This document shows, one piece after another, positions 1 to 64,000 of a stretch of DNA of 64,000 bases. Position numbers and translations under genes: made by a program. The DNA is from an uncultured Pelagibacteraceae bacterium (GTDB lineage Bacteria > Pseudomonadota > Alphaproteobacteria > Pelagibacterales > Pelagibacteraceae): positions 1-64,000 of the forward strand of contig CACMRM010000003.1 in NCBI GenBank assembly GCA_902616145.1. Reading direction: 5' to 3'. Positions within the stretch are counted from its first letter, which is position 1, and each line of letters opens with the position of its first letter. A model generated the notes under the pieces. That model saw only the letters and a program-made list of their open reading frames with translations, was not told the origin of the DNA and searched no databases.

Positions 1-1423
1 GTTTAATATTCTCATTTAAACATAAAATATTTTCCACTTTACTCGGAGAAATATTATCTCCACCAAGATTTACAATAATATCTTTTTTTCTATCTGTAAT
101 TTTCAAATAATTATTATTGTCAATTTCTCCTATATCCCCAGTATGTAGCCATCCATCCTTAATCACTTTTTTGGTTTCCTCCTCCAAATTCCAATATCCC
201 AACATAACATTTTCACCTCTAATCAGAATTTCTCCATCCTCAGCTATTTTTACTTTATTAGTCCTAAAAGGAGGTCCCACTGATTCGACCTTAACTAGGT
301 CTGGTAAATTACAGCTAACTACTGGAGAGGCTTCGGTTAAACCATATCCTTGAAGTGTTGGTAATCCAACAGCATTTAAAAATTCTCCTATATTTTGATC
401 TAAAGCCCCTCCCCCGGAAACGAAAGCTTGGAGATTACCACCAAACTGATTTCTGATTTTTTTTCTTACTAATTTTTCGCACAAGAAATTTATGATTTTT
501 TCACTTAATTTTAATTCCTCGTTTTTGAGTATTTTTTTACCTAAATTTAATGTCTGGTTTATAAGTTTTCTTTTTAATCCATATTGCTTATCAAAATTCA
601 TATTTATTTTTGTAAAAAGATTTTGATAAAATCTTGGAACAGCTGTCATAATTGTAGGTTTTGCAACTCCCATATTAGAAATCAGTTTTTCTAAACTTTC
701 AGCGTAGAAAACTTTTGCTCCAACTATAATTTGTATAAATTGAACCGTGTGCTCATAAGAATGTGATAACGGTAACCAGGTTAAAAAAACTGGATCCTTT
801 TTTTTTGTTAAGGTTTCTAATAATTCAACTGCACCCTCACAATTAGATAAAATGCCACCATGGCTTAAAACAACGCCTTTAGGATTTCCTGATGTACCTG
901 AGGTATAAATAATACAAGCAGGCATATTCCTTTTTAAATCTTTGTTTACTATTTTTTCATTTATTTCTACATTTAATATTTCTTGAATTAATAAACTATC
1001 AGTATCTATTTTTTCAAAAGATATTATTTTCTTAACATCGCTATTTATAAATTTTTTAATCTTATTAAATTGGTCTTGGTTTGATACAAATATCAATGAG
1101 GGCTTACAATCATTTAAAATATATTCATAATCATTTGCTGAATAAGTTGTAAAAATAGGAACTGAAATCCCACCTGCATTCATTATAGCAATATCAGTCA
1201 TTAACCAATATGGTCTATTTTCGGAAAGTATTAAACATCTATCACCTTGTTTTATTAACGATTTAATTTTTGCAGTAAGTTTATAAATTTTTTCAGTTAC
1301 GTCTTCCCAATTATAAGTTCGTTTGTCAGGTTTAAGCCATTTTAAAAATGGTCTTTTACCCTCAACTTCTTTTGTCTTTTTAAAGTAAAGTTCAACTAAG
1401 CTATTTAATTTACTTATATCCAT
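1..1423 (-). CDS. Long-chain acyl-CoA synthetase (AMP-forming), C-terminus cut off by window edge
   Basis: Adenylates a fatty acid and transfers it to CoA. I translated the minus strand from the ATG at 1423: 474 codons are open to the window edge with no stop. The adenylate-forming P-loop (YTSGTSGNPKG) lies near residues 173-183, the GYGLTEASPV motif near 358, the HTGD motif near 426 and the DRKKD hinge near 441. The missing part is therefore most of the C-terminal lid domain. This order is typical of FadD/ACSL enzymes. The start follows the 3' CCA of tRNA-Leu by only 4 nt, leaving no room for a ribosome binding site. The gene must be co-transcribed with the tRNA or be translated from a nearly leaderless message. 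The exact chain-length preference cannot be read from sequence. Confidence 0.9.
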   Translation of the reverse strand, partial: MDISKLNSLVELYFKKTKEVEGKRPFLKWLKPDKRTYNWEDVTEKIYKLTAKIKSLIKQGDRCLILSENRPYWLMTDIAIMNAGGISVPIFTTYSANDYEYILNDCKPSLIFVSNQDQFNKIKKFINSDVKKIISFEKIDTDSLLIQEILNVEINEKIVNKDLKRNMPACIIYTSGTSGNPKGVVLSHGGILSNCEGAVELLETLTKKKDPVFLTWLPLSHSYEHTVQFIQIIVGAKVFYAESLEKLISNMGVAKPTIMTAVPRFYQNLFTKINMNFDKQYGLKRKLINQTLNLGKKILKNEELKLSEKIINFLCEKLVRKKIRNQFGGNLQAFVSGGGALDQNIGEFLNAVGLPTLQGYGLTEASPVVSCNLPDLVKVESVGPPFRTNKVKIAEDGEILIRGENVMLGYWNLEEETKKVIKDGWLHTGDIGEIDNNNYLKITDRKKDIIVNLGGDNISPSKVENILCLNENIK

Positions 1424-1427
1424 ATCT

Positions 1428-1514
1428 TGGTGGGCGAAGAGAGACTCGAACTCTCAAGGTATTGCTACCACCGGATTTTGAGTCCGGCGCGTCTACCAGT
1501 TCCACCATTCGCCC
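1428..1514 (-). tRNA. tRNA-Leu (anticodon CAA), CCA encoded
   Basis: On the minus strand an 87-nt class II tRNA folds cleanly. The acceptor GGGCGAA pairs with TTCGCCC before the discriminator A and an encoded CCA. The D-loop carries GGTAGAC. The anticodon stem CCGGA/TCCGG closes loop CTCAAAA, giving anticodon CAA (reads UUG). A long variable arm is present, and the T-arm is GAGAG-TTCGAGT-CTCTC. It sits 14 bp after the stop of the symporter gene and 4 bp before the acyl-CoA synthetase start, all on the same strand. Confidence 0.97.
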
Positions 1515-1528
1515 TTTTTTTATATAAT

Positions 1529-2374
1529 CTAATTGATTTTTCTTACTATTAGAACAAAAATAATAGAGGTACAAAACATTACTAAAGCGTACGCTGCTGT
1601 AGGTACCATGAATACAATATCATCAAATAATTGTGTTGTTACAAATACTGCTAAAGTTCCGTTTTGTAAGCCACATTCTAAAGAAATACATTTTCTTTGC
1701 GCAATTCCTGATGTCCAGAATTTTGCAACATAATATCCAACAAAAATCATAGTCATATTTAAAATGAAAGCTATTAACCCTGCTCTAGTTATATAAGAAA
1801 CAATTCTGTCCCATTCCTCTACCCAAATTGCAATAAATACTATTAAAAATAGAATTACTGATAATCTCTGAATAATAAGAGTTTTAGAAATAATAAAATT
1901 AGTCATTAGACTTCTGACAATCATTCCAAAAATAACAGGAACAGTTACTACAAAAAACATTTTCATTGCTATATTTATCATTGATATATCTTTTGCTGTC
2001 TCAATCCCTAAAAATTCGGCCGAGTTAAAGACTATTAACGGGACGATGAAAATACTTAATAAACTGACAATAGCTGTTAAACTTACTGATAAAGCAACGT
2101 CTCCACCTGCAAATTTAGTAAGAATATTTGAGGTTACTCCTCCTGGTGCTGCGGCTATTACCATAACTCCTAAAGCTATTTCTGGCTGCAATGAAATAAT
2201 ATTAATTAAAATAAAAGCAATTATTGGAAGTAAAATAACCTGACATAAAAAACCTACTAAAAAATCTCTAGGGTTTTTTAAGATTCTAGTAAAATCTCCA
2301 ATCGCTAGACCAAGACCTAAACCGAACATTATTATGGCAAGACATACAGGTGCTATTTTAGTTACGATTTCCAT
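1529..2374 (-). CDS. Bile acid:sodium symporter (BASS/SBF) family transporter
   Basis: Predicted Na+-coupled organic anion importer of the inner membrane, 281 aa. The sequence is almost entirely hydrophobic helices with short loops. It shows SBF-family hallmarks: an N-terminal helix rich in Gly (FGLGLGLAIGDF), the AAPGGVTSN stretch near residues 94-102 that corresponds to the crossover/Na+ site region, and ECGLQNGTLA near residues 232-241. In marine bacteria such proteins are thought to carry small carboxylates or keto acids rather than bile acids; the substrate here is not determinable. The tRNA-Leu gene follows 14 bp downstream on the same strand. Confidence 0.88.
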   Translation of the reverse strand: MEIVTKIAPVCLAIIMFGLGLGLAIGDFTRILKNPRDFLVGFLCQVILLPIIAFILINIISLQPEIALGVMVIAAAPGGVTSNILTKFAGGDVALSVSLTAIVSLLSIFIVPLIVFNSAEFLGIETAKDISMINIAMKMFFVVTVPVIFGMIVRSLMTNFIISKTLIIQRLSVILFLIVFIAIWVEEWDRIVSYITRAGLIAFILNMTMIFVGYYVAKFWTSGIAQRKCISLECGLQNGTLAVFVTTQLFDDIVFMVPTAAYALVMFCTSIIFVLIVRKIN

Positions 2375-2430
2375 TTTTCGGGATTGTTATATTATAACAC
2401 CTTAAGATATATCAAAAAATACGTCAATAA

Positions 2431-3480
2431 TTAATCAACTTTAAATGAAGAGTTCTTCATGAGGTCAAAAATCGTTGTTACGAAACCAGCTTTATGCTTT
2501 TGATTTTGCATGTAATTTTGTTCAAAGGATTTTATGTTTTTAGGAGATGGTAGAAGCATATATTCAAGCTTTTTATTTTTCGTGACTAATTTTTGTTTTA
2601 AAAGATATTTTAATTTTCTAATCACTGTAGCTCTTGGTATAGATGAAATTTCAGATATAGAAGATGCGTTTATTCCATTTTTGGGAGTATGTCTTAAAAG
2701 ATGTAAGTATAAATCTGCGTAAGTTCTAGGGTCCTCAACAACTCTGTTTTTTACTTGTTTTGAATAATCAGTAAATTGTGAAATACCAATAGCGCCCCAA
2801 ACATTCCATGTCTCTAAATCTCCATAGAAAGTTCTGTGTCTTACTAAAAAAGGAATTTGAAGCCTTAGCCAATGTTGCCAGCATATAGTAAAGTAAGCGT
2901 CTATAAATTTCTCGATTTCTTCTTTTGAGAATGCTCTTCCAAACCAGTCTTCTTTCCCAAGAATAGAGCTCGTTTTTTCTAGAAAATTTACCAAAATTTT
3001 TTTTGAATTATATGGTTTTTGCACACGATTTATTTGGTTATTAAAAAAAATAGTTTTTCCTTTTCTAAAAATTATATTTTGATCTTGCAAAAAATTAACT
3101 TTTCTTCTTATTGTTTCTTTAGGAATATTAAGCTCTTTTGAAATCTCAATAAGGTTAATCTTATCAATATTTAATTCGTTTTTTTCATAGAATTCTTGAA
3201 ATGAAAGATATTGAAAACGATCTGAATATTTTTGAAAAACTTGATTTACCAAATAAATTAAAATTAGATAACTATCGTAGTCTTTGAATGTAGTATATGC
3301 GTTATTACACCATGCTTGTTGTAACTTAAACCACAAAGTTACCGTCTCATTAGAATTTCTAGATAAAACATCATAAACCTCTTCAGTATTTATTGTATTA
3401 AAAATTTTATTTTCAAAAGATGGTTTTTTTTTTAAAGGCTCGAAAATTTTTACAGTTTTTAGATCTATTGGCTTAGACAT
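2431..3480 (-). CDS. Putative DNA-binding protein with two winged-helix segments
   Basis: 349 aa, no family recognised with confidence. Two separate helix-turn-helix/wing-like segments are visible: residues about 108-148 (EISKELNIPKETIRRKVNF, then a basic strand turn) and about 274-308 (EISSIPRATVIRKLKYLLKQ). Both resemble MarR/GntR-type wHTH units. Between them lies an aromatic-rich region (residues 165-240; many W, F and Y) that could be a ligand-binding or dimerisation domain. No catalytic motif or membrane segment is seen. The ATG follows directly on the stop of the 61-aa membrane protein upstream (no gap), so the two are probably translationally coupled. A regulatory role is inference. 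Confidence 0.75.
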   Translation of the reverse strand: MSKPIDLKTVKIFEPLKKKPSFENKIFNTINTEEVYDVLSRNSNETVTLWFKLQQAWCNNAYTTFKDYDSYLILIYLVNQVFQKYSDRFQYLSFQEFYEKNELNIDKINLIEISKELNIPKETIRRKVNFLQDQNIIFRKGKTIFFNNQINRVQKPYNSKKILVNFLEKTSSILGKEDWFGRAFSKEEIEKFIDAYFTICWQHWLRLQIPFLVRHRTFYGDLETWNVWGAIGISQFTDYSKQVKNRVVEDPRTYADLYLHLLRHTPKNGINASSISEISSIPRATVIRKLKYLLKQKLVTKNKKLEYMLLPSPKNIKSFEQNYMQNQKHKAGFVTTIFDLMKNSSFKVD

Positions 3481-3666
3481 TTACTTTTTCCACGTCACGC
3501 TTTGATTGATTAATATAGCCATCAAAATCCAAATAATAAATGTTCCTTCTGGCGAGAAACCGTAATCAGCACCAAACATTCCTGCAACTATAACGATTGA
3601 ATAAATGACAACTGTAGATAATATTAAACTTGCCAGATACCTTAGGATTGTGCATTTTAAATTCAT
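3481..3666 (-). CDS. Small membrane protein (61 aa), function unknown
   Basis: Two predicted transmembrane segments, about residues 10-30 and 41-56, joined by a short loop containing GADYGFSPEG. The C-terminus is basic (TWKK). No recognised family. It abuts the wHTH gene downstream with no spacing. Its ATG (3666-3664) overlaps the ATG of the divergent yqaA-like gene (3665-3667) in a shared CATG. A perfect TATAAT for this strand lies at 3684-3679, six bases or so before a likely transcription start close to the ATG. This supports the start and suggests a nearly leaderless transcript. Being short, it could still be spurious, but the tight coupling argues for a real gene. Confidence 0.65.
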   Translation of the reverse strand: MNLKCTILRYLASLILSTVVIYSIVIVAGMFGADYGFSPEGTFIIWILMAILINQSVTWKK

Positions 3667-4264
3667 GATTTTAAAAAAATTATACGATAGATGTGTTGAG
3701 CTTGCTAGACATAAATTTTCAAAGCCTTTGTTAGGTTTTGTGGCATTTATCGAAAGTTTCTTTTTTCCAGTTCCACCTGATTTAATGATTGTCCCAATGG
3801 TAGTGGCAAAAAGAGAAGATTACCTTAAGATATTTCTTATCGCTACAACGGGCTCTGTTTTAGGAGGCTTGTTTGGGTACATGCTTGGAGTTTTTTTTTT
3901 AGATGCCTCGATGGTGATTATTGAATTTTATGGTTACGAAGAAAAAGTTTTTGAGATGCAAGATAAGATGTCCACAAAAGGTGGATTTTTAGCCTGGCTA
4001 GGAATTATGTTTTTAGCTGGTTTTACTCCTCTTCCTTTTAAAGTTTTTACTATTACCAGTGGAGTGATCGCCTATAATCTTCCAGTATTTTTCTTTATAT
4101 GTTTATTTACTAGAGGGCTAAGATTTTTCTTAGTTTCTTATTTAACATTTCTTTTTGGTAAAAAATTTGGTGAATTCATAGAAAAAAGAGGTGCGCTATG
4201 GTTCACTTTAACTGGAATTTTTATTGTAGTTTTAGCCGTCGTCCTTTATATAATTTTCACCTAA
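3665..4264 (+). CDS. YqaA/DedA-like membrane protein (SNARE-associated family)
   Basis: About 199 aa from the ATG at 3665, an inner-membrane protein of the DedA/YqaA superfamily. These are linked to membrane homeostasis and lipid flipping, but the precise role is unsettled. Visible features are the re-entrant motif region FIESFFFPVPPDLMIVPM (residues about 28-45), the glycine-rich GSVLGGLFGYMLG, and the second half-motif AGFTPLPFKVFTITSGV, which matches the family's conserved F/TPxP-K pattern. An upstream ATG at 3605 would add 20 residues lying antisense to the small membrane gene; I prefer 3665 because the domain begins directly after it. The stop overlaps the dsbB start by 1 base (TAATG). 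Confidence 0.87.
   Translation: MILKKLYDRCVELARHKFSKPLLGFVAFIESFFFPVPPDLMIVPMVVAKREDYLKIFLIATTGSVLGGLFGYMLGVFFLDASMVIIEFYGYEEKVFEMQDKMSTKGGFLAWLGIMFLAGFTPLPFKVFTITSGVIAYNLPVFFFICLFTRGLRFFLVSYLTFLFGKKFGEFIEKRGALWFTLTGIFIVVLAVVLYIIFT
3679..3684 (-). promoter_or_regulatory. -10 box (TATAAT) for the small membrane protein / wHTH operon
   Basis: A perfect minus-strand TATAAT lies inside the first codons of the divergent yqaA-like gene. It would start RNA about 6 nt before the ATG at 3666. No convincing -35 hexamer is visible at 16-18 bp spacing. Confidence 0.4.
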
Positions 4265-4746
4265 TGTTGAGTAACAATAAGTTAATTTTAAACAGTATAT
4301 TAGCTTTTAGTTTTTTATCTTTGGCTATAGCTTATTTCATTCAATACATATTAGGACATGAACCTTGTAATTTGTGCCTAATTGAGAGAATTCCTTATTT
4401 AGCATCTTTAGTATTTATTTCGCTAATTTTTATACTCAATAAATTTGAAAAAGTAATTGCAAGTATTGTACTATTATTTTTTATTTTTGGTTCAGTAGTT
4501 TCTTTTTACCATGTGGGGATTGAACAAGGACTTTTTAGTGAGTCTTTAGTGTGCGATTTGGGTTCATCTAATGTAAACATGTCTAAAGAAGCTTTGTTAA
4601 AACAACTTCAAAATAAAACTCCAATAAGCTGTAAAGACGTAACTTTTAGGTTTTTCGGACTTTCTCTTGCTACAATAAATACAGTTATATCGATACTGCT
4701 AAGTGGTATTATGATTAAAGTAATTAAAAATTATGGAAAAAACTAA
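4264..4746 (+). CDS. dsbB: DsbB-type disulfide bond formation protein
   Basis: Inner-membrane quinone-dependent oxidoreductase that re-oxidises DsbA. From the ATG at 4264 it is 160 aa with four hydrophobic helices. The first periplasmic loop has the redox pair CNLC (residues 35-38), followed by the family's ER-R/IPY boundary (LIERIPY). The second pair is CDLG (about residue 100) and ISCKDV (about residue 124). An in-frame ATG at 4198 lies within the previous gene and adds non-homologous residues, so it was rejected. The gene overlaps the yqaA-like gene by 1 base and coq7 by 14 bases, consistent with a three-gene operon. No dsbA is in this window. Confidence 0.88.
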   Translation: MLSNNKLILNSILAFSFLSLAIAYFIQYILGHEPCNLCLIERIPYLASLVFISLIFILNKFEKVIASIVLLFFIFGSVVSFYHVGIEQGLFSESLVCDLGSSNVNMSKEALLKQLQNKTPISCKDVTFRFFGLSLATINTVISILLSGIMIKVIKNYGKN

Positions 4747-5266
4747 TAAAAAAACTTTAGAAGAAATTATAAGAGTAGATCATGCTGGAGAACGTGGTGC
4801 TATTAAAATTTACGAAGGTCAACTACTTGCTTTAAAAACTTTCAAACAAAATGCTTCTTTAAAAAGAAAGATTGAAGAAATGAAAGAGCATGAAAGAGAA
4901 CATTACGAATACTTTGATAACGAAATTAAAAAGAGAAATATTCAGCCAACTAAACTTTTGCCTCTTTGGGATTTAATGGGAGTTACTTTAGGTTTTGGAA
5001 CTGCGATGCTTGGTGAGAAAGCGGCTATGTTATGCACTGCTTCAGTTGAAGAGGTAATAGATGGTCATTACAAAGACCAAACATATAAACTTGGAAAAGA
5101 CGAGGAAGAGTTAAAAAAGAAAATTATGAAGTTTAGACAAGATGAACTTGATCATAAAGATATAGCTTATGATAATGGTGCAACAAAAAAAGGTTTATTT
5201 GGTGTACTAGATAAAGTTATCAAAACTTCATCAAGAATAGCTATTACAATTTCTGAAAAAATTTAA
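4733..5266 (+). CDS. coq7: COQ7-family demethoxyubiquinone hydroxylase
   Basis: Di-iron carboxylate monooxygenase that hydroxylates the benzoquinone ring late in ubiquinone synthesis; 177 aa, full length for bacterial COQ7. The metal-binding pattern is visible in order: IRVDHAGERGA with the first Glu (near 20), EHEREHYEYF (ExxH, near 52-55), SVEEVIDGHY (near 102-109) and FRQDELDHKD (ExxH, near 137-140). The C-terminus ends in an amphipathic helix that may contact the membrane. It overlaps dsbB by 14 bp. DsbB passes electrons to ubiquinone, which makes the pairing sensible. The stop abuts the convergent HNH gene. Confidence 0.93.
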   Translation: MEKTNKKTLEEIIRVDHAGERGAIKIYEGQLLALKTFKQNASLKRKIEEMKEHEREHYEYFDNEIKKRNIQPTKLLPLWDLMGVTLGFGTAMLGEKAAMLCTASVEEVIDGHYKDQTYKLGKDEEELKKKIMKFRQDELDHKDIAYDNGATKKGLFGVLDKVIKTSSRIAITISEKI

Positions 5267-5836
5267 TTACGGTTCTAATTCAATATCCCAGTAAAGATAA
5301 TCCATCCAGCTTTCATGTAAAAAATTAGGTGGGAAGTTTCTACCATTTCTGTGTAGGTCTTCAACGGTAGGAGCGTAAGGTTTGTTGGCTAATTTCAAGT
5401 CACAATCTCTATAAAGCTTTCCTCCTTTTTTTACATTGCAACTTGAACAAGCTGTAACTACGTTATTCCAATCCGTTAGACCGCCTTTGGACTTTGGAAG
5501 AAGGTGATCAAATGTTAAATCTTTTTTATCTCCACAATATTGGCAAGTAAACTTATCTCTCAAAAAAACATTAAATCTTGTGAAGTTTGGATTTTTTGAT
5601 GGTTGAATAAAATTTTTTAAAGCTATTACGCTTGGTAAATTCATTTCAAAAGATGGGCTTCTAATTTTTCGTTTATAATTTGAAACGATACTTACTCTAT
5701 CTAAAAAAACTGATTTAACTGCATCTTGCCAGCACCAAATAGAAAGCGGATAATAACTTAAAGGTCTAAAATCAGCATTAAGAACTAATGCTGGACACTT
5801 TTCTAATGGAACTTTATCTGCAGAAGAAATAATCAT
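5267..5836 (-). CDS. HNH endonuclease domain protein
   Basis: 189 aa. The HNH core is complete: CQYCG, then TFDHLLPKSKGG (the catalytic His of the beta-alpha-metal fold), WNNVVTACSSCN and KKGG, covering about residues 97-138. The four cysteines form the zinc site. The N-terminal segment (VLNADFRPLSYYPLSIW) is shared with a widespread alphaproteobacterial HNH family whose biological role is not known. There are no restriction-modification partners next to it. It abuts coq7 tail to tail with no spacer. Confidence 0.88.
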   Translation of the reverse strand: MIISSADKVPLEKCPALVLNADFRPLSYYPLSIWCWQDAVKSVFLDRVSIVSNYKRKIRSPSFEMNLPSVIALKNFIQPSKNPNFTRFNVFLRDKFTCQYCGDKKDLTFDHLLPKSKGGLTDWNNVVTACSSCNVKKGGKLYRDCDLKLANKPYAPTVEDLHRNGRNFPPNFLHESWMDYLYWDIELEP

Positions 5837-5860
5837 ATTTAAAGCTAACTGATAAGAAAA

Positions 5861-5888
5861 ATTTTATCAAGATATAATTATGTAACAA
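5861..5888 (-). promoter_or_regulatory. Putative promoter of the HNH gene
   Basis: On the minus strand TTGTTA (5888-5883) and TAAAAT (5866-5861) are separated by 16 bp. Transcription would begin about 20 nt before the ATG at 5836. In so AT-rich a sequence such matches arise by chance. Confidence 0.35.
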
Positions 5889-5897
5889 GTAAAATAG

Positions 5898-6554
5898 TTA
5901 CAATTCAAAATGTTTTTTAATGAATTGTAGACCCAAACTTGACCCTTCAGTAGGTATACGATGTTCACAGTCTTTAAATATTTTTGTTTCAATTTCGTAA
6001 TTATTTTTTCCAAAAAAGTCTTTAGCTTCAAGCAGTGATTCTATAGGAACAACTTGATCAAGATCTCCATGCATCAAGATTATATTAGGTTTAGAATTTA
6101 TATTTTTAGAGAGATGCTCTGTGCTTATAATTCTCCCAGAATATCCAACAATAGAATTTATAGTATCTTTTCTCTTTATTCCAGTTTGTAAAGTTATCAT
6201 ACAACCTTGACTAAAACCTCCGATGATAATTTCATTAGCTTTTAAATTATATTTTTCCTTAACTTCATCTATTAATTTATTAAGTTTATTCTCAGCTACT
6301 AAAGATTTTGATAAAATTTGTTCGGGAGTTTGATCCATTAAATCAAACCATTGAAATCCAGTTGGGCTTGCTGCACATTTTTCAGGAGCATCTGGACAGA
6401 TTATAATCGTATCAGGTAAATGTGCTCTCCAATAACTGGCTAAAATTGAAATATCTTTACCGTCTCCACCATAACCGTGACAAAGAATTACTGCATTCTT
6501 CGGTTTTTCTTTAGAAAGCGGCTCTAAAATAATTGTATTTAATGAAAAGGTCAT
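5898..6554 (-). CDS. Alpha/beta-hydrolase carboxylesterase (phospholipase/carboxylesterase family)
   Basis: 218 aa, cytoplasmic serine esterase. The oxyanion-hole strand is ILCHGYGGDGKD (near 23-34). The nucleophile elbow is GGFSQGC (Ser near 118). The acid is in HGDLDQVVP (Asp near 170) and the base in CEHRIP (His near 200). This is the YpfH/EstB carboxylesterase layout, which hydrolyses short acyl esters; the natural substrate is unknown. It is divergent from the HIG1 gene with only 15 bp between the two start codons, so at least one transcript must be almost leaderless. Confidence 0.9.
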   Translation of the reverse strand: MTFSLNTIILEPLSKEKPKNAVILCHGYGGDGKDISILASYWRAHLPDTIIICPDAPEKCAASPTGFQWFDLMDQTPEQILSKSLVAENKLNKLIDEVKEKYNLKANEIIIGGFSQGCMITLQTGIKRKDTINSIVGYSGRIISTEHLSKNINSKPNIILMHGDLDQVVPIESLLEAKDFFGKNNYEIETKIFKDCEHRIPTEGSSLGLQFIKKHFEL

Positions 6555-6569
6555 ATAGATAAAATATCA

Positions 6570-6770
6570 ATGTCAGAATTTTTGTTTAACTTTATTGGTT
6601 TCACTTTATTAGGAGCAGTTGCCATAGTTTTAATAATGGGTATTTATACTTTATTTAAAGGTGGAAGTACTAGTAAAAAATATTCTAATAAACTTATGCA
6701 GTTAAGGGTATTGTTGCAATTTATTGCAATAATAGTTTTAGTTTTGCTTGCTTATTTTTTTAAAGACTAA
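6570..6770 (+). CDS. HIG1-domain twin transmembrane protein
   Basis: 66 aa with two transmembrane helices (residues about 7-29 and 47-64) joined by a cytosolic/polar loop, GGSTSKKYSNKLMQLRV. The SNKLMxxRVxxQ pattern is the signature of the HIG1/hypoxia-induced family. In mitochondria this family stabilises cytochrome c oxidase supercomplexes; a similar respiratory role here is inference. The 3' end overlaps the convergent TlpA-like gene by 4 bp. Confidence 0.87.
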   Translation: MSEFLFNFIGFTLLGAVAIVLIMGIYTLFKGGSTSKKYSNKLMQLRVLLQFIAIIVLVLLAYFFKD

Positions 6771-7294
6771 ATATATTTTCTTAAAAAGTTAATAAATTCA
6801 TCACTGGCAAAATTAATTTCTCCAATCACTTTACCGAATTCTTTACCTTCTTTATTAATTAATATGCTTGTAGGTAAGCCTCTTAATTTGAACCCTTTAA
6901 CTAGTTTTAACTCAGGATCATAATAAGTTTTGAGATTTTTCACTCCTATATCTTTAAAAAATTTATCTACTTTTATATTATTTGGTTTTTCCATATTCAC
7001 TGCAAAAATATCAATTTCTGGTAACTTAGTGCCTAGTTTTTCTAAAGAGGGCATTTCTTTTCGACACGGTGCACACCATGTAGCCCAAAAATTTATTATC
7101 ATGATCTTGCCTCTTTTGTTGATTAAATCAACGTCTTGAAGATTTGAGTCTTTAAATTTGAGTTCGCTGATAATTTGAGGTTTTTCATGAATAATAACAT
7201 TTTTTGAAAAATCTTCTGCTCCGTTAAGATTTTGGCTAAGAAGAGATAAAACTATTATGTGAATATAGATTTTAAACGATTTACTAATTTTCAT
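6767..7294 (-). CDS. TlpA-like periplasmic thiol:disulfide oxidoreductase
   Basis: 175 aa with an N-terminal signal peptide or anchor (hydrophobic stretch about residues 10-24, cleavage plausible after LNGA). A thioredoxin fold follows: NFWATWCAPCRKEMP carries the redox CxxC (about 74-77) and GLPTS the cis-Pro loop (about 140-144). TlpA/ResA proteins reduce apocytochrome c or copper-site cysteines for cytochrome oxidase assembly. It lies divergently beside argH, a common alphaproteobacterial arrangement. Only 30 bp separate the starts. Confidence 0.9.
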   Translation of the reverse strand: MKISKSFKIYIHIIVLSLLSQNLNGAEDFSKNVIIHEKPQIISELKFKDSNLQDVDLINKRGKIMIINFWATWCAPCRKEMPSLEKLGTKLPEIDIFAVNMEKPNNIKVDKFFKDIGVKNLKTYYDPELKLVKGFKLRGLPTSILINKEGKEFGKVIGEINFASDEFINFLRKYI

Positions 7295-7324
7295 ATTAAT
7301 TTAAATTGTAGATAACATAGTAAA

Positions 7325-8707
7325 ATGAAAAATAAAACTGTTTGGGCGAATAGACTAAAAGGGAAGACATCACTTTCTTTTCAAAAAATAGGCTCATCTA
7401 TAAGTGTAGATAAAAGACTTTATGAGCAAGATATAGCTGCGTCCATTGTTCATACTAAAATGCTCGTTAAACAAAAGATTATTGGCAAAAAAGAAGGATC
7501 TAAAATTATCAATGGTCTTAAAAAGATTAAGTCACAGATTGATAAAGGAAAGTTTAAATTTCAAGAAAAATTTGAGGATATTCATTTAAATATAGAAAAA
7601 AAATTATTTGAATTGATTGGTTCTTCAGCAGGTTTTTTACACACAGCTAGATCAAGAAATGATCAAGTTGTTACAGATTTCAAATTATGGATTAAAAAAT
7701 CATCAAAAGAAACTATAGCTAACATTAACTCTTTAATGAAAATTTTAATCAAAAAAGCAGAGAAAAACGTTGGTATTGTTATGCCTGGCTTAACACATCT
7801 TAAGAATGCTCAACCTATTTCATTTGCACATTATCTTCTGTCTTACTTTGAAATGCTTAAAAGAGATAAAAAAAGACTCGAAAATAATATAAAACTTTTA
7901 GATGAGTGCCCATTAGGTTCAGCCGCACTAGCTGGAACTTCTTATAAAATAGATAGAAATTATACTTCAAGACAACTTGGTTTTAAGAAACCAACTGATA
8001 ATTCAATAGACTCTGTTGCAGACAGAGACTTTGCAGTAGATTTTTTATATGCCTCTGCTTTATGTGCAATGCATTTATCTAGATTAGCTGAAGATTTTAT
8101 AATTTTTAATTCAAATGCATTTAATTTAATTTCATTTGATGACAGTATGTTGACTGGTTCATCGATAATGCCACAAAAGAAAAATCCTGACCCTGCTGAA
8201 TTAATCAGAGGTAGAGTTGGTTTGAACTATGGCAATTTAAATTCGATGCTTACTATAATGAAGGGACTTCCAATGTCTTACTTTAAAGATCTTCAGGATG
8301 ATAAAAAACTTGTCTTTGATGGATTTGATACTTTAAATGACTCATTGGTTTTAAGTCTTGAGTTAGTGAATTCAATAAAGCCGAATAAAAAAAATATGCT
8401 AAAAATGGCTAATGAAGGTTTTACCACGGCTACTGATTTTGCTGATTATTTAGTAAAGGAAAAGAAACTCACTTTTAGAGAATCTTATGCGGTTGCAGCA
8501 AAATTAGTGAATTACGCCGAAAAGAAAAATAAATTGTTATCTGAGTTATCTTTACAAGAAATAATGAAAATTTACAAAAATTTAGATAAAAATGTACTAA
8601 AAATATTTGATGTGAATAACTCTATGAACTCAAAAAAATCCTATGGAGGAACTTCTACTGCTAATGTTAAAGCAATGATTAAAAAATATAAAAAGGAGGT
8701 AAAATGA
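7325..8707 (+). CDS. argH: Argininosuccinate lyase
   Basis: Last step of arginine synthesis, splitting argininosuccinate to arginine and fumarate; homotetramer. The 460-aa length is normal for the family. The fumarase/aspartase superfamily signature GSSIMPQKKNPDP is at about residues 278-290 and carries the catalytic Ser. The conserved TARSRNDQV block (near 105-113) and the THLKNAQP block (His near 157) are present. The stop codon shares ATGA with the start of the small lipoprotein gene, so this begins the argH-lptM-lysA operon. Confidence 0.97.
   Translation: MKNKTVWANRLKGKTSLSFQKIGSSISVDKRLYEQDIAASIVHTKMLVKQKIIGKKEGSKIINGLKKIKSQIDKGKFKFQEKFEDIHLNIEKKLFELIGSSAGFLHTARSRNDQVVTDFKLWIKKSSKETIANINSLMKILIKKAEKNVGIVMPGLTHLKNAQPISFAHYLLSYFEMLKRDKKRLENNIKLLDECPLGSAALAGTSYKIDRNYTSRQLGFKKPTDNSIDSVADRDFAVDFLYASALCAMHLSRLAEDFIIFNSNAFNLISFDDSMLTGSSIMPQKKNPDPAELIRGRVGLNYGNLNSMLTIMKGLPMSYFKDLQDDKKLVFDGFDTLNDSLVLSLELVNSIKPNKKNMLKMANEGFTTATDFADYLVKEKKLTFRESYAVAAKLVNYAEKKNKLLSELSLQEIMKIYKNLDKNVLKIFDVNNSMNSKKSYGGTSTANVKAMIKKYKKEVK
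8693..8700 (+). promoter_or_regulatory. Strong Shine-Dalgarno for the lptM-like gene
   Basis: AAGGAGGT inside the last codons of argH, four bases before the ATG at 8704. Near-consensus SD sites are uncommon in this window, so this supports the 36-codon frame as a real gene. Confidence 0.75.
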
Positions 8708-8814
8708 AAATATTGGTATTAATTTGTACAATAATTTTAACTCTATCTGGATGCGGAAAAAAATCAGAACCAAAGTATCAAGGAAAATTAAATCATATAC
8801 AAATAATTTTATAA
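8704..8814 (+). CDS. lptM: LptM-like small lipoprotein (36 aa)
   Basis: I translated this short frame directly: 36 residues starting MKILVLICTII, a hydrophobic signal, then the lipobox LSGC with Cys17 as the acylation site, followed by GKKSEP and a short polar tail ending at a TAA. Position (between argH and lysA), size and the L-x-GCGxK pattern match the alphaproteobacterial YifL/LptM group. In E. coli LptM binds the LptD translocon in the outer membrane and helps its disulfide maturation. The ATGA overlap with argH, the strong SD and the 4-bp gap to lysA support expression. The functional transfer from E. coli is inference. Confidence 0.8.
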   Translation: MKILVLICTIILTLSGCGKKSEPKYQGKLNHIQIIL

Positions 8815-8818
8815 TCTT

Positions 8819-10048
8819 ATGCAAAATTTAAGATATGTGGGTAAAAATTTATTTCTGGAGCGAGTATCTATCCAGAATTTTTTAAAGAAAAATAAAACTC
8901 CCTTTTATATTTATTCTGAAAATCAAATAGTTTCTAATTATTTAAATTTTGCAAAAACATTTAAAAAAACTAATCCTTTAATATGTTTTGCTGCAAAATC
9001 TAATAGCAACACGAATATTTTAAGAATTTTAGGTAAACTTGGTGCTGGAGCTGATGTTGTGTCTGGCGGAGAACTATTGAAGGCTCTTAAAGCAGGCATT
9101 AAACCAAAAAAAATTGTTTTTTCAGGCGTTGGTAAGTCTGAGGATGAGTTAAAAATAGCAATTAATAAAAAAATTTTATTGATCAATTGTGAGTCTGAGA
9201 GTGAAGCGAAATTAGTTAACAAATTAGCAAAAAATTTGAGAAAAAAAGTTTCCATTGGCTTTAGGTTAAATCCTAATGTCGATGCAAAAACACATAAAAA
9301 TATATCTACTGGTAAAGCAGATAATAAATTTGGTTTATCAATAAAAAATTTTAAGTCTTTTCTAAGCGAGATGAATAAATTTAAAAATATAAAACTTGAG
9401 GCATTAAGTGTTCATATAGGGAGCCAAATTTTAAATGACGGGCCCTTCAAAAAAACACTTAATGTAATGAATAAATTAATTAAGGAACTAAAATTAAATT
9501 TAAAGTATGTCGATTTAGGTGGAGGTTTTGGAATTAATTATAGTGATAATGAAAAACCAATAAATTTAAATAATTACGCAAAATTAGTAAATAATTTTGC
9601 AACAAAACTTAACTGTAAAATTATTTTTGAACCTGGTAGATCCATTATTGGAAATACTGGCTTACTTGTCAGTAAAGTTCAATTTATAAAGAAGGGGGTA
9701 AATAAAAACTTTATAATTTTAGACGCTGGAATGAACGATTTTATGCGACCAGCTTTATACGATGCATTCCATAAAATTATTCCTATAACTAAAAATTCAT
9801 CCAAAATGAAAAGCACAATTGAATTTGTAGGGCCAATATGTGAAAGCACTTGTAAATTTGGAGTTTATAGAAAATATCAAAAATTAATTGAGAACGACTT
9901 TGTGGCAATTACAAATGTTGGTGCATACGGCTCTTCATTATCATCGAATTATAATACAAGACCTTTAATCGCTGAAATTTTAATCAATAAAAATAAATTT
10001 AAATACATTAGAAAAAAACAAAATTTACAAAAATTGATTAATTCTTAA
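8819..10048 (+). CDS. lysA: Diaminopimelate decarboxylase
   Basis: PLP enzyme that decarboxylates meso-diaminopimelate to lysine; 409 aa, usual length. The PLP lysine lies in CFAAKSNSN (about residue 60). HIGSQI (about 199-204) and the phosphate-binding GGGFGI are present. EPGRSIIGN (about 270) is the substrate motif, and GPICESTCKFG (about 338) carries the active-site Cys contributed across the dimer. It is the third gene of argH-lptM-lysA. The last base of its stop codon is the first base of the plsC ATG. Confidence 0.97.
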   Translation: MQNLRYVGKNLFLERVSIQNFLKKNKTPFYIYSENQIVSNYLNFAKTFKKTNPLICFAAKSNSNTNILRILGKLGAGADVVSGGELLKALKAGIKPKKIVFSGVGKSEDELKIAINKKILLINCESESEAKLVNKLAKNLRKKVSIGFRLNPNVDAKTHKNISTGKADNKFGLSIKNFKSFLSEMNKFKNIKLEALSVHIGSQILNDGPFKKTLNVMNKLIKELKLNLKYVDLGGGFGINYSDNEKPINLNNYAKLVNNFATKLNCKIIFEPGRSIIGNTGLLVSKVQFIKKGVNKNFIILDAGMNDFMRPALYDAFHKIIPITKNSSKMKSTIEFVGPICESTCKFGVYRKYQKLIENDFVAITNVGAYGSSLSSNYNTRPLIAEILINKNKFKYIRKKQNLQKLINS

Positions 10049-10755
10049 TGCAATTTATTAAATCCTTAATTTTTAACATCTTCCTATATTTGGGACTTAT
10101 TCTAATTTTCATTTTAGCAATACCAACATTAGTTCTTCCAGAAAAATTTACAATTTTTTTTGGAAGGATGTCGGCAAAATATATTGTTTTAATTTTAAAA
10201 CTTGTAATGAATACTAAAGTAATTTTTCATGGTGAAGAAAATTTAAAAAAAGTTGATCAATTTTTTGTTGCCTCCGCCCATCAATCAATGTTTGAAACTT
10301 TTGCATTACAAATTCCGCTGGATGGTCCAATATTTATTTTAAAAAAAGAACTTTTAAATATACCTTTGTTTGGTTGGTATTTAAGAAAAATTGGTTCTAT
10401 AGCAATCATTAGAGAGACTACCACTAAAGAAAATTTAAATTTTTTTGATAAAATAAAAGAAAGATTAGAGAAAAATAAAAGACCACTTTTAATATTTCCT
10501 CAGGGGACAAGAGTAAAATTAGACGAACAGCCTCCCTTTAAAAAAGGAGTTGGTCGGATATATAAAGCATTGAATTTACCCTGTATTCCAGTCGCATTGA
10601 ATACAGGAAAGGTTTGGCCGAAAAATAGTTTTATGAAATTTTCAGGTGATATTCATATTTCATTTCTAGAACCTATTATGCCTGGTAAAGAAAATGATAA
10701 ATTTACTAAAGAACTTGAAAATAAGATTTATACTGAAATAAAAAAATATTATTAA
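10048..10755 (+). CDS. plsC: 1-acyl-sn-glycerol-3-phosphate acyltransferase (PlsC family)
   Basis: Adds the second acyl chain to lysophosphatidic acid at the inner membrane; 235 aa. An N-terminal hydrophobic segment covers residues 5-28. The acyltransferase motif is AHQSMFET (about 77-84), an H-x4-E variant in place of the common H-x4-D. The lysophosphatidate-binding motif appears as FPQGTR (about 150) rather than FPEGTR. Similar variants occur in alphaproteobacterial PlsC paralogues, so activity is expected, but the enzyme could be a related lipid acyltransferase. It starts on the last base of lysA and meets convergent tyrA with no spacer. Confidence 0.87.
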   Translation: MQFIKSLIFNIFLYLGLILIFILAIPTLVLPEKFTIFFGRMSAKYIVLILKLVMNTKVIFHGEENLKKVDQFFVASAHQSMFETFALQIPLDGPIFILKKELLNIPLFGWYLRKIGSIAIIRETTTKENLNFFDKIKERLEKNKRPLLIFPQGTRVKLDEQPPFKKGVGRIYKALNLPCIPVALNTGKVWPKNSFMKFSGDIHISFLEPIMPGKENDKFTKELENKIYTEIKKYY

Positions 10756-11652
10756 TTATTCTCTTCCAAAGTCTGGTTTTTTAGTATCTTGTCCAGCTTC
10801 AATAATTTCTTTTCTTACTTTTTTAGTTGATGAAAATATTTCTAAAAGCTTTTCACTGTTTTTATTTTTAATAGCGCTTTTAATATCATCAAGATTTTTT
10901 GAATAATTATCTAAAACTTTCAATATATTTTCACTGTTATCAATAAAAATATCTTTCCACATCAAAGGATCTGACGCAGCAATTCTAGTAAAATCTCTTA
11001 ATCCTCCAGCACTATATTGAATAACATCATTTTTAAATTTGTCCTCATTATTAATTGCAGTTCTAACAATGCTGTATGCAACTGCATGTGGAAGGTGACT
11101 TGTTAAAGATAAAACATAATCATGGTCTTCAAATGACATGATTTTAACTTTACTTCCTAATTTGGACCAAAATTTTTCTAGGTTTTCTATTTTATCCTTA
11201 GCAACTTGATTACCAGCTGAAAGAATGCACCATCTATTTTTAAATAAACTTGAAAATCCTGCAGTAGGTCCGCTATGTTCTGTTCCAGCTATTGGGTGTG
11301 AAGCTATCCAGCTAATATTTTTAAGACCTAAATTGTTTACAATTTTGTTAACCTCTTTTTTAGTGGAACCAGTATCGGTAAGAATAGATCCTTCCTTTAA
11401 GTTTGATTTTATAGAAAGCAAAATTTCTTTGTAACTGCTTAATGGTGCAGAAATTATTATCAAGTCTGCATCTTTTGTTGACTCTGTCACATTAGAACAG
11501 ATATCAGCTGTAAAATTTTTTTTTAAATATTCCATGACTTTGATTGACTTGTCGTGAACACTTATTTTTTTAGCTAATTTTTTTTCCTCAGTTGCTCTCA
11601 GAATTGAGGAGCCAATCAATCCGCAACCAATGATACTTATTTTACTGAACAT
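10756..11652 (-). CDS. tyrA: Prephenate/arogenate dehydrogenase (TyrA family)
   Basis: Oxidative decarboxylation of prephenate (or arogenate) in tyrosine synthesis; 298 aa. It has an N-terminal Rossmann motif GCGLIGSS (residues 9-16). The catalytic segment SHPIAGTEHSGP (about 118-129) carries the conserved His. The helical C-terminal dimerisation domain contains LTSHLPHAVAYS and AGGLRDFTRIA. No fused chorismate mutase or ACT domain is present, so it is a monofunctional cyclohexadienyl dehydrogenase. It overlaps hisC by 11 bp; that pair next to metXW is usual in alphaproteobacteria. HisC-type aminotransferases can also act in Tyr/Phe synthesis, which explains the coupling. Confidence 0.94.
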   Translation of the reverse strand: MFSKISIIGCGLIGSSILRATEEKKLAKKISVHDKSIKVMEYLKKNFTADICSNVTESTKDADLIIISAPLSSYKEILLSIKSNLKEGSILTDTGSTKKEVNKIVNNLGLKNISWIASHPIAGTEHSGPTAGFSSLFKNRWCILSAGNQVAKDKIENLEKFWSKLGSKVKIMSFEDHDYVLSLTSHLPHAVAYSIVRTAINNEDKFKNDVIQYSAGGLRDFTRIAASDPLMWKDIFIDNSENILKVLDNYSKNLDDIKSAIKNKNSEKLLEIFSSTKKVRKEIIEAGQDTKKPDFGRE

Positions 11653-12727
11653 TTAAAATTTTTCTCATTTTTTTAATTAATGCAATATTTTCTGATGTTG
11701 TCCCAATGGTTATTCGTAAAGAATTTTTAATTCCATAAACATCCATTTTACGGACCAGTATTCCTGATTTTGCGAGCAATCCAAATACTTTAGCAGAATT
11801 TATTTTAACTTTGTCAAATTTGAGCAATAAGAAATTAGTAAAACTTTTATTTGTTTCTATTCCCATTTTTTTGAACTCAGAATACATTTTTTTACTCCAT
11901 TTATTTACGTGTTTAATTTCTTTATTCAACCATGGACTGTCTTTTAGAGCAGCAGAAGCTGCAAACAAAGCTGGTCTACTCACATTAAAAGGTGGCTTAA
12001 CCTTATTTAATGCAGAAATAATTTCTTTTGATCCATATCCCCAGCCCACTCTGAGCCCTGCTAAACCATATATTTTTGAAAAAGTTCTTGTCATAACTAC
12101 ATTTTTAAAATTTGTAAAAGTTTTTAAACCAGACAAATAATCCTTATTTTTTACATACTCAAAATAAGCATCATCTACTACCAACAAGATATCGCTTCTT
12201 AGTTTTTTTCTTAAAAAGATTAATTCTTTCTTTGGAATATAAGTTCCAGTTGGATTGTTTGGGTTAGCAAGGAAAACTATTTTAGTTTTTCTTGTAACTT
12301 TTTTGAGTATATCTTCAGTTGAAACAGTAAAATTATTCTCTTTAGAATAAACAACTTTTGCTCCATTCATTCTACTGTAAATTCTGTAAATTATAAAACT
12401 AAACTTAGGGACTATAACTTCATCTCCTCTCTTTAGGAACGATTTACATATAAGTTCAAAAATTTGATCAGAACCTGATCCTAAGATTATTCTATTTTTA
12501 TCAATCTTAAACTTCTTAGCTAGCGTATTTCTTAAAAAGGTTCCATCGGAGTCAGGGTATCTTGCAAAGTTTTTTGAAACTTCTAAGTATTGTTTTCTTG
12601 CTTTCGGGCTAGGCCCAAGAGCAGACTCATTAGCAGATAATTTAATCTTTGCTAATTTACTCTTGAATAAGCTCATTCCAGCTACATATTTTTCTGCAAC
12701 AATGTTATTTGGTTTCGGAAATCTCAT
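11642..12727 (-). CDS. hisC: Histidinol-phosphate / aromatic aminotransferase
   Basis: Fold-type I PLP aminotransferase, 361 aa. The Schiff-base lysine is in TRTFSKIYGLAGLRVGWG (Lys about 216). FLANPNNPTGTY (about 152-163) and DDAYFEY (about 183-189) are the cofactor-binding motifs. The N-terminus LSANESALGPSP is the HisC substrate loop. The translationally coupled tyrA suggests a role in tyrosine as well as histidine synthesis, as seen for alphaproteobacterial HisC2-type enzymes; sequence alone cannot separate the two. It is transcribed away from the metX riboswitch region. Confidence 0.93.
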   Translation of the reverse strand: MRFPKPNNIVAEKYVAGMSLFKSKLAKIKLSANESALGPSPKARKQYLEVSKNFARYPDSDGTFLRNTLAKKFKIDKNRIILGSGSDQIFELICKSFLKRGDEVIVPKFSFIIYRIYSRMNGAKVVYSKENNFTVSTEDILKKVTRKTKIVFLANPNNPTGTYIPKKELIFLRKKLRSDILLVVDDAYFEYVKNKDYLSGLKTFTNFKNVVMTRTFSKIYGLAGLRVGWGYGSKEIISALNKVKPPFNVSRPALFAASAALKDSPWLNKEIKHVNKWSKKMYSEFKKMGIETNKSFTNFLLLKFDKVKINSAKVFGLLAKSGILVRKMDVYGIKNSLRITIGTTSENIALIKKMRKILNVQ

Positions 12728-12787
12728 TTATTTAATGTATTATCTAAATTGTTTAAGTTTTTCTATAGCTCTTTATCGTATATAAAA

Positions 12788-12816
12788 TTGACAAGTTTGT
12801 GATGATTTAGTAAACA
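12788..12816 (+). promoter_or_regulatory. Putative promoter of metXW
   Basis: A perfect -35 TTGACA (12788-12793) is followed after 17 bp by a weak -10 TAAACA (12811-12816). Transcription would begin at about the first base of the SAM-II aptamer (12821), the spacing expected for a riboswitch promoter. Confidence 0.55.
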
Positions 12817-12820
12817 TTAC

Positions 12821-12873
12821 TCGCGCTGATTTAACCATATTGCAAGCGCATAATAAATGTAGCTAAAAAGGGG
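12821..12873 (+). promoter_or_regulatory. SAM-II riboswitch aptamer
   Basis: The sequence follows the SAM-II (metA motif) consensus closely. P1 is GCGCT (12823-12827) pairing with AGCGC (12845-12849). The conserved loop GATTTAACCATATTGCA lies between them. The 3' pseudoknot strand TAATAAATGTAGCTAAAAAGG ends the aptamer. SAM-II elements bind S-adenosylmethionine and repress methionine synthesis genes in alphaproteobacteria; metX directly downstream fits. Here a terminator follows, so control is probably by transcription attenuation. Confidence 0.93.
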
Positions 12874-12875
12874 AC

Positions 12876-12901
12876 GCCCAGTTTAGCTGGGCTTTTTTTT
12901 T
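12876..12901 (+). terminator. Intrinsic terminator of the SAM-II attenuator
   Basis: GCCCAG (12876-12881), loop TTTAG, CTGGGC (12887-12892), then nine T residues (12893-12901). The T-run ends two bases before the metX ATG (12904). TTTAGCT (12882-12888) is perfectly complementary to AGCTAAA (12861-12867) in the aptamer 3' strand, giving a ready antiterminator. Confidence 0.9.
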
Positions 12902-12903
12902 GG

Positions 12904-14043
12904 ATGAATAAAAAACTTGAGAATATAAAGAAATTAGTCATTAATAATCCGCTTAAATTAGACTGTGGAAAAACTATAAAAGATTTTCCTCTCGCTTACG
13001 AAACTTACGGAAAGTTGAATGATAACAAAGACAATGCCGTACTTGTGTTTCATGCGTTAACAGGAGATCAGTTCGTGACTGAAACAAATCCTATTACTAA
13101 TAAAGAGGGATGGTGGATCACAGCAGTGGGTCCAGGAAAGGCAATAGATACAAACAAATATTTTGTTATTTGTGCAAATGTGATCGGAGGGTGTATGGGT
13201 TCTTTAGGTCCGAAAGATATTAATCCAGAAACAAAAAAACCTTACGGATTGGATTTTCCAGTTATAACAATTAAAGATATGGTTAGAGCTCAGGAATCAT
13301 TACTTGAACATCTTGGAATTAAGAAACTTTTATGCGCGACGGGGGGCTCAATGGGTGGAATGCAACTTTTACAATTTTGTGCAACATTTCCAGATAAAGC
13401 TTTTTCAGCTGTTCCGATAGCTTGTAGCTCAAGTCATAGTGCTCAAAATATCGCTCTAAATGAATTAGCTCGTCAAGCAATTATGGCAGATCCAGTATGG
13501 GATAATGGAAAATATGTTTTAAAAAACGTTCAACCTAAAAATGGATTAGCAGTTGCAAGAATGGTTGGGCACATAAGTTATTTATCTGAAAAAGGTATGC
13601 AGGAAAAATTTGGAAGAAAATTACAAGAAAAGGCAGATTATGAATTTAGTTTTAATGCTGACTTTCAGGTTGAAAGTTATTTGAGACATCAAGGCTATGC
13701 ATTTGTTGAAAGGTTTGATGCAAATTCTGTACTATATATAACCAGAGCGATGGATTATTTTGATCTTTCAAAACAATTTAAAGGAGGTTTAGTAGAAGCA
13801 TTTAAAAATCAAAAAACAAAATTCTTAATAATATCATTTTCCTCTGATTGGCTTTATACAACAAAAGATAACAAAGATATAGTAATAGCATTAAACGCAT
13901 CAGGTGCAGATGTATCATATTCTGAGATAGTTACTGACAAAGGACATGACTCTTTTTTACTTAATGAATCTGAATTTTTAAAAACTCTTAAAGGTTTTAT
14001 AGATTCAATGTATGAAAAATTTAAAAATGAAAAAAGAATTTAA
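12904..14043 (+). CDS. metX: Homoserine O-acyltransferase, MetX type
   Basis: Activates homoserine (acetyl-CoA or, in some MetX proteins, succinyl-CoA) at the start of methionine synthesis by transsulfuration or direct sulfhydrylation. 379 aa, alpha/beta-hydrolase fold. The nucleophile elbow is GGSMGGMQ (Ser about 149). The acid is in FSSDWLYT (about 315) and the His in KGHDSFLL (about 348). HALTGDQF forms the oxyanion region. The start follows the attenuator T-run immediately, with only GG before ATG and no Shine-Dalgarno. It is controlled by the SAM-II element. MetX acyl preference is not assigned here. metW overlaps its 3' end. Confidence 0.95.
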   Translation: MNKKLENIKKLVINNPLKLDCGKTIKDFPLAYETYGKLNDNKDNAVLVFHALTGDQFVTETNPITNKEGWWITAVGPGKAIDTNKYFVICANVIGGCMGSLGPKDINPETKKPYGLDFPVITIKDMVRAQESLLEHLGIKKLLCATGGSMGGMQLLQFCATFPDKAFSAVPIACSSSHSAQNIALNELARQAIMADPVWDNGKYVLKNVQPKNGLAVARMVGHISYLSEKGMQEKFGRKLQEKADYEFSFNADFQVESYLRHQGYAFVERFDANSVLYITRAMDYFDLSKQFKGGLVEAFKNQKTKFLIISFSSDWLYTTKDNKDIVIALNASGADVSYSEIVTDKGHDSFLLNESEFLKTLKGFIDSMYEKFKNEKRI

Positions 14044-14620
14044 AGTAATCGCAGATTTATTACCTAATAACTCTAGAGTTCTTGATATAGGGTGTGGAGA
14101 CGGATCTTTAATGCATCTTCTTAAAATCGAAAAAAACATAGAGGTACGTGGACTAGAGCTCAATCAAGATAATGTTCAAGAATGTATTTATAAAGGCTTA
14201 CCAGTTATACAGGGTAATGCAGAAACTGAATTACATCAATTTCCTGATAAATCATTTGACTATGTTGTGTTGAGTCAAACCTTGCAAGCATTTTATGAGC
14301 CAGAAAAAGTTTTAAAAAATCTTTTAAGAATAGGAAAATCAGTTGTCATTTCAATTCCTAATTTTGGCTATTGGAAAGTAAGAACAAAGCTTTTACTTTT
14401 TGGTGAAATGCCGGTTACAAAAACACTGCCAAATACTTGGTATAATACCCCTAATTTACACATGTGCACAATAAAAGATTTATTTAATTTTTGTGATGAT
14501 AAAAACATTATTATCAAAAAAGTTGTTGGAGTTAATGAAAATAAGACTTCATTGATAAAAAAAAGTAATTTAGAAATTAAAAATCTTTTTTCAAAAGTTG
14601 GTATTTTTTTAATCGGTTAA
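14027..14620 (+). CDS. metW: MetW, methionine biosynthesis partner protein
   Basis: About 197 aa, class I SAM-methyltransferase-like fold with motif I VLDIGCGDGSL (about 18-28). IPNFGYWKVR and PVTKTLPNTWYNTPNLHM are the blocks typical of MetW. MetW is encoded beside metX in many proteobacteria and is needed for MetX activity or methionine synthesis. I chose the ATG at 14027 because the protein then begins MKKEFKVIADLLPNN, aligning with the usual MetW start; an ATG at 14012 would add five residues. Either start overlaps the metX end. Confidence 0.92.
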   Translation: MKKEFKVIADLLPNNSRVLDIGCGDGSLMHLLKIEKNIEVRGLELNQDNVQECIYKGLPVIQGNAETELHQFPDKSFDYVVLSQTLQAFYEPEKVLKNLLRIGKSVVISIPNFGYWKVRTKLLLFGEMPVTKTLPNTWYNTPNLHMCTIKDLFNFCDDKNIIIKKVVGVNENKTSLIKKSNLEIKNLFSKVGIFLIG

Positions 14621-14621
14621 T

Positions 14622-15380
14622 ATGAAAGTAGAAATTATTCAGTGTTTGAGTGATAACTTTAGTTACTTAATTCATGATAAAGAGTCTGATAAGGTTTCAA
14701 TAGTTGATCCCGCAGATTATAATGCATGTGATGAAGTAATTAAAAAGTATAAAAAATTGGATTTTATTTTAAATACACATCACCATGCCGATCATGTTGA
14801 TGGTAATTTAGAATTAAAAAAAAAATATAATTCTAAAATTTTGGGGTTTGAATTAGATAAAGATCGTATTCCTGGTATAGATATACTACTTAAGGAAAAC
14901 CAAAAGCATAAAATTGGAAATTTAGAATTTGAAGTAATTTTTGTTCCTGGTCATACAAAAGGTCATATCGCATTTTACTTTTTTAGAGAAAAAGTAGTCT
15001 TTACAGGTGATACTTTATTTTCATTAGGATGTGGTAGAGTTTTTGAAGGTACTCATGAAGAAATGTTCAATTCTTTAAATAAAATTAAAAAACTTCCGTC
15101 AGATACGAAAGTATATTGTGGACACGAATATACTAAATCAAATTTAAATTTCTGTTTGGCATATGACTCTAAAAATACTTTTTTAAAAGAGAAAGAAATC
15201 GATATTCAAAAAAAGTTGAATTCTAAACGGCCAACTATCCCAACTATTTTAGGTCAGGAAATTAAAACAAATATTTTTTTAAGGTGTAATGATCCTGAAA
15301 TTAAGCATACTTTAGGGTTGAAAGATTCATCAGAAGTTGAAGTTTTTTCAAAATTAAGAGATTTAAAGGACTCTTTTTAA
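14622..15380 (+). CDS. gloB: Hydroxyacylglutathione hydrolase (glyoxalase II)
   Basis: Zn/Fe metallo-beta-lactamase-fold hydrolase that releases D-lactate and glutathione from lactoylglutathione; 252 aa. Metal ligands are visible in order: THHHADHVDG (about 52-61), GHTKGH (about 111-116), GDTLFSLGCGR (about 128-138, bridging Asp) and CGHEYT (about 166-171). The C-terminal domain ends with FLRCNDPEI and the usual short helix that binds glutathione. It begins 1 base after the metW stop, so it is probably part of the metXW transcript. Methylglyoxal detoxification is the family role. Confidence 0.95.
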   Translation: MKVEIIQCLSDNFSYLIHDKESDKVSIVDPADYNACDEVIKKYKKLDFILNTHHHADHVDGNLELKKKYNSKILGFELDKDRIPGIDILLKENQKHKIGNLEFEVIFVPGHTKGHIAFYFFREKVVFTGDTLFSLGCGRVFEGTHEEMFNSLNKIKKLPSDTKVYCGHEYTKSNLNFCLAYDSKNTFLKEKEIDIQKKLNSKRPTIPTILGQEIKTNIFLRCNDPEIKHTLGLKDSSEVEVFSKLRDLKDSF

Positions 15381-15391
15381 CTTCAATAATC

Positions 15392-15419
15392 TTGACTTGC
15401 TAGCGCTGAAGGCTATATT
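15392..15419 (+). promoter_or_regulatory. Promoter of rplU-rpmA
   Basis: TTGACT (15392-15397), a 16-bp spacer, and TATATT (15414-15419) lie between gloB and rplU. Predicted start near 15426 gives a leader of about 20 nt. Both hexamers are one base from consensus, making this the best sigma70 site in the window. Confidence 0.65.
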
Positions 15420-15445
15420 GCGTGGAAATTAAAAAAAGATAATTT

Positions 15446-15853
15446 ATGTCATTTGCTATAATTGAAACAGGTGGGAAGCAGTATAAAGTATCTGCAAGTA
15501 AAATATTAGAAATTGAAAAACTTAACATCAAAGTTGGTGAAACTATTAAATTTAACAATGTTTTACTTTTAAACGATGACAAAACTACAGAAGTTGGAAG
15601 TCCAAAAGTTGAAGGAGCTACAGTAGAAGCTAAACTTTTAGATAATGTTAAAGATCGAACTGTGCTGGTTTTTCATAAAAGAAGAAGAAAACACTCGAGA
15701 AAAAAAAATGGCCACAGGCAACGACATTCAAAGATACAGATAGTCAAAATTTTAGCTAAAGGTGGTAAAGTTATTGATGAAGCAAAATTAGTTGAAAAAA
15801 AGAAGGTTGTAAAAGAACATAAAAAAGTTGTAAAAAAAGATTTAAATAAATAG
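15446..15853 (+). CDS. rplU: 50S ribosomal protein L21 with basic C-terminal tail
   Basis: 135 aa. The core begins FAIIETGGKQYKVS, the L21 signature, and runs through the RNA-binding HKRRRKHSRKKNGHRQRHSK segment (about 73-92) typical of the family. Most bacterial L21 proteins end near residue 103; here a tail of roughly 30 residues dominated by K, V and E follows (LVEKKKVVKEHKKVVKK). L21 binds 23S rRNA. It is followed by rpmA after 8 bp, the universal pairing. Confidence 0.97.
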   Translation: MSFAIIETGGKQYKVSASKILEIEKLNIKVGETIKFNNVLLLNDDKTTEVGSPKVEGATVEAKLLDNVKDRTVLVFHKRRRKHSRKKNGHRQRHSKIQIVKILAKGGKVIDEAKLVEKKKVVKEHKKVVKKDLNK

Positions 15854-15861
15854 GAAACTAA

Positions 15862-16116
15862 ATGGCAACGAAAAAAGCAGGCGGATCATCTAGGAATGGA
15901 AGAGACAGTAAAGGAAGACGTCTTGGTGTAAAAACGTTCGGTGATCAACTTGTTATACCAGGAAATATAATTGTAAGACAAAGAGGGACTAGAATTCACC
16001 CAGGTGATAACGTGGGCATGGGTAAAGACCACTCAATCTTTTCTTTAATCAAAGGAAAAGTTAAATATAAAAAATCAAAGTTGAACAGAACTTTTGTTTC
16101 TGTAATTCCCAATTAA
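15862..16116 (+). CDS. rpmA: 50S ribosomal protein L27
   Basis: 84 aa, normal size. The N-terminus reads [23 protein letters not shown], the conserved flexible arm that reaches the peptidyl transferase centre. It is followed by [25 protein letters not shown]. There is no N-terminal cleavage extension as found in Firmicutes. It is co-transcribed with rplU and followed by obgE after a 40-bp gap containing a perfect hairpin. Confidence 0.98.
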
Positions 16117-16120
16117 ATCT

Positions 16121-16146
16121 ATATAAATAACTAAAGTTATTTATAT
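16121..16146 (+). repeat. Perfect AT-only inverted repeat between rpmA and obgE
   Basis: ATATAAATAAC (16121-16131), loop TAAA, GTTATTTATAT (16136-16146): an 11-bp perfect stem almost filling the 40-bp gap. It lacks a T-tract and has one G-C pair, so it may be a weak processing/termination stem rather than a classical terminator. The obgE ATG starts 10 bases later. Confidence 0.6.
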
Positions 16147-16156
16147 TATACCTATA

Positions 16157-17140
16157 ATGAAATTTTTGGATCAAGCTAAGATATATATTAAAGCAGGCAA
16201 CGGAGGCTCTGGATCAGCAAGTTTCCGTAGAGAGAAATTTATTGAGTTTGGTGGGCCAGATGGAGGTGATGGAGGTGATGGCGGCTCAATAATTTTTCAG
16301 TCAGATAGAAATCTAAATACTCTTATTGACTTTAGGTACGCCCAACATTTTAAGGCACAGTTTGGAGAACCTGGAAGCAAAAGAAATAAAACCGGAGCTA
16401 AAGGTCAAGATTTAATTTTAAAAGTTCCAGTGGGAACTCAAATTTATGAAGAAGACAATAATACTTTAATTTATGATTTTATAAAAAATAAAGAAAGATA
16501 TTTAGTTGCTCATGGAGGAAAAGGAGGAATGGGAAATGTGAGATTTAAAAGTTCAACTAATAGAGCTCCAAGAAAAAAAACTAGCGGAAAGCTTGGTGAA
16601 GAATTCTGGGTTTGGTTACAATTGAAAGTAATAGCTGATATTGGAATTATAGGAAAACCTAATGCTGGCAAATCTAGTTTACTTGCGGCATTAACAAGAG
16701 CAAAGCCGAAAATAGCTAATTATCCTTTCACAACGATTAACCCTAATTTAGGAGTCACATACTACGATAGAAAGGAGATTACTTTAGCAGATATACCTGG
16801 GCTAGTTGAAGGGGCGCATAAAGGTATCGGTTTAGGAGATAAATTTTTAAGGCATATTGAAAGATGTAAAGTCTTATTACATTTGATTGATTTGAGTGAA
16901 GATAACCTTGTGAAAACATACAAACAAATTAATAATGAGCTTTATTCATATGATAAAAACCTGACGAAAAAAAAAGAAATTATTTTTTTTAATAAATCTG
17001 ATTTATTTAATGATGAAGAAATAAAAAAAAAATTATATGATTTTAAAAATAAAATAAAAACTAAATATGAAATTATCTCTGTTTTTTCTAAAAAAGACTT
17101 ACAAAAAATTAAAAAACTATTGATTAAATATGCTTATTGA
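16157..17140 (+). CDS. obgE: Obg-family GTPase (ribosome assembly)
   Basis: Essential GTPase that acts on 50S assembly and stress control; 327 aa. The glycine-rich Obg fold spans residues 1-158 (GNGGSGSASFRREK, GGPDGGDGGDGG). The G domain follows with P-loop GKPNAGKSSLL (about 165-175), TTINPNLG (G2), DIPGLVEGA (G3, about 211-219) and NKSD (G4, about 278). No C-terminal OCT or acidic extension is present. The last 11 bp overlap proB. The obgE-proB-proA-nadD-rsfS order is typical for alphaproteobacteria. Confidence 0.97.
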   Translation: MKFLDQAKIYIKAGNGGSGSASFRREKFIEFGGPDGGDGGDGGSIIFQSDRNLNTLIDFRYAQHFKAQFGEPGSKRNKTGAKGQDLILKVPVGTQIYEEDNNTLIYDFIKNKERYLVAHGGKGGMGNVRFKSSTNRAPRKKTSGKLGEEFWVWLQLKVIADIGIIGKPNAGKSSLLAALTRAKPKIANYPFTTINPNLGVTYYDRKEITLADIPGLVEGAHKGIGLGDKFLRHIERCKVLLHLIDLSEDNLVKTYKQINNELYSYDKNLTKKKEIIFFNKSDLFNDEEIKKKLYDFKNKIKTKYEIISVFSKKDLQKIKKLLIKYAY

Positions 17141-18215
17141 TAATTCAAAAAAGATAGTGATAAAGTTAGGCTCTTCTACCGTTGTAGATCAAAGAGGAAA
17201 CTTTAAAAAGAAATGGGTAGCTTCTTTAATAAGAGATATAAAAAAATATAATTCTGGAAAGAATTTTGTAATCGTTTCCTCTGGGGCTATTGCATTGGGG
17301 CAAAAATATCTTAAAATTAAAAAAAAGAAAATTAAATTAGAAATGAGCCAAGCTATCGCTGCTATAGGTCAAATTCATTTAGCGGGAGAATTTCAAAAAC
17401 TTTTAGATAAGTTCAAAGTAAAGACTGGGCAAATATTAATAAGTCCTGATGACACTGAGCAAAGAAGACGATCACTAAATATAAGAAGAACTTTTGAAAA
17501 TCTCTTCAAATTAAAAGCAATACCTATAGTAAATGAAAATGATACTACGGCTACTTCTGAAATAAAATATGGGGATAATGATAGACTTGCTGCAAGAGTG
17601 GCTCAAATAATTGGAGCTGATACTTTAATTATCTTTTCTGATGTGGATGGATTATTTGATAGATCCAATAAAATTGTAAAATCAGTGTCTAGAGTTGATG
17701 ATAAAATATATTCTATGGTAAGAAATGAAAAAAATCTTCTTGGATCTGGTGGTATTTCAACGAAAATAGATGCCGCAAAAATTTGTATTAATTCAGGATG
17801 CCATATGTTTATTGCAAATGGTAATAAAAATAATCCTCTTAGAAGACTGGTAAAAAATAAAATTTTTACCCATTTCATTCCAAAAATTTCAAGTTTAGAT
17901 GCAAGAAAAAAATGGATAATAAGTTCTTTAAATTCATCGGGTATAATATGTGTTGATTCTGGTGCTGCAAAAGCATTATCAAACGGTAAAAGTTTACTTG
18001 CTGCTGGAATTACTAAAGTAAAAGGATCCTTTGAAAAAGGAGAAAATGTTTTGATAATTGATCATAATGAAAATCATTTAGCCCGAGGGCTTGCATCTTT
18101 TAATTCAATTGAAATAAACAAAATTAAAGGTAAACAAAGTAAAGAAATTGAAAAAATTTTGGGGTATCTTAGTAAGTCTGAAATTATTCATAAAGATGAT
18201 ATGGTAAAACTATAA
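17130..18215 (+). CDS. proB: Glutamate 5-kinase with PUA domain
   Basis: First step of proline synthesis, phosphorylating the gamma-carboxyl of glutamate. 361 aa: amino-acid-kinase domain about 1-255 (VIKLGSSTVVD at the N-terminus, NENDTTATSEIKYGDNDRLAARVA about 137-158, IIFSDVDGLFD about 168-178) and a PUA domain about 275-361 (CVDSGAAKAL, SLLAAGITKVKG). It overlaps obgE by 11 bp and is immediately followed by proA. Feedback control by proline is a family property, not visible here. Confidence 0.97.
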   Translation: MLIDNSKKIVIKLGSSTVVDQRGNFKKKWVASLIRDIKKYNSGKNFVIVSSGAIALGQKYLKIKKKKIKLEMSQAIAAIGQIHLAGEFQKLLDKFKVKTGQILISPDDTEQRRRSLNIRRTFENLFKLKAIPIVNENDTTATSEIKYGDNDRLAARVAQIIGADTLIIFSDVDGLFDRSNKIVKSVSRVDDKIYSMVRNEKNLLGSGGISTKIDAAKICINSGCHMFIANGNKNNPLRRLVKNKIFTHFIPKISSLDARKKWIISSLNSSGIICVDSGAAKALSNGKSLLAAGITKVKGSFEKGENVLIIDHNENHLARGLASFNSIEINKIKGKQSKEIEKILGYLSKSEIIHKDDMVKL

Positions 18216-19457
18216 ATGATTTATTTAGAAAACATTGGTAAAAATGCAAAAAATGCTTTTGAAGATCTTAAGGATGTAAAACACGACAAAATTAAAAAAG
18301 TTTTAAACGACTACAGTAGAGCAATTCTCAACAACAAAAGAAAAATTATTAGAGAAAACTTAAAAGACGTTAAAAATACAAAACGTAAAAATCTTGTTGA
18401 TAGGCTTGTGCTTAATGAAAAAAGAATAGAAGGCATAAGGTTTTCTATTAATGAAATTTCAAAATTTAAAAACCCTAATGGCAGAATTCTAGAACAGTGG
18501 TCTAGACCAAATAAGTTAAAGATTAAGAAAGTCTCAACTCCTATTGGAGTAATAGGGGTTATTTATGAAAGCAGACCAAATGTTACTGCAGATGTTGCCT
18601 CTTTAAGTTTAAAATCCGGGAATTGTTGTATTTTGAGGGGTGGATCTGAGTCGATAAATTCTAATAAGATTTTAGCTAATCTTTTTAGAGCCGCTCTTCA
18701 AAAAAATAAAATTAATAAAAATTGTGTTCAATTCATTGAAAAAAAAGACAGGAAAATCGTAGACAATTTATTATCAAAAATGAGTAGATATATAGATGTA
18801 ATTGTACCGAGAGGGGGCAAGGGATTAGTTACTAAAGTTCAAAAATTTTCTAATGTTCATGTGATAGGTCATTTAGAAGGTTTATGCCACATTTATGTAG
18901 ATAAAAGTTCAAATTTAAATATGGCAAAAAAAATTATTATAAATGCAAAAATGAGAAGAACGAGTATTTGCGGAGCAGTTGAAACCCTGTTAATAGAGGA
19001 AAAAGCCTTAAATTCTCATGCTGTAGAAATTATTGAGTCGTTAAAAGAATCTGGTTGTGAAGTGAGAGTAGATAAGAAAATTAATACTTTATTTAAAAAA
19101 AAATTAAAATTGGCTAACCATAAAGATTGGAAAACTGAGTATTTAGATGCAATCATTTCAGTTAAGGCTGTAAAAAATGTGCATGAAGGTGTCCAACATA
19201 TTTTGAAATATGGAACTATGCATACTGACAGTATAATTACAAACAATTCTAAAAATGCTAAAATATTTTTAGATGGAGTAAATAGTTCAATAGCTATGCA
19301 TAATGTTTCGACTCAATTTGCAGACGGTGGCGAATTTGGGTTTGGAGGTGAAATAGGAATTTCAACTAATAAGCTTCCACCTAGAGGGCCAGTTGGAATA
19401 AATCAATTAACGTCCTACAAATATGTTGTAAGCGGTAATGGTATCATTAGAAAATAA
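18216..19457 (+). CDS. proA: Gamma-glutamyl phosphate reductase
   Basis: NADPH-dependent reduction of glutamyl-5-phosphate to the semialdehyde, second step of proline synthesis; 413 aa. Aldehyde-dehydrogenase fold: IGVIYESRPNVTADVASL (about 112-129), the Gly-rich IVPRGGKGLV and the catalytic Cys in TSICGAVETLL (about 252). FADGGEFGFGGEIGIST is near the C-terminus. The start directly follows the proB stop, so the kinase-reductase pair is translationally coupled, matching their physical complex in other bacteria. Confidence 0.97.
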   Translation: MIYLENIGKNAKNAFEDLKDVKHDKIKKVLNDYSRAILNNKRKIIRENLKDVKNTKRKNLVDRLVLNEKRIEGIRFSINEISKFKNPNGRILEQWSRPNKLKIKKVSTPIGVIGVIYESRPNVTADVASLSLKSGNCCILRGGSESINSNKILANLFRAALQKNKINKNCVQFIEKKDRKIVDNLLSKMSRYIDVIVPRGGKGLVTKVQKFSNVHVIGHLEGLCHIYVDKSSNLNMAKKIIINAKMRRTSICGAVETLLIEEKALNSHAVEIIESLKESGCEVRVDKKINTLFKKKLKLANHKDWKTEYLDAIISVKAVKNVHEGVQHILKYGTMHTDSIITNNSKNAKIFLDGVNSSIAMHNVSTQFADGGEFGFGGEIGISTNKLPPRGPVGINQLTSYKYVVSGNGIIRK

Positions 19458-19460
19458 TTA

Positions 19461-19994
19461 ATGCAAAAATATCAAATAAAAAAAATTGGTATTTTGGGTG
19501 GTAGCTTCGATCCTGCTCACACTGGACATCTTAAAATTTCAAAAATTGCAATTAAAAAGGTAAAGTTAAAAAAAGTTTATTGGGTTGTAACAAAAAAAAA
19601 TCCGTTCAAAAAAAAACATTTATTTTCTCTAAAAAAAAGACTGTCACTTGCAAAATCAGTAGTAAAAAGTTTTCAAAATATTCAGGTTTTATACTTAGAT
19701 GATATTATAAAGTCTTCAAGATCTATTGAAATAATTAAATACTTTTATGAAAAGAAGAAACTTAAAAATATTTATTTTATCATAGGATCGGATATCCTAT
19801 TGGAACTTCATAAATGGAAAAGTTGGAAAAAAATAGTAAAATTGACAAAATTAATAGTTTTTTCTCGTCAAGGATATGATAGAAATAGTTATAAATCTAT
19901 TGTGGCTAAATTTTTAAAAAAAAGTAACATTATATTCATTAAAAACAAACCAATTAATATTTCTTCTTCCAAAATTAGGAATAAAATAAATTAA
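19461..19994 (+). CDS. nadD: Nicotinate-nucleotide adenylyltransferase
   Basis: Converts nicotinate mononucleotide and ATP to deamido-NAD+. 177 aa, nucleotidyltransferase alpha/beta phosphodiesterase fold. The N-terminal GGSFDPAHTGHL (about 13-24) carries the HxGH motif. NPFKKKHLF and the C-terminal INISSSKIRNKI (the ISSTxIR motif) complete the active site. FIIGSDILLELHKWKSW is the substrate-binding loop. It begins 3 bp after proA and its stop shares bases with the rsfS start. It is shorter than E. coli NadD (213 aa). Confidence 0.95.
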   Translation: MQKYQIKKIGILGGSFDPAHTGHLKISKIAIKKVKLKKVYWVVTKKNPFKKKHLFSLKKRLSLAKSVVKSFQNIQVLYLDDIIKSSRSIEIIKYFYEKKKLKNIYFIIGSDILLELHKWKSWKKIVKLTKLIVFSRQGYDRNSYKSIVAKFLKKSNIIFIKNKPINISSSKIRNKIN

Positions 19995-20341
19995 TGGATA
20001 TTTTTAAAATTAAAGAAAATATTGAAAAAATACTTGATAATAACAAAGCTCAAAATATTACCTCAATAAATCTTAAAAATAAGACTTATATTGCGGATTA
20101 TATGATTATCGCATCTGGAACTTCTTCAAGACATATTCAGGCGCTTTCGGAAATTTTAGTGGCTGAGTTGAAGGTTTTGGGTTTAAATAATTGTAGAATT
20201 GAAGGAAGAGAGAGTAGTGATTGGAAATTAGTAGATACTCAAGATATTATTGTTCATATTTTTCATCCAGAAAAAAGAGAGTTTTATGATTTAGAAAAAA
20301 TGTGGTCTGAAGAAATACCCAAAGAGAAAGCGATGATATGA
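19994..20341 (+). CDS. rsfS: Ribosomal silencing factor RsfS
   Basis: Binds L14 and blocks 30S-50S joining in nutrient stress; 115 aa. Family motifs are DYMIIASGTSSRHIQALSE (about 35-53), GRESSDWKLVDTQDIIVHIF (about 76-95) and a final REFYDLEKMW. Almost all alphaproteobacteria have rlmH directly after rsfS; here ctpA follows with a 4-bp overlap and rlmH is absent from this site. Confidence 0.96.
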   Translation: MDIFKIKENIEKILDNNKAQNITSINLKNKTYIADYMIIASGTSSRHIQALSEILVAELKVLGLNNCRIEGRESSDWKLVDTQDIIVHIFHPEKREFYDLEKMWSEEIPKEKAMI

Positions 20342-21471
20342 AAAAAATTATAATTTATATTATTCTTTTATATTTACCCTCATCTATAGTTTTTTCAAAA
20401 AATGACCTCTATGAAAAGATTGATACATTTGGAGAAGTATTAGAAAATATTAAGAAAGAGTATGTAGATGAAGTCAATCAAACGGATATTATGGACTCTG
20501 CTATCAATGGAGTTCTTCAGTCTTTAGATCCATATTCTGCCTATATGAGCCCTGAGCTTTTTAAAGAAATGCAAACTGATACTAAAGGTGAATTTGGAGG
20601 CCTAGGTATAGAGATAGGTATGGAGGCTGGAGTTGTAAAAGTTATTTCACCTATAGACGACACTCCTGCTTCTAGAGCGGGAATTAAAGCCGGGGATTAC
20701 ATAGTAAAAATAGGACAAGAACAAGTTCAAGGTAAATCCTTGCTTGAAGCTGTCAAATTAATGCGTGGACCAGTTGGAACTTCAATCGATCTTACAGTTA
20801 GACGTAAAAATGTAAAAAAACCCCTAGAATTTAAAATTATGAGAAAGATTATTGAAGTACAGTCAGTTAGTTCAAGAGTTTTAGGGAAGAAAAAAAATTT
20901 AGGGTATATAAGATTGAAATCATTTAATGAAAATAGTGACAAACAATTCTTAAAAGCAGTAAAAAAATTTGAAAAAAAACCAAAAATAAAAGGCTATGTT
21001 CTTGATCTAAGAAATAATCCCGGCGGATTACTTACTCAAGCAATCAATATTACTGACTTTTTTTTAGAGGATGGTGAAATAGTTTCAACAAAAGGTAGAA
21101 AAATATCAGAAACAAGAAAATTTTTTGCTAGAAGTGGAGATGAAGTTAAAGGAAAACCAATAGTAGTTTTGATTAACAACGGTTCAGCCTCTGCTTCTGA
21201 AATATTTGCTGGTGCTCTTAAAGATCATAAACGAGCAATAATTTTAGGAGAAAGTTCTTACGGCAAAGGATCAGTTCAGTCAATTATTCCTCTCAGAAAC
21301 GGTGGTGGTATGAGACTTACTATTTCAAAATATTATTTACCCTCAGGAAAATCGATTTCTGAAGTAGGAGTAACACCTGATATATTAGTTGAAGAAACGG
21401 GGGAAAATTTTATTATAAATTCATCAAGTGACAATCAATTAAATTACGCGATAAAACTTTTTAACTCTTAA
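20338..21471 (+). CDS. ctpA: S41-family carboxy-terminal processing protease
   Basis: Periplasmic serine protease, 377 aa. Signal peptide covers residues 1-20 (IIIYIILLYLPSSIVFS). A PDZ domain lies at about 80-165 (GGLGIEIGMEAG, PASRAGIKAGDYIVKI). The S41 catalytic domain has the Ser in NGSASASEIFAG (about 281-292) and the Lys in SSYGKGSVQSI (about 310). LDLRNNPGGLL is the conserved strand before the active site. The family trims or degrades envelope proteins. It overlaps rsfS by 4 bp. Confidence 0.95.
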   Translation: MKKIIIYIILLYLPSSIVFSKNDLYEKIDTFGEVLENIKKEYVDEVNQTDIMDSAINGVLQSLDPYSAYMSPELFKEMQTDTKGEFGGLGIEIGMEAGVVKVISPIDDTPASRAGIKAGDYIVKIGQEQVQGKSLLEAVKLMRGPVGTSIDLTVRRKNVKKPLEFKIMRKIIEVQSVSSRVLGKKKNLGYIRLKSFNENSDKQFLKAVKKFEKKPKIKGYVLDLRNNPGGLLTQAINITDFFLEDGEIVSTKGRKISETRKFFARSGDEVKGKPIVVLINNGSASASEIFAGALKDHKRAIILGESSYGKGSVQSIIPLRNGGGMRLTISKYYLPSGKSISEVGVTPDILVEETGENFIINSSSDNQLNYAIKLFNS

Positions 21472-21481
21472 TAAATAGATT

Positions 21482-21952
21482 ATGGATAAAAATAAACTTC
21501 CTATGCGTTCAGGAGTAGGAGTAGTAGTTTTAAATAACGAAAATAAAGTATTTGTTGGTAAAAGAAAAGATAATCCCGTAGATAAATGGCAGATGCCACA
21601 AGGAGGTGTCGATGAAGGTGAAAATTACCAATCAGCTATGAGAAGAGAACTTTTTGAAGAGACAAGTATTATGAATGTTAAAGTTATAAAGGAAATTGAG
21701 GGATTTTTTGAATACGAGCTTCCAGACGACTTAATAGGTATTATTTGGAAGGGAAAATATCGAGGTCAAAAGCAAAAATGGTTTATAACGAGATACTTAG
21801 GTCATGACAGAGAAATTAACCTAAAAACTAAACATCCTGAATTTATACAGTGGAAGTGGATTGCTCCAGAGAAACTCCCAGATGTTATTGTGGATTTCAA
21901 AAAGAAAATATATATTCAACTTTTAAAAGAAATTAAAAAATTTATTGATTGA
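21482..21952 (+). CDS. rppH: RNA pyrophosphohydrolase (Nudix)
   Basis: Removes pyrophosphate from triphosphorylated mRNA 5' ends, starting RNase E-dependent decay; 156 aa. The Nudix box G-x5-E-x7-REUxEExGU is present as GGVDEGENYQSAMRRELFEET (about 40-61; the box then reads SI rather than GU). DKWQMPQGG precedes it and QKWFITRYLG follows, as in RppH/NudH. It lies at the end of the plus-strand block; its last 11 bp overlap the convergent atpC. Confidence 0.93.
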   Translation: MDKNKLPMRSGVGVVVLNNENKVFVGKRKDNPVDKWQMPQGGVDEGENYQSAMRRELFEETSIMNVKVIKEIEGFFEYELPDDLIGIIWKGKYRGQKQKWFITRYLGHDREINLKTKHPEFIQWKWIAPEKLPDVIVDFKKKIYIQLLKEIKKFID

Positions 21953-22330
21953 TACTTTTTAAAGTATCGATTTTATACGATAACAAATATTTCTCTTTAT
22001 CATTTAATGTATTATCGTTAATTTTTTTTTCTGCATCCTGCAAAAGAGTATTTAAAAAATCTTTGTTAATTTCTTGTAATTTTTTCGCAGAAGAAGTTAG
22101 TATTAGTAAAGAATTATTTTTAAATTCAACTGTGCCTTCTTCTACAAAAAAATTTGTTTCAATAGCTTCTTTTATTTTAATCAGTCCTGGTCTTAAAAAT
22201 GTAATTAAGGATATATGGTCTCGTAAAATTCCCATTTCGCCTTCAAATGAGGGAATCATTACTTCTTTTGCTTCTGCGTTTAAAATTGACTTTTCTGGCG
22301 ATATTATCTCAACTGTAAAATTTTCAGACA

Positions 22331-22331
<1 letters not shown>
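21942..22331 (-). CDS. atpC: ATP synthase epsilon subunit (F1)
   Basis: 129 aa, central-stalk regulatory subunit. The N-terminal beta-sandwich begins FTVEIISPEKSILNAEAKEVMIPSFEGEMGIL, with DHISLITFLRPGLIKI as the conserved strand. The C-terminal helical hairpin is short and Lys/Asn rich. Last gene of atpHAGDC. Its start overlaps the atpD stop by 1 base. Confidence 0.95.
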
Positions 22332-24629
<2,298 letters not shown>

Positions 24630-24630
<1 letters not shown>

Positions 24631-26159
24631 TATTTATTTCCTTTTTTATAGTCTTCAATCATCTCCGAAAGAAGTTTTTCATTATTCTCATCTAATTTTC
24701 CTGAAGATTGTATCTCATCAATAATTTTTGGTTTTTCAGATTTTATTTTATCTAGAATATCTTTTTCAAATTTTTTAATTTTATTCAAATCTACATCGTC
24801 TAAATAACCTTTTACTCCTGTAAATACAGAAATTACTTGTTCAGCAACTGTCATGGGAGAATATTGATCTTGTTTTAAAAGTTCAGTTAGTTTAGCTCCT
24901 CGATTAAGTAATTGCTGAGTTGAAGCGTCTAAATCTGAACCAAACTGAGCGAATGCAGCCATTTCTCTGTACTGGGCTAATTCCAACTTTATCGAACCTG
25001 CAACTTTTTTCATTGCTTTAGTTTGAGCTGCAGAACCTACTCTTGAAACTGATAAACCGACGTTAACTGCTGGACGTATCCCCTGATTAAATAATTCAGT
25101 TTCTAAAAAAATCTGTCCGTCAGTTATAGAGATTACATTAGTTGGTATATAGGCCGAAACATCACCTGCTTGAGTTTCAATTATAGGTAAAGCTGTCAAA
25201 GATCCACCACCACTTTTGTTATTCAACTTTGCTGCTCTTTCTAATAACCTGCTATGTAGATAAAATACATCACCAGGATAGGCCTCTCTTCCTGGAGGTC
25301 TTCTTAATAATAAAGACATCTGCCTATAGGCGACAGCTTGTTTTGACAAATCATCATAAACAATTAAAGAGTGCATTCCATTATCCCTAAAATATTCACC
25401 AATAGTACAACCGGTATATGGGGCTAAAAATTGCAAAGGAGCAGAGTCAGAAGCTGTAGCAGCAACTATGGTAGTGTACTTGAGCGCTCCAGCCTCTTCT
25501 AAGGTTTTTGTGATTTGAGCAACAGTTGATCGCTTCTGACCGATAGCGACATAAACACAGTACAATTTTTTCTTTTCATCTGAGGACTCATTAATTTTTT
25601 TTTGATTAATAATTGCATCAATTGCTACAGCTGTTTTCCCTGTTTGCCTATCACCAATTATAAGCTCTCTTTGACCCCTTCCTATTGGTATAAGTGAGTC
25701 TATTGATTTAAGACCAGTTTGCATTGGTTCATTTACAGATTGTCTTGGTATTATGCCTGGCGCTTTTACTTCAACTCTTTTTCTATTTTTAACTTTAAGC
25801 GCTCCTTTTCCGTCTATTGGGTTTCCTAATCCATCAACAACTCTGCCTAATAGTTCTTTTCCTACTGGGACATCCACAATCGCTTTAGTTCTTTTTATAG
25901 TATCACCCTCTTTAATATTTCTATCATCTCCAAATATAACAACGCCTACATTGTCATTTTCAAGATTAAGTGCCATACCTTTTGATCCATCCTCAAATTC
26001 AACCATTTCTCCTGCTTGCACGTTGTCCAGTCCAAAAACCCGAGCAATTCCATCTCCCACAGACAAAACTTTGCCTATCTCTGAAACTTGAGCTTTTTCT
26101 CCAAAATTTTTAATTTGGTCTTTTAGTAGCTTAGTTACTTCGGATGGATTTATAGTCAT
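24630..26159 (-). CDS. atpA: ATP synthase alpha subunit (F1)
   Basis: Non-catalytic nucleotide-binding F1 subunit, 509 aa. Walker A GDRQTGKT (about 169-176), [37 protein letters not shown], and [22 protein letters not shown] with the arginine finger are all present. Full length and intact. One base separates it from atpH. Confidence 0.99.
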
Positions 26160-26160
26160 T

Positions 26161-26718
26161 TTAATTTTCTAACATTAGTTGTTTATATTTATTAAGTTTA
26201 CTTTTAATTGAAGTATCGATCATAAAACTTCCTAGTTGAAGTTTTAACCCCCCAATAAGTTCTTTATCTACTTTATAGTCAAATTTTAAAACTAAACCCA
26301 TTATATTTGAAAGATCTTTACTAATATTTTCTAATTCAGTTTGAGATAATTCTTTTGATGAAATTAATGAAGCTTTTATCTCACCTCTTTTTTTTGAACA
26401 GATATTTAAAAAAGCTTCTAAAATTTTTTTGACAAAAAATATTCTTCTTTTCTCAATTAAAAGTAAAAAGAAATTTTTGAGGTTTTTAGAGAAAACTAAT
26501 TTTTCGGATATTAGATTTACTACTTGAATTTGCTGACTTATACTTTGAGTAGGGTTTTTTATAAAATTTCTTAGGTCTTGACTTGAGTCAATTAAAGATT
26601 GAAAGTTTTTGACATCACTCTCTACTTTATCTAACTCATTAGACTCGTAAGAGACCTCAAATAGTGCGCGCGAGTATCTTTCCGAAGTTTCTGTCGAGAA
26701 AGATTTGTTTGTGCTCAT
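26161..26718 (-). CDS. atpH: ATP synthase delta subunit (F1/OSCP)
   Basis: 185 aa, peripheral-stalk connector between F1 and the b subunits. An N-terminal helical bundle ([21 protein letters not shown]) and a C-terminal domain ending [33 protein letters not shown] (the GG-x4-G-x3-DxS signature) match OSCP/delta. It is the first gene of the F1 operon. The 81-bp gap upstream separates it from priA and holds a 16-bp palindrome. Confidence 0.95.
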
Positions 26719-26771
26719 TTTTATTGTAAGATATTTTTGTGAAATTATGCAGAGGTCGTACCATAAGAAAA

Positions 26772-26787
26772 TAACTTGATCAAGTTA
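26772..26787. repeat. 16-bp perfect palindrome upstream of the F1 operon
   Basis: TAACTTGATCAAGTTA, with no central spacer, lies 53 bp before the atpH ATG and 12 bp after the priA stop. As DNA it resembles a dimeric-regulator site. As RNA it would make only a loop-poor hairpin. No clear -10 hexamer was found between it and atpH. Confidence 0.5.
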
Positions 26788-26799
26788 CCAATTTTGAGC

Positions 26800-28743
26800 C
26801 TAGGCAAAATTGATTGGATCAACATCAACCATAAGTTTTATTTTTGGTGAGATTTTTAGCCCATTTAATACTTTTGAGATTTTTTTTTGCATAAAAAAAC
26901 GATTATTGAACCTTATTAGTAACCTCGATCTAAAATTTTTTTTTATCTTTAAAAGCGGTGAGTCTACTGGTCCCAAAACTTCAATATCTTTTATAGTCTT
27001 TAATTTTGATTTAATTTCTCTAGCTCCTTGCAAACTTGAACTACGTTCTTTTGAAGAGATAATAATTGAAATTAAACGAATAAAAGGCGGAAGTTTATTT
27101 TTTTCTCTCAATAAAAGTTCATCGGCAAGAAGCTTGTCAGATTTATTTTTAATAAGCTCATTAAGTGTGTTGTCTTGAGGTATTAATGTTTGGTAAATTA
27201 TCAAAGACTCTGAGCTAAACCTTCCTGCTCTTCCACTTAGCTGATGATATAGTTGAATATTTTTTTCTGTAGTTCTAAGGTCATAGCCTCTTCCAGAGAA
27301 ATCTGCATCTATCACAACTATACAGTTTAAATTAGGAAAATTAAATCCTTTTGAAATCATTTGGGTTCCAATTAAAATATCTATTTTATTCTGTTTAATT
27401 TCGTCAAAAAGATTTTTAATTTTTTCTTTTTTTTTTAAATAATCACTAGAAAATATACTCACTTTTTTATTTGGAAATAATTCTTTTACTTCATCATATA
27501 TTTTTTCTACGCCTGGACCATACATAATAAATTGGCAATTATCTTCTGAACGACATTTAATCTCAATTTTTTTTTCTTGTGAGCAATGATGGCATACAGC
27601 TTTATTTTTAATTTTATGAAAAGTTAGATACAAAGAGCAATTTGAACAAACCAACTTATTTCCACATTTTTTGCAAATTAAGTAAGGTGCAAATCCCCTC
27701 CTATTTACAAAAAATAAAACTTGCTCATTCTTATCTAGATAATTTTTTACTAATTCAATAGTATCTTTTGCAATATATTTATTTTTAATTTTATTTACAT
27801 TTAAATTTACTATTTTCGTTTCTGGTAATGGAAAATCATTAAATCTTTTTTTAATTTTGAAATGTCTATACTTTTTTTTACGAATATTATTATATGTTTC
27901 GATTGATGGGATAGAGGAAACTAAATGAATAGGTATTTTTTCAAAACTTGCCCTTGCTATAGCCATATCCCTAGCATTATAAACTACACCCTCATCTTGC
28001 TTGTAAGAGGTATCGTGCTCTTCATCAACTATAATTATGCCTAAATTTTTGAATGGTAAAAGTAAAGCTGATCTAGCTCCAACCAAAATTTTAATTCTAT
28101 TACTTATTATTCCTTTCCAAATTAATCTTTTTTGTTTTGGACTTATTTTTGAATGCCAGATAGCTGGTTCGAAGCCGAAAAAATTCTCAAATCTAGATTT
28201 AAAATCATTTGTTAAAAATATTTCAGGTAATAATACTAACGCTTGATTGTTATTTTTAATTATTGATTTAAGACGTTCAAAATAAACCAATGTTTTTCCT
28301 GAACCAGTAGTTCCCTCTAAAACCGATACTTCAAATTTATCATTTGTTTTGTCAAGAAATTTTAAACCTGCTAATTGTTCTTGATTTAATTTAAATTCTT
28401 TTTTTTTAGTTTTTTTTATTTCAATAATATTATCATTTGCTTTAATAAATTTATCCGTACCCCCAATTACCATTTTTAAAACTAGACCTATTGGAACCAT
28501 ATTATATTGTGAGAACCACTCTATAAAGTCTATTAATTTTTTATCTATTGCATACTCTGTTACCTTTCCAATATTTTTTATCTTTATATTTTTAGGTTCT
28601 GCGTAATTATTTTTCCAAATCACTCCGATTTCTTTTTTTTTACCAAATGGAACTTCTACCAAATGACCAATTTTATTTTCTAAATCTATATTGTAAGTAA
28701 AAGGAAAATCAAAAACTTTTGGCAACAATACTTGTGCTTTCAT
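26800..28743 (-). CDS. priA: Primosomal protein N' (PriA replication-restart helicase)
   Basis: 3'-5' helicase that reloads the replisome at stalled forks; 647 aa, shorter than the 732 aa of E. coli. A 3'-fork-binding domain covers about 1-95, then Walker A GTTGSGKT (about 144-151), DEEHD box (about 235-239) and a zinc module with CxxC pairs CKKCGNKLVCSNCS, CHHCS and CRSEDNC (about 364-408). The helicase motifs IGTQMISKGFNFPNL and LSGRAGRFS follow. Start taken at the ATG 28743, giving MKAQVLLPKVFDFPFTY. It is upstream of the atp operon on the same strand. Confidence 0.95.
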   Translation of the reverse strand: MKAQVLLPKVFDFPFTYNIDLENKIGHLVEVPFGKKKEIGVIWKNNYAEPKNIKIKNIGKVTEYAIDKKLIDFIEWFSQYNMVPIGLVLKMVIGGTDKFIKANDNIIEIKKTKKKEFKLNQEQLAGLKFLDKTNDKFEVSVLEGTTGSGKTLVYFERLKSIIKNNNQALVLLPEIFLTNDFKSRFENFFGFEPAIWHSKISPKQKRLIWKGIISNRIKILVGARSALLLPFKNLGIIIVDEEHDTSYKQDEGVVYNARDMAIARASFEKIPIHLVSSIPSIETYNNIRKKKYRHFKIKKRFNDFPLPETKIVNLNVNKIKNKYIAKDTIELVKNYLDKNEQVLFFVNRRGFAPYLICKKCGNKLVCSNCSLYLTFHKIKNKAVCHHCSQEKKIEIKCRSEDNCQFIMYGPGVEKIYDEVKELFPNKKVSIFSSDYLKKKEKIKNLFDEIKQNKIDILIGTQMISKGFNFPNLNCIVVIDADFSGRGYDLRTTEKNIQLYHQLSGRAGRFSSESLIIYQTLIPQDNTLNELIKNKSDKLLADELLLREKNKLPPFIRLISIIISSKERSSSLQGAREIKSKLKTIKDIEVLGPVDSPLLKIKKNFRSRLLIRFNNRFFMQKKISKVLNGLKISPKIKLMVDVDPINFA

Positions 28744-28771
28744 ATTGCGATAGTATTAGAATTTTTTTTAA

Positions 28772-30172
28772 TTAAAAATGAATTGGTCTTTTATCAACAG
28801 CTAAAGCTGCTTCTTTTATAGCTTCAGTATGCGTAGGATGAGCATGGCAAGTTCTTGCAATATCCTCGGCACTCGCACCAAATTCCATAGCTAAAGCCAT
28901 TTCTGCGATCATGTCTCCGCAATGGGGGCCAATAATATGCACTCCAAGTACTTTGTCGGTTTTGCTGTCAGCAAGGATTTTTACAAATCCCTCTGTTTCA
29001 TTATTAACTTTTGCACGAGAATTAGCTAGAAAAGGGAATTTTCCAACCTTATAAGATTTTTTTTCATCCTTTAACTGCTCCTCAGTTTTACCAACTGTTG
29101 CTACTTCTGGCGAAGTATAAATTACTCCTGGAATTACATCGTAATTTACGTGACCTGCTTGACCGGCTAATATCTCAGCTACAGCTATTCCCTCTTCTTC
29201 AGCCTTATGTGCTAGCATTGGACCTTTTATAACATCACCTATAGCATATATATTTTTAACTGAAGTTTGTAATTTTGAATTAACTTCAATTCGTCCTTTG
29301 TTATCTTTTTTAACCCCTAATTTCGATAAATTGAGGCCCTCAGTGTAAGGCTTCCTTCCAACAGAAACTAGAACTTTGTCAAATTCTAAAGTTTCATCTT
29401 TTGAGCTTTTTAAATCAGTGTAATTTATTGAAACATTGGAATTAGATGAATTAACTTTATTTACCCTCGACTCCATTTTAAAAGTAATTCCTTGTTTAGT
29501 TAAGATTTTTTTAAATTCATTTGAAATTTCTCTATCCATTCCAGGTGTAATATGATCAAGATACTCTATAACGGTTACATCTGATCCTAATCGTGACCAA
29601 ACAGATCCCATTTCTAAACCTATGTAGCCTCCACCAATAACAGCTAATTTTTTTGGTACACTTTTTAAAGATAGTGCTCCAGTTGAAGATATAATATTTT
29701 TTTCATCTATATTAATTCCCGGTAATGAGGTCACGGAAGAGCCTGTTGCTATAACAATATTTTTAGTTTTAAAATTTTCTTTATTATTATTGTTATAAAC
29801 CACTATATCATTTTTTGAAAAAAGAACGCCTTTACCTTTTATATAAGTAACTTTATTTTTTTTAAATAAAAACTCCACACCTTTTGTTAAAACTTGCACA
29901 GATTTATTTTTGTTAGACATCATTTTATCAATATTTAACTTTATGCCGTCAATTTCGATCCCTTGGTGAGTAAAATCTTTCTTGGCTTTTTGAAAATTTT
30001 CAGACAAATTTAACAAACTTTTTGAGGGAATACAGCCGACATTTAGGCAAGTGCCGCCGAGAGTGCCCCTGGACTCTATACATGCTGTTTTCAAACCAAG
30101 CTGAGCAGCTCTTATCGCACAGACATAACCGCCTGGGCCTCCTCCAATTACTATAAGATCAAAACTATTCAT
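28772..30172 (-). CDS. lpdA: Dihydrolipoyl dehydrogenase (E3)
   Basis: FAD flavoprotein re-oxidising lipoyl groups of the 2-oxoglutarate (and possibly pyruvate) dehydrogenase complex; 466 aa. N-terminal GGGPGG FAD motif, redox disulfide GGTCLNVGCIPSK (about 40-52), NAD motif GGGYIGLEMG (about 180-189), and catalytic HAHPTHTEA with His-Glu near the C-terminus. It follows sucB by 1 bp as the last gene of sucCDAB-lpd. Confidence 0.97.
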   Translation of the reverse strand: MNSFDLIVIGGGPGGYVCAIRAAQLGLKTACIESRGTLGGTCLNVGCIPSKSLLNLSENFQKAKKDFTHQGIEIDGIKLNIDKMMSNKNKSVQVLTKGVEFLFKKNKVTYIKGKGVLFSKNDIVVYNNNNKENFKTKNIVIATGSSVTSLPGINIDEKNIISSTGALSLKSVPKKLAVIGGGYIGLEMGSVWSRLGSDVTVIEYLDHITPGMDREISNEFKKILTKQGITFKMESRVNKVNSSNSNVSINYTDLKSSKDETLEFDKVLVSVGRKPYTEGLNLSKLGVKKDNKGRIEVNSKLQTSVKNIYAIGDVIKGPMLAHKAEEEGIAVAEILAGQAGHVNYDVIPGVIYTSPEVATVGKTEEQLKDEKKSYKVGKFPFLANSRAKVNNETEGFVKILADSKTDKVLGVHIIGPHCGDMIAEMALAMEFGASAEDIARTCHAHPTHTEAIKEAALAVDKRPIHF

Positions 30173-30173
30173 A

Positions 30174-31484
30174 TTATATATTTAAAAATAATCTTTTTGG
30201 TTGTTCTAATGACTCTTTAACAATCTTTAGAAAGGATACGGCTTCTTTGCCATCTACAATTCTATGATCGTAAGATAAAGCCAAATACATTACTGGCCTT
30301 ACTTCTATATTACCTTTTACAACTACTGGTCTCTCAATAATATTATGCATACCTAGTACTGCAGATTGTGGTGGATTTAAAATTGGAGTAGATAACATGG
30401 AACCATAAATTCCTCCATTAGTAATTGTAAATGTTCCTCCTTGTAAATCTTCAATGGTAATTTTACCGTCTCTAGCTTTTTGACCGATATCTGAAATATT
30501 TTTTTCTATATCTGCAAAGGACATTTCATCTGTTTCTCTTAGAACTGGCACAACTAATCCTCTGTCTGTACCAACGGCTATACTAATATTATAATAATTT
30601 TTATAAACTATCTCTTCTCCTTGAATTTCTGAATTGATAGCTGGAAAATTTTTTAGACCAATTACGCAGGCTTTTACAAAAAAAGACATAAAACCTAATT
30701 TAGCTCCATAATTACTTTGGAATTCATCTTTGTACTGATTTCTCATTGAAATTACTTCACTCATATCTACTTCATTAAATGTTGTAAGCATAGCTGCATT
30801 TTCTTGAGCTTCTTTTAATCTTTTAGCAATCGTTAGTCTAAGCCTTGTCATTTTTACTCTTTCTTCAGGACCGTACTTTATTTTTCTTTCAGATGGTGCA
30901 GGCTTAGATCCCATAAGATCCATCACATCCTCTTTTAATATTATTCCGTTTTTACCGGACCCTTTCACTTTTTCTAAATCAATTTTAGCTTCACTTGCCA
31001 TTTTCCTTGCAGCGGGAGAAACTTTTGTTTCTTTTTTAATTTTTGTGATAGATTTAGAAACTGACTTTTCCTCGTGAACTTGTTTTAAAATTAGTGGTTC
31101 ATCTTCTGCCTTTTCTTCTTTATCTAATTTTAAAATTTGATTATCCACTGATGGTTTGGTCTTTTTTTTCTCTTCAAATATTTTGGGTTGTTTTTTTGGT
31201 GGACTATATGTCTTCAATTCTTTGGGCTCAGCAATATCACTTTTAAAATTATTGCTAATTGTACCAAGAATTGATCCAACATTAACAGTTTCACCCTCTT
31301 TCACTTCAATGGTGCCAAGAACTCCATTTGAAGGTGCTGGTACCTCAACGTTTACTTTATCAGTTTCCAGCTCCACAATTGGTTCATCCGCAACAACTTT
31401 ATCTCCTTGAGATTTTAGCCATTTAGATACCGTTGCCTCTGTTACCGACTCTCCTAATGTAGGAACTGTAATTTTTTCAGACAT
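30174..31484 (-). CDS. sucB: 2-oxoglutarate dehydrogenase E2 (dihydrolipoyl succinyltransferase)
   Basis: 436 aa. One lipoyl domain (residues 1-77) has the modified lysine in ETDKVNVEV (Lys43). A long Lys/Glu/Pro linker follows (about 85-155). The E1/E3-binding domain is [16 protein letters not shown] (about 156-190). The catalytic domain ends with the CoA acyltransferase motif [10 protein letters not shown] (about 407-416). Single-lipoyl architecture and its place after sucA identify the succinyltransferase rather than the pyruvate E2. It overlaps sucA by one base. Confidence 0.97.
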
Positions 31485-34369
31485 TAATGTTTTAGTATCT
31501 TTTCCAATATTTCTTTTTGTTGTACAAGATGTTTGTTTGCATTTCCAGTCGCAGTGGTTGAAGAAGCAGATCTACCCACAAATTTAATGCTAATATCCTT
31601 AAAATTTATCATTTCTAAAGTTCTTTCAATATAATTTCTTACCGTATTCCAAGCACCCATATTTTTAGGTTCCTCTTGACACCATATGTATTCAGCTTTT
31701 TTGTATTTTTTTAATATTTTAGCTAAAGTTTTAGCTGGAAATGGATAAAGTTGTTCTATCCTAACAAATACAATATCATCGTTCTTAGTTTTCTCTCTCT
31801 CTTCAATCAGATCATAGTAAATTTTACCTGAACACATAATTACTTTTTTAATCTTATTGTCTTTTTTTAAAGAAATTAGATTATTTTTTTTTATATAAGC
31901 ATCATCTTCTAAAACTCTGTGAAATGAGCTATTAGAAACAAACTCAGAAATATCGGAAATACATCTTTTGTTTCTCAATAAAGATTTTGGTGTCATGATG
32001 ACTAATGGCTTTCTAAATTCTCTATGCATTTGCCTTCGCAAAACGTGAAAGTAATTTGAAGGCGTTGTACAATTAACAACTTGAATATTTTCTCCAGCGC
32101 ACAATTGTAGGAATCTTTCTAATCTAGCTGATGAATGTTCTGGTCCTTGACCTTCATACCCATGTGGCAGAAGCATAACAAGCCCACTAGCTCTACCCCA
32201 CTTTGACTCTGATGAAGTAATAAATTGGTCTATAATTACTTGTGCTCCATTCGCAAAATCTCCAAATTGAGCTTCCCACAAAACTAAAGTTTCTGGCTCA
32301 GACAAAGAGTAACCATATTCAAATCCAAGCACTGCTAATTCTGATAACAAGCTATCTATTATCTCAAATTTCTTTTGACTAGTTTGAATATTATTTAATG
32401 GCAAGTATCTTTCGTGATTATCTTGATTTCTTAAAACAGCATGTCTTTGACTAAAAGTTCCTCTTCCTGAGTCTTGCCCGGACAACCTCACTGAAAATCC
32501 TTCGGTTAATAATGTTCCGAATGCTAAAGACTCGGCGGATGACCAATCTACTTTACCATTTTTAAACATTTTTGATTTAAATTCAAAAACTCTCTTAAGA
32601 GTTTTATGAGCATTGAAATCATTTGGTATTTGAAATATCTTCTCTCCAACTTTATTTAAAATATTCCTTTCTACTCCACTTTTACCTCTTTTGTCCTTGC
32701 CCAAGCCAGGTTTAAATCTAGACCAAACACCATCAAACCACTTCAATTCAGATTTATAATTTTTTGAAGAAGAAAACTCATTTTCTAAGTAATTTTTAAA
32801 TTTAATTTTATCTTTTTGTAATTGGTCGCTACTTGTTAAACCTTGGTTGGTGAGTTTCTTTCCATATATTGTAAGAGTTGTTGGATGATTTTTTATTTTC
32901 TTATACATTATTGGTTGTGTAAATGAAGGCTCATCGCCCTCGTTATGTCCAAATCGCCTATAGCAAACCATGTCTATCACAACATCTCGATTAAATTTCT
33001 GTCTGTACTCTGTAGCGATTTTCGCACAATGTGTTACTGCTTCTGGATCATCTCCATTGACATGAAATATCGGAGCTTGTGCAGTTTTTGCGACGTCTGA
33101 CGGGTAAGGTGAGGATCTCGCAAATCTAGGCGCTGTAGTAAAACCAATTTGATTGTTTACAATTATATGAATAGTCCCTCCAATATTGTGTCCAGGTAAA
33201 CCCGACATTGCAAAACATTCAGCTACTATCCCTTGTCCAGCAAACGCAGCGTCACCATGCATTAGTACTGGAATTACTTTTTTTCTATCTTTATCTTTGT
33301 GAAAAAATTGTTTCGCCCTTACTTGACCCAATACAACTGGATTAACAGCTTCTAGATGAGAGGGATTGTCTGTTAAACTTATGTGAACTACATTTCCATC
33401 AAACTCTCTATTTGATGAAGCTCCAAGATGATACTTCACATCACCCTCAAAATCTTTACTTGCGTTTACTGACTTCCCAAAAAATTCACTGAAAATAGCA
33501 CGAAATGGTTTACCCATAACATTTGCTAAAACATTAAGTCTACCCCTATGCGGCATACCAATTTTAATTTCTTTTGCACCAAGATTACCACCTCTTTTTA
33601 TGATCTGTTCAAGAGCGGGGATTAAAGACTCTCCACCATCTAAACCAAATCTCTTTGTTCCAACAAATTTTACATGTAAATATTTTTCAAAGCCCTCCGC
33701 TTCTATTATCTTATTAAGAATAGCTCTTTTACCATTTTCCGTAAATTTAATATCTTTTTCTGCACCTTCTATACGATCTCTTATCCAAGCTTTTTCCTCC
33801 GGGTCACTCATATGCATAAATTCGTATCCAATTGTTGAACAATATGTTTTTTTTAATATTTCAAGAATTTTATTTAGATCCGCATATTGAAGCCCAAGAA
33901 CCCCATCTAAAAAAATTTTTCTGTTATAATCTTTTTTTTTAAAACCATAGGTTTCAGGTTTTAACTCTGAGTGTTCTTTTTTTTCTTGAATAGATAATGG
34001 ATCTAGATTTGATATCAAGTGACCTCTAATTCTAAATGCTCTGATTAACATTATAGCTCGAACTGAATCTTGTGAAGCTTGTTTTATAGAGTTCTCACTT
34101 AAATCAACTGATTTTTCTGAATCATTAATTACCTTTTTTTCGAAATTTATCTTTTTAACTCTTTTTCCTGGAGACCAACTAGGGCCATTAATATCACTTA
34201 AAATAAGTTTTTCATCTTCACTAAGCCCATCAAAAAATTTTCTCCAGCTTTCTGGCAAGGATTTTGGGTCAGATAAGTAGTCAGAGTAAAATTGATTAAT
34301 GAATTCAGAATTAATTCCTGATAGAAAAGAGGTTTTTTTAAAAGTAATATTATTATCTGATGAAGACAT
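31484..34369 (-). CDS. sucA: 2-oxoglutarate dehydrogenase E1
   Basis: Thiamine-diphosphate decarboxylase of the 2-oxoglutarate dehydrogenase complex, 961 aa. The N-terminal tail carries [21 protein letters not shown], the segment that docks on E2. The ThDP-binding region has [13 protein letters not shown] and VNNQIGFTT. The C-terminal half has [24 protein letters not shown]. All are hallmark E1o motifs. Full length. It is transcribed after sucD with a 32-bp gap. Confidence 0.98.
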
Positions 34370-34401
34370 TAGTTACTTATCTTAACACAAATTTTGTAAA
34401 A

Positions 34402-35277
34402 TCAACTATTAAGTTTGTCAAAAAGCGTTTTACCAATATCTGCAGGTGATTTTGATATAGTAATACCAGCAGATTTCATTAATTCAATTTTTTCCTCTGC
34501 TCCTCCTTTGCCGCCTGATATAATTGCACCAGCATGTCCCATTCTTCTTCCTTTTGGAGCAGTTAAACCGGCAATAAATCCAACAGTTGGCTTCTTAGTT
34601 TTTTCTCTTTTTAAAAATTCAGAAGCTTCTTCCTCTGCAGAACCACCGATTTCGCCAATCATAACTATAGATTTTGTCTCATCATCTCGCAAAAAGAGTT
34701 CTAAGCAGTCAATGAAATTAGTTCCATTGATTGGATCACCGCCAATGCCTATACAAGTAGATTGTCCTATACCATTAGCCGATGTTTGGGCAACTGCTTC
34801 ATAAGTGAGCGTACCCGATCTCGATACGATCCCAACAGATCCCTTTTTATGAATATTGCCTGGCATTATTCCAATTTTGCATTCGTCAGGTGTAATGATA
34901 CCAGGACAATTTGGTCCAATAAGTCTTGACTTACTTTTGCTCAAAACTTTTTTTACTTTTAACATATCTACAATTGGTATCCCTTCTGTGATGCAAACAA
35001 TTAGTTTTATTTCAGCCTTTATAGCTTCTATGATTGCTGCTCCTGCAAATTGAGGAGGTACATAGATCATAGTTGCGTCTGCTGAAGTTTGATCTTTAGC
35101 TTCCTGAACAGTATTGAATACTGGTAAATTTAGGTGTTTTTGTCCACCTTTATTAGGAGTAACTCCACCCACAAGTTGTGTTCCATATTTTAATGCTTGC
35201 TCAGAGTGAAACGAGCCGTGTTTTCCTGTGAAGCCCTGGCAAATTACTTTTGTATTTTTATTAACCAGTACAGACAT
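34402..35277 (-). CDS. sucD: Succinyl-CoA synthetase alpha subunit
   Basis: 291 aa, converts succinyl-CoA to succinate with substrate-level phosphorylation. The N-terminal CoA-binding Rossmann domain contains [27 protein letters not shown] and [12 protein letters not shown] follow, and the phosphorylated His is in [13 protein letters not shown] (about 247). The last base of the sucC stop codon is the first base of this ATG. Confidence 0.98.
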
Positions 35278-36440
35278 TATTTGATAGCCTCGACAATTTT
35301 TTTTGCTGCATCATTTAGATCAGATGCAGATAAAATTTTTAAATTAGATTTATCGAGAATTTCTCTACCTTCTTTAAAATTAGTCCCAGCCAATCTAACG
35401 ACAAGCGGAACAGATAGATCAACTTGTTTAGCAGCTTCAACAACTCCTAACGCTAGGACATCACACCTCATGATGCCACCAAATATATTTATTAAGATAC
35501 CTTTTACATTTTTATCAGCTAAGATCAATTTGAACGCTGAGGTAACTTTTTCTTTGGAAGCTCCACCGCCGACATCTAAAAAGTTTGCAGGTTCCTCTCC
35601 ATATAACTTAATAATATCCATTGTAGCCATTGCTAAACCAGCGCCATTCACCATGCAGCCTATTGAACCATTCAATTTGATGTAAGCTAAATCATGTTTG
35701 CTTGCTTCTATTTCTGCAGGTTCCTCCTCATTAAGATCTCTAAGCTTTAAGATTTCAGGCCTCCTAAAAATAGCATTGTCATCAAAATTCATTTTTGCAT
35801 CTAAACAAATTATTTCATCATCTTTATTTAGTGCTAATGGATTGATTTCAATAAGAATTGCATCCTTTTCAATCAGAATTTTATAAAGAGATTTCACTAA
35901 GTTTTTTAAAGTAATATTTTGCTGAGTTTTCAAATTGAAAATTGAAATAATTCTATCTATTTCATTTTGAGAGGGTCCCTCTTCATTTATTTCTATTTTA
36001 TTTGTAACTATTTTACTTGGGGTTTCTTTAGCAATTTTTTCGATATCCATCCCGCCTTCGGTGCTACTTATAAAGGCAATTTTTGAACTTTCTCTATCTA
36101 CTAAACAAGAAAGATAAAATTCTTTTGATATATCAGATGCCTCCTCAATGTATAATCTTTTTACTTCTTTACCATTAGGACCAGTTTGATGGGTGATTAA
36201 TTTTGTTCCCATCATTTTTTTGGCTTCTTTTTCTAGATCCGCAAAATTTTTTATGACTTTTACCCCACCAGCTTTTCCTCTTCCTCCTGCATGGATTTGC
36301 GCTTTAAGCACAAATTCTTTACCATTTAAGTCTTTAATTTTTTCTTTTACCTCATCAACTGAGTAAATAACCACGCCTTTAGAAACTGGGGCTCCAAATT
36401 CTCTTAAAATTTCTTTTGCTTGATGCTCGTGAATGTTCAT
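35277..36440 (-). CDS. sucC: Succinyl-CoA synthetase beta subunit
   Basis: 387 aa, ATP-grasp subunit. N-terminal [63 protein letters not shown] and [25 protein letters not shown]-type blocks are intact. Only one base separates its ATG from the stop of the GT-C-like membrane gene upstream. It therefore has no private intergenic promoter; transcription must begin within or before that gene. Confidence 0.98.
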
Positions 36441-36441
36441 A

Positions 36442-38022
36442 TTATTTTTTTTTACAATTAACTATTTCGTGAACTGAAAATCTCTTTTCTACAAGGTTTG
36501 TACTTTCAAAACAAAGATCGGTAAAGTAATTTTTAACATTTTCAAATAGTATTTCATTTTCCAGACCTAATAAATAAATAACTTTTATGTTATTATTCTG
36601 AATGTTTCTGTTGATTAGAGATTTGTAGATATGAAAATATTTATGATTTTCTGTTGGATGTGTGTTGTTATCCCAAAGATACCATCTATTTAAAATATTT
36701 AAGTTTTTATTCAAAATAGTTGAAATAAATTGATAATGGGTGATTAAACTTTTTTCTCTACTATCGCTTTCAATTACTTGAATAGCATTTTTTAGAAGTT
36801 TTATTTCATTTAAAGGCTCATCATACTTATTGATCCATTTTAAATTATTCAAGCTTGGATGAATTATACTAGCATTTAAAGCTTTGCTTTTATCCACATT
36901 TTCCAACTCATGAAATTTTCTATCAACATTATATCTTAAGTGAAATTTAACTGTTGCTACTAACGAAATTAATATTACAACAACTAAAAATTTTGAATTG
37001 TAATTAAATTTAGCTACGTTTAAATGAAGAACCGCTGCAATAATTGGGATTAAACTAAAAATATAAATCTGATTTGCAGTTACCAATTGGTTAAAGATAA
37101 AGCTTATAATAGACAAAATCAGTATTACATTTAGTAAATTCATTATGAAAGAATTTTGCTTAAAATGTTTTAAAGTTATAAAAATTAATGGAATAAATAA
37201 AAAGTGAATAAATTTAAAATCACCAAAAAGTGTTTCAAAATTAGCCTGTTGTGCTAAGCTTACATAGGCACTATCATCGCCTGAAATTCTTCCTTCCCCT
37301 ATAGTCAATGGAAATAAAATATATTGATAAATGAAATCAAGTAGTGAGGTTTTTGTAAGTAAAAGGAAAATAATAAATAAAGCTAGAACAGTTACGCTTC
37401 CAATTAAAAATATTTTTAAATTAATATAATCTTTAAACTTTAAAAAGTAATAAATGACAGTAAAAAAAAGTATCAATAGAATATATGAAGAAGGGGTCTG
37501 CATAGATAAAAATGAAAAAGCACAAATAAATGGAAATACAAACCAAAGAATTTTACTTTTATTTTTAATTGCTAGAATTAAAAAAAGTATTGATGAAATA
37601 GAAAATATATATGAATGTATATATGCAAAAGGTGTACCTGAGACTGGATAGCACAATGTTGAAAATGAGATACAATAAAAAATAATGTATCTTTTTCTTA
37701 ATTTAAAATCTTTAAGAAAAAAGTAAAAAACTAATGCAACAAAAATATTCATTACTGAAGAATGAATCAGATGACTGTTCCAATTATTTCCAAATAATAA
37801 AAGAAAAAAAGCCTCCATGTAGTCAACTAAAAGGCCAGTAAATATCCAGAAGTCTCTAATTGGGAGTTTGCCATTCAAAATGCTATAACCTGTATCTAGG
37901 AATGCGAAAGAATCAATTGGAAGAATACCTATATTTCCACTAACCCAGTTTACAAAAAAAGCATAAATTGAAATACCAGCTATTAAAAAATACTCTTTAT
38001 TTATAGTTTTGTTTAAAAACAT
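36442..38022 (-). CDS. Multi-pass membrane protein, GT-C glycosyltransferase-like
   Basis: 526 aa with about nine to eleven hydrophobic helices in the first 350 residues and a soluble C-terminal domain (about 375-526). After helix 1 comes LPIDSFAFLDTGYSILNGKLPIRDFW (residues about 35-60), an acidic first loop followed by the 'G-x-x-x-x-R-D-F/W' pattern typical of GT-C enzymes such as ArnT/PMT relatives that use lipid-linked sugars. No closer family was recognised. It sits between sucC and a divergent methyltransferase, where mdh would be expected in an alphaproteobacterial mdh-sucCDAB operon. A surface-polysaccharide or glycolipid role is inference. Confidence 0.65.
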   Translation of the reverse strand: MFLNKTINKEYFLIAGISIYAFFVNWVSGNIGILPIDSFAFLDTGYSILNGKLPIRDFWIFTGLLVDYMEAFFLLLFGNNWNSHLIHSSVMNIFVALVFYFFLKDFKLRKRYIIFYCISFSTLCYPVSGTPFAYIHSYIFSISSILFLILAIKNKSKILWFVFPFICAFSFLSMQTPSSYILLILFFTVIYYFLKFKDYINLKIFLIGSVTVLALFIIFLLLTKTSLLDFIYQYILFPLTIGEGRISGDDSAYVSLAQQANFETLFGDFKFIHFLFIPLIFITLKHFKQNSFIMNLLNVILILSIISFIFNQLVTANQIYIFSLIPIIAAVLHLNVAKFNYNSKFLVVVILISLVATVKFHLRYNVDRKFHELENVDKSKALNASIIHPSLNNLKWINKYDEPLNEIKLLKNAIQVIESDSREKSLITHYQFISTILNKNLNILNRWYLWDNNTHPTENHKYFHIYKSLINRNIQNNNIKVIYLLGLENEILFENVKNYFTDLCFESTNLVEKRFSVHEIVNCKKK

Positions 38023-38075
38023 GTTTTGAAAAGATTAACAGTAATATAAACTTAAATTCATTTTTTTTAAATTTA

Positions 38076-38081
38076 TATAAT
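38076..38081 (+). promoter_or_regulatory. -10 box of the methyltransferase gene
   Basis: A perfect TATAAT ends 7 bp before the ATG at 38089, so the mRNA would be leaderless or nearly so. The upstream -35 candidate (TTAAAT at 38052-38057, 18-bp spacer) is weak. Confidence 0.4.
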
Positions 38082-38088
38082 TAGCAAG

Positions 38089-38898
38089 ATGATGAAATTT
38101 TTGGAAAAAGTTCAGTTTTCTCAAGATGAAAATCGAATGAGGTCTTTAGCGAACACCAAAATTGCAAGAGAGACGTATTATTCATCAAAATCAAAAAATA
38201 CTAAATTTTTACTTAAAAAAAGATTTTCATGGATGAACGACTTTATTCTAGATCACCACGTAGGAATAGAAGTTGGATCAGGTGCTGGTTTCTCGAAAGA
38301 TTTTATTAGTAATAAGAATTTTAAATTGACTGACTTGGGAACTGATGATCATCTAGATTTTAAAAATATAGATGCTCAAGATACTGGTTTTAAAGAGGAG
38401 AGTTTTGATTATGTGATTGCCTCTAATATGATTCACCATATTCCTTTTCCAATAAAATTTTTTAAAGAAATGAATAGGATTCTTAAAAAAAATGGAAATT
38501 TGATTATATTTGAATCTTATTGTTCTTTAACATTTCAATTAGCAACAATAATAATGAAGCATGAGGGTTTTGATTTTACGCTAGATGTTTGGGATGAAAA
38601 AAATCCAAAAAGTGATGAAAAGAATGCATGGCATGGGAATATAGCAGTACCACATCTTATCTTTGATAATAAAAAAAAATTTGAAGAAAATTTAGGAAAG
38701 TTTTTTAAAGTGGAGTATGAAAAATTTACAGAGTGTTTAATTTTTTTAAATTCTGGTGGAGTAACATCTAAAACAAAATGTATACCTATGAATAACTTTT
38801 TTTTAAATCTTTTAAACTCAATAGATAAATTTTTGGTGAAGTTTTTTCCAAACGTATTTTGTATGGGGCGAAGGATAGTACTTAGAAAAACAAATTAA
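38089..38898 (+). CDS. Class I SAM-dependent methyltransferase
   Basis: 269 aa. Motif I is seen as [14 protein letters not shown] (about 63-76), followed by [12 protein letters not shown] and the motif IV region [32 protein letters not shown] (about 105-136), the Methyltransf_11 layout. The C-terminal half (about 170-269) is variable and may bind substrate. A second ATG lies directly after the first. It is divergent from the GT-C-like gene (66-bp gap) and its 3' end overlaps mdh by 4 bp. Pairing with a GT-C-like protein suggests modification of a glycan or lipid, but that is only context. Confidence 0.8.
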
Positions 38899-39851
38899 AG
38901 ATACGGGTCAATTTTTCTTGCAGCATCGTATAGTTCCTTAACTGCTTTGATAGAATTATCAAAATTAATTTTTTCCTCCTTAGATAAATTTAATTCGATT
39001 ACTTTTTCAACTCCTTCTGATCCGATTATAACCGGAACACCGGCATAAAGATTGTTAGTGCCATACTCTCCATTTAAAAATGCTGCACAAGGGAGTTGTT
39101 TTTTTAAATCTTTTAAATAACTTTCTGCCATTTCAACTCCAGATGCAGCTGGCGCATAAAATGCAGAACCTGTTTTTAAATATTTTACAATTTCAGCTCC
39201 ACCATTCTTAGTTCTTTTAACAATTTCATCGAGCTTATTTTGCTTAATTTTACCCTCTTTTACTAAATCTGAAATTTTTTTTCCTTCGACTTCTGTAGAG
39301 CCTAACATCGCAACCATACTGTCTCCATGACCTCCTAATACGAATGACTTAATTTTATTCACTGAAACATTAAGTTCTTTCGATAAAAAATAAATAAATC
39401 TCGAAGAGTCTAATATTCCGGCCATTCCAACTACTTTATTTTTTGGTAAGCCAGAATATTTTTGTAGAGCCATAACAATGACATCTAATGGATTAGTAAT
39501 ACAGATTACAAAAGCATTTGGTGAATTTTGTTTAATCCCCTCAGCTACTTGTTTAATGATTTTCAAATTAATTCCGAGTAAATCATCTCTAGTCATTCCA
39601 GGTTTTCTTGGAACTCCTGCGGTAATTATTATTACGTCTGAATTTTTTGTATCCTCATATTTGTTTGTTCCAATTAAATCTATGTTGAAACCATTCACTG
39701 GGGAAGACTGAGCTATATCTAATGCTTTGCCTTTGGCGATGCCATCAGCTACATCAAACAAAACAATATCTCCTAATTCTTTCAAAGCAATTAAATGAGC
39801 CAAAGTTCCACCAATTTGACCAGCGCCAATTAAACTAATTTTTTTTTTCAT
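38895..39851 (-). CDS. mdh: Malate dehydrogenase
   Basis: NAD-dependent oxidation of malate to oxaloacetate in the TCA cycle; 318 aa, LDH-like MDH type found in alphaproteobacteria. N-terminal [10 protein letters not shown] (8-17), the mobile loop [16 protein letters not shown] with substrate Arg residues, [10 protein letters not shown] and catalytic His in LGGHGDSMV (about 172-180). It ends against the convergent methyltransferase gene (4-bp overlap) and follows mmsA by 3 bp. Confidence 0.97.
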
Positions 39852-39854
39852 CTT

Positions 39855-41348
39855 TTATTTCATTGTTGGCATTATAAATTCTGGGTCTGATCTTAAACCA
39901 GAAGGCCACCTTGAAGTAATAGTTTTAAGTTTGGTGTAAAATCTTACTCCTTCAGGTCCATGCATATGTTGATCCCCAAATAATGAACGTTTCCAACCAC
40001 CAAAACTATGAAATGCCATTGGAACTGGTATAGGAATATTAATACCAACCATTCCGATTTTTGCTTTAGATGAAAACGTTCTCCCAGAGTCACCATCTCT
40101 AGTAAATATGCTTACACCATTTCCAAATTCATGATCGTTAACTAATTGCAAAGCCTCATTAAAATCTTTAGCCCTTACTACTGACAACACTGGACCAAAA
40201 ATTTCCTCTTTATAAATTCTCATATCTTTTGTGACTTTGTCAAATAAGCATCCTCCAATATAGTAGCCATTTTCATAACCTTGTATTTTAAAATTTCTTC
40301 CATCAACTATTAATTTTGCACCTTCTTCAACGCCGATGTCCACGTATCCTTTTACTTTTGCCAAATGCTCCTTTGTAACTAGAGGTCCCATCTCTGATTG
40401 TTTATCCATGCCTGGTCCAACTTTAAGAGCTTCAACTTTTTTAGCTAAAGAGCTTACTAGCTTATCTCCTATTCCTCCTACAGCTACCGCAACAGATTGA
40501 GCCATACATCTCTCACCTGCTGAACCGTAAGCAGCGCCCATAAGTCCGTTTACAGCTTGGTCCAAATCACAATCTGGCATAACTACACAATGATTTTTGG
40601 CTCCTCCCAAAGCTTGTACTCTTTTTTCATTTTTTGCACATTCCTCATAAATATACTTTGCGATTGGGGTTGATCCAACAAAACTCATTGCAACAACATC
40701 TTTATTATTTATTAAAGCATCGACTGCTTCTTTATCGCCATTAACCACGTTAAAAACACCATCAGGTAATCCAGACTCTTTTAGTAATTCTGCTAATCTA
40801 ATTGAGCACGATGGATCTTTTTCAGAAGGTTTTAAAACAAATGTATTCCCACAAGCTATAGCCATTGGAAACATCCACATTGGAACCATGGCAGGAAAAT
40901 TAAATGGGGTTATCCCAGCACAAACTCCTAAAGGTTGTCTTATTGACCAGCTATCAACATTAGATCCAACATTTTCTGTAAATTCTCCTTTTAACATTTG
41001 AGGAATGCCACATGCATATTCAACTACTTCCAAGCCTCTTGTAAGTGATCCTTTTGCATCTTCATAAACTTTTCCATGTTCGGAAACAATTATTTTAGTT
41101 AATTCGTCAGAATTTTTTTCTATTAATTCTTTAAACTTGAACATTATTCTTGCTCTCTGGAGCGGGGGCTTATTAGACCATGTCTCAAAAGCTTTTTTTG
41201 CGTTCTCAACAGCGTCATTAACATCTTTTGTTGAAGCTAATTGTACTTCAGCACTTTGTTCGCCTGTGGCTGGATTAAAAACTTTACCGACTCTCTTAGA
41301 CTCTCCTGAGAATTTTTTTCCATTCACAAAATGGTGTATTGTGTTCAT
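39855..41348 (-). CDS. mmsA: Methylmalonate-semialdehyde dehydrogenase (CoA-acylating)
   Basis: Oxidises methylmalonate (or malonate) semialdehyde to propionyl-CoA (or acetyl-CoA) with NAD+ and CoA; 497 aa. Aldehyde dehydrogenase fold: GITPFNFPAMVPMWMFPMAIACGN (about 141-164), KPSEKDPS, FVGSTPIAKYIY and the catalytic Cys in GSAGERCMAQS (about 274-284). The FNFPAMVPMWMFP and the C-terminal FHSFGGWKRSLFGD are features of the CoA-dependent MMSDH subgroup. It is positioned between sdhB and mdh on the same strand, feeding products into the TCA cycle. Confidence 0.93.
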   Translation of the reverse strand: MNTIHHFVNGKKFSGESKRVGKVFNPATGEQSAEVQLASTKDVNDAVENAKKAFETWSNKPPLQRARIMFKFKELIEKNSDELTKIIVSEHGKVYEDAKGSLTRGLEVVEYACGIPQMLKGEFTENVGSNVDSWSIRQPLGVCAGITPFNFPAMVPMWMFPMAIACGNTFVLKPSEKDPSCSIRLAELLKESGLPDGVFNVVNGDKEAVDALINNKDVVAMSFVGSTPIAKYIYEECAKNEKRVQALGGAKNHCVVMPDCDLDQAVNGLMGAAYGSAGERCMAQSVAVAVGGIGDKLVSSLAKKVEALKVGPGMDKQSEMGPLVTKEHLAKVKGYVDIGVEEGAKLIVDGRNFKIQGYENGYYIGGCLFDKVTKDMRIYKEEIFGPVLSVVRAKDFNEALQLVNDHEFGNGVSIFTRDGDSGRTFSSKAKIGMVGINIPIPVPMAFHSFGGWKRSLFGDQHMHGPEGVRFYTKLKTITSRWPSGLRSDPEFIMPTMK

Positions 41349-41371
41349 GATTTTATTGAATAAATAAGCTT

Positions 41372-42148
41372 TTAGCTTGTTGCAAGCATTTTTTTAATAG
41401 AGCCTATGGCTTTTGCGGGATTAAGGCCTTTCGGACATGAATTTGTACAATTCATTATAGTATGACATCTATAGAGCTTTAATTCGTCAGCTACTTTCTT
41501 TAGCCTCTCTTTTTTATCACCATCTCTGCTATCATTTATCCAGCGATAAGCTTGTAATAAAACTGCTGGCCCTAAATATTTATCACCATTCCACCAATAA
41601 CTTGGGCAAGACGTAGAACAACAAGCACATAAAATACATTCGTAGTATCCATCTAGTTTTTCTCTATCTACCTGCGATTGTTTAAGCTCCGTTTTCTCTT
41701 GACCAGTTTGATCTACTTTTAACCAAGGTTGAATAGACTCATATTGTTTATACAAAGTTGAAAGATCACCAATTAAATCTTTTACTACTTTTAAGTGAGG
41801 TAAAGGATAAATATTAAGATCTCCATTTATATCTGAATGAGATTTAATACATGCTAAGCCATTTACTCCATCAATATTCATTGCACATGAACCACAAACA
41901 CCGTGAGCGCACGATCTCCTAAACGTTAAAGATGGATCTATTTCATTTTTAATCTTAAATAAAATATCTAAAACTTTTGGACCGCAATTATCCATATCAA
42001 CTTCAAATGTATCAACCCTTGGATTTTTACCTGTTGAAGGATCCCATCTATAAACGTTTATTTTTCTTAAATTTTTTGAGTTAGTTTTATCTTTAAAATA
42101 GTTTCCTACCTCAATCTTAGAATTTTGCGGTAGGCTAAATTGAGCCAT
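41372..42148 (-). CDS. sdhB: Succinate dehydrogenase iron-sulfur subunit
   Basis: 258 aa. Three Fe-S centres are visible: [2Fe-2S] ligands in [18 protein letters not shown] (about 69-84) with a distal Cys in GLAC, [4Fe-4S] ligands in [12 protein letters not shown] (about 168-179), and [3Fe-4S] in [17 protein letters not shown] (about 226-242). It transfers electrons from SdhA flavin to ubiquinone. The sdhA stop is two bases upstream. Confidence 0.98.
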
Positions 42149-42150
42149 TA

Positions 42151-43926
42151 TTAATATACTCTCTCCTTAGGAGGAAAATACTGCACGTCATTTGTTAAAG
42201 TTCTTGAGTGAACATCCCTATATTTTATTTTCACTTTTTTTCCTTTTTGCCAAGCTAAAGTATGTTTCATAAAATTTTTGTCATCTCTTTTCGTAAAATC
42301 CTCTCTAGCGTGAGCGCCTCTACTTTCTTTTCTATTATAAGCTGAGTCCATAGTAGTAAGAGCCTGGATAATTAAATTGTCAAATTCTAAAGTTTCAACT
42401 AAATCAGTGTTAAATAATAATGACTTATCTTTTACAGAGACATCGCTCATTCCTTCAAAAGGTTTTCGAATTTGATCCACACCTTCCTTAAGAGTTTTTT
42501 CTGTTCTAAACACCGCACACTTTGATTGCATAGTTTTTTGCATTTTTAATCTAAGTTCTGATGTTTTTGTTGAGCCATTCGAATTTCGAATTTTATCAAA
42601 TCTATCAAGACATTTATCAGTTTCAGAGCTTGAAACTTCTTCATGGGGACTTCCAGGCTTCACTAGCTCTGCTGCCCTTTTTGCAGCTGCTCTGCCAAAC
42701 ACTACTAGATCAATTAAAGAGTTTGATCCTAATCTATTAGCGCCGTGAACTGAAACACAAGCTGCTTCTCCTATAGCCATTAATCCAGGCACAGTTTTTT
42801 CTGAACCGTTCAAAGTGAGCACCTCAGCTTTGTAATTAGTAGGAATTCCTCCCATATTATAATGAACTGTTGGAACAACTGGAATAGGCTCCTTACTGAC
42901 GTCAACATTTGCAAAAGTTTTTGCTGCCTCTGAAATACCTGGTAATCTCTCATCTATAACTTTTTTATCTATGTGATCTAAATGTAAGTTTATATGATCC
43001 TTATCTTTTCCTGCACCTCTACCTTCATTAATTTCCATTTCCATTGATCTGCTTACAACGTCTCTAGAAGCTAAGTCTTTCGCGTTAGGTGCGTATCTTT
43101 CCATAAATCTTTCACCTTTGCCATTTACTAAAAATCCACCTTCTCCTCTTACTCCCTCAGTTATCAAACAGCCAACTCCATAAATTCCGGTTGGATGGAA
43201 TTGTACAAATTCCATATCCTGTAAAGGTAAACCTGCTCTGAGCACCATCGCGTTTCCATCTCCAGTACATGTGTGAGCTGATGTTGCAGAATAATAAACT
43301 TTGCCGTACCCTCCAGTTGCTATAATTGTGATATGTGATCTAAATCTATGTATTGTACCATCGGTTAAATTCCAAGCTATTACACCTTTGCATTCACCAT
43401 TTTTCATAATTAAATCTAATGCAAAATACTCAATAAAAAATTCTGTTTGTTGCTTCAAAGCTTGACCATAAAGAGTGTGCAAGATAGCGTGGCCAGTTCT
43501 ATCAGCAGCTGCACAAGTTCTTTGAGCGGTTCCATTACCATAATTTTTTGTCATACCTCCAAAGGGTCTTTGATATATTTTTCCATCATCAGTTCTGCTG
43601 AAAGGAACTCCATATCTCTCTAGTTCCACGACAGCTCTTGGAGCTTCTTTGCAAAGATATTCTATTGCATCTTGGTCGCCTAACCAATCAGATCCTTTAA
43701 CAGTATCATACATGTGCCATCGCCAATCATCTTCGCCCATGTTTCCTAATGCAGCGGAAATACCTCCTTGAGCTGCTGATGTATGGCTTCTTGTTGGAAA
43801 GACTTTAGATATGCAAGCAGTTTTTAATCCTGCTTCCGACAAACCAACTGCTGCTCTTAAACCAGAGCCTCCTGCTCCAAGAACAACAACGTCATATTCG
43901 TGATCAATTATTTTATATGCGCTCAT
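42151..43926 (-). CDS. sdhA: Succinate dehydrogenase flavoprotein subunit
   Basis: 591 aa, full length. The FAD dinucleotide motif is [16 protein letters not shown] (about 14-29). [15 protein letters not shown] (about 47-61) has the His that bonds [24 protein letters not shown] is the active-site segment with its catalytic Arg, and [19 protein letters not shown] is the C-terminal FAD motif. The last base of the sdhD stop codon is the first base of this ATG. Confidence 0.99.
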
Positions 43927-44273
43927 TAATTAAGATTGTATATAGTTATTAATGTTAAAATTGGAACTACTATAGCAAATAAATTTAATACTTTATTTGC
44001 GACATTTTTGGTTTTCTCATCATGTAAATAATCCTCAAAAATCTCACTAATAGTCAATGTATAAAAAAAGAATGCAATAACGACTAGTAATGAGAATAAT
44101 ACTTTTGATAATCTACTTGAAAAAAAATCAATTATTTCTAAATAACCTTTATCGTAAATGGATACGAAACTCACCAAAAACCAAATCATTAAAGGAATAA
44201 GAATTATTGAACTAATTTTGGTAAAAATCCATTTTTTTGTAGAGTGATGCATTTTAAAAAAAAATTCTCCCAA
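43926..44273 (-). CDS. sdhD: Succinate dehydrogenase membrane anchor subunit
   Basis: 115 aa with three transmembrane helices (about 17-38, 53-75, 90-112). The helix-2 segment [13 protein letters not shown] follows the loop with EDYLHDE, where SdhD-type anchors hold the conserved His and Asp/Tyr near quinone. Assigned by position between sdhC and sdhA, hydrophobic pattern and size, since this subunit is poorly conserved. It overlaps the sdhC 3' end by about 20 bp. Confidence 0.9.
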
Positions 44274-44637
44274 CCAAGTAAAATAAAATTGTTAACATAA
44301 AAGAACCAATTAAAGTAATAACTCCAGTTAACTTTGCAATTTTTAAATCAAAGCCAAAACCAGCATCCCATGCCAAGTGTCTTATTTCATTTAAAATTTG
44401 GAAACTAAAAGTCCAACAAAGTGAAATAATCAAAAATTTTCCAAAGAAAGTATTCAGAATGTTTTCGAAGGATTGATAGAAATTTTCACCAAAAAATAAT
44501 GAAATAGCCCAAAAACAAATTACTATAAATGCAAAATAATTTATTACACCTACTACTCTGTGCGTTATTGATAATAAAGATGATATATGCCATTTGTAAA
44601 TTTGAAGATGTGGACTTAGTGGATTATTGTTTTGCAT
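44254..44637 (-). CDS. sdhC: Succinate dehydrogenase cytochrome b556 subunit
   Basis: About 127 aa from the ATG at 44637, so the protein begins MQNNNPLSPHLQIYKWH. SPHLQIYKWHISSLLSITHRVVGV (residues about 7-30) is the SdhC signature with the quinone-site Ser/Arg and helix 1. RHLAWDAGFGFD (about 88-99) contains the haem-ligand His. Three helices in all. An in-frame ATG at 44679 would add 14 residues overlapping asd and not conserved in the family, so it was rejected. First gene of sdhCDAB; asd ends 20 bp upstream. Confidence 0.93.
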   Translation of the reverse strand: MQNNNPLSPHLQIYKWHISSLLSITHRVVGVINYFAFIVICFWAISLFFGENFYQSFENILNTFFGKFLIISLCWTFSFQILNEIRHLAWDAGFGFDLKIAKLTGVITLIGSFMLTILFYLVGRIFF

Positions 44638-44657
44638 AATAAACTTATAAACTATAG

Positions 44658-45650
44658 TTATAATTTTTTCATTAAACACTCAGCAATTTGCACAGTATTT
44701 AACGCCGCTCCTTTTAATAAATTATCTGATACTACCCATAAATTAATCGCTTTAATATTTGAATTATCTTTTCTAATTCTTGATATATAGGTCGTGTAAC
44801 TTCCCTCAGCCTCTAGGGGAGTCATATACCCTCCATCACTACGCTCATCAATAACTTTACAACCTGGAGCATTTTTTAAAATTTTAATTATATTCTCGAA
44901 ATCATAAAGATTATCAAATTCAATATTAATAGACTCTGAATGACCAGTTCTAACTGGAACTCTTACACATGTCGCAGAAACATCGATCTCATTATCCAAG
45001 ATTTTTTTTGTTTCATTCGTCATCTTCAATTCTTCTTTAGTATATCCATCTTGATCAAAGGAATCGATATGTGGAATTAAGTTAAAAGCAATTTGTTTAG
45101 TAAAATTTATTAATTTAATTTTTTTTCCATCTAAATAATCTCTTGATTGATCAAAAAGCTCATCCATAGGATCTTTACCGGCACCAGAAACTGCTTGGTA
45201 AGTCGAGACAATAACTCTTTTGATCTTATACTCATCATGCAATGGTTTTAAAGGAAGAACCATTTGCATAGTTGAACAATTTGGATTTGCAATAATATTC
45301 TTATGTTTATTAAGTGCTTCTGAATTTACTTCTGGTACAACAAGTGGAACATCTTTTTGCATTCTAAAATAACTAGAGTTATCTATCACAATAGTTTCTT
45401 TTGCTGCTTTAGGGACCCATTCTTTAGCTACCTTACTTCCTGCTGCAAAAAAAGTAATCTGAGCTCTAGAAAAATTGTAATTTTCTAAATCTTCGATTTC
45501 AATTTCTTTATTTCTAAATTTAATCTTATTACCCGCACTTTTTGAAGATGCTATTAAAAAAAGATTATCGATAGCTAATTTAGATTTCTCTAAAATTTCT
45601 ATTGTTTTTCTTCCAACATTTCCTGAGGCACCAATAATTGCAAAATTCAT
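44658..45650 (-). CDS. asd: Aspartate-semialdehyde dehydrogenase
   Basis: Common step to lysine, threonine and methionine: reduces aspartyl phosphate; 330 aa. GASGNVGRKTIEIL (7-20) binds NADP. The catalytic Cys is in NPNCSTMQM (about 128-136) with AVSGAGKDPMDEL downstream. The catalytic His region is RVPVRTGHSES (about 238-248). It lies 12 bp from leuB, the leuCDB-asd layout of alphaproteobacteria. Confidence 0.96.
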   Translation of the reverse strand: MNFAIIGASGNVGRKTIEILEKSKLAIDNLFLIASSKSAGNKIKFRNKEIEIEDLENYNFSRAQITFFAAGSKVAKEWVPKAAKETIVIDNSSYFRMQKDVPLVVPEVNSEALNKHKNIIANPNCSTMQMVLPLKPLHDEYKIKRVIVSTYQAVSGAGKDPMDELFDQSRDYLDGKKIKLINFTKQIAFNLIPHIDSFDQDGYTKEELKMTNETKKILDNEIDVSATCVRVPVRTGHSESINIEFDNLYDFENIIKILKNAPGCKVIDERSDGGYMTPLEAEGSYTTYISRIRKDNSNIKAINLWVVSDNLLKGAALNTVQIAECLMKKL

Positions 45651-45661
45651 AATTTCTTACT

Positions 45662-46765
45662 TTATTTCAATTTTGCGATGATTGCATCACCCATCTCTGT
45701 TGTGGAAACCTCTTTCATATTTTTAGACATTATATCTTTTGTTCTTAAACCATCGTCTAAAACACTTTGAACGGCTTTATCAAGTTGATCTGCCTCTTTT
45801 CCAAGGTCTAAAGAATACCTTAATGCCATAGATAAACTTAAAATAGTAGCTATTGGATTAGCAATATTTTTTCCCTCAATATCAGGGGCAGAACCGTGAA
45901 CGGGTTCGTATAATGATCTGACTCTTCCGTTTTTGTCTTTTGCTCCTAGTGATGCAGAAGGCAAAAGTCCTAGAGAACCTGTAAGCATTGCTGCCTCGTC
46001 GGATAACATATCTCCAAACAAGTTGTCTGCCAAAATGACATCAAACTGTTTTGGATATCTTAAAAGCTGCATTGCACAGTTATCAGCTAACATATGGTTT
46101 AACTCCACCTTTTTAAATTCTTTATCTTTAATTGCCTGCACTTCTTCTCTCCATAAAATTCCTGCCTCCATTACATTTGATTTTTCACAGGAAGTAACTT
46201 TGTTTTTTCTTTTTTTTGCCAAATCAAAAGCAACACGTGCTATCCTATGTATTTCCGAGGTAGTATAAGAGTGAGTATTAATACCTTTTCTTTGGTTGTT
46301 TTCCATTGGCTCTATCCCCCTTGGCTCACCGAAATAAATACCGCCGGTTAATTCTCTTACAATCATAATATCTAACCCAGAAACTATTTCTGGTTTAAGA
46401 GTTGATGAATCAACAAGTTGTTTAAAACAAATAGCTGGCCTTAAGTTAGCAAATAACTTTAATTCTTTTCTTAGTTTTAAAAGAGCTCTTTCAGGTTTTT
46501 TTGAAAATTCTAAATTATCCCATTTAGGTCCACCACAAGCACCTAATATGACTGCATCAGACTCCAATGACTTATAAAAAACCTCATCAGTAATTGGAAC
46601 TTTGTTTGCGTCAATAGATGCACCACCAATTAATTCTTGGCTTAAAACAAAATCTAAAGACTTTGTTTTATTCATCCATTCAAGTATTTTTCTAACTTCT
46701 GCAACCACCTCAGGGCCAATTCCGTCACCAGGTAAAAGCAAAATTTTCCTAGTTTTATTAGCCAT
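45662..46765 (-). CDS. leuB: 3-isopropylmalate dehydrogenase
   Basis: Oxidative decarboxylation of 3-isopropylmalate in leucine synthesis; 367 aa. [15 protein letters not shown] at the N-terminus, [14 protein letters not shown] (about 92-105), the [14 protein letters not shown] substrate loop (about 136-149), and the metal-binding [14 protein letters not shown] (about 246-259) are intact. It overlaps leuD by 8 bp. Confidence 0.98.
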
Positions 46766-47366
46766 TATTTAGAACCCAAGGTTTTGTAGCTTGTAGTTTT
46801 TTTTCGTAATCATCTATGCTGGAGATTTTTTCCATTGAAAGTGCTATATCATCTAGGCCCTCCATCAAACATTTCTTTTTAAAGGGATCAAGTTCAAAAT
46901 TTGAAACTTTATTTCCATATTTTATTTCTTGCCTCTCTAAACTAATTTCAATTTCCTCTTTCCTATTAGAGTACTCGGCTAACTCAATCACGATTTTATC
47001 GTCAATTTTAATTGGAAGAATTCCATTTTTAAAACAGTTATTGTAAAAAATATCTGCGAAGCTAGCACTTATTACACACTTTATGCCAAAATCAGATAAA
47101 GCCCATGGAGCGTGTTCTCTAGATGAACCACATCCAAAATTTTTTCCTGCTAAAAGAATTTTTGATTTATTGTAAGGTTCTTTATTTAAAATAAAATTGA
47201 CATTCTTTTTCCCATTTTCATCATAACGCATTTCATAAAATAAACTTTTCCCTAAACCTGTTCTTTTAATGGTTTTTAAAAATTGCTTTGGGATAATCAT
47301 ATCTGTATCAATATTTTGCAATGATAGATATGATGGTATTGATCTTAAGTTGTTAAACTTTTCCAT
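46758..47366 (-). CDS. leuD: 3-isopropylmalate dehydratase small subunit
   Basis: 202 aa swivelling domain of isopropylmalate isomerase. [16 protein letters not shown] (about 19-34) and the substrate-loop motif [17 protein letters not shown] (about 73-89) identify it. It follows leuC by one base and overlaps leuB, so all leu genes are coupled. Confidence 0.97.
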
Positions 47367-47367
47367 A

Positions 47368-48765
47368 TTATATTTCTCTTACATCAGTTAGATGCCCTTT
47401 AATTGCTGCTGCGATAGCCATTCCTGGGCTGACTAAATGTGTTCTACCTCCACGACCTTGTCTGCCTTCAAAGTTTCTATTTGATGTTGAAGCACATCTT
47501 TCTCTAGGTTTTAATTGATCCGGATTCATGCCCAAACACATTGAACAACCAGGCTCTCTCCATTCAAAGCCTGCTTCTTTAAATATTTTGTCAATTCCTT
47601 CTTTTTCAGCTTGCTCTTTGACCAATCCAGATCCTGGAACGACCATAGCGCTGACATTTTCGGCAATTTTTTTGCCTTTAAGAAGATCTGCAGCCAATCT
47701 TAAATCTTCTATTCTTCCATTAGTACAGCTTCCTATAAAAATCTTGTCAATTTTTATGTCTGAAATTTTGGTGTTTGCTTTTAATCCCATATAATCAAGA
47801 GATCTTTTCATGGCCATTTTTCTATCCTCGTTCTTTTCCTTTTCTGGATCCGGCACAACACCAGTAACTGGTGATACATCTTGAGGTGAAGTGCCCCAAG
47901 TAACAAGTGGTTCTATATTTTTGCCATCGATATTTACCTCTTTATCAAATTTGCAGTCTTTATCTGAGTGCAAAGTTTTCCAAAATTCTACAGCCTTATC
48001 CCAATTTTCACCTTTTGGCGACATGGCTTTACCTTTTAAATAACTAAATGTTTTTTCATCTGGTGCGATTAATCCAGCTCTTGCACCTGCTTCAATGGTC
48101 ATATTACAAACAGTCATTCTCTCTTCCATGCTTAAACTTTTAATTACATCGCCAGCAAATTCAACTACGTATCCAGTTCCGCCTGCAGTTCCAATCGTGC
48201 CGATAATTTTTAAAATTACATCTTTTGCAGTAACTCCCTTTGGTAAAGTGCCATTAACATTTATTCTTAAATTTTTTGATTTTTTTTGCATTAAAGTTTG
48301 CGTGGCGAGAACGTGTTCAACTTCAGAAGTTCCAATTCCAAATGCTAATGCACCGAATGCTCCGTGTGTAGCAGTATGGCTGTCGCCACATACTATTACT
48401 GTTCCTGGCTGTGTGAAACCTTGTTCAGGTCCTATAATATGGACTATGCCTTGACGCTTATCGTTAACATCAAAAAGTTCAACTCCAAAATCTTTACAAT
48501 TTTTTCTCAGTGTCTCTACCTGAATTCTAGAGTCCGCATCATTTATCCCTTTTGACCTGTCTGTTGTAGGAACATTATGATCGGGCACTGCAAGAGTTAA
48601 TTCTGGTCGTCTAACTTTTCTTTTTTGTAATCTGAGTCCTTCAAAAGCTTGGGGGCTTGTAACTTCGTGGACTAGATGTCTATCAACATAAATTAATGAT
48701 GTTCCATCACTTTGTTTGTGAACAAGATGGTTTTCCCATATCTTATCGTATAGAGTTTTAGACAT
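47368..48765 (-). CDS. leuC: 3-isopropylmalate dehydratase large subunit
   Basis: Aconitase-family [4Fe-4S] hydro-lyase, 465 aa. [18 protein letters not shown] at the N-terminus, [32 protein letters not shown] (about 124-155) and cluster cysteines in GSCTNGR (about 346-352) and [10 protein letters not shown] (about 406-415) are all present. The gene starts 6 bp after rplS. Confidence 0.98.
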
Positions 48766-48771
48766 TAAATT

Positions 48772-49281
48772 TTATTTTTTTTCGCTAGTTGGCTTTTCAG
48801 CTTTAGACTCGACTTTTGGAGTGTCTTTTTTAGCTTCATCACCTTTAGTCCCATGTCCAGCCGGCTCTATCGTTTTTACTTTTTGTTCCTCAGGCTTTAC
48901 TGAAACATCCACACCAATTTTCTTTTTAATCTTTTCAGCAATTCTTGCTGATTTTCCTTTTCTATCTCTTAAATAATAGAGTTTTGCTCTCTTTACTTTT
49001 CCTGTTCTAATTACTTTAATTGAGTCTACGTTTGGACTATAAAGGGCAAAAGTTCTCTCAACTCCCTCGCCAAACGAAATTTTTCTAACTGTAAAAGAGG
49101 AGTTTAAATCTCTATTTTTTTTTGCAATACAAACGCCTTCAAAAAATTGAATTCTCTCTCTTTTGCCTTCTACAATTTTAACACCAACTTTTATTGTGTC
49201 TCCAGGTGAAAAGTCTGTAATCTTTTTGTTAGCAACTATTTTTTTAATCGCTGCTTTATTTATGTCTTCAATGTTTTTCAT
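48772..49281 (-). CDS. rplS: 50S ribosomal protein L19 with charged C-terminal tail
   Basis: 169 aa. The L19 core (about 1-120) contains [46 protein letters not shown] and [20 protein letters not shown]. The remaining roughly 45 residues form a Lys/Glu/Pro-rich tail ([28 protein letters not shown]) absent from the standard protein of about 115-125 aa. It overlaps trmD by 14 bp. Confidence 0.97.
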
Positions 49282-49969
49282 TTTTTTTCTCTAAATATTT
49301 TTTCCAAAGATCAGGTCTCTGGCGACGTGTTATAGCCTCAGATTGAGATAAACGCCACCCTTTTATTTTAGCATGATCGCCTGAAAATAAGACCTCTGGT
49401 GGGCTTTTACCTTCCCATTCTCTTGGTTTGGTATATTGAGGATATTCTAAAAGATGATTTTCAAAACTTTCTTCTTTGACAGAATCTTTATTTCCTAGCA
49501 CTCCAGGTAATAATCGAACTAAAGCATCAATTAACACAAAAGATGCTGGCTCTCCCCCTGATAGGACAAAGTCACCCAAGCTATATTCTTCAATATTTCT
49601 TGTCTCTAAAAGCCTTTGATCAACACCCTCAAAATGACCGCAGATAAGGTTTATATTTTTTTCTTTACTTAAAGATCTAGCAACGTTTTGGTCAAATTTT
49701 TTTCCTCTTGGAGATAAGTAGATAATTTTTTCACCTTCTTTTATATTTTTATCAAGCGCTGATGCTAATATATCAGGACGTAAAAGCATTCCACTTCCTC
49801 CGCCAAAAGGAGTGTCGTCTACAGTACCATGATTATCTTTTGAATAATCTCTAATATTAATTGCTTTTAAATTCCAAATCTTGTTTTCCTTTGCCTTTTT
49901 AAATATGCCTATATTTAAAGGACCAGGAAACAAATCTGGATATAAAGTAAAAATTTTTACCTCTAACAT
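49268..49969 (-). CDS. trmD: tRNA (guanine37-N1)-methyltransferase
   Basis: Methylates G37 of tRNAs reading C-ending anticodons to prevent frameshifting; SPOUT trefoil-knot enzyme, 233 aa. Motifs: [17 protein letters not shown] (N-term), [22 protein letters not shown] (about 52-73), [24 protein letters not shown] (about 109-121), and the knot segment [22 protein letters not shown] (about 127-148). It is preceded by rpsP after 17 bp; the usual intervening rimM is missing. Confidence 0.97.
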
Positions 49970-49986
49970 CTCTAATTACCTTTCGG

Positions 49987-50568
49987 TTAAGCTTTTTTCT
50001 CTTCCTTCTTTGGCTCTTCCTTTTTAGCTTCTGCTTTAGGTTGTTCCTTTTTAGGTTCTTCCTTCTTTGGCTCTTCCTTTTTAGCTTCTGCTTTAGGTTG
50101 TTCCTTTTTAGGTTCTTCCTTCTTTGGCTCTTCCTTTTTAGCTTCTGCCTTAGGTTGTTCCTTTTTAGGTTCTTCTTTTTTTGCATCAGCTTTTTGATCT
50201 GGCTTTTTGCCGTCGGCTGCTGGAGCATCCTTCTTTGTTTCTTCTTTTTTATCTCCTTCAACTTTTTTTCTATCTTTTTTAGGAATAGCCTTTTGAGGAT
50301 TGTTTCCAGGTTTTGGCATTGGCATTAACTGCACCTCTCCTAGTAATCTAGAGACTCTCATTGTTGGTTGAGCTCCTTTACTCATCCAATATTTTACTCT
50401 TTCAGCTTCTACTTTTATTCTTTCCTTTTTATCTTTCGGAAGTAAAGGATTGTAAGAGCCAATTTTTTCAATAAATTTTCCATCTCTTGGATATCTACTG
50501 TCAGCAATTACAATTTTATAAATGGGTCTTTTTCTTACACCTCCCATTGATAGTCTTATTCTTAACAT
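49987..50568 (-). CDS. rpsP: 30S ribosomal protein S16 with long repetitive C-terminal extension
   Basis: 193 aa against a usual length of about 80-90. The S16 core is residues 1-85: MLRIRLSMGGVRKRPIYKIVIADSR, RDGKFIEKIGSYNPLLP, and AERVKYWMSKGAQPTMRVSRLL. After it, residues about 95-193 are almost only K, E, P, A, Q and D, built in part from a 19-residue unit (EEPKKEQPKAEAKKEEPKK type) that repeats three times. The tail is probably disordered. Its purpose is unknown. The gene follows ffh by 10 bp. Confidence 0.97.
   Translation of the reverse strand: MLRIRLSMGGVRKRPIYKIVIADSRYPRDGKFIEKIGSYNPLLPKDKKERIKVEAERVKYWMSKGAQPTMRVSRLLGEVQLMPMPKPGNNPQKAIPKKDRKKVEGDKKEETKKDAPAADGKKPDQKADAKKEEPKKEQPKAEAKKEEPKKEEPKKEQPKAEAKKEEPKKEEPKKEQPKAEAKKEEPKKEEKKA
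50004..50174 (-). repeat. Three tandem 57-bp repeats inside rpsP
   Basis: Copies at 50004-50060, 50061-50117 and 50118-50174. The first two are identical over 57 bp; the third differs at one base. Each encodes 19 residues in the S16 tail, so copy-number change keeps the reading frame. Near-identity at silent sites implies recent duplication or ongoing homogenisation. Confidence 0.95.
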
Positions 50569-50578
50569 TTTATACCTT

Positions 50579-51931
50579 TCATTTTAGTTGATTAAGCATT
50601 TCATCTGGGATCATCCCGGATGGAATTTTTTTTCCTTTAGACATTTTTTTCATCATGTCTGACATCATTTTAAATTGTTTTAATAGTTTATTAATTTTTG
50701 AAACATCTACACCTGCTCCTTTAGAAATTCTTTTCCGTCTTGATCCGCTAATAATTTTTGGATTTTCTCTTTCATTTTTAGTCATTGATAAAATAATTGC
50801 TTCATTCTCTACTAACATTTTTTCATCTATATTTGCTTGATCCATTTTTGCTTTCATTTTATTCACACCAGGTAACATAGACATAACTCCTTCCATGCCA
50901 CCCATCTTTTTCATTTGCCTTAGTTGCGAAAGATATGAGTCCATTGTGAAAATTCCTTTTTTTAATTCGTCTTCTGTTTCTTTAATTTTTTCTTCACTTA
51001 AATCTTGTTGGGCTTTCTCTACTAGGGTTACTACATCACCCATTCCTAATATTCTATTGGCTAATCGATCTGGATGGAAAAGTTCAAGATCAGTAATTTT
51101 TTCTCCAACACCAATATATTTAATTGGTTTACCTGTTACATGTTTCATGCTTAATGCTGCACCACCTCGCGCATCACCATCAACTCTTGTGAGAATGATT
51201 CCAGAAAGATTAACAGTGGTGTCAAATTCCTTTGCTACATTTACAGCTATTTGTCCTGTTAATGCATCAGCTACTAAAATTGTTTCAGCCGGTTTTGTAA
51301 TGTCTTTAATTTGCTTAATCTCAGACATCATTGGTAGATCTATCTGTGTTCTTCCTGCAGTATCAAATATAATTACATCTGAGCCATTGAGGTTGGCTGC
51401 ATTTAATGCTCTCTTAGTAATGTCTATTGGTTGTTGCTTTTCAACTATAGGCAAACATTGAATTCCGTTTGCTTCAGCAAGTAATTTAAGTTGTTCTTGA
51501 GCAGCTGGTCTGTAAATGTCTAAACTAACTAACATTACTTTTTTTTTATAATTCTTTTCTATATTTTTTGCTAACTTTGCTGCAGAGGTTGTTTTACCTG
51601 AGCCCTGTAATCCAACCAATAAAAGTGAAACTGGTGGAACAGCTTTAAAGTTTAGCTCTTCTTTTTTAGAACCTAAAATATTAACCAGTTCATCATAAAC
51701 AATTTTAACTATCATCTGTCCAGCAGATGTTGATTTTATAATTTCTTTGCCAATTGCTTTTGGTTTAACGTTGGCTATAAATTCTTTAGTGACAGGAAGA
51801 GCCACATCAGCCTCTAATAAAGCTAATCGTATCTCTTTTAAACCAGAGTCAACTTGCTCCCCAGTCAATGAGGGAGCACTTTTTAATTTAGAAAAAATAC
51901 TTTCTAATCTATTTGTTAAATTTTCAAACAT
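50579..51931 (-). CDS. ffh: Signal recognition particle protein Ffh
   Basis: SRP GTPase that binds signal sequences and 4.5S RNA; 450 aa from the ATG at 51931 (MFENLTNRLESIFSKL). An ATG 15 bp upstream adds MDVIK and was not preferred because homologues start at MFE/MFD. N domain about 1-85; G domain with GLQGSGKTTSAAKLA (about 107-121), DTAGRTQID (about 188-196), and TRVDGDARGGAAL. The methionine-rich M domain follows, with SMTKNERENPKIISGSRRKRISKGAGV for RNA binding. First gene of the long ffh-rpsP-trmD-rplS-leu block. Confidence 0.97.
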   Translation of the reverse strand: MFENLTNRLESIFSKLKSAPSLTGEQVDSGLKEIRLALLEADVALPVTKEFIANVKPKAIGKEIIKSTSAGQMIVKIVYDELVNILGSKKEELNFKAVPPVSLLLVGLQGSGKTTSAAKLAKNIEKNYKKKVMLVSLDIYRPAAQEQLKLLAEANGIQCLPIVEKQQPIDITKRALNAANLNGSDVIIFDTAGRTQIDLPMMSEIKQIKDITKPAETILVADALTGQIAVNVAKEFDTTVNLSGIILTRVDGDARGGAALSMKHVTGKPIKYIGVGEKITDLELFHPDRLANRILGMGDVVTLVEKAQQDLSEEKIKETEDELKKGIFTMDSYLSQLRQMKKMGGMEGVMSMLPGVNKMKAKMDQANIDEKMLVENEAIILSMTKNERENPKIISGSRRKRISKGAGVDVSKINKLLKQFKMMSDMMKKMSKGKKIPSGMIPDEMLNQLK

Positions 51932-51954
51932 TTTTATAACGTCCAATACCTATC

Positions 51955-52033
51955 GCACTAGTGGGCGAACCTTCGCTGACTAGTGTCGACACTCTTGTTT
52001 TCAAGAGCACCGCAAAAACATGTGTATTTGCGG
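51955..52033 (-). ncRNA. Three-hairpin structured element in the ffh 5' leader
   Basis: Three successive perfect stems occupy the gap between ffh and dapF. H1: CACTAGT (51956-51962) with ACTAGTG (51979-51985), enclosing GCGA/TCGC. H2: CTCTTG (51992-51997) with CAAGAG (52002-52007), four-base loop. H3: CCGCAAA (52010-52016) with TTTGCGG (52027-52033). A 10-bp palindrome GTGTCGACAC (51983-51992) bridges H1 and H2 and could form an alternative fold. A minus-strand promoter candidate just beyond H3 would put all three in the ffh leader. No T-tract follows. From memory, a structured RNA upstream of ffh has been proposed in Candidatus Pelagibacter; I could not verify identity. Not a 4.5S RNA: no GGAA-capped SRP helix is present. 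Confidence 0.7.
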
Positions 52034-52044
52034 AAAGTTTGTGG

Positions 52045-52073
52045 AAACTACAATTTGGGGTTTTAAAAGTCAA
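52045..52073 (-). promoter_or_regulatory. Putative promoter of ffh operon
   Basis: Minus strand TTGACT (52073-52068), 17-bp spacer, TAGTTT (52050-52045). Predicted start near 52038, immediately 5' of the three-hairpin element. The -10 is a moderate match. Confidence 0.45.
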
Positions 52074-52095
52074 TGAATAATTATACTAATCAATT

Positions 52096-52914
52096 ATGGC
52101 AACGATTAACGCATATAAAATGGATGGATTGGGTAATGATTTCATTATTATCGATAGAAGATCAAGTCCTATCAATTTGACAAAGGATAAAATTGTTGAG
52201 TTGGGAAAAAGAAGTAATATTGGTTTTGATCAAATAATTTTTATTGAAAAAGAAAAAGAGAATTCTTTTCCGATAACAATTTTTAATTCTGACGGTGGTG
52301 AAGTAAGTGCCTGTGGCAATGGTTCGAGATGTGTTGCCTATCTTTTGAGTAAAAATTTAAATGCTAACCAAATCAAATTAAAAACAAGTAATCGGGTTCT
52401 TAATGCCAAAATTGTTGATAATTTAATGGTAGAACTTGAAATGGGAAAACCTTTATTTGATTTAAAGGATATTCCGATTTCAAAAATAGAAAATCCTGCT
52501 GATGTCTCATTAGATATTAAAGGCAAAAAGTTTACTGGTGGATTTTGTTTAAATGTAGGAAACCCTCATATAGTTTTTTTTGTAGATGATTGTTTTAAAT
52601 ATGATTTGAAAGTAATAGGACCTTTGATTGAAAATCATAAATTATTTCCTGAAAAAACTAATGTAACATTTGCTCAAATTTTAGATAAAAAAAATATTTT
52701 AGTAAATGTTTGGGAAAGAGGTGCTGGGCTTACTAAAGCATGTGGAACAGCAGCTTGCGCGACCGCTGTTGCTGGAAACAAAAATAAATTAGTTGAAAAC
52801 AAAGTGGCTATTAAATTTAAAGAGGGAGTATTAAATATAGTTTTAGATGAAACAAATAATATATTTATGACTGGACCAGTGTCAGAAATAAAGAACATAA
52901 AAGTAGAAATATAA
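52096..52914 (+). CDS. dapF: Diaminopimelate epimerase
   Basis: Converts LL- to meso-diaminopimelate for lysine and peptidoglycan; 272 aa. The two catalytic cysteines are in SACGNGSRCVA (about 71-81) and ACGTAACATAV (about 214-224). MDGLGNDFIIID at the N-terminus is the family start. A TATACT (52082-52087) just before the ATG could serve as a -10, giving a leaderless message. ftsY follows with no gap. Confidence 0.97.
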   Translation: MATINAYKMDGLGNDFIIIDRRSSPINLTKDKIVELGKRSNIGFDQIIFIEKEKENSFPITIFNSDGGEVSACGNGSRCVAYLLSKNLNANQIKLKTSNRVLNAKIVDNLMVELEMGKPLFDLKDIPISKIENPADVSLDIKGKKFTGGFCLNVGNPHIVFFVDDCFKYDLKVIGPLIENHKLFPEKTNVTFAQILDKKNILVNVWERGAGLTKACGTAACATAVAGNKNKLVENKVAIKFKEGVLNIVLDETNNIFMTGPVSEIKNIKVEI

Positions 52915-53835
52915 ATGGGGATTTTTGATAAGTTTAAATCAGGGCTTGGAAAAAGTTCATCAAGTCTTACAGAAGGCTTTAAAGATATTTTTTCTAAAAA
53001 AAAGATTGACGCAACAATTCTTGAAGAATTTGAAGAATTAATCATTTTATCTGATGCTGGCATTGATGTAGCCAAAGAACTTAGGAAAGATTTTGAAAGC
53101 TTAAAAGTTGATAAAAAATTAGACAATCATAAAGAAATTTTAAAGCTCTTAGCTGATAAGTTGGCAATAAATCTTCAAAAGTACGAAAAAGATTTAAGCC
53201 TTATGGGAAACGCTAAAACTGCTGTAATTGTTGTTTCTGGTGTGAACGGTGTTGGAAAAACAACTAGTATTGGAAAACTTGGAAAGTATTTTAAAGACAA
53301 TAATAGATCTGTTGTATTTGGAGCTGCAGACACTTTTAGAGCAGCTGCCATAGATCAACTACAAGTATGGGCTGCAAAAGTAAAAGTAGATATAATTAAG
53401 TCAGAAATTAATAGCGATCCGGCTTCAGTTGCTTTTAAAACTGCTGAATTTGCAAAAAAGAATGAAATTGATGTTGCCTTGATTGATACGGCAGGAAGAC
53501 TACAAAATAAAAAAAATTTAATGGAAGAATACAAAAAGATTATCAATGTTTTGAAAAAAATTGATGAGTCTTTTCCAAATGAAGTAATTCTAGTTCTTGA
53601 TGCAACTACTGGCCAAAATGCATTAAATCAAGTCGAAGAATTCAGTAAAATACATGATCTAACGGGGCTTATTATTACAAAACTTGATAGCACTGCAAAA
53701 GGCGGGGTAGTCCTTGCCATTTGTAAGAAATATAATTTACCTATTGTTGCAATCGGAATGGGAGAAAAAGAAGATGACTTACAACCCTTCAATGCTGAAT
53801 ATTTTTCAAAGGCTCTTTTAGGTATTGAAACCTAA
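52915..53835 (+). CDS. ftsY: SRP receptor FtsY
   Basis: Membrane-associated GTPase that docks Ffh-ribosome complexes at SecYEG; 306 aa, consisting of N and G domains only. GVNGVGKTTSIGKLG (about 103-117), the insertion-box region GAADTFRAAAIDQLQVW (about 137-153), DTAGRLQNKKNLMEE (about 190-204) and TKLDSTAKGGVV (about 253-264) are intact. The acidic A domain of E. coli FtsY is missing; the N-terminus MGIFDKFKSGLGKSS is a short amphipathic helix for membrane contact. The mtaB-type gene often found between dapF and ftsY in alphaproteobacteria is absent. The 3' end overlaps the convergent hydrolase by 18 bp. Confidence 0.97.
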   Translation: MGIFDKFKSGLGKSSSSLTEGFKDIFSKKKIDATILEEFEELIILSDAGIDVAKELRKDFESLKVDKKLDNHKEILKLLADKLAINLQKYEKDLSLMGNAKTAVIVVSGVNGVGKTTSIGKLGKYFKDNNRSVVFGAADTFRAAAIDQLQVWAAKVKVDIIKSEINSDPASVAFKTAEFAKKNEIDVALIDTAGRLQNKKNLMEEYKKIINVLKKIDESFPNEVILVLDATTGQNALNQVEEFSKIHDLTGLIITKLDSTAKGGVVLAICKKYNLPIVAIGMGEKEDDLQPFNAEYFSKALLGIET

Positions 53836-54621
53836 AAAATTTCTCAAAGCATTAATTAGCTGATCATTAAATTCCATCATATGATCGTCGTTATCGGAAA
53901 AGTAACTGAATTTTGGTTCATTCGCCTTCTCAAATAATTCTATACCCATTTTAAAAGGAACAACATCATCTTTCTTACCGTGCATAATCAAAATAGGAAT
54001 ATTTATATTCTTAATCTTTTTTAAAGAGTCGTATCTGTCTTTAATCAATAAATCGATGGGTAAATAAGGATAATAAATTTTTGCTGCATCAGCGATTGAG
54101 GTAAAAGGCGACTCTAAAACAATACCGGCGAAGGAATTGTCCTGGGCCAACTCTGTAGCAACACCTGTGCCTAGTGACTCTCCATATAAAATTATATTTT
54201 TATTTTCAATTCCAGTATTATTAAGCCATTCAACGGATTTTCTAGCATCATTGTACAAATTTTTTTCTGTAGGTTTGCCTGGATTACCGCTGAACCCTCT
54301 CCATGAAATAATAAGAATATTTACATTTAATTTATCTAATTCATTAAGCTTATGAACTCTATTTGTTAGATCACCCGCGTTTCCATGGAAATAAAGAATT
54401 GTTTTATCTTTTTTTAAGTCTTTTTCCAAAAACCATGATTTAAGTTTTATATCTTTATCAACCTCAATAAAAACTTCTTTATATTCAAATTGAATTTCAT
54501 CTCCTGTATAATTATTTTCACTTGGGTGATAAAGTAATTTTCTTTGATACAAGTAAGTGAAAAGTACAATTATGAAGTAAGCTAAAATAATTGACGATAA
54601 TGCTATATAAAGATACTTCAT
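53818..54621 (-). CDS. Membrane-anchored alpha/beta hydrolase (BEM46/ABHD13-like)
   Basis: 267 aa. The N-terminal helix (about 4-25) is an uncleaved anchor, leaving the catalytic domain in the periplasm or facing the cytosol. ILYFHGNAGDLTNR (about 75-88) is the oxyanion loop. The nucleophile is in LYGESLGTGVA (Ser about 148). The acid is in MHGKKDDVVP (Asp about 219), and the His in NDDHMMEF (about 247). The pattern matches the BEM46/YqkD-type hydrolases of unknown substrate. It overlaps the EamA gene start-stop by 4 bp. Confidence 0.88.
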   Translation of the reverse strand: MKYLYIALSSIILAYFIIVLFTYLYQRKLLYHPSENNYTGDEIQFEYKEVFIEVDKDIKLKSWFLEKDLKKDKTILYFHGNAGDLTNRVHKLNELDKLNVNILIISWRGFSGNPGKPTEKNLYNDARKSVEWLNNTGIENKNIILYGESLGTGVATELAQDNSFAGIVLESPFTSIADAAKIYYPYLPIDLLIKDRYDSLKKIKNINIPILIMHGKKDDVVPFKMGIELFEKANEPKFSYFSDNDDHMMEFNDQLINALRNFLGFNT

Positions 54622-55520
54622 ACTTTTTTTCTAGCGAAATAGACTCCAGTAAAAACCAGTAAGCCACCTAAATAATGAAAACTAAGAAGAGGTTCTTCAA
54701 AAATTATAATTCCAAAGATAGATCCATAGACTGCGAATAAATATAAAGTAAACCCTGCAAAGGATGCGCCTACATATTTTTGTAACCGAGTATATAAAGA
54801 GAAAGCTATTATACTGGGAGAAATAGCAGCAAATATAATCCAGAACAAAAATGTCTGATTGTAGTTTGTCTTGGCAAAGTAAATATTTTCTAAAACAAAA
54901 AATGGGAAAAGTGAAATAAATCCAAACATTGCGATTAAAGTAAATCGAGCCATTAAACTAAATTTTGATTTCCAATTTAATAAATAAATTGAGTAAAGAG
55001 CCCAGCCTAAAGCTGCACCTAAAACCCATAAGTCACCTATTGTAAAATTCAAGTTGATTAAAAAATCTAAATTACCTTTAGATATAATTGTAAAAACACC
55101 TGAAATGCAAATTAATAAGCCCATTACCCTAAAAAAATTAATTTTTTCTTTAAAGAATAAAATTGATAAAAAAATTATTATTACTGGCGAAGAAGTATAG
55201 ATTATTCCAATATTTGCCATTGTTGTTGTCATTCCTGCAAGATTTGGGAAAGCCCCACATATACCACAACCCATTGAGCCTAAGAAAAAAAGCTTAAAAA
55301 ACTCTTTATTAAAGTCTTTTTTATTTTTTAAGATTTCGTTAAAAAAAAATGGAAATAATATAATGAACACAGTGAACCACCGCCAAAATGCTAGAGAGAT
55401 AGGAGGTACTGACTCAACGCCACCTCTTGCTACAATAGTGTTTGTAGCCATAAAAATTGGCTGGATTAACAAAAGTAAATAAGGAGCGTAAGGATTATTT
55501 TTTGTCAATGAAGGCTTCAT
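54618..55520 (-). CDS. EamA/DMT-superfamily transporter
   Basis: 300 aa with ten predicted transmembrane helices in two EamA repeats (about 10-140 and 160-297). Motifs usual for the family: PIFMATNTIVARGG, PPISLAFWRWFTVF, IIYTSSPVIIIFLSILFFKEKI at the end of repeat one, and LLSFHYLGGLLVFTGVYFARKK at the C-terminus. Such proteins export or import metabolites and amino acids; substrate unknown. It overlaps the preceding small membrane gene by 26 bp and the hydrolase gene by 4 bp. Confidence 0.9.
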   Translation of the reverse strand: MKPSLTKNNPYAPYLLLLIQPIFMATNTIVARGGVESVPPISLAFWRWFTVFIILFPFFFNEILKNKKDFNKEFFKLFFLGSMGCGICGAFPNLAGMTTTMANIGIIYTSSPVIIIFLSILFFKEKINFFRVMGLLICISGVFTIISKGNLDFLINLNFTIGDLWVLGAALGWALYSIYLLNWKSKFSLMARFTLIAMFGFISLFPFFVLENIYFAKTNYNQTFLFWIIFAAISPSIIAFSLYTRLQKYVGASFAGFTLYLFAVYGSIFGIIIFEEPLLSFHYLGGLLVFTGVYFARKKV

Positions 55521-55674
55521 AGAACATCATTACAATTACTATGCCCATTAAAATATAAACAGGAAGCACGTCAAAAAAACCAATCATCATTGATCTAGTT
55601 AGTGTTGTAGCTAACCCAATTAAAAAAAGGGTGCAAAGCCCAACGCCAATTATTATCGTTACTTTATCCTTCAT
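55495..55674 (-). CDS. Small membrane protein (59 aa), function unknown
   Basis: Two hydrophobic helices (about 3-22 and 33-52 from the ATG at 55674) and a charged C-terminus EAFIDKK. The frame also has an ATG at 55692 that would add MKKIVK; 55674 gives less overlap with the amidase 3' end (11 bp rather than 29). The 3' end overlaps the EamA start by 26 bp. Conserved packing within an operon supports it, but no family was recognised. Confidence 0.6.
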   Translation of the reverse strand: MKDKVTIIIGVGLCTLFLIGLATTLTRSMMIGFFDVLPVYILMGIVIVMMFYEAFIDKK

Positions 55675-56998
55675 CTTTACAATTTTTTTCAAGCCAGTTA
55701 GCTGTTCCTAAAAATCTTAAATCATCAAGTTTATCACCAACTAACTGAACACCTAATGGTAAGTCATTTTCTCCTGTAAGTAAAGGCAATGAAATTGTGG
55801 GCAAACCAAGATAAGTCCAAATTTTTTGAAAGTCTGCACTTCCAGTAGATTTTAATCCTTTGTCAGCAACTCCGCTTGATGATGGAGAGATAATTCCATG
55901 ATAATCCTCGAAAACTTCTTTGTAAGACTCATAACTTTGTTTCATAAAATCTGCAGCATCTCCGTACTCCTTTGCTGAATATTTTAATCCCCTGGAAATA
56001 GCTTCTCTCATTTCCTTTGAAAGTTTAGTTTTATCTTTTTTATAGTAAACTTGAAAATTATTTGCCATATCAACTTCATGAATGATTTGATGATACTTTG
56101 GTATGTCATCAAAGTAAGATGGAGTATCAAAAACTTCTATGTTCTTTTTAAAGTTTTTAATTAGAAACTCAAAAGCTTGCTGTGATTTTTTATTTATATT
56201 TTTCCAATTTTTCGTTTTATAAAAAATAAACTTTGGATCAAAAACTGGTCCTTTCTCACATTCCTGAACCATGTTGTCAGCAGCGAAATAAATTGTTGAA
56301 GGGTCATGTAAATCTTTTCTAATTAGTGATTTAGCTAATAATGCAACATCTTTCACACTTTTGCCAAATACGCCCATTGTATCTAGTTTATCCGAAACTT
56401 TTAAAACACCGTTTCTAGAGATTAATCCATACGAGGGTTTATATCCAACTACACCACAATATGATGCTGGCCTGATTACTGATCCTCCAGTTTGAGAACC
56501 CACTGATAAAGGCGCCATATGAGCTGCAACTGCTGCTGCTGATCCACTTGATGATCCCCCTGGTGTTCTTGAATAATCATGAGGATTTTTTGTTTTAGAT
56601 GGATGTATATATGCAAGTTCACAAGTAACAGTTTTACCCATGATAATTGCTCCTGAATTTTTTAATAAGTTTACAATTTCAGAATCTTGTGAATTGGACA
56701 TTTTTTTTCTAAATACTGTCCCACATTCGGTTGGCATATCATACGTACCTATAATATCCTTAATTGCAACTGGCATTCCGTGCAATGGTCCCAGAGGTTT
56801 TCCAGATTTTCTATAAGTGTCAGCTTCTTCAGCTTTTTCTAATAAAAGTTTTTTGTCTAAAAATTGCCAAGCCTGGACATCTTTTTCAAATTTTTTAATT
56901 CTATCTAAATAAGCTTTGCAAAGATCTAAAGAAGAAATTTCACCAGAATGAAGTTTTTGCGATAAATCGTAAGCACTTAAAGATGTAACGTCTATCAT
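55664..56998 (-). CDS. Amidase (amidase signature family)
   Basis: 444 aa. Ser-cisSer-Lys triad layout: the Lys in MPVAIKDIIGT (about 74-84), the Gly/Ser-rich signature TPGGSSSGSAAAVAA (about 146-160), and the nucleophile block VGSQTGGSVIRPASYCGVVG (about 167-186). The C-terminus has YLGLPTISLPL..LPLGVQLVG, typical of GatA-like and other AS amidases. It lies directly downstream of a TRAP transporter, which suggests it acts on an imported amide or N-acyl compound, but the substrate is not known. Not GatA itself: no gatC/gatB neighbours. Confidence 0.9.
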   Translation of the reverse strand: MIDVTSLSAYDLSQKLHSGEISSLDLCKAYLDRIKKFEKDVQAWQFLDKKLLLEKAEEADTYRKSGKPLGPLHGMPVAIKDIIGTYDMPTECGTVFRKKMSNSQDSEIVNLLKNSGAIIMGKTVTCELAYIHPSKTKNPHDYSRTPGGSSSGSAAAVAAHMAPLSVGSQTGGSVIRPASYCGVVGYKPSYGLISRNGVLKVSDKLDTMGVFGKSVKDVALLAKSLIRKDLHDPSTIYFAADNMVQECEKGPVFDPKFIFYKTKNWKNINKKSQQAFEFLIKNFKKNIEVFDTPSYFDDIPKYHQIIHEVDMANNFQVYYKKDKTKLSKEMREAISRGLKYSAKEYGDAADFMKQSYESYKEVFEDYHGIISPSSSGVADKGLKSTGSADFQKIWTYLGLPTISLPLLTGENDLPLGVQLVGDKLDDLRFLGTANWLEKNCKDEG

Positions 56999-57006
56999 TT
57001 AAATTG

Positions 57007-58368
57007 TTAATTAGCGAATAATGTATCTGGCAACCAAAGAGCTATTCCTGGAAATAGATACATTAAAAACATTGCAAATATAACAATACCTAGGAAGGGC
57101 ATAATGCCTCTAAATATTTCCATTAACTCTACATTTTTAGATTGGACACCTTTTAAATAGTAGGCGGACATTGCCATCGGCGGTGTTAAAAATGAAGTTT
57201 GTAAATTCAAAGCGATAAGCATTGCGAAAAAATAAGGATTTACCTCGAAGAAAGCTACTAAAGGTAAAAATATTGGAACAAATATAATTAAAATTTCCGT
57301 CCACTCCAGTGGCCAACCTAATAAGAAAATAATTATTTGTGTGATTACTAAGAATTGCCATGGTTGTAAATTCATTGATTTAAAGAAATGTTCAAAAACT
57401 TCATGGCCCCCTAAGTAAGAAAAAACAGATGCGAAAGTCCAAGAGCCAATGAATAACCACATTATCATTGCAGTTGTCTTTGCTGTTAGAAATACAGACT
57501 CTTTAAAGTTTTTCCATTTTAAAGTCTTGTAGAAGTAAGAAAGCACTAAGGCGCCAAAGGCTCCTACTGCTGCAGCCTCTGCAGGTGTAGCAAGCCCTCC
57601 TAAAATAGTTCCTAATACTAATATTATTAATGAGAAAAGTGGTAAGAACGAAACCATGACCTCTTTTAAAATTTCAGATCTTGGCGGAATATCCTCTTTT
57701 GGAGGTTTAGGCGCTATTGATGGATTAAAATAAGCAAGTGTAACTGCGTACATTATATAAAGACCAGCTAATAATAATCCTGGGAAAATTGCTGCTGCAA
57801 ACAATCTTAAAGGTGAAAGCTGAGCAATAACTGAGTAAACAATTAACATGATACTTGGAGGAATCAAAATTCCTAAACATCCACCAGAACAAATTACTCC
57901 TGAAGCAAATTTTTTATCATATCCTGCCCTTATCATTGCAGGCCATGCAAGTAATCCCATTAGTGTAACAACAGCACCAATAATTCCTGTCGCTGTTGAA
58001 AATAAGGCGCAAGTTACAAGCGCGGCAACGGCCATAGAAGCAGGGAGTCTGTGAGAAGCTAATCTTATTGCAAAAAACAATCGAGAAACTATTCCGGCTC
58101 TCTCAACTAAGTAGCCCATAAATAAAAAGAGTGGGACGGCGGTTAAAACAGTGTTGTCCATCACGGTATAAGTATTCTGAACAAATAATTGAAAAATCCT
58201 ATTGTCAAAAAGATGTTCCATTCTTGTAGGATCAAAATAAGCGTAATAACCGAATCCAACTCCCATCGCCATTAAAGTAAATGCTATAGGAAAACCAAGT
58301 AGAACTGCAAATAGGAATATGCTCATCATTAAAATTGCTATTTCTGGATTGGTTAAACTAAATAACAT
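57007..58368 (-). CDS. dctM: TRAP transporter large permease (DctM type)
   Basis: 453 aa with about 12 membrane helices, the Na+-coupled translocating subunit. Family signatures: LLGFPIAFTLMAMGVGFGYYA (about 24-44), TAVPLFLFMGYLVERAG (about 76-92), SGGCLGILIPPSIMLIVYS (about 158-176), LATPAEAAAVGAFGALVLS (about 264-282), and LQTSFLTPPMAMSAYYLKG near the C-terminus. It overlaps dctQ by 11 bp. It resembles the subgroup that pairs with TakP/monocarboxylate binding proteins. Confidence 0.94.
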   Translation of the reverse strand: MLFSLTNPEIAILMMSIFLFAVLLGFPIAFTLMAMGVGFGYYAYFDPTRMEHLFDNRIFQLFVQNTYTVMDNTVLTAVPLFLFMGYLVERAGIVSRLFFAIRLASHRLPASMAVAALVTCALFSTATGIIGAVVTLMGLLAWPAMIRAGYDKKFASGVICSGGCLGILIPPSIMLIVYSVIAQLSPLRLFAAAIFPGLLLAGLYIMYAVTLAYFNPSIAPKPPKEDIPPRSEILKEVMVSFLPLFSLIILVLGTILGGLATPAEAAAVGAFGALVLSYFYKTLKWKNFKESVFLTAKTTAMIMWLFIGSWTFASVFSYLGGHEVFEHFFKSMNLQPWQFLVITQIIIFLLGWPLEWTEILIIFVPIFLPLVAFFEVNPYFFAMLIALNLQTSFLTPPMAMSAYYLKGVQSKNVELMEIFRGIMPFLGIVIFAMFLMYLFPGIALWLPDTLFAN

Positions 58369-58942
58369 CTTTTTGATCCTCGTCTTGTGAAGTTCGCATT
58401 AACATTTTTTCTGTCTCCTCTGCTACTACCATTCGAGCAGGCCAGTGACCGGTTTGAATACAAATAATTGCTCTACAAACTTCGCTGATACCCTGGATAA
58501 TCAATAAAATTCCTGCTGCAGGTATTAAAGATTTTGCCATATAAATTTGGATTTGAGCTGGACTATTCCAACTTGTTTCTTTAATCTTCCAAGCAAGCGA
58601 GGCATATTCATAACCATAAAAAGCTAAAGCAAGAACTCCAGGAAAGAAAAAAATAAAATATAAAATTAAATCTATGTAACCTTGTGTTCTTGGTTTAAAA
58701 AGTCTGTAAATTACATCACCTCTGACGTGAGCTTCTGTAGATAAAGTGTATGCGCCTGCCATCATAAAAATTGCGCCATACATTTGTAAACTAAAATCGA
58801 AATTCCATAAGGTAGGAGCATTGAAAGCATATGCCATAACTACTTCATAACAAGTTCCTCCCATTAAAATTACGATACACCATGAAAACGCCTTCCCTAC
58901 GGAAGTACTTAAAGTATCTGCAAAGTGAATAAATCCTCTCAT
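58358..58942 (-). CDS. dctQ: TRAP transporter small permease (DctQ type)
   Basis: 194 aa, four transmembrane helices. The CYEVVMAYAFNAPTLWNFDFSLQMYGAIFMMAGAYTLSTEAHVRGDVIYR region (about 31-80) carries the DctQ pattern E-V-x-x-R/Y-Y-x-F-N-x-P and HVRGD. It is preceded by a terminator hairpin that separates it from dctP, so the permeases are expected to be made at lower levels than the binding protein. Confidence 0.92.
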   Translation of the reverse strand: MRGFIHFADTLSTSVGKAFSWCIVILMGGTCYEVVMAYAFNAPTLWNFDFSLQMYGAIFMMAGAYTLSTEAHVRGDVIYRLFKPRTQGYIDLILYFIFFFPGVLALAFYGYEYASLAWKIKETSWNSPAQIQIYMAKSLIPAAGILLIIQGISEVCRAIICIQTGHWPARMVVAEETEKMLMRTSQDEDQKDVI

Positions 58943-58980
58943 GAGATTTTAAACTATTCTAATTTTTTTGTAATTTCCAT

Positions 58981-59011
58981 AAAAAAAGGGGGCACAAATA
59001 CGCCCCCTTTT
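58981..59011 (-). terminator. Intrinsic terminator between dctP and dctQ
   Basis: Minus strand AAAAGGGGGC, eight-base loop, GCCCCCTTTT (58984-59011), then the T-run continues to 58981. A 10-bp stem with six G-C pairs is one of the most stable hairpins in the window. It sits 15 bp after the dctP stop and within the operon. Confidence 0.88.
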
Positions 59012-59026
59012 ATGTTTAAAATATAA

Positions 59027-60175
59027 TTAAATTTTAACTTTTGCTATTGAACCGAACTCATTCTCGTAAGCCAACTTGTAATTAGGCTGGTTCATGAGTA
59101 AATATTTCATAACTCTCTTAGCATAAGCTTTTTGTGAGTCTACAATCTTTTTAAAGAATGGATCTTTCTTATTGAAATCACCGATTACTTTATCCCAACC
59201 TTTTAATTGTTGAGCTAAGATCGCATCTGACGTTTGATACACATTTACTTTGTGCTGGTTCATCAATTTAGATAAGTCAGCTGAGTATCTTACTAATGCT
59301 TTAAAGTAGTTATCACTGTTCGCAGCATAAGCAGCATTTTTTAGAATAGCCTGATGTTTAGGCGATAATCCGTTAAATGTCTTCTTATTTACTGGGATTT
59401 CAAACATCTCTTGAGATTGGTGGAAGCTTCCTAAGTGATAATGCTTAGAAACATCTTGCATACCAAACTGAGAGTCTGAAGTTGGATTGTTAAACTCAGC
59501 AGCTTCAATCAAACCTGTCTTCATTGCAGGCTGAATTTCACCACCTGGTAATTGTCTTACAACCATTCCCATTGCTGTTAATACGTTAGTAGCTAATCCT
59601 ACTGTTCTGTACTTCATACCTTTTACATCAGATACTTTTGTTACGTTCTTTTTGAACCATCCAAAAGGCTGTGCAGGCATTGGCATATGGAAGAAACCAA
59701 TATAATCGAAACCAACTTTTGCAAGTGTTTCGTCATAAAGTTTTCTACCTCCACCATACTCTATCCATCCCATAATTTCTTGAGATGACATTCCGTATGA
59801 CGGACCAGTACCGAATAGAGAAGCTGCTGGATTTTTTCCATACCAGTAAGCTGTTACCCAGTGTCCCATATCAAGCACACCTGAACTTACCGCTTGTCCA
59901 ATTTCCGAAGTCTTAACTACAGCTCCAACTGGCTGAAGATCAATCTTTAATTCACCTCCAGACATGTCGCCTACCATTTTTGCGTAGTCGCCAGCCATTT
60001 CAAAGAAAATGTTAGCGCCTGACGGCCAAGCCGCTTGCATCTTTAAAGTTTGCGGAGCACCAAATGCAATGTTAGGCATTGCAACTGTTGCTGCTGCTGC
60101 AGCACCCGTAGCTGCTGCTGCTTTAAAGAACTTACGTCTTGATGGAGTTTTTACTCCTTTTTTTATTTTTGACAT
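59027..60175 (-). CDS. dctP: TRAP transporter substrate-binding protein, Tat-exported (TakP/LctP-like)
   Basis: 382 aa. A twin-arginine signal (SRRKFFKAAAATGAAAAATVA, residues about 12-32) directs folded export. The mature domain begins APQTLKMQAAWPSGANIFF. VSDVKGMKYRTVGLATNVL holds the conserved ligand-binding Arg, and AAEFNNP (about 234-240) is the Glu position used with a metal ion in the TakP/LctP subgroup. This subgroup binds 2-oxo and 2-hydroxy monocarboxylates such as pyruvate or lactate. With glycolate oxidase genes next door, a small hydroxy or keto acid is a sound guess but not proven. It heads the dctPQM operon; the leader has a SD-overlapping hairpin. Confidence 0.93.
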   Translation of the reverse strand: MSKIKKGVKTPSRRKFFKAAAATGAAAAATVAMPNIAFGAPQTLKMQAAWPSGANIFFEMAGDYAKMVGDMSGGELKIDLQPVGAVVKTSEIGQAVSSGVLDMGHWVTAYWYGKNPAASLFGTGPSYGMSSQEIMGWIEYGGGRKLYDETLAKVGFDYIGFFHMPMPAQPFGWFKKNVTKVSDVKGMKYRTVGLATNVLTAMGMVVRQLPGGEIQPAMKTGLIEAAEFNNPTSDSQFGMQDVSKHYHLGSFHQSQEMFEIPVNKKTFNGLSPKHQAILKNAAYAANSDNYFKALVRYSADLSKLMNQHKVNVYQTSDAILAQQLKGWDKVIGDFNKKDPFFKKIVDSQKAYAKRVMKYLLMNQPNYKLAYENEFGSIAKVKI

Positions 60176-60182
60176 ATGTCCT

Positions 60183-60200
60183 CCGTTAGTTAATTAACGG
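60183..60200 (-). promoter_or_regulatory. Hairpin overlapping the dctP Shine-Dalgarno
   Basis: Minus strand CCGTTA (60200-60195), loop ATTAAC, TAACGG (60188-60183), with the last GG forming part of GGAGG (60184-60180), which lies 4 bases before the ATG. Folding would hide part of the ribosome binding site. The stem is short (6 bp). Confidence 0.5.
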
Positions 60201-60265
60201 AAATATTTAAACACAATCTCAAATCAGAGTCTCGATTTATTTTAGAATAATTTTAAAGTAAAATA

Positions 60266-60280
60266 ATAGATTCAATCTAT
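60266..60280. promoter_or_regulatory. 15-bp palindrome, candidate operator upstream of dctP
   Basis: ATAGATT-C-AATCTAT, a perfect 7+1+7 inverted repeat 90 bp upstream of the dctP ATG. It lies in the 112-bp gap between the hydroxyacid dehydrogenase gene and dctP. It resembles a dimeric repressor site; no cognate regulator is encoded nearby. Confidence 0.45.
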
Positions 60281-60287
60281 AGGTGTA

Positions 60288-61244
60288 CTAATTAACTTGA
60301 TCTTGTGGTTTCTTTCCAGAGAAGAAATCTTCTAAATTTTTCGTAGCTCTAAACGCCATGTCCCACCTAGTTCTTTTTGTTGCGCTTCCTAAATGTGGAA
60401 GTAAGAAAATATTTTTTAATTTTAAATACTCTGGATGAATTTTTGGCTCACCATTGTAAACATCTAAACCGTAAGCGAATACTTTTCCGCTTTTCAATGC
60501 TTCAATCATAGCATCATCGTCAACTATATCTCCTCTTGCTGCGTTACCTACAACAGTATTTTCTTCTAGATAGCTTAGAGTCTCTTTATTCACTAGTTTT
60601 GTTGTCTCAGGAGTTACAGGACAATTAATTGATAAAAATTCACTTTGTTTAAAAAGGCTTTTTAAATCTTTATGATAAGTTGCACCATCTTCCAATTCTG
60701 GTGAAAGTTTAGATCTATTATGATAATGAATTTCCATATTAAAAGCCTTAGCTCTTTTAGCAACTGCCCTTCCTATTCTGCCCATTCCTAATATTCCAAG
60801 TTTTTTATTAGACATTTGTTTTCCTAACAAGAAATCCCATGACCATTTCCAATTTTGAGTTTCAGCTGCTAGACGTCCCTCATAAGCTTTTCTAGAAGCA
60901 CCTAGTAAAAGTAAAATCTGAATATCTGCTGTAGCATCTGTAAGTACGTCGGGTGTATTCGTTACAGTAATTCCTTTTTCTTTTGCAGCTTTTATATCTA
61001 TATTTCCAAAACCAACTGCGCCATTAGCAATAATTTTTATGGAACTCGAAAGTTTAAAGATGGTATCAGCACTGATAGAATCAGATACAGAACTTAATAT
61101 CCCGTCAAAATTTTTGGAGCCATCTATTATTTCTTGAGGTTTATAAATCTTATCGTCTTTATTTAAGGTAACTTCAAATAATTCTTTAAGTTTCTCCTCA
61201 TTTTCTTTTAGAAGTCTTCTTGTAACGAAAATCTTTTTTTTCAT
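60288..61244 (-). CDS. D-2-hydroxyacid dehydrogenase (glyoxylate/hydroxypyruvate reductase-like)
   Basis: 318 aa, NAD(P)H-dependent. An N-terminal substrate domain is followed by the cofactor motif GILGMGRIGRAVAKRAKAF (about 149-167), with the basic HNRSKL after beta-2, which suggests NADPH. Catalytic triad: Arg in NAARGDIVDD (about 236), Glu in NGEPKIHPEY (about 265) and His in LPHLGSATKRTR (about 283). Closest in pattern to GyaR/GhrB-type glyoxylate reductases. It is directly downstream of glcF (1 base), so it likely interconverts glycolate or a related acid with glyoxylate alongside GlcDEF. Confidence 0.9.
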   Translation of the reverse strand: MKKKIFVTRRLLKENEEKLKELFEVTLNKDDKIYKPQEIIDGSKNFDGILSSVSDSISADTIFKLSSSIKIIANGAVGFGNIDIKAAKEKGITVTNTPDVLTDATADIQILLLLGASRKAYEGRLAAETQNWKWSWDFLLGKQMSNKKLGILGMGRIGRAVAKRAKAFNMEIHYHNRSKLSPELEDGATYHKDLKSLFKQSEFLSINCPVTPETTKLVNKETLSYLEENTVVGNAARGDIVDDDAMIEALKSGKVFAYGLDVYNGEPKIHPEYLKLKNIFLLPHLGSATKRTRWDMAFRATKNLEDFFSGKKPQDQVN

Positions 61245-61245
61245 T

Positions 61246-62544
61246 TTAAAAATTACTTAATTTATACGGCTTGGGTCCTCCGGTAAACCAATCAAGTAAC
61301 TCTACGGTATGGATAATTGGTATTCGAGTACCAGCTGAAATTTGTGTCATACAACCAATATTACCTGTTGAGATAAAATCAGGTGAAATTTTTTCTATAT
61401 TATTTACCTTATTCTTTAAAAGTGATTTAGCCATCTTTTGATGTAAAATATTGTAAGTACCAGCAGACCCACAGCACAAATGTCCCTCAGGAATATCCAA
61501 TACCTCGTTACCAGTTTTTGAAATTAAATCTTTTGGTTGATCATGAACTTTCTGTCCATGTTGCATTGAACATGCTGAATGGTACGCTATCCTGTATTTT
61601 TTTTCAGAATTTAAATTTATGTTTAGCTTCAAGTTTTCATCAAGATACTCAGTAATATCTTTAGTTAGTTCTGAGATTTTTTTAGCTTTCTTTTTTAGGT
61701 CTTTATCATTTTTAAAAATATGACCATAATCTTTTAATGTTGTACCGCATCCAGATGTATTACTTATTATCGCATCTAATCCATTTTGTAGATACTCGTC
61801 GTGCCAGCTTTCAATATTATTTTTAAATGAATCGTGTGCTAATTTTTGTTTACCCAAATGATGATTTAAAGACCCACAACAATTAATATCTGGCATCACA
61901 ACAACTTCAACATTGTGCCTATTAAGAAGTCTTATAGTAGCTTCGTTTATTTCAGGAGAAATAACTCTTTGAACACAACCAGTCAATAAAGCGACCCTTG
62001 AAACCTTCTTGCCTTTTTTAACTTCGTAAACTTTCTGCTCTTTCAATTTTTTTCCTGGGATCTTATCTGGCATTAAATTTAATGCGTTTCTAATAAATTT
62101 TGGAAATAAAAAACTAAATGGTTTTATTAATTTAGAAGATAATGCCATTAACAAAAAAACTTTTGGTCTTGGCAAAACAAACGAAAGTATATTTCTAAAT
62201 ACTCTATCCAAAAAAGGTCTCTTGTAAGTTTCCTCAACGTAATTTCTGCCATGGTCAATTAAATGCATATAGTTCACCCCTGAAGGGCAAGTCGTCATAC
62301 AAGAGTAACAGGATAAACAGCTATCAATGTGTTTTGCTATTTCTTTTGTGGCTGGTTTTTTATTCTCTAACATATCTTTAATAAGATATATTCGTCCTCT
62401 TGGTCCTTCTAACTCCTCTCCATTTACTTGATAAGTAGGGCAAGTAGCATTACACATTCCGCAGTGAACGCATTTCCTTATAATTGTTTCACTCGTTTTA
62501 TTATCTTTGTCTTGAAGTTGTTTATCTGTAAATGATGTTTGCAT
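61246..62544 (-). CDS. glcF: Glycolate oxidase iron-sulfur subunit
   Basis: 432 aa. Two [4Fe-4S] motifs: CVHCGMCNATCPTY (about 25-38) and CLSCYSCMTTCPSGV (about 72-86). Two CCG-domain cysteine sets follow: GCVQRV..NCCGSLNHH (about 190-230) and HSACSMQHGQK..HLCCGSAGTY (about 325-380). This is the GlcF/LldF-like layout that passes electrons from the flavin subunits to the quinone pool. It abuts glcE (stop and start adjacent). Substrates could include glycolate and D-lactate. Confidence 0.95.
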   Translation of the reverse strand: MQTSFTDKQLQDKDNKTSETIIRKCVHCGMCNATCPTYQVNGEELEGPRGRIYLIKDMLENKKPATKEIAKHIDSCLSCYSCMTTCPSGVNYMHLIDHGRNYVEETYKRPFLDRVFRNILSFVLPRPKVFLLMALSSKLIKPFSFLFPKFIRNALNLMPDKIPGKKLKEQKVYEVKKGKKVSRVALLTGCVQRVISPEINEATIRLLNRHNVEVVVMPDINCCGSLNHHLGKQKLAHDSFKNNIESWHDEYLQNGLDAIISNTSGCGTTLKDYGHIFKNDKDLKKKAKKISELTKDITEYLDENLKLNINLNSEKKYRIAYHSACSMQHGQKVHDQPKDLISKTGNEVLDIPEGHLCCGSAGTYNILHQKMAKSLLKNKVNNIEKISPDFISTGNIGCMTQISAGTRIPIIHTVELLDWFTGGPKPYKLSNF

Positions 62545-63804
62545 TTAAATTCCTGTGTACATTTTCCCTGGATTAAAAATTCTTTTTGGGTCAAAACTCC
62601 TTTTAATTTTTTCACTTATTTTATACTTAATTGGATCTATTGTAAAAATATCAGCAGAAGCTTTTAGATCCTCTTCAACTTTAATTAAAGTAATATATCC
62701 TTGATGTTTTTTTACTGTATCCTTGATTTCACTAAGAATTTTTGTGTTCAATTGATCAAATGAAGCCCAGATTAGACCCCCTCCCCAATCAATAAAATAT
62801 TTAATCTCAAAATTTTTAAGTTTTTGGATAACCTGTAAGGTTTCACTCATTGGCAAAACTATTCTTAATAAGTTACTTTTTAAACTTTTAAAAACCTCTA
62901 AATTTTTTGTCCTACTCCAAAAAATATTACTTTGCTCACTATCTAAAATAGAAAGCTCTTGATCCAAAAGACCTAATTCTTTAGACAATCTGTTTACTCT
63001 TTGATCGACAGAATTTGTTGGACCTTCAATTCTGATAGCAGTTAAGCCTCCATCATGTGTAAGATCATTCAGAACAAAATCTTTTCCAAAATAGTCTGGA
63101 TAAAAAACTCCACCGGATGGATCTGTAGAAGATGACAATGCTTTTCCAAGAAAGTCTAGTGCTTTTTTAAGATGAGGATTCTTTATTATTAAAGTTTTAC
63201 TTGTTTCTGGTTTTGGTAAAACTTTTATTGAAAGCTCAGTTAATATCGTGAGTGTTCCAAAAGATCCTGATATTAATTTACTTAAATCATAACCGGTAAC
63301 ATTCTTAACTACTGTTCCCCCTGATTTAATAGTTTCACCTTTTCCGTTAATCCCTTGAAATCCAAGTATGTGATCTCGAACACTTCCAACTTTAAATCTT
63401 CGTGATCCGGCAAAATTACATGAAACGACTCCACCAATCGAACCGCTGTTACTTTGCCCAGAAAATAAGTAACCAAAATCATTCGGCTCAAAAGCTAATT
63501 GCTGATTATTTTTGTCTAACTCCCCTATTATTTCTTTCAAAGGTGTACCAGCTTTAACTTTGATATAGAGCTCTTCAGGTTTGTAATCTATTATACCTTT
63601 GTAATCAGAGAGATCTAAAGTTTTTTCAGATTGAAAATTTCTTCCAATTTTATTTTTTGATTTTAATCCATTGATTTCAAGAGGTATATTTTTCCTATAA
63701 CAAGTTTTTACTATCTCAACTATTTCCTCTCTTGAAGTAGGTTTAAAAATATTTTGATTAAAATCTAGGGATGTCTGGGAATTTTGTTTTTCCTCCATGG
63801 ACAT
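62545..63804 (-). CDS. glcE: Glycolate oxidase FAD-binding subunit
   Basis: 419 aa from the ATG at 63804. PCMH-type FAD domain: TSREEIVEIVKTCYRKNIPLEINGLKSK (about 24-51), the PP-loop region PNDFGYLFSGQSNSGSIGGVVSCNFAGSRR (about 101-130) and VRDHILGFQGINGKGETIKSGGTVVKNVTGYDL (about 136-168). An upstream ATG at 63825 lacks a ribosome site. The one at 63804 has AAGGGAG five to six bases before it and was chosen. The start lies inside glcD: the two genes overlap by 47 bp. It needs GlcD and GlcF for activity. Confidence 0.93.
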   Translation of the reverse strand: MSMEEKQNSQTSLDFNQNIFKPTSREEIVEIVKTCYRKNIPLEINGLKSKNKIGRNFQSEKTLDLSDYKGIIDYKPEELYIKVKAGTPLKEIIGELDKNNQQLAFEPNDFGYLFSGQSNSGSIGGVVSCNFAGSRRFKVGSVRDHILGFQGINGKGETIKSGGTVVKNVTGYDLSKLISGSFGTLTILTELSIKVLPKPETSKTLIIKNPHLKKALDFLGKALSSSTDPSGGVFYPDYFGKDFVLNDLTHDGGLTAIRIEGPTNSVDQRVNRLSKELGLLDQELSILDSEQSNIFWSRTKNLEVFKSLKSNLLRIVLPMSETLQVIQKLKNFEIKYFIDWGGGLIWASFDQLNTKILSEIKDTVKKHQGYITLIKVEEDLKASADIFTIDPIKYKISEKIKRSFDPKRIFNPGKMYTGI

Positions 63805-64000
63805 GAACTCTCCCTTCCTCAGCACATTTTCTAAGTATTGGATAAACTTTGCCTGGATTTAATAATGAGTTTGGATCTAAAGCAACTTTAATTGTTAATT
63901 GTTGTTGTATATCTTTATCATTGAATGCTTCACACATTAATTCTCTTTTCTCTATACCAACTCCGTGTTCACCAGTTAGAGCCCCGCCGACTTTTACGCA
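63758..64000 (-). CDS. glcD: Glycolate oxidase subunit GlcD, C-terminal 80 residues only
   Basis: An open minus-strand frame of 80 codons plus TAA enters from the right edge. It reads CVKVGGALTGEHGVGIEKRE, the GGxLTGEHGxGxxKR signature of GlcD-type flavin oxidases with a cofactor/substrate His, then ALDPNSLLNPGKVYP, the conserved C-terminal LDPxxxxNPGK motif. A 20-residue tail ends HVHGGKTKFPDIPRF. It is the catalytic subunit of the glcDEF set; the rest is outside the window. Confidence 0.93.
   Translation of the reverse strand, partial: CVKVGGALTGEHGVGIEKRELMCEAFNDKDIQQQLTIKVALDPNSLLNPGKVYPILRKCAEEGRVHVHGGKTKFPDIPRF

Follow-up and report, generated by a model that had tools for sequence, protein, structure and literature searches.

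The stretch of DNA analysed here (the window, 64,000 nucleotides) belongs to a SAR11 (Pelagibacteraceae) genome of 1.04 Mb, and the nearest named metX loci, including that of HIMB058, are all from Pelagibacteraceae. The divergent genes hisC (11642-12727, minus strand) and metX are separated by a 176-base intergenic stretch, and metX is overlapped by metW, with which it is probably co-transcribed. A scan of the metX leader for a consensus promoter gave no match, and the -35 and -10 boxes listed in Table 1 were assigned from relatives: TTGACA and the TA at 12811-12812 are without variation among the 81 leaders compared, and TTGACA-16/17-TATAAT-like boxes occur at the equivalent place in other SAR11 leaders. 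The metX transcript is expected to start at about 12822-12824.

Table 1 Features of the metX leader and adjoining genes (positions in the window)
Feature	Position	Strand	Basis
Probable promoter: TTGACA 12788-12793, 17-base spacer, TAAACA 12811-12816	12788-12816	+	Comparison with relatives
SAM-II aptamer, counterpart of the crystallised 52-nt metX RNA (3 of 52 bases differ)	12821-12872	+	RF00521 and sequence comparison
P1 stem (12823-12827/12845-12849) and loop L1 (12828-12844)	12823-12849	+	Fold; stem columns nearly invariant
Shared strand UAGCUAAAAAGGG: P2b/P2a of the SAM-bound pseudoknot, also 5' side of the putative antiterminator	12860-12872	+	Conservation and folding; P2 role from SAM-II literature
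Putative antiterminator hairpin: 12860-12867/12882-12889, inner helix 12870-12872/12877-12879	12860-12889	+	Best unliganded fold
Intrinsic terminator hairpin GCCCAGTTTAGCTGGGC (RNA GCCCAGUUUAGCUGGGC)	12876-12892	+	Terminator scan, fold, conservation
U9 tract, expected termination zone	12893-12901	+	T9 in 80 of 81 leaders, T10 in one
metX, homoserine O-acetyltransferase, 379 aa	12904-14043	+	NF001209, 509.9 bits
metW, overlaps metX	14012-14620	+	TIGR02081, 235.5 bits

The leader has the hallmarks of the SAM-II class, with a P1 stem, an L1 loop containing GAUUU and UUGC, and a 3' GCUAAA that is followed by the G residues of P2a, and it lies upstream of methionine/SAM genes (metX-metW). The closest structural reference is the metX SAM-II riboswitch from the Sargasso Sea metagenome, a 52-nt RNA described with crystal structure 2QWY by Gilbert et al. 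(2008). The RNA published as SAM-II-WT-RS has the sequence UCGCGCUGAUUUAACCGUAUUGCAAGCGCGUGAUAAAUGUAGCUAAAAAGGG (PMC8494917). Its numbering (C43, G50, G51) agrees with that of 2QWY. We take this 52-mer to be the 2QWY RNA. In the window, 49 of the 52 aptamer bases are equal to it, and such near-identity with a crystallised SAM-binding RNA suggests that the metX leader aptamer also binds SAM. The exact 52-mer occurs in 2 of the 169 genomes of the window's genus, before metX, and is followed there by GATGCCCAGTTTAGCTGGGCTTTTTTTTTGGATG.

Automatic annotation is likely to miss this RNA. A lax scan of a 233-base stretch with the Rfam model RF00521 gave a match at 12813-12887 with 25.6 bits (E 4.6e-4), whereas a scan of the whole window at the gathering cut-off of 36 bits missed the aptamer, and this cut-off was passed in none of 297 SAR11 genomes. 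The fault lies with the cut-off and not with the RNA, since even leaders with the exact crystallised 52-mer (L009, L010) reach only 34.1 bits. Because the cut-off rejects every SAR11 SAM-II found in the 297 genomes, automatic annotation overlooks the riboswitch in a group that ranks among the most abundant in the sea. The tally of RF00521 matches, 218 of 297 genomes, includes some SAM-V-like leaders due to cross-matches: the 84-nt matches in seven leaders (L119, L123, L139, L142-L145) are SAM-V-like (GCTAAAGGAGGCAAATG) and not SAM-II, and in these GCUAAAGGAGG leads straight into a Shine-Dalgarno (SD) sequence and start codon. The GCUAAA strand is common to SAM-II and SAM-V aptamers. Elsewhere in the window, the minus strand carries an ffh motif RNA (RF01793, 42.4 bits, 51948-52000), which was earlier described from SAR11.

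The terminator scan of the region returned exactly one terminator-like site, the hairpin at 12876-12892, with 0.2 expected in shuffled sequences. It is followed by the T9 tract and by GG, which fills the gap to the metX ATG at 12904, 11 bases past the hairpin. The original prediction, made from the DNA letters and their open reading frames, had proposed an antiterminator in which the aptamer strand AGCUAAA (12861-12867) pairs with UUUAGCU (12882-12888); its coordinates and the 7-bp complement are exact, and hairpin, T9, GG and ATG are all in place. The prediction had overlooked an inner GGG/CCC helix that, with a U12860-G12889 pair, extends the antiterminator; P2b (GCUAAA) and P2a (GG) each contribute a strand to it. 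Such a complement is rarely obtained by chance: when the 5-nt loop on the terminator stem was randomised, TTTAGC arose in 0.2% of trials, and of random 6-bp hairpins 0.5% carried a 6-nt complement to AGCTAAA.

Taken in isolation, the antiterminator has a calculated stability of -13.8 kcal/mol, versus -11.1 kcal/mol for the 7-bp terminator. When the unliganded leader is folded stepwise, the antiterminator appears from emergence of base 12886 and is the best fold for 3' ends 12886-12900, whereas with L1 and the P2 strands blocked, which mimics the SAM-bound pseudoknot, the terminator is best from 12889 on. Since the energy model ignores pseudoknots and kinetics, this agreement with the predicted switch is a consistency check, not a demonstration. 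Among 66 distinct leaders, the antiterminator was the best structure in 48, versus 7 of 660 with random loops; the other 18 of the 66 count against the switch. The equilibrium fold of the complete leader contains an extended hairpin between AAAAAGG and the U-tract; this candidate was rejected, as it becomes best only once the 3' end has reached 12901, when the decision has already been made.

Conservation was examined in an alignment of the window with 80 metX loci of other Pelagibacteraceae (protein identity 90-97%), which holds 67 distinct sequences among its 81 leaders. The arrangement of aptamer, terminator, T tract and ATG is the same in all 80 relatives. Terminator columns are near-fixed, with 78 to 81 of 81 leaders agreeing in the stem and 80, 81, 81, 81 and 81 in the successive positions of the UUUAG loop; as a control, the major-base frequency at 73 fourfold-degenerate sites within metX averages 0.606 and is above 0.93 at none of them. 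Because terminators need no fixed loop, and this loop is nevertheless invariant, a second constraint must act on it. The original prediction had made its antiterminator depend on preservation of the complement in close relatives, and the complement is indeed preserved, with at least 6 contiguous base pairs in all 81 leaders and 7 in 75. The distance from hairpin to ATG and the length of the T tract (nine in 80 of 81) are also fixed, though homopolymers drift easily; the fixed T9 length might be maintained for termination, for initiation on a leader rich in U, or for both.

The same complementarity returns in a paralogous leader with an otherwise different terminator. SAR11 genomes carry a second SAM-II in tandem with SAM-V, which in the window's genome (L184, G000:C12:3118-3182) precedes a gene that was called metY-like on inspection of its translation. 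The terminator of this leader, ACCACCGCUUUAGCCGGUGGU followed by U9, differs from that of metX except for UUUAGC, so that this motif is common to two leaders with unlike stems, GCCCAG..CUGGGC and ACCACCG..CGGUGGU. In leaders of the latter type the complement is lengthened to 9 bp by a matching change (GCG/CGC), and nine pairs are possible between the aptamer strand GCUAAAGCG and its complement CGCUUUAGC. Between SAM-V and the metY-like gene lie an extra short open reading frame and repeated SD-like GGAGAA stretches. Overall, a hairpin was present in 115 SAR11 leaders, with some genomes counted twice; at least 6 contiguous complementary bases were found in 114 of these, and the exception has 8 of 9 matching.

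An intrinsic terminator thus lies between aptamer and gene, and an antiterminator indicated by sequence, conservation and folding shares the ligand-bound strand and excludes the terminator. We put the probability that the SAM-II riboswitch governs metX (and probably metW) mainly through transcription attenuation at roughly four in five. In the proposed mechanism, the strand UAGCUAAA..GGG would have two mutually exclusive partners. With SAM bound it would be kept in the P2b/P2a pseudoknot, the terminator GCCCAGUUUAGCUGGGC-U9 would form and the polymerase would stop just upstream of the metX start codon. When SAM is scarce, the strand would pair with UUUAGCUG in the loop and 3' arm of the terminator, and its GGG would pair with the CCC of the 5' arm; formation of this antiterminator would preclude the terminator and allow transcription of metX. 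SAM would in this way shift the balance between terminator and antiterminator, with termination occurring within the U9 tract. SAM-II aptamers with terminators downstream are an established kind (PMC1273637, PMC2258182).

The published model for the near-identical crystallised metX RNA is different, namely occlusion of the ribosome-binding site (RBS) (PMC6061858, PMC10907184, PMC12434664, PMC9373788). Applied to the window, it would mean that SAM binding hides the SD sequence AAAGG(G) at the aptamer 3' end and that the hairpin is incidental. The apparent RBS plausibly stems from the ATG that most leaders (63 of 81) carry directly after GGGG, in frame with metX. This ATG, 30 bases upstream of the metX ATG, was rejected and cannot be the common start, since it is missing in frame from 18 of 81 leaders: the window has ACG at this codon, and eleven relatives have TAG. 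The metX ATG that is kept in 81 of 81 leaders lies 31 bases past GGGG with hairpin and U9 in between, so no SD at the aptamer end is found at working distance from the conserved start codon, and even where the adjacent ATG exists GGGG abuts it with zero spacing. As occlusion of this site would moreover leave the invariant terminator and loop unexplained, we consider purely translational control highly improbable. The original prediction was right that there is no SD before metX, but the special difficulty that it saw in such a start is unsupported: among the 62 long open reading frames of the window, an SD-like 4-mer was present at -18 to -5 in 12, versus 7 at control positions, and an SD-less metX start is ordinary for this genome.

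The terminator may also be real but constitutive, limiting metX expression and yielding a leader RNA while SAM takes effect elsewhere, for instance at a distant SD. There is precedent in Sinorhizobium meliloti metA, where the terminator that follows SAM-II has been validated and keeps expression down in both media; no antiterminator driven by SAM-II could be predicted for it, which speaks against the attenuation model (PMC9373788). As in most metX leaders, this terminator lies between an aptamer-adjacent AUG and the true, in-frame downstream AUG, and the latter depends on an SD located in the aptamer, 74 nt upstream (PMC9373788). However, a constitutive terminator needs no fixed loop, whereas here the loop is invariant and complementary to P2b in two paralogous leaders, and random loops almost never yield the antiterminator fold. 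We therefore regard this explanation as unlikely, if slightly less so than occlusion of the aptamer-end SD. A contribution of dual control, in which the hairpin in read-through RNA would hinder ribosome binding with SAM bound in addition to acting on transcription, is possible but doubtful. The gap of 11 bases between hairpin and AUG, kept in 81 leaders, is just above the 10 used for dual platforms (PMC2258182), but the gap is longer in other SAR11 genera with the same terminator (L012, L121, L122, L126), which indicates that the distance is not required everywhere. Dual control is compatible with attenuation and secondary to it.

The tandem SAM-II/SAM-V of Pelagibacter ubique (bhmT) was reportedly described by Poiata and co-workers in 2009. 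Like the metX leader, it consists of SAM-II, a hairpin and U9, with a P2b strand that can pair with the loop and 3' arm of the terminator, but the stem sequence differs, the antiterminator comprises 8-9 contiguous bp, and SAM-V and an SD follow further downstream, whereas metX has SAM-II alone (PMC9481103, PMC11508383). In strain HTCC1062 the complementary pair is CUAAAGCG/CGCUUUAG. The linker of this tandem RNA was found to block the SAM response of SAM-II, which the authors considered puzzling (PMC11508383). Since the linker contains the same complement to the P2b strand, a preformed antiterminator would account for the block; the antiterminator model does not directly explain why an oligonucleotide placed on the U-tract restores the SAM response (PMC11508383).

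Canonical alphaproteobacterial SAM-II riboswitches (Corbino et al. 2005; S. meliloti metZ) resemble the metX leader in having an aptamer, a terminator before the gene and a predicted OFF switch. Among 30 loci from other alphaproteobacteria, 22 had a recognisable hairpin, and in 9 of these the terminator and aptamer share a complement of at least 5 bases, which always involves the P2a strand (e.g. AGGUCGG) and nearly always the terminator 5' arm. In SAR11, on the other hand, P2a is short and it is the P2b strand that pairs with terminator loop and 3' arm. Within SAR11, the metX SAM-II of HTCC1062 has been listed as acting on transcription, with no detail (PMC5069961). In the genus of this strain (g4), metX SAM-II leaders are without a GC-rich terminator, and the aptamer is directly followed by a U-tract of about 6-8 (L189, the HTCC1062 metX leader, and L013, L019, L022-L025, L028, L029, L138, L140, L141, L146-L151). 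A downstream CUCACAAUUCA (or CUCUCAAUUCA) matches the complement of L1 UGAAUUGCGAG except for one constant mismatch, which suggests another kind of expression platform, where the aptamer loop may be unfolded by a strand downstream of it. Three leaders of another genus (g5; L130, L131, L132) place SAM-II before an apparent metW instead of metX, with a third, A/U-rich kind of terminator.

The type of mechanism, SAM-II with a terminator, is thus already known: terminators downstream of SAM-II were noted when the class was discovered (PMC1273637), and the class is judged mostly transcriptional (PMC2258182). The statement in the original prediction that SAM-II is usually said to mask the ribosome site is correct for the crystallised metX RNA, which is treated as the translational case with an RBS embedded in P2, but not for the class, which is mostly held to be transcriptional (PMC6061858, PMC10907184, PMC2258182); the prediction identified the switch itself and overlooked both its near-identity with that RNA and the known SAM-II terminators. 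The surprise is that the crystallised "translational" RNA has, in the two genomes that carry it, the same terminator and antiterminator complement as the window, only three bases behind the 52-mer. The metX SAM-II RNA, on which most structural work on the class is based, is quite probably a transcription attenuator in its native context, exchanging its P2b strand with the loop and 3' arm of a terminator 14 bases downstream.

This matters since the SAM-II RNA that has been studied most is presented as a model case of ribosome-site occlusion, and results from smFRET, NMR, SAXS and simulation have been read accordingly. The folding studies used an RNA that ends three bases short of the terminator hairpin. 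If the native competitor of the pseudoknot is the antiterminator, the decisive state would be set during transcription, by folding rates. The view that SAM-II stands out because no shared strand is exchanged (PMC12434664) would then be wrong for the metX RNA, and there would be an explanation for the puzzling block that the linker in the tandem RNA of P. ubique imposes on SAM binding by SAM-II (PMC11508383).
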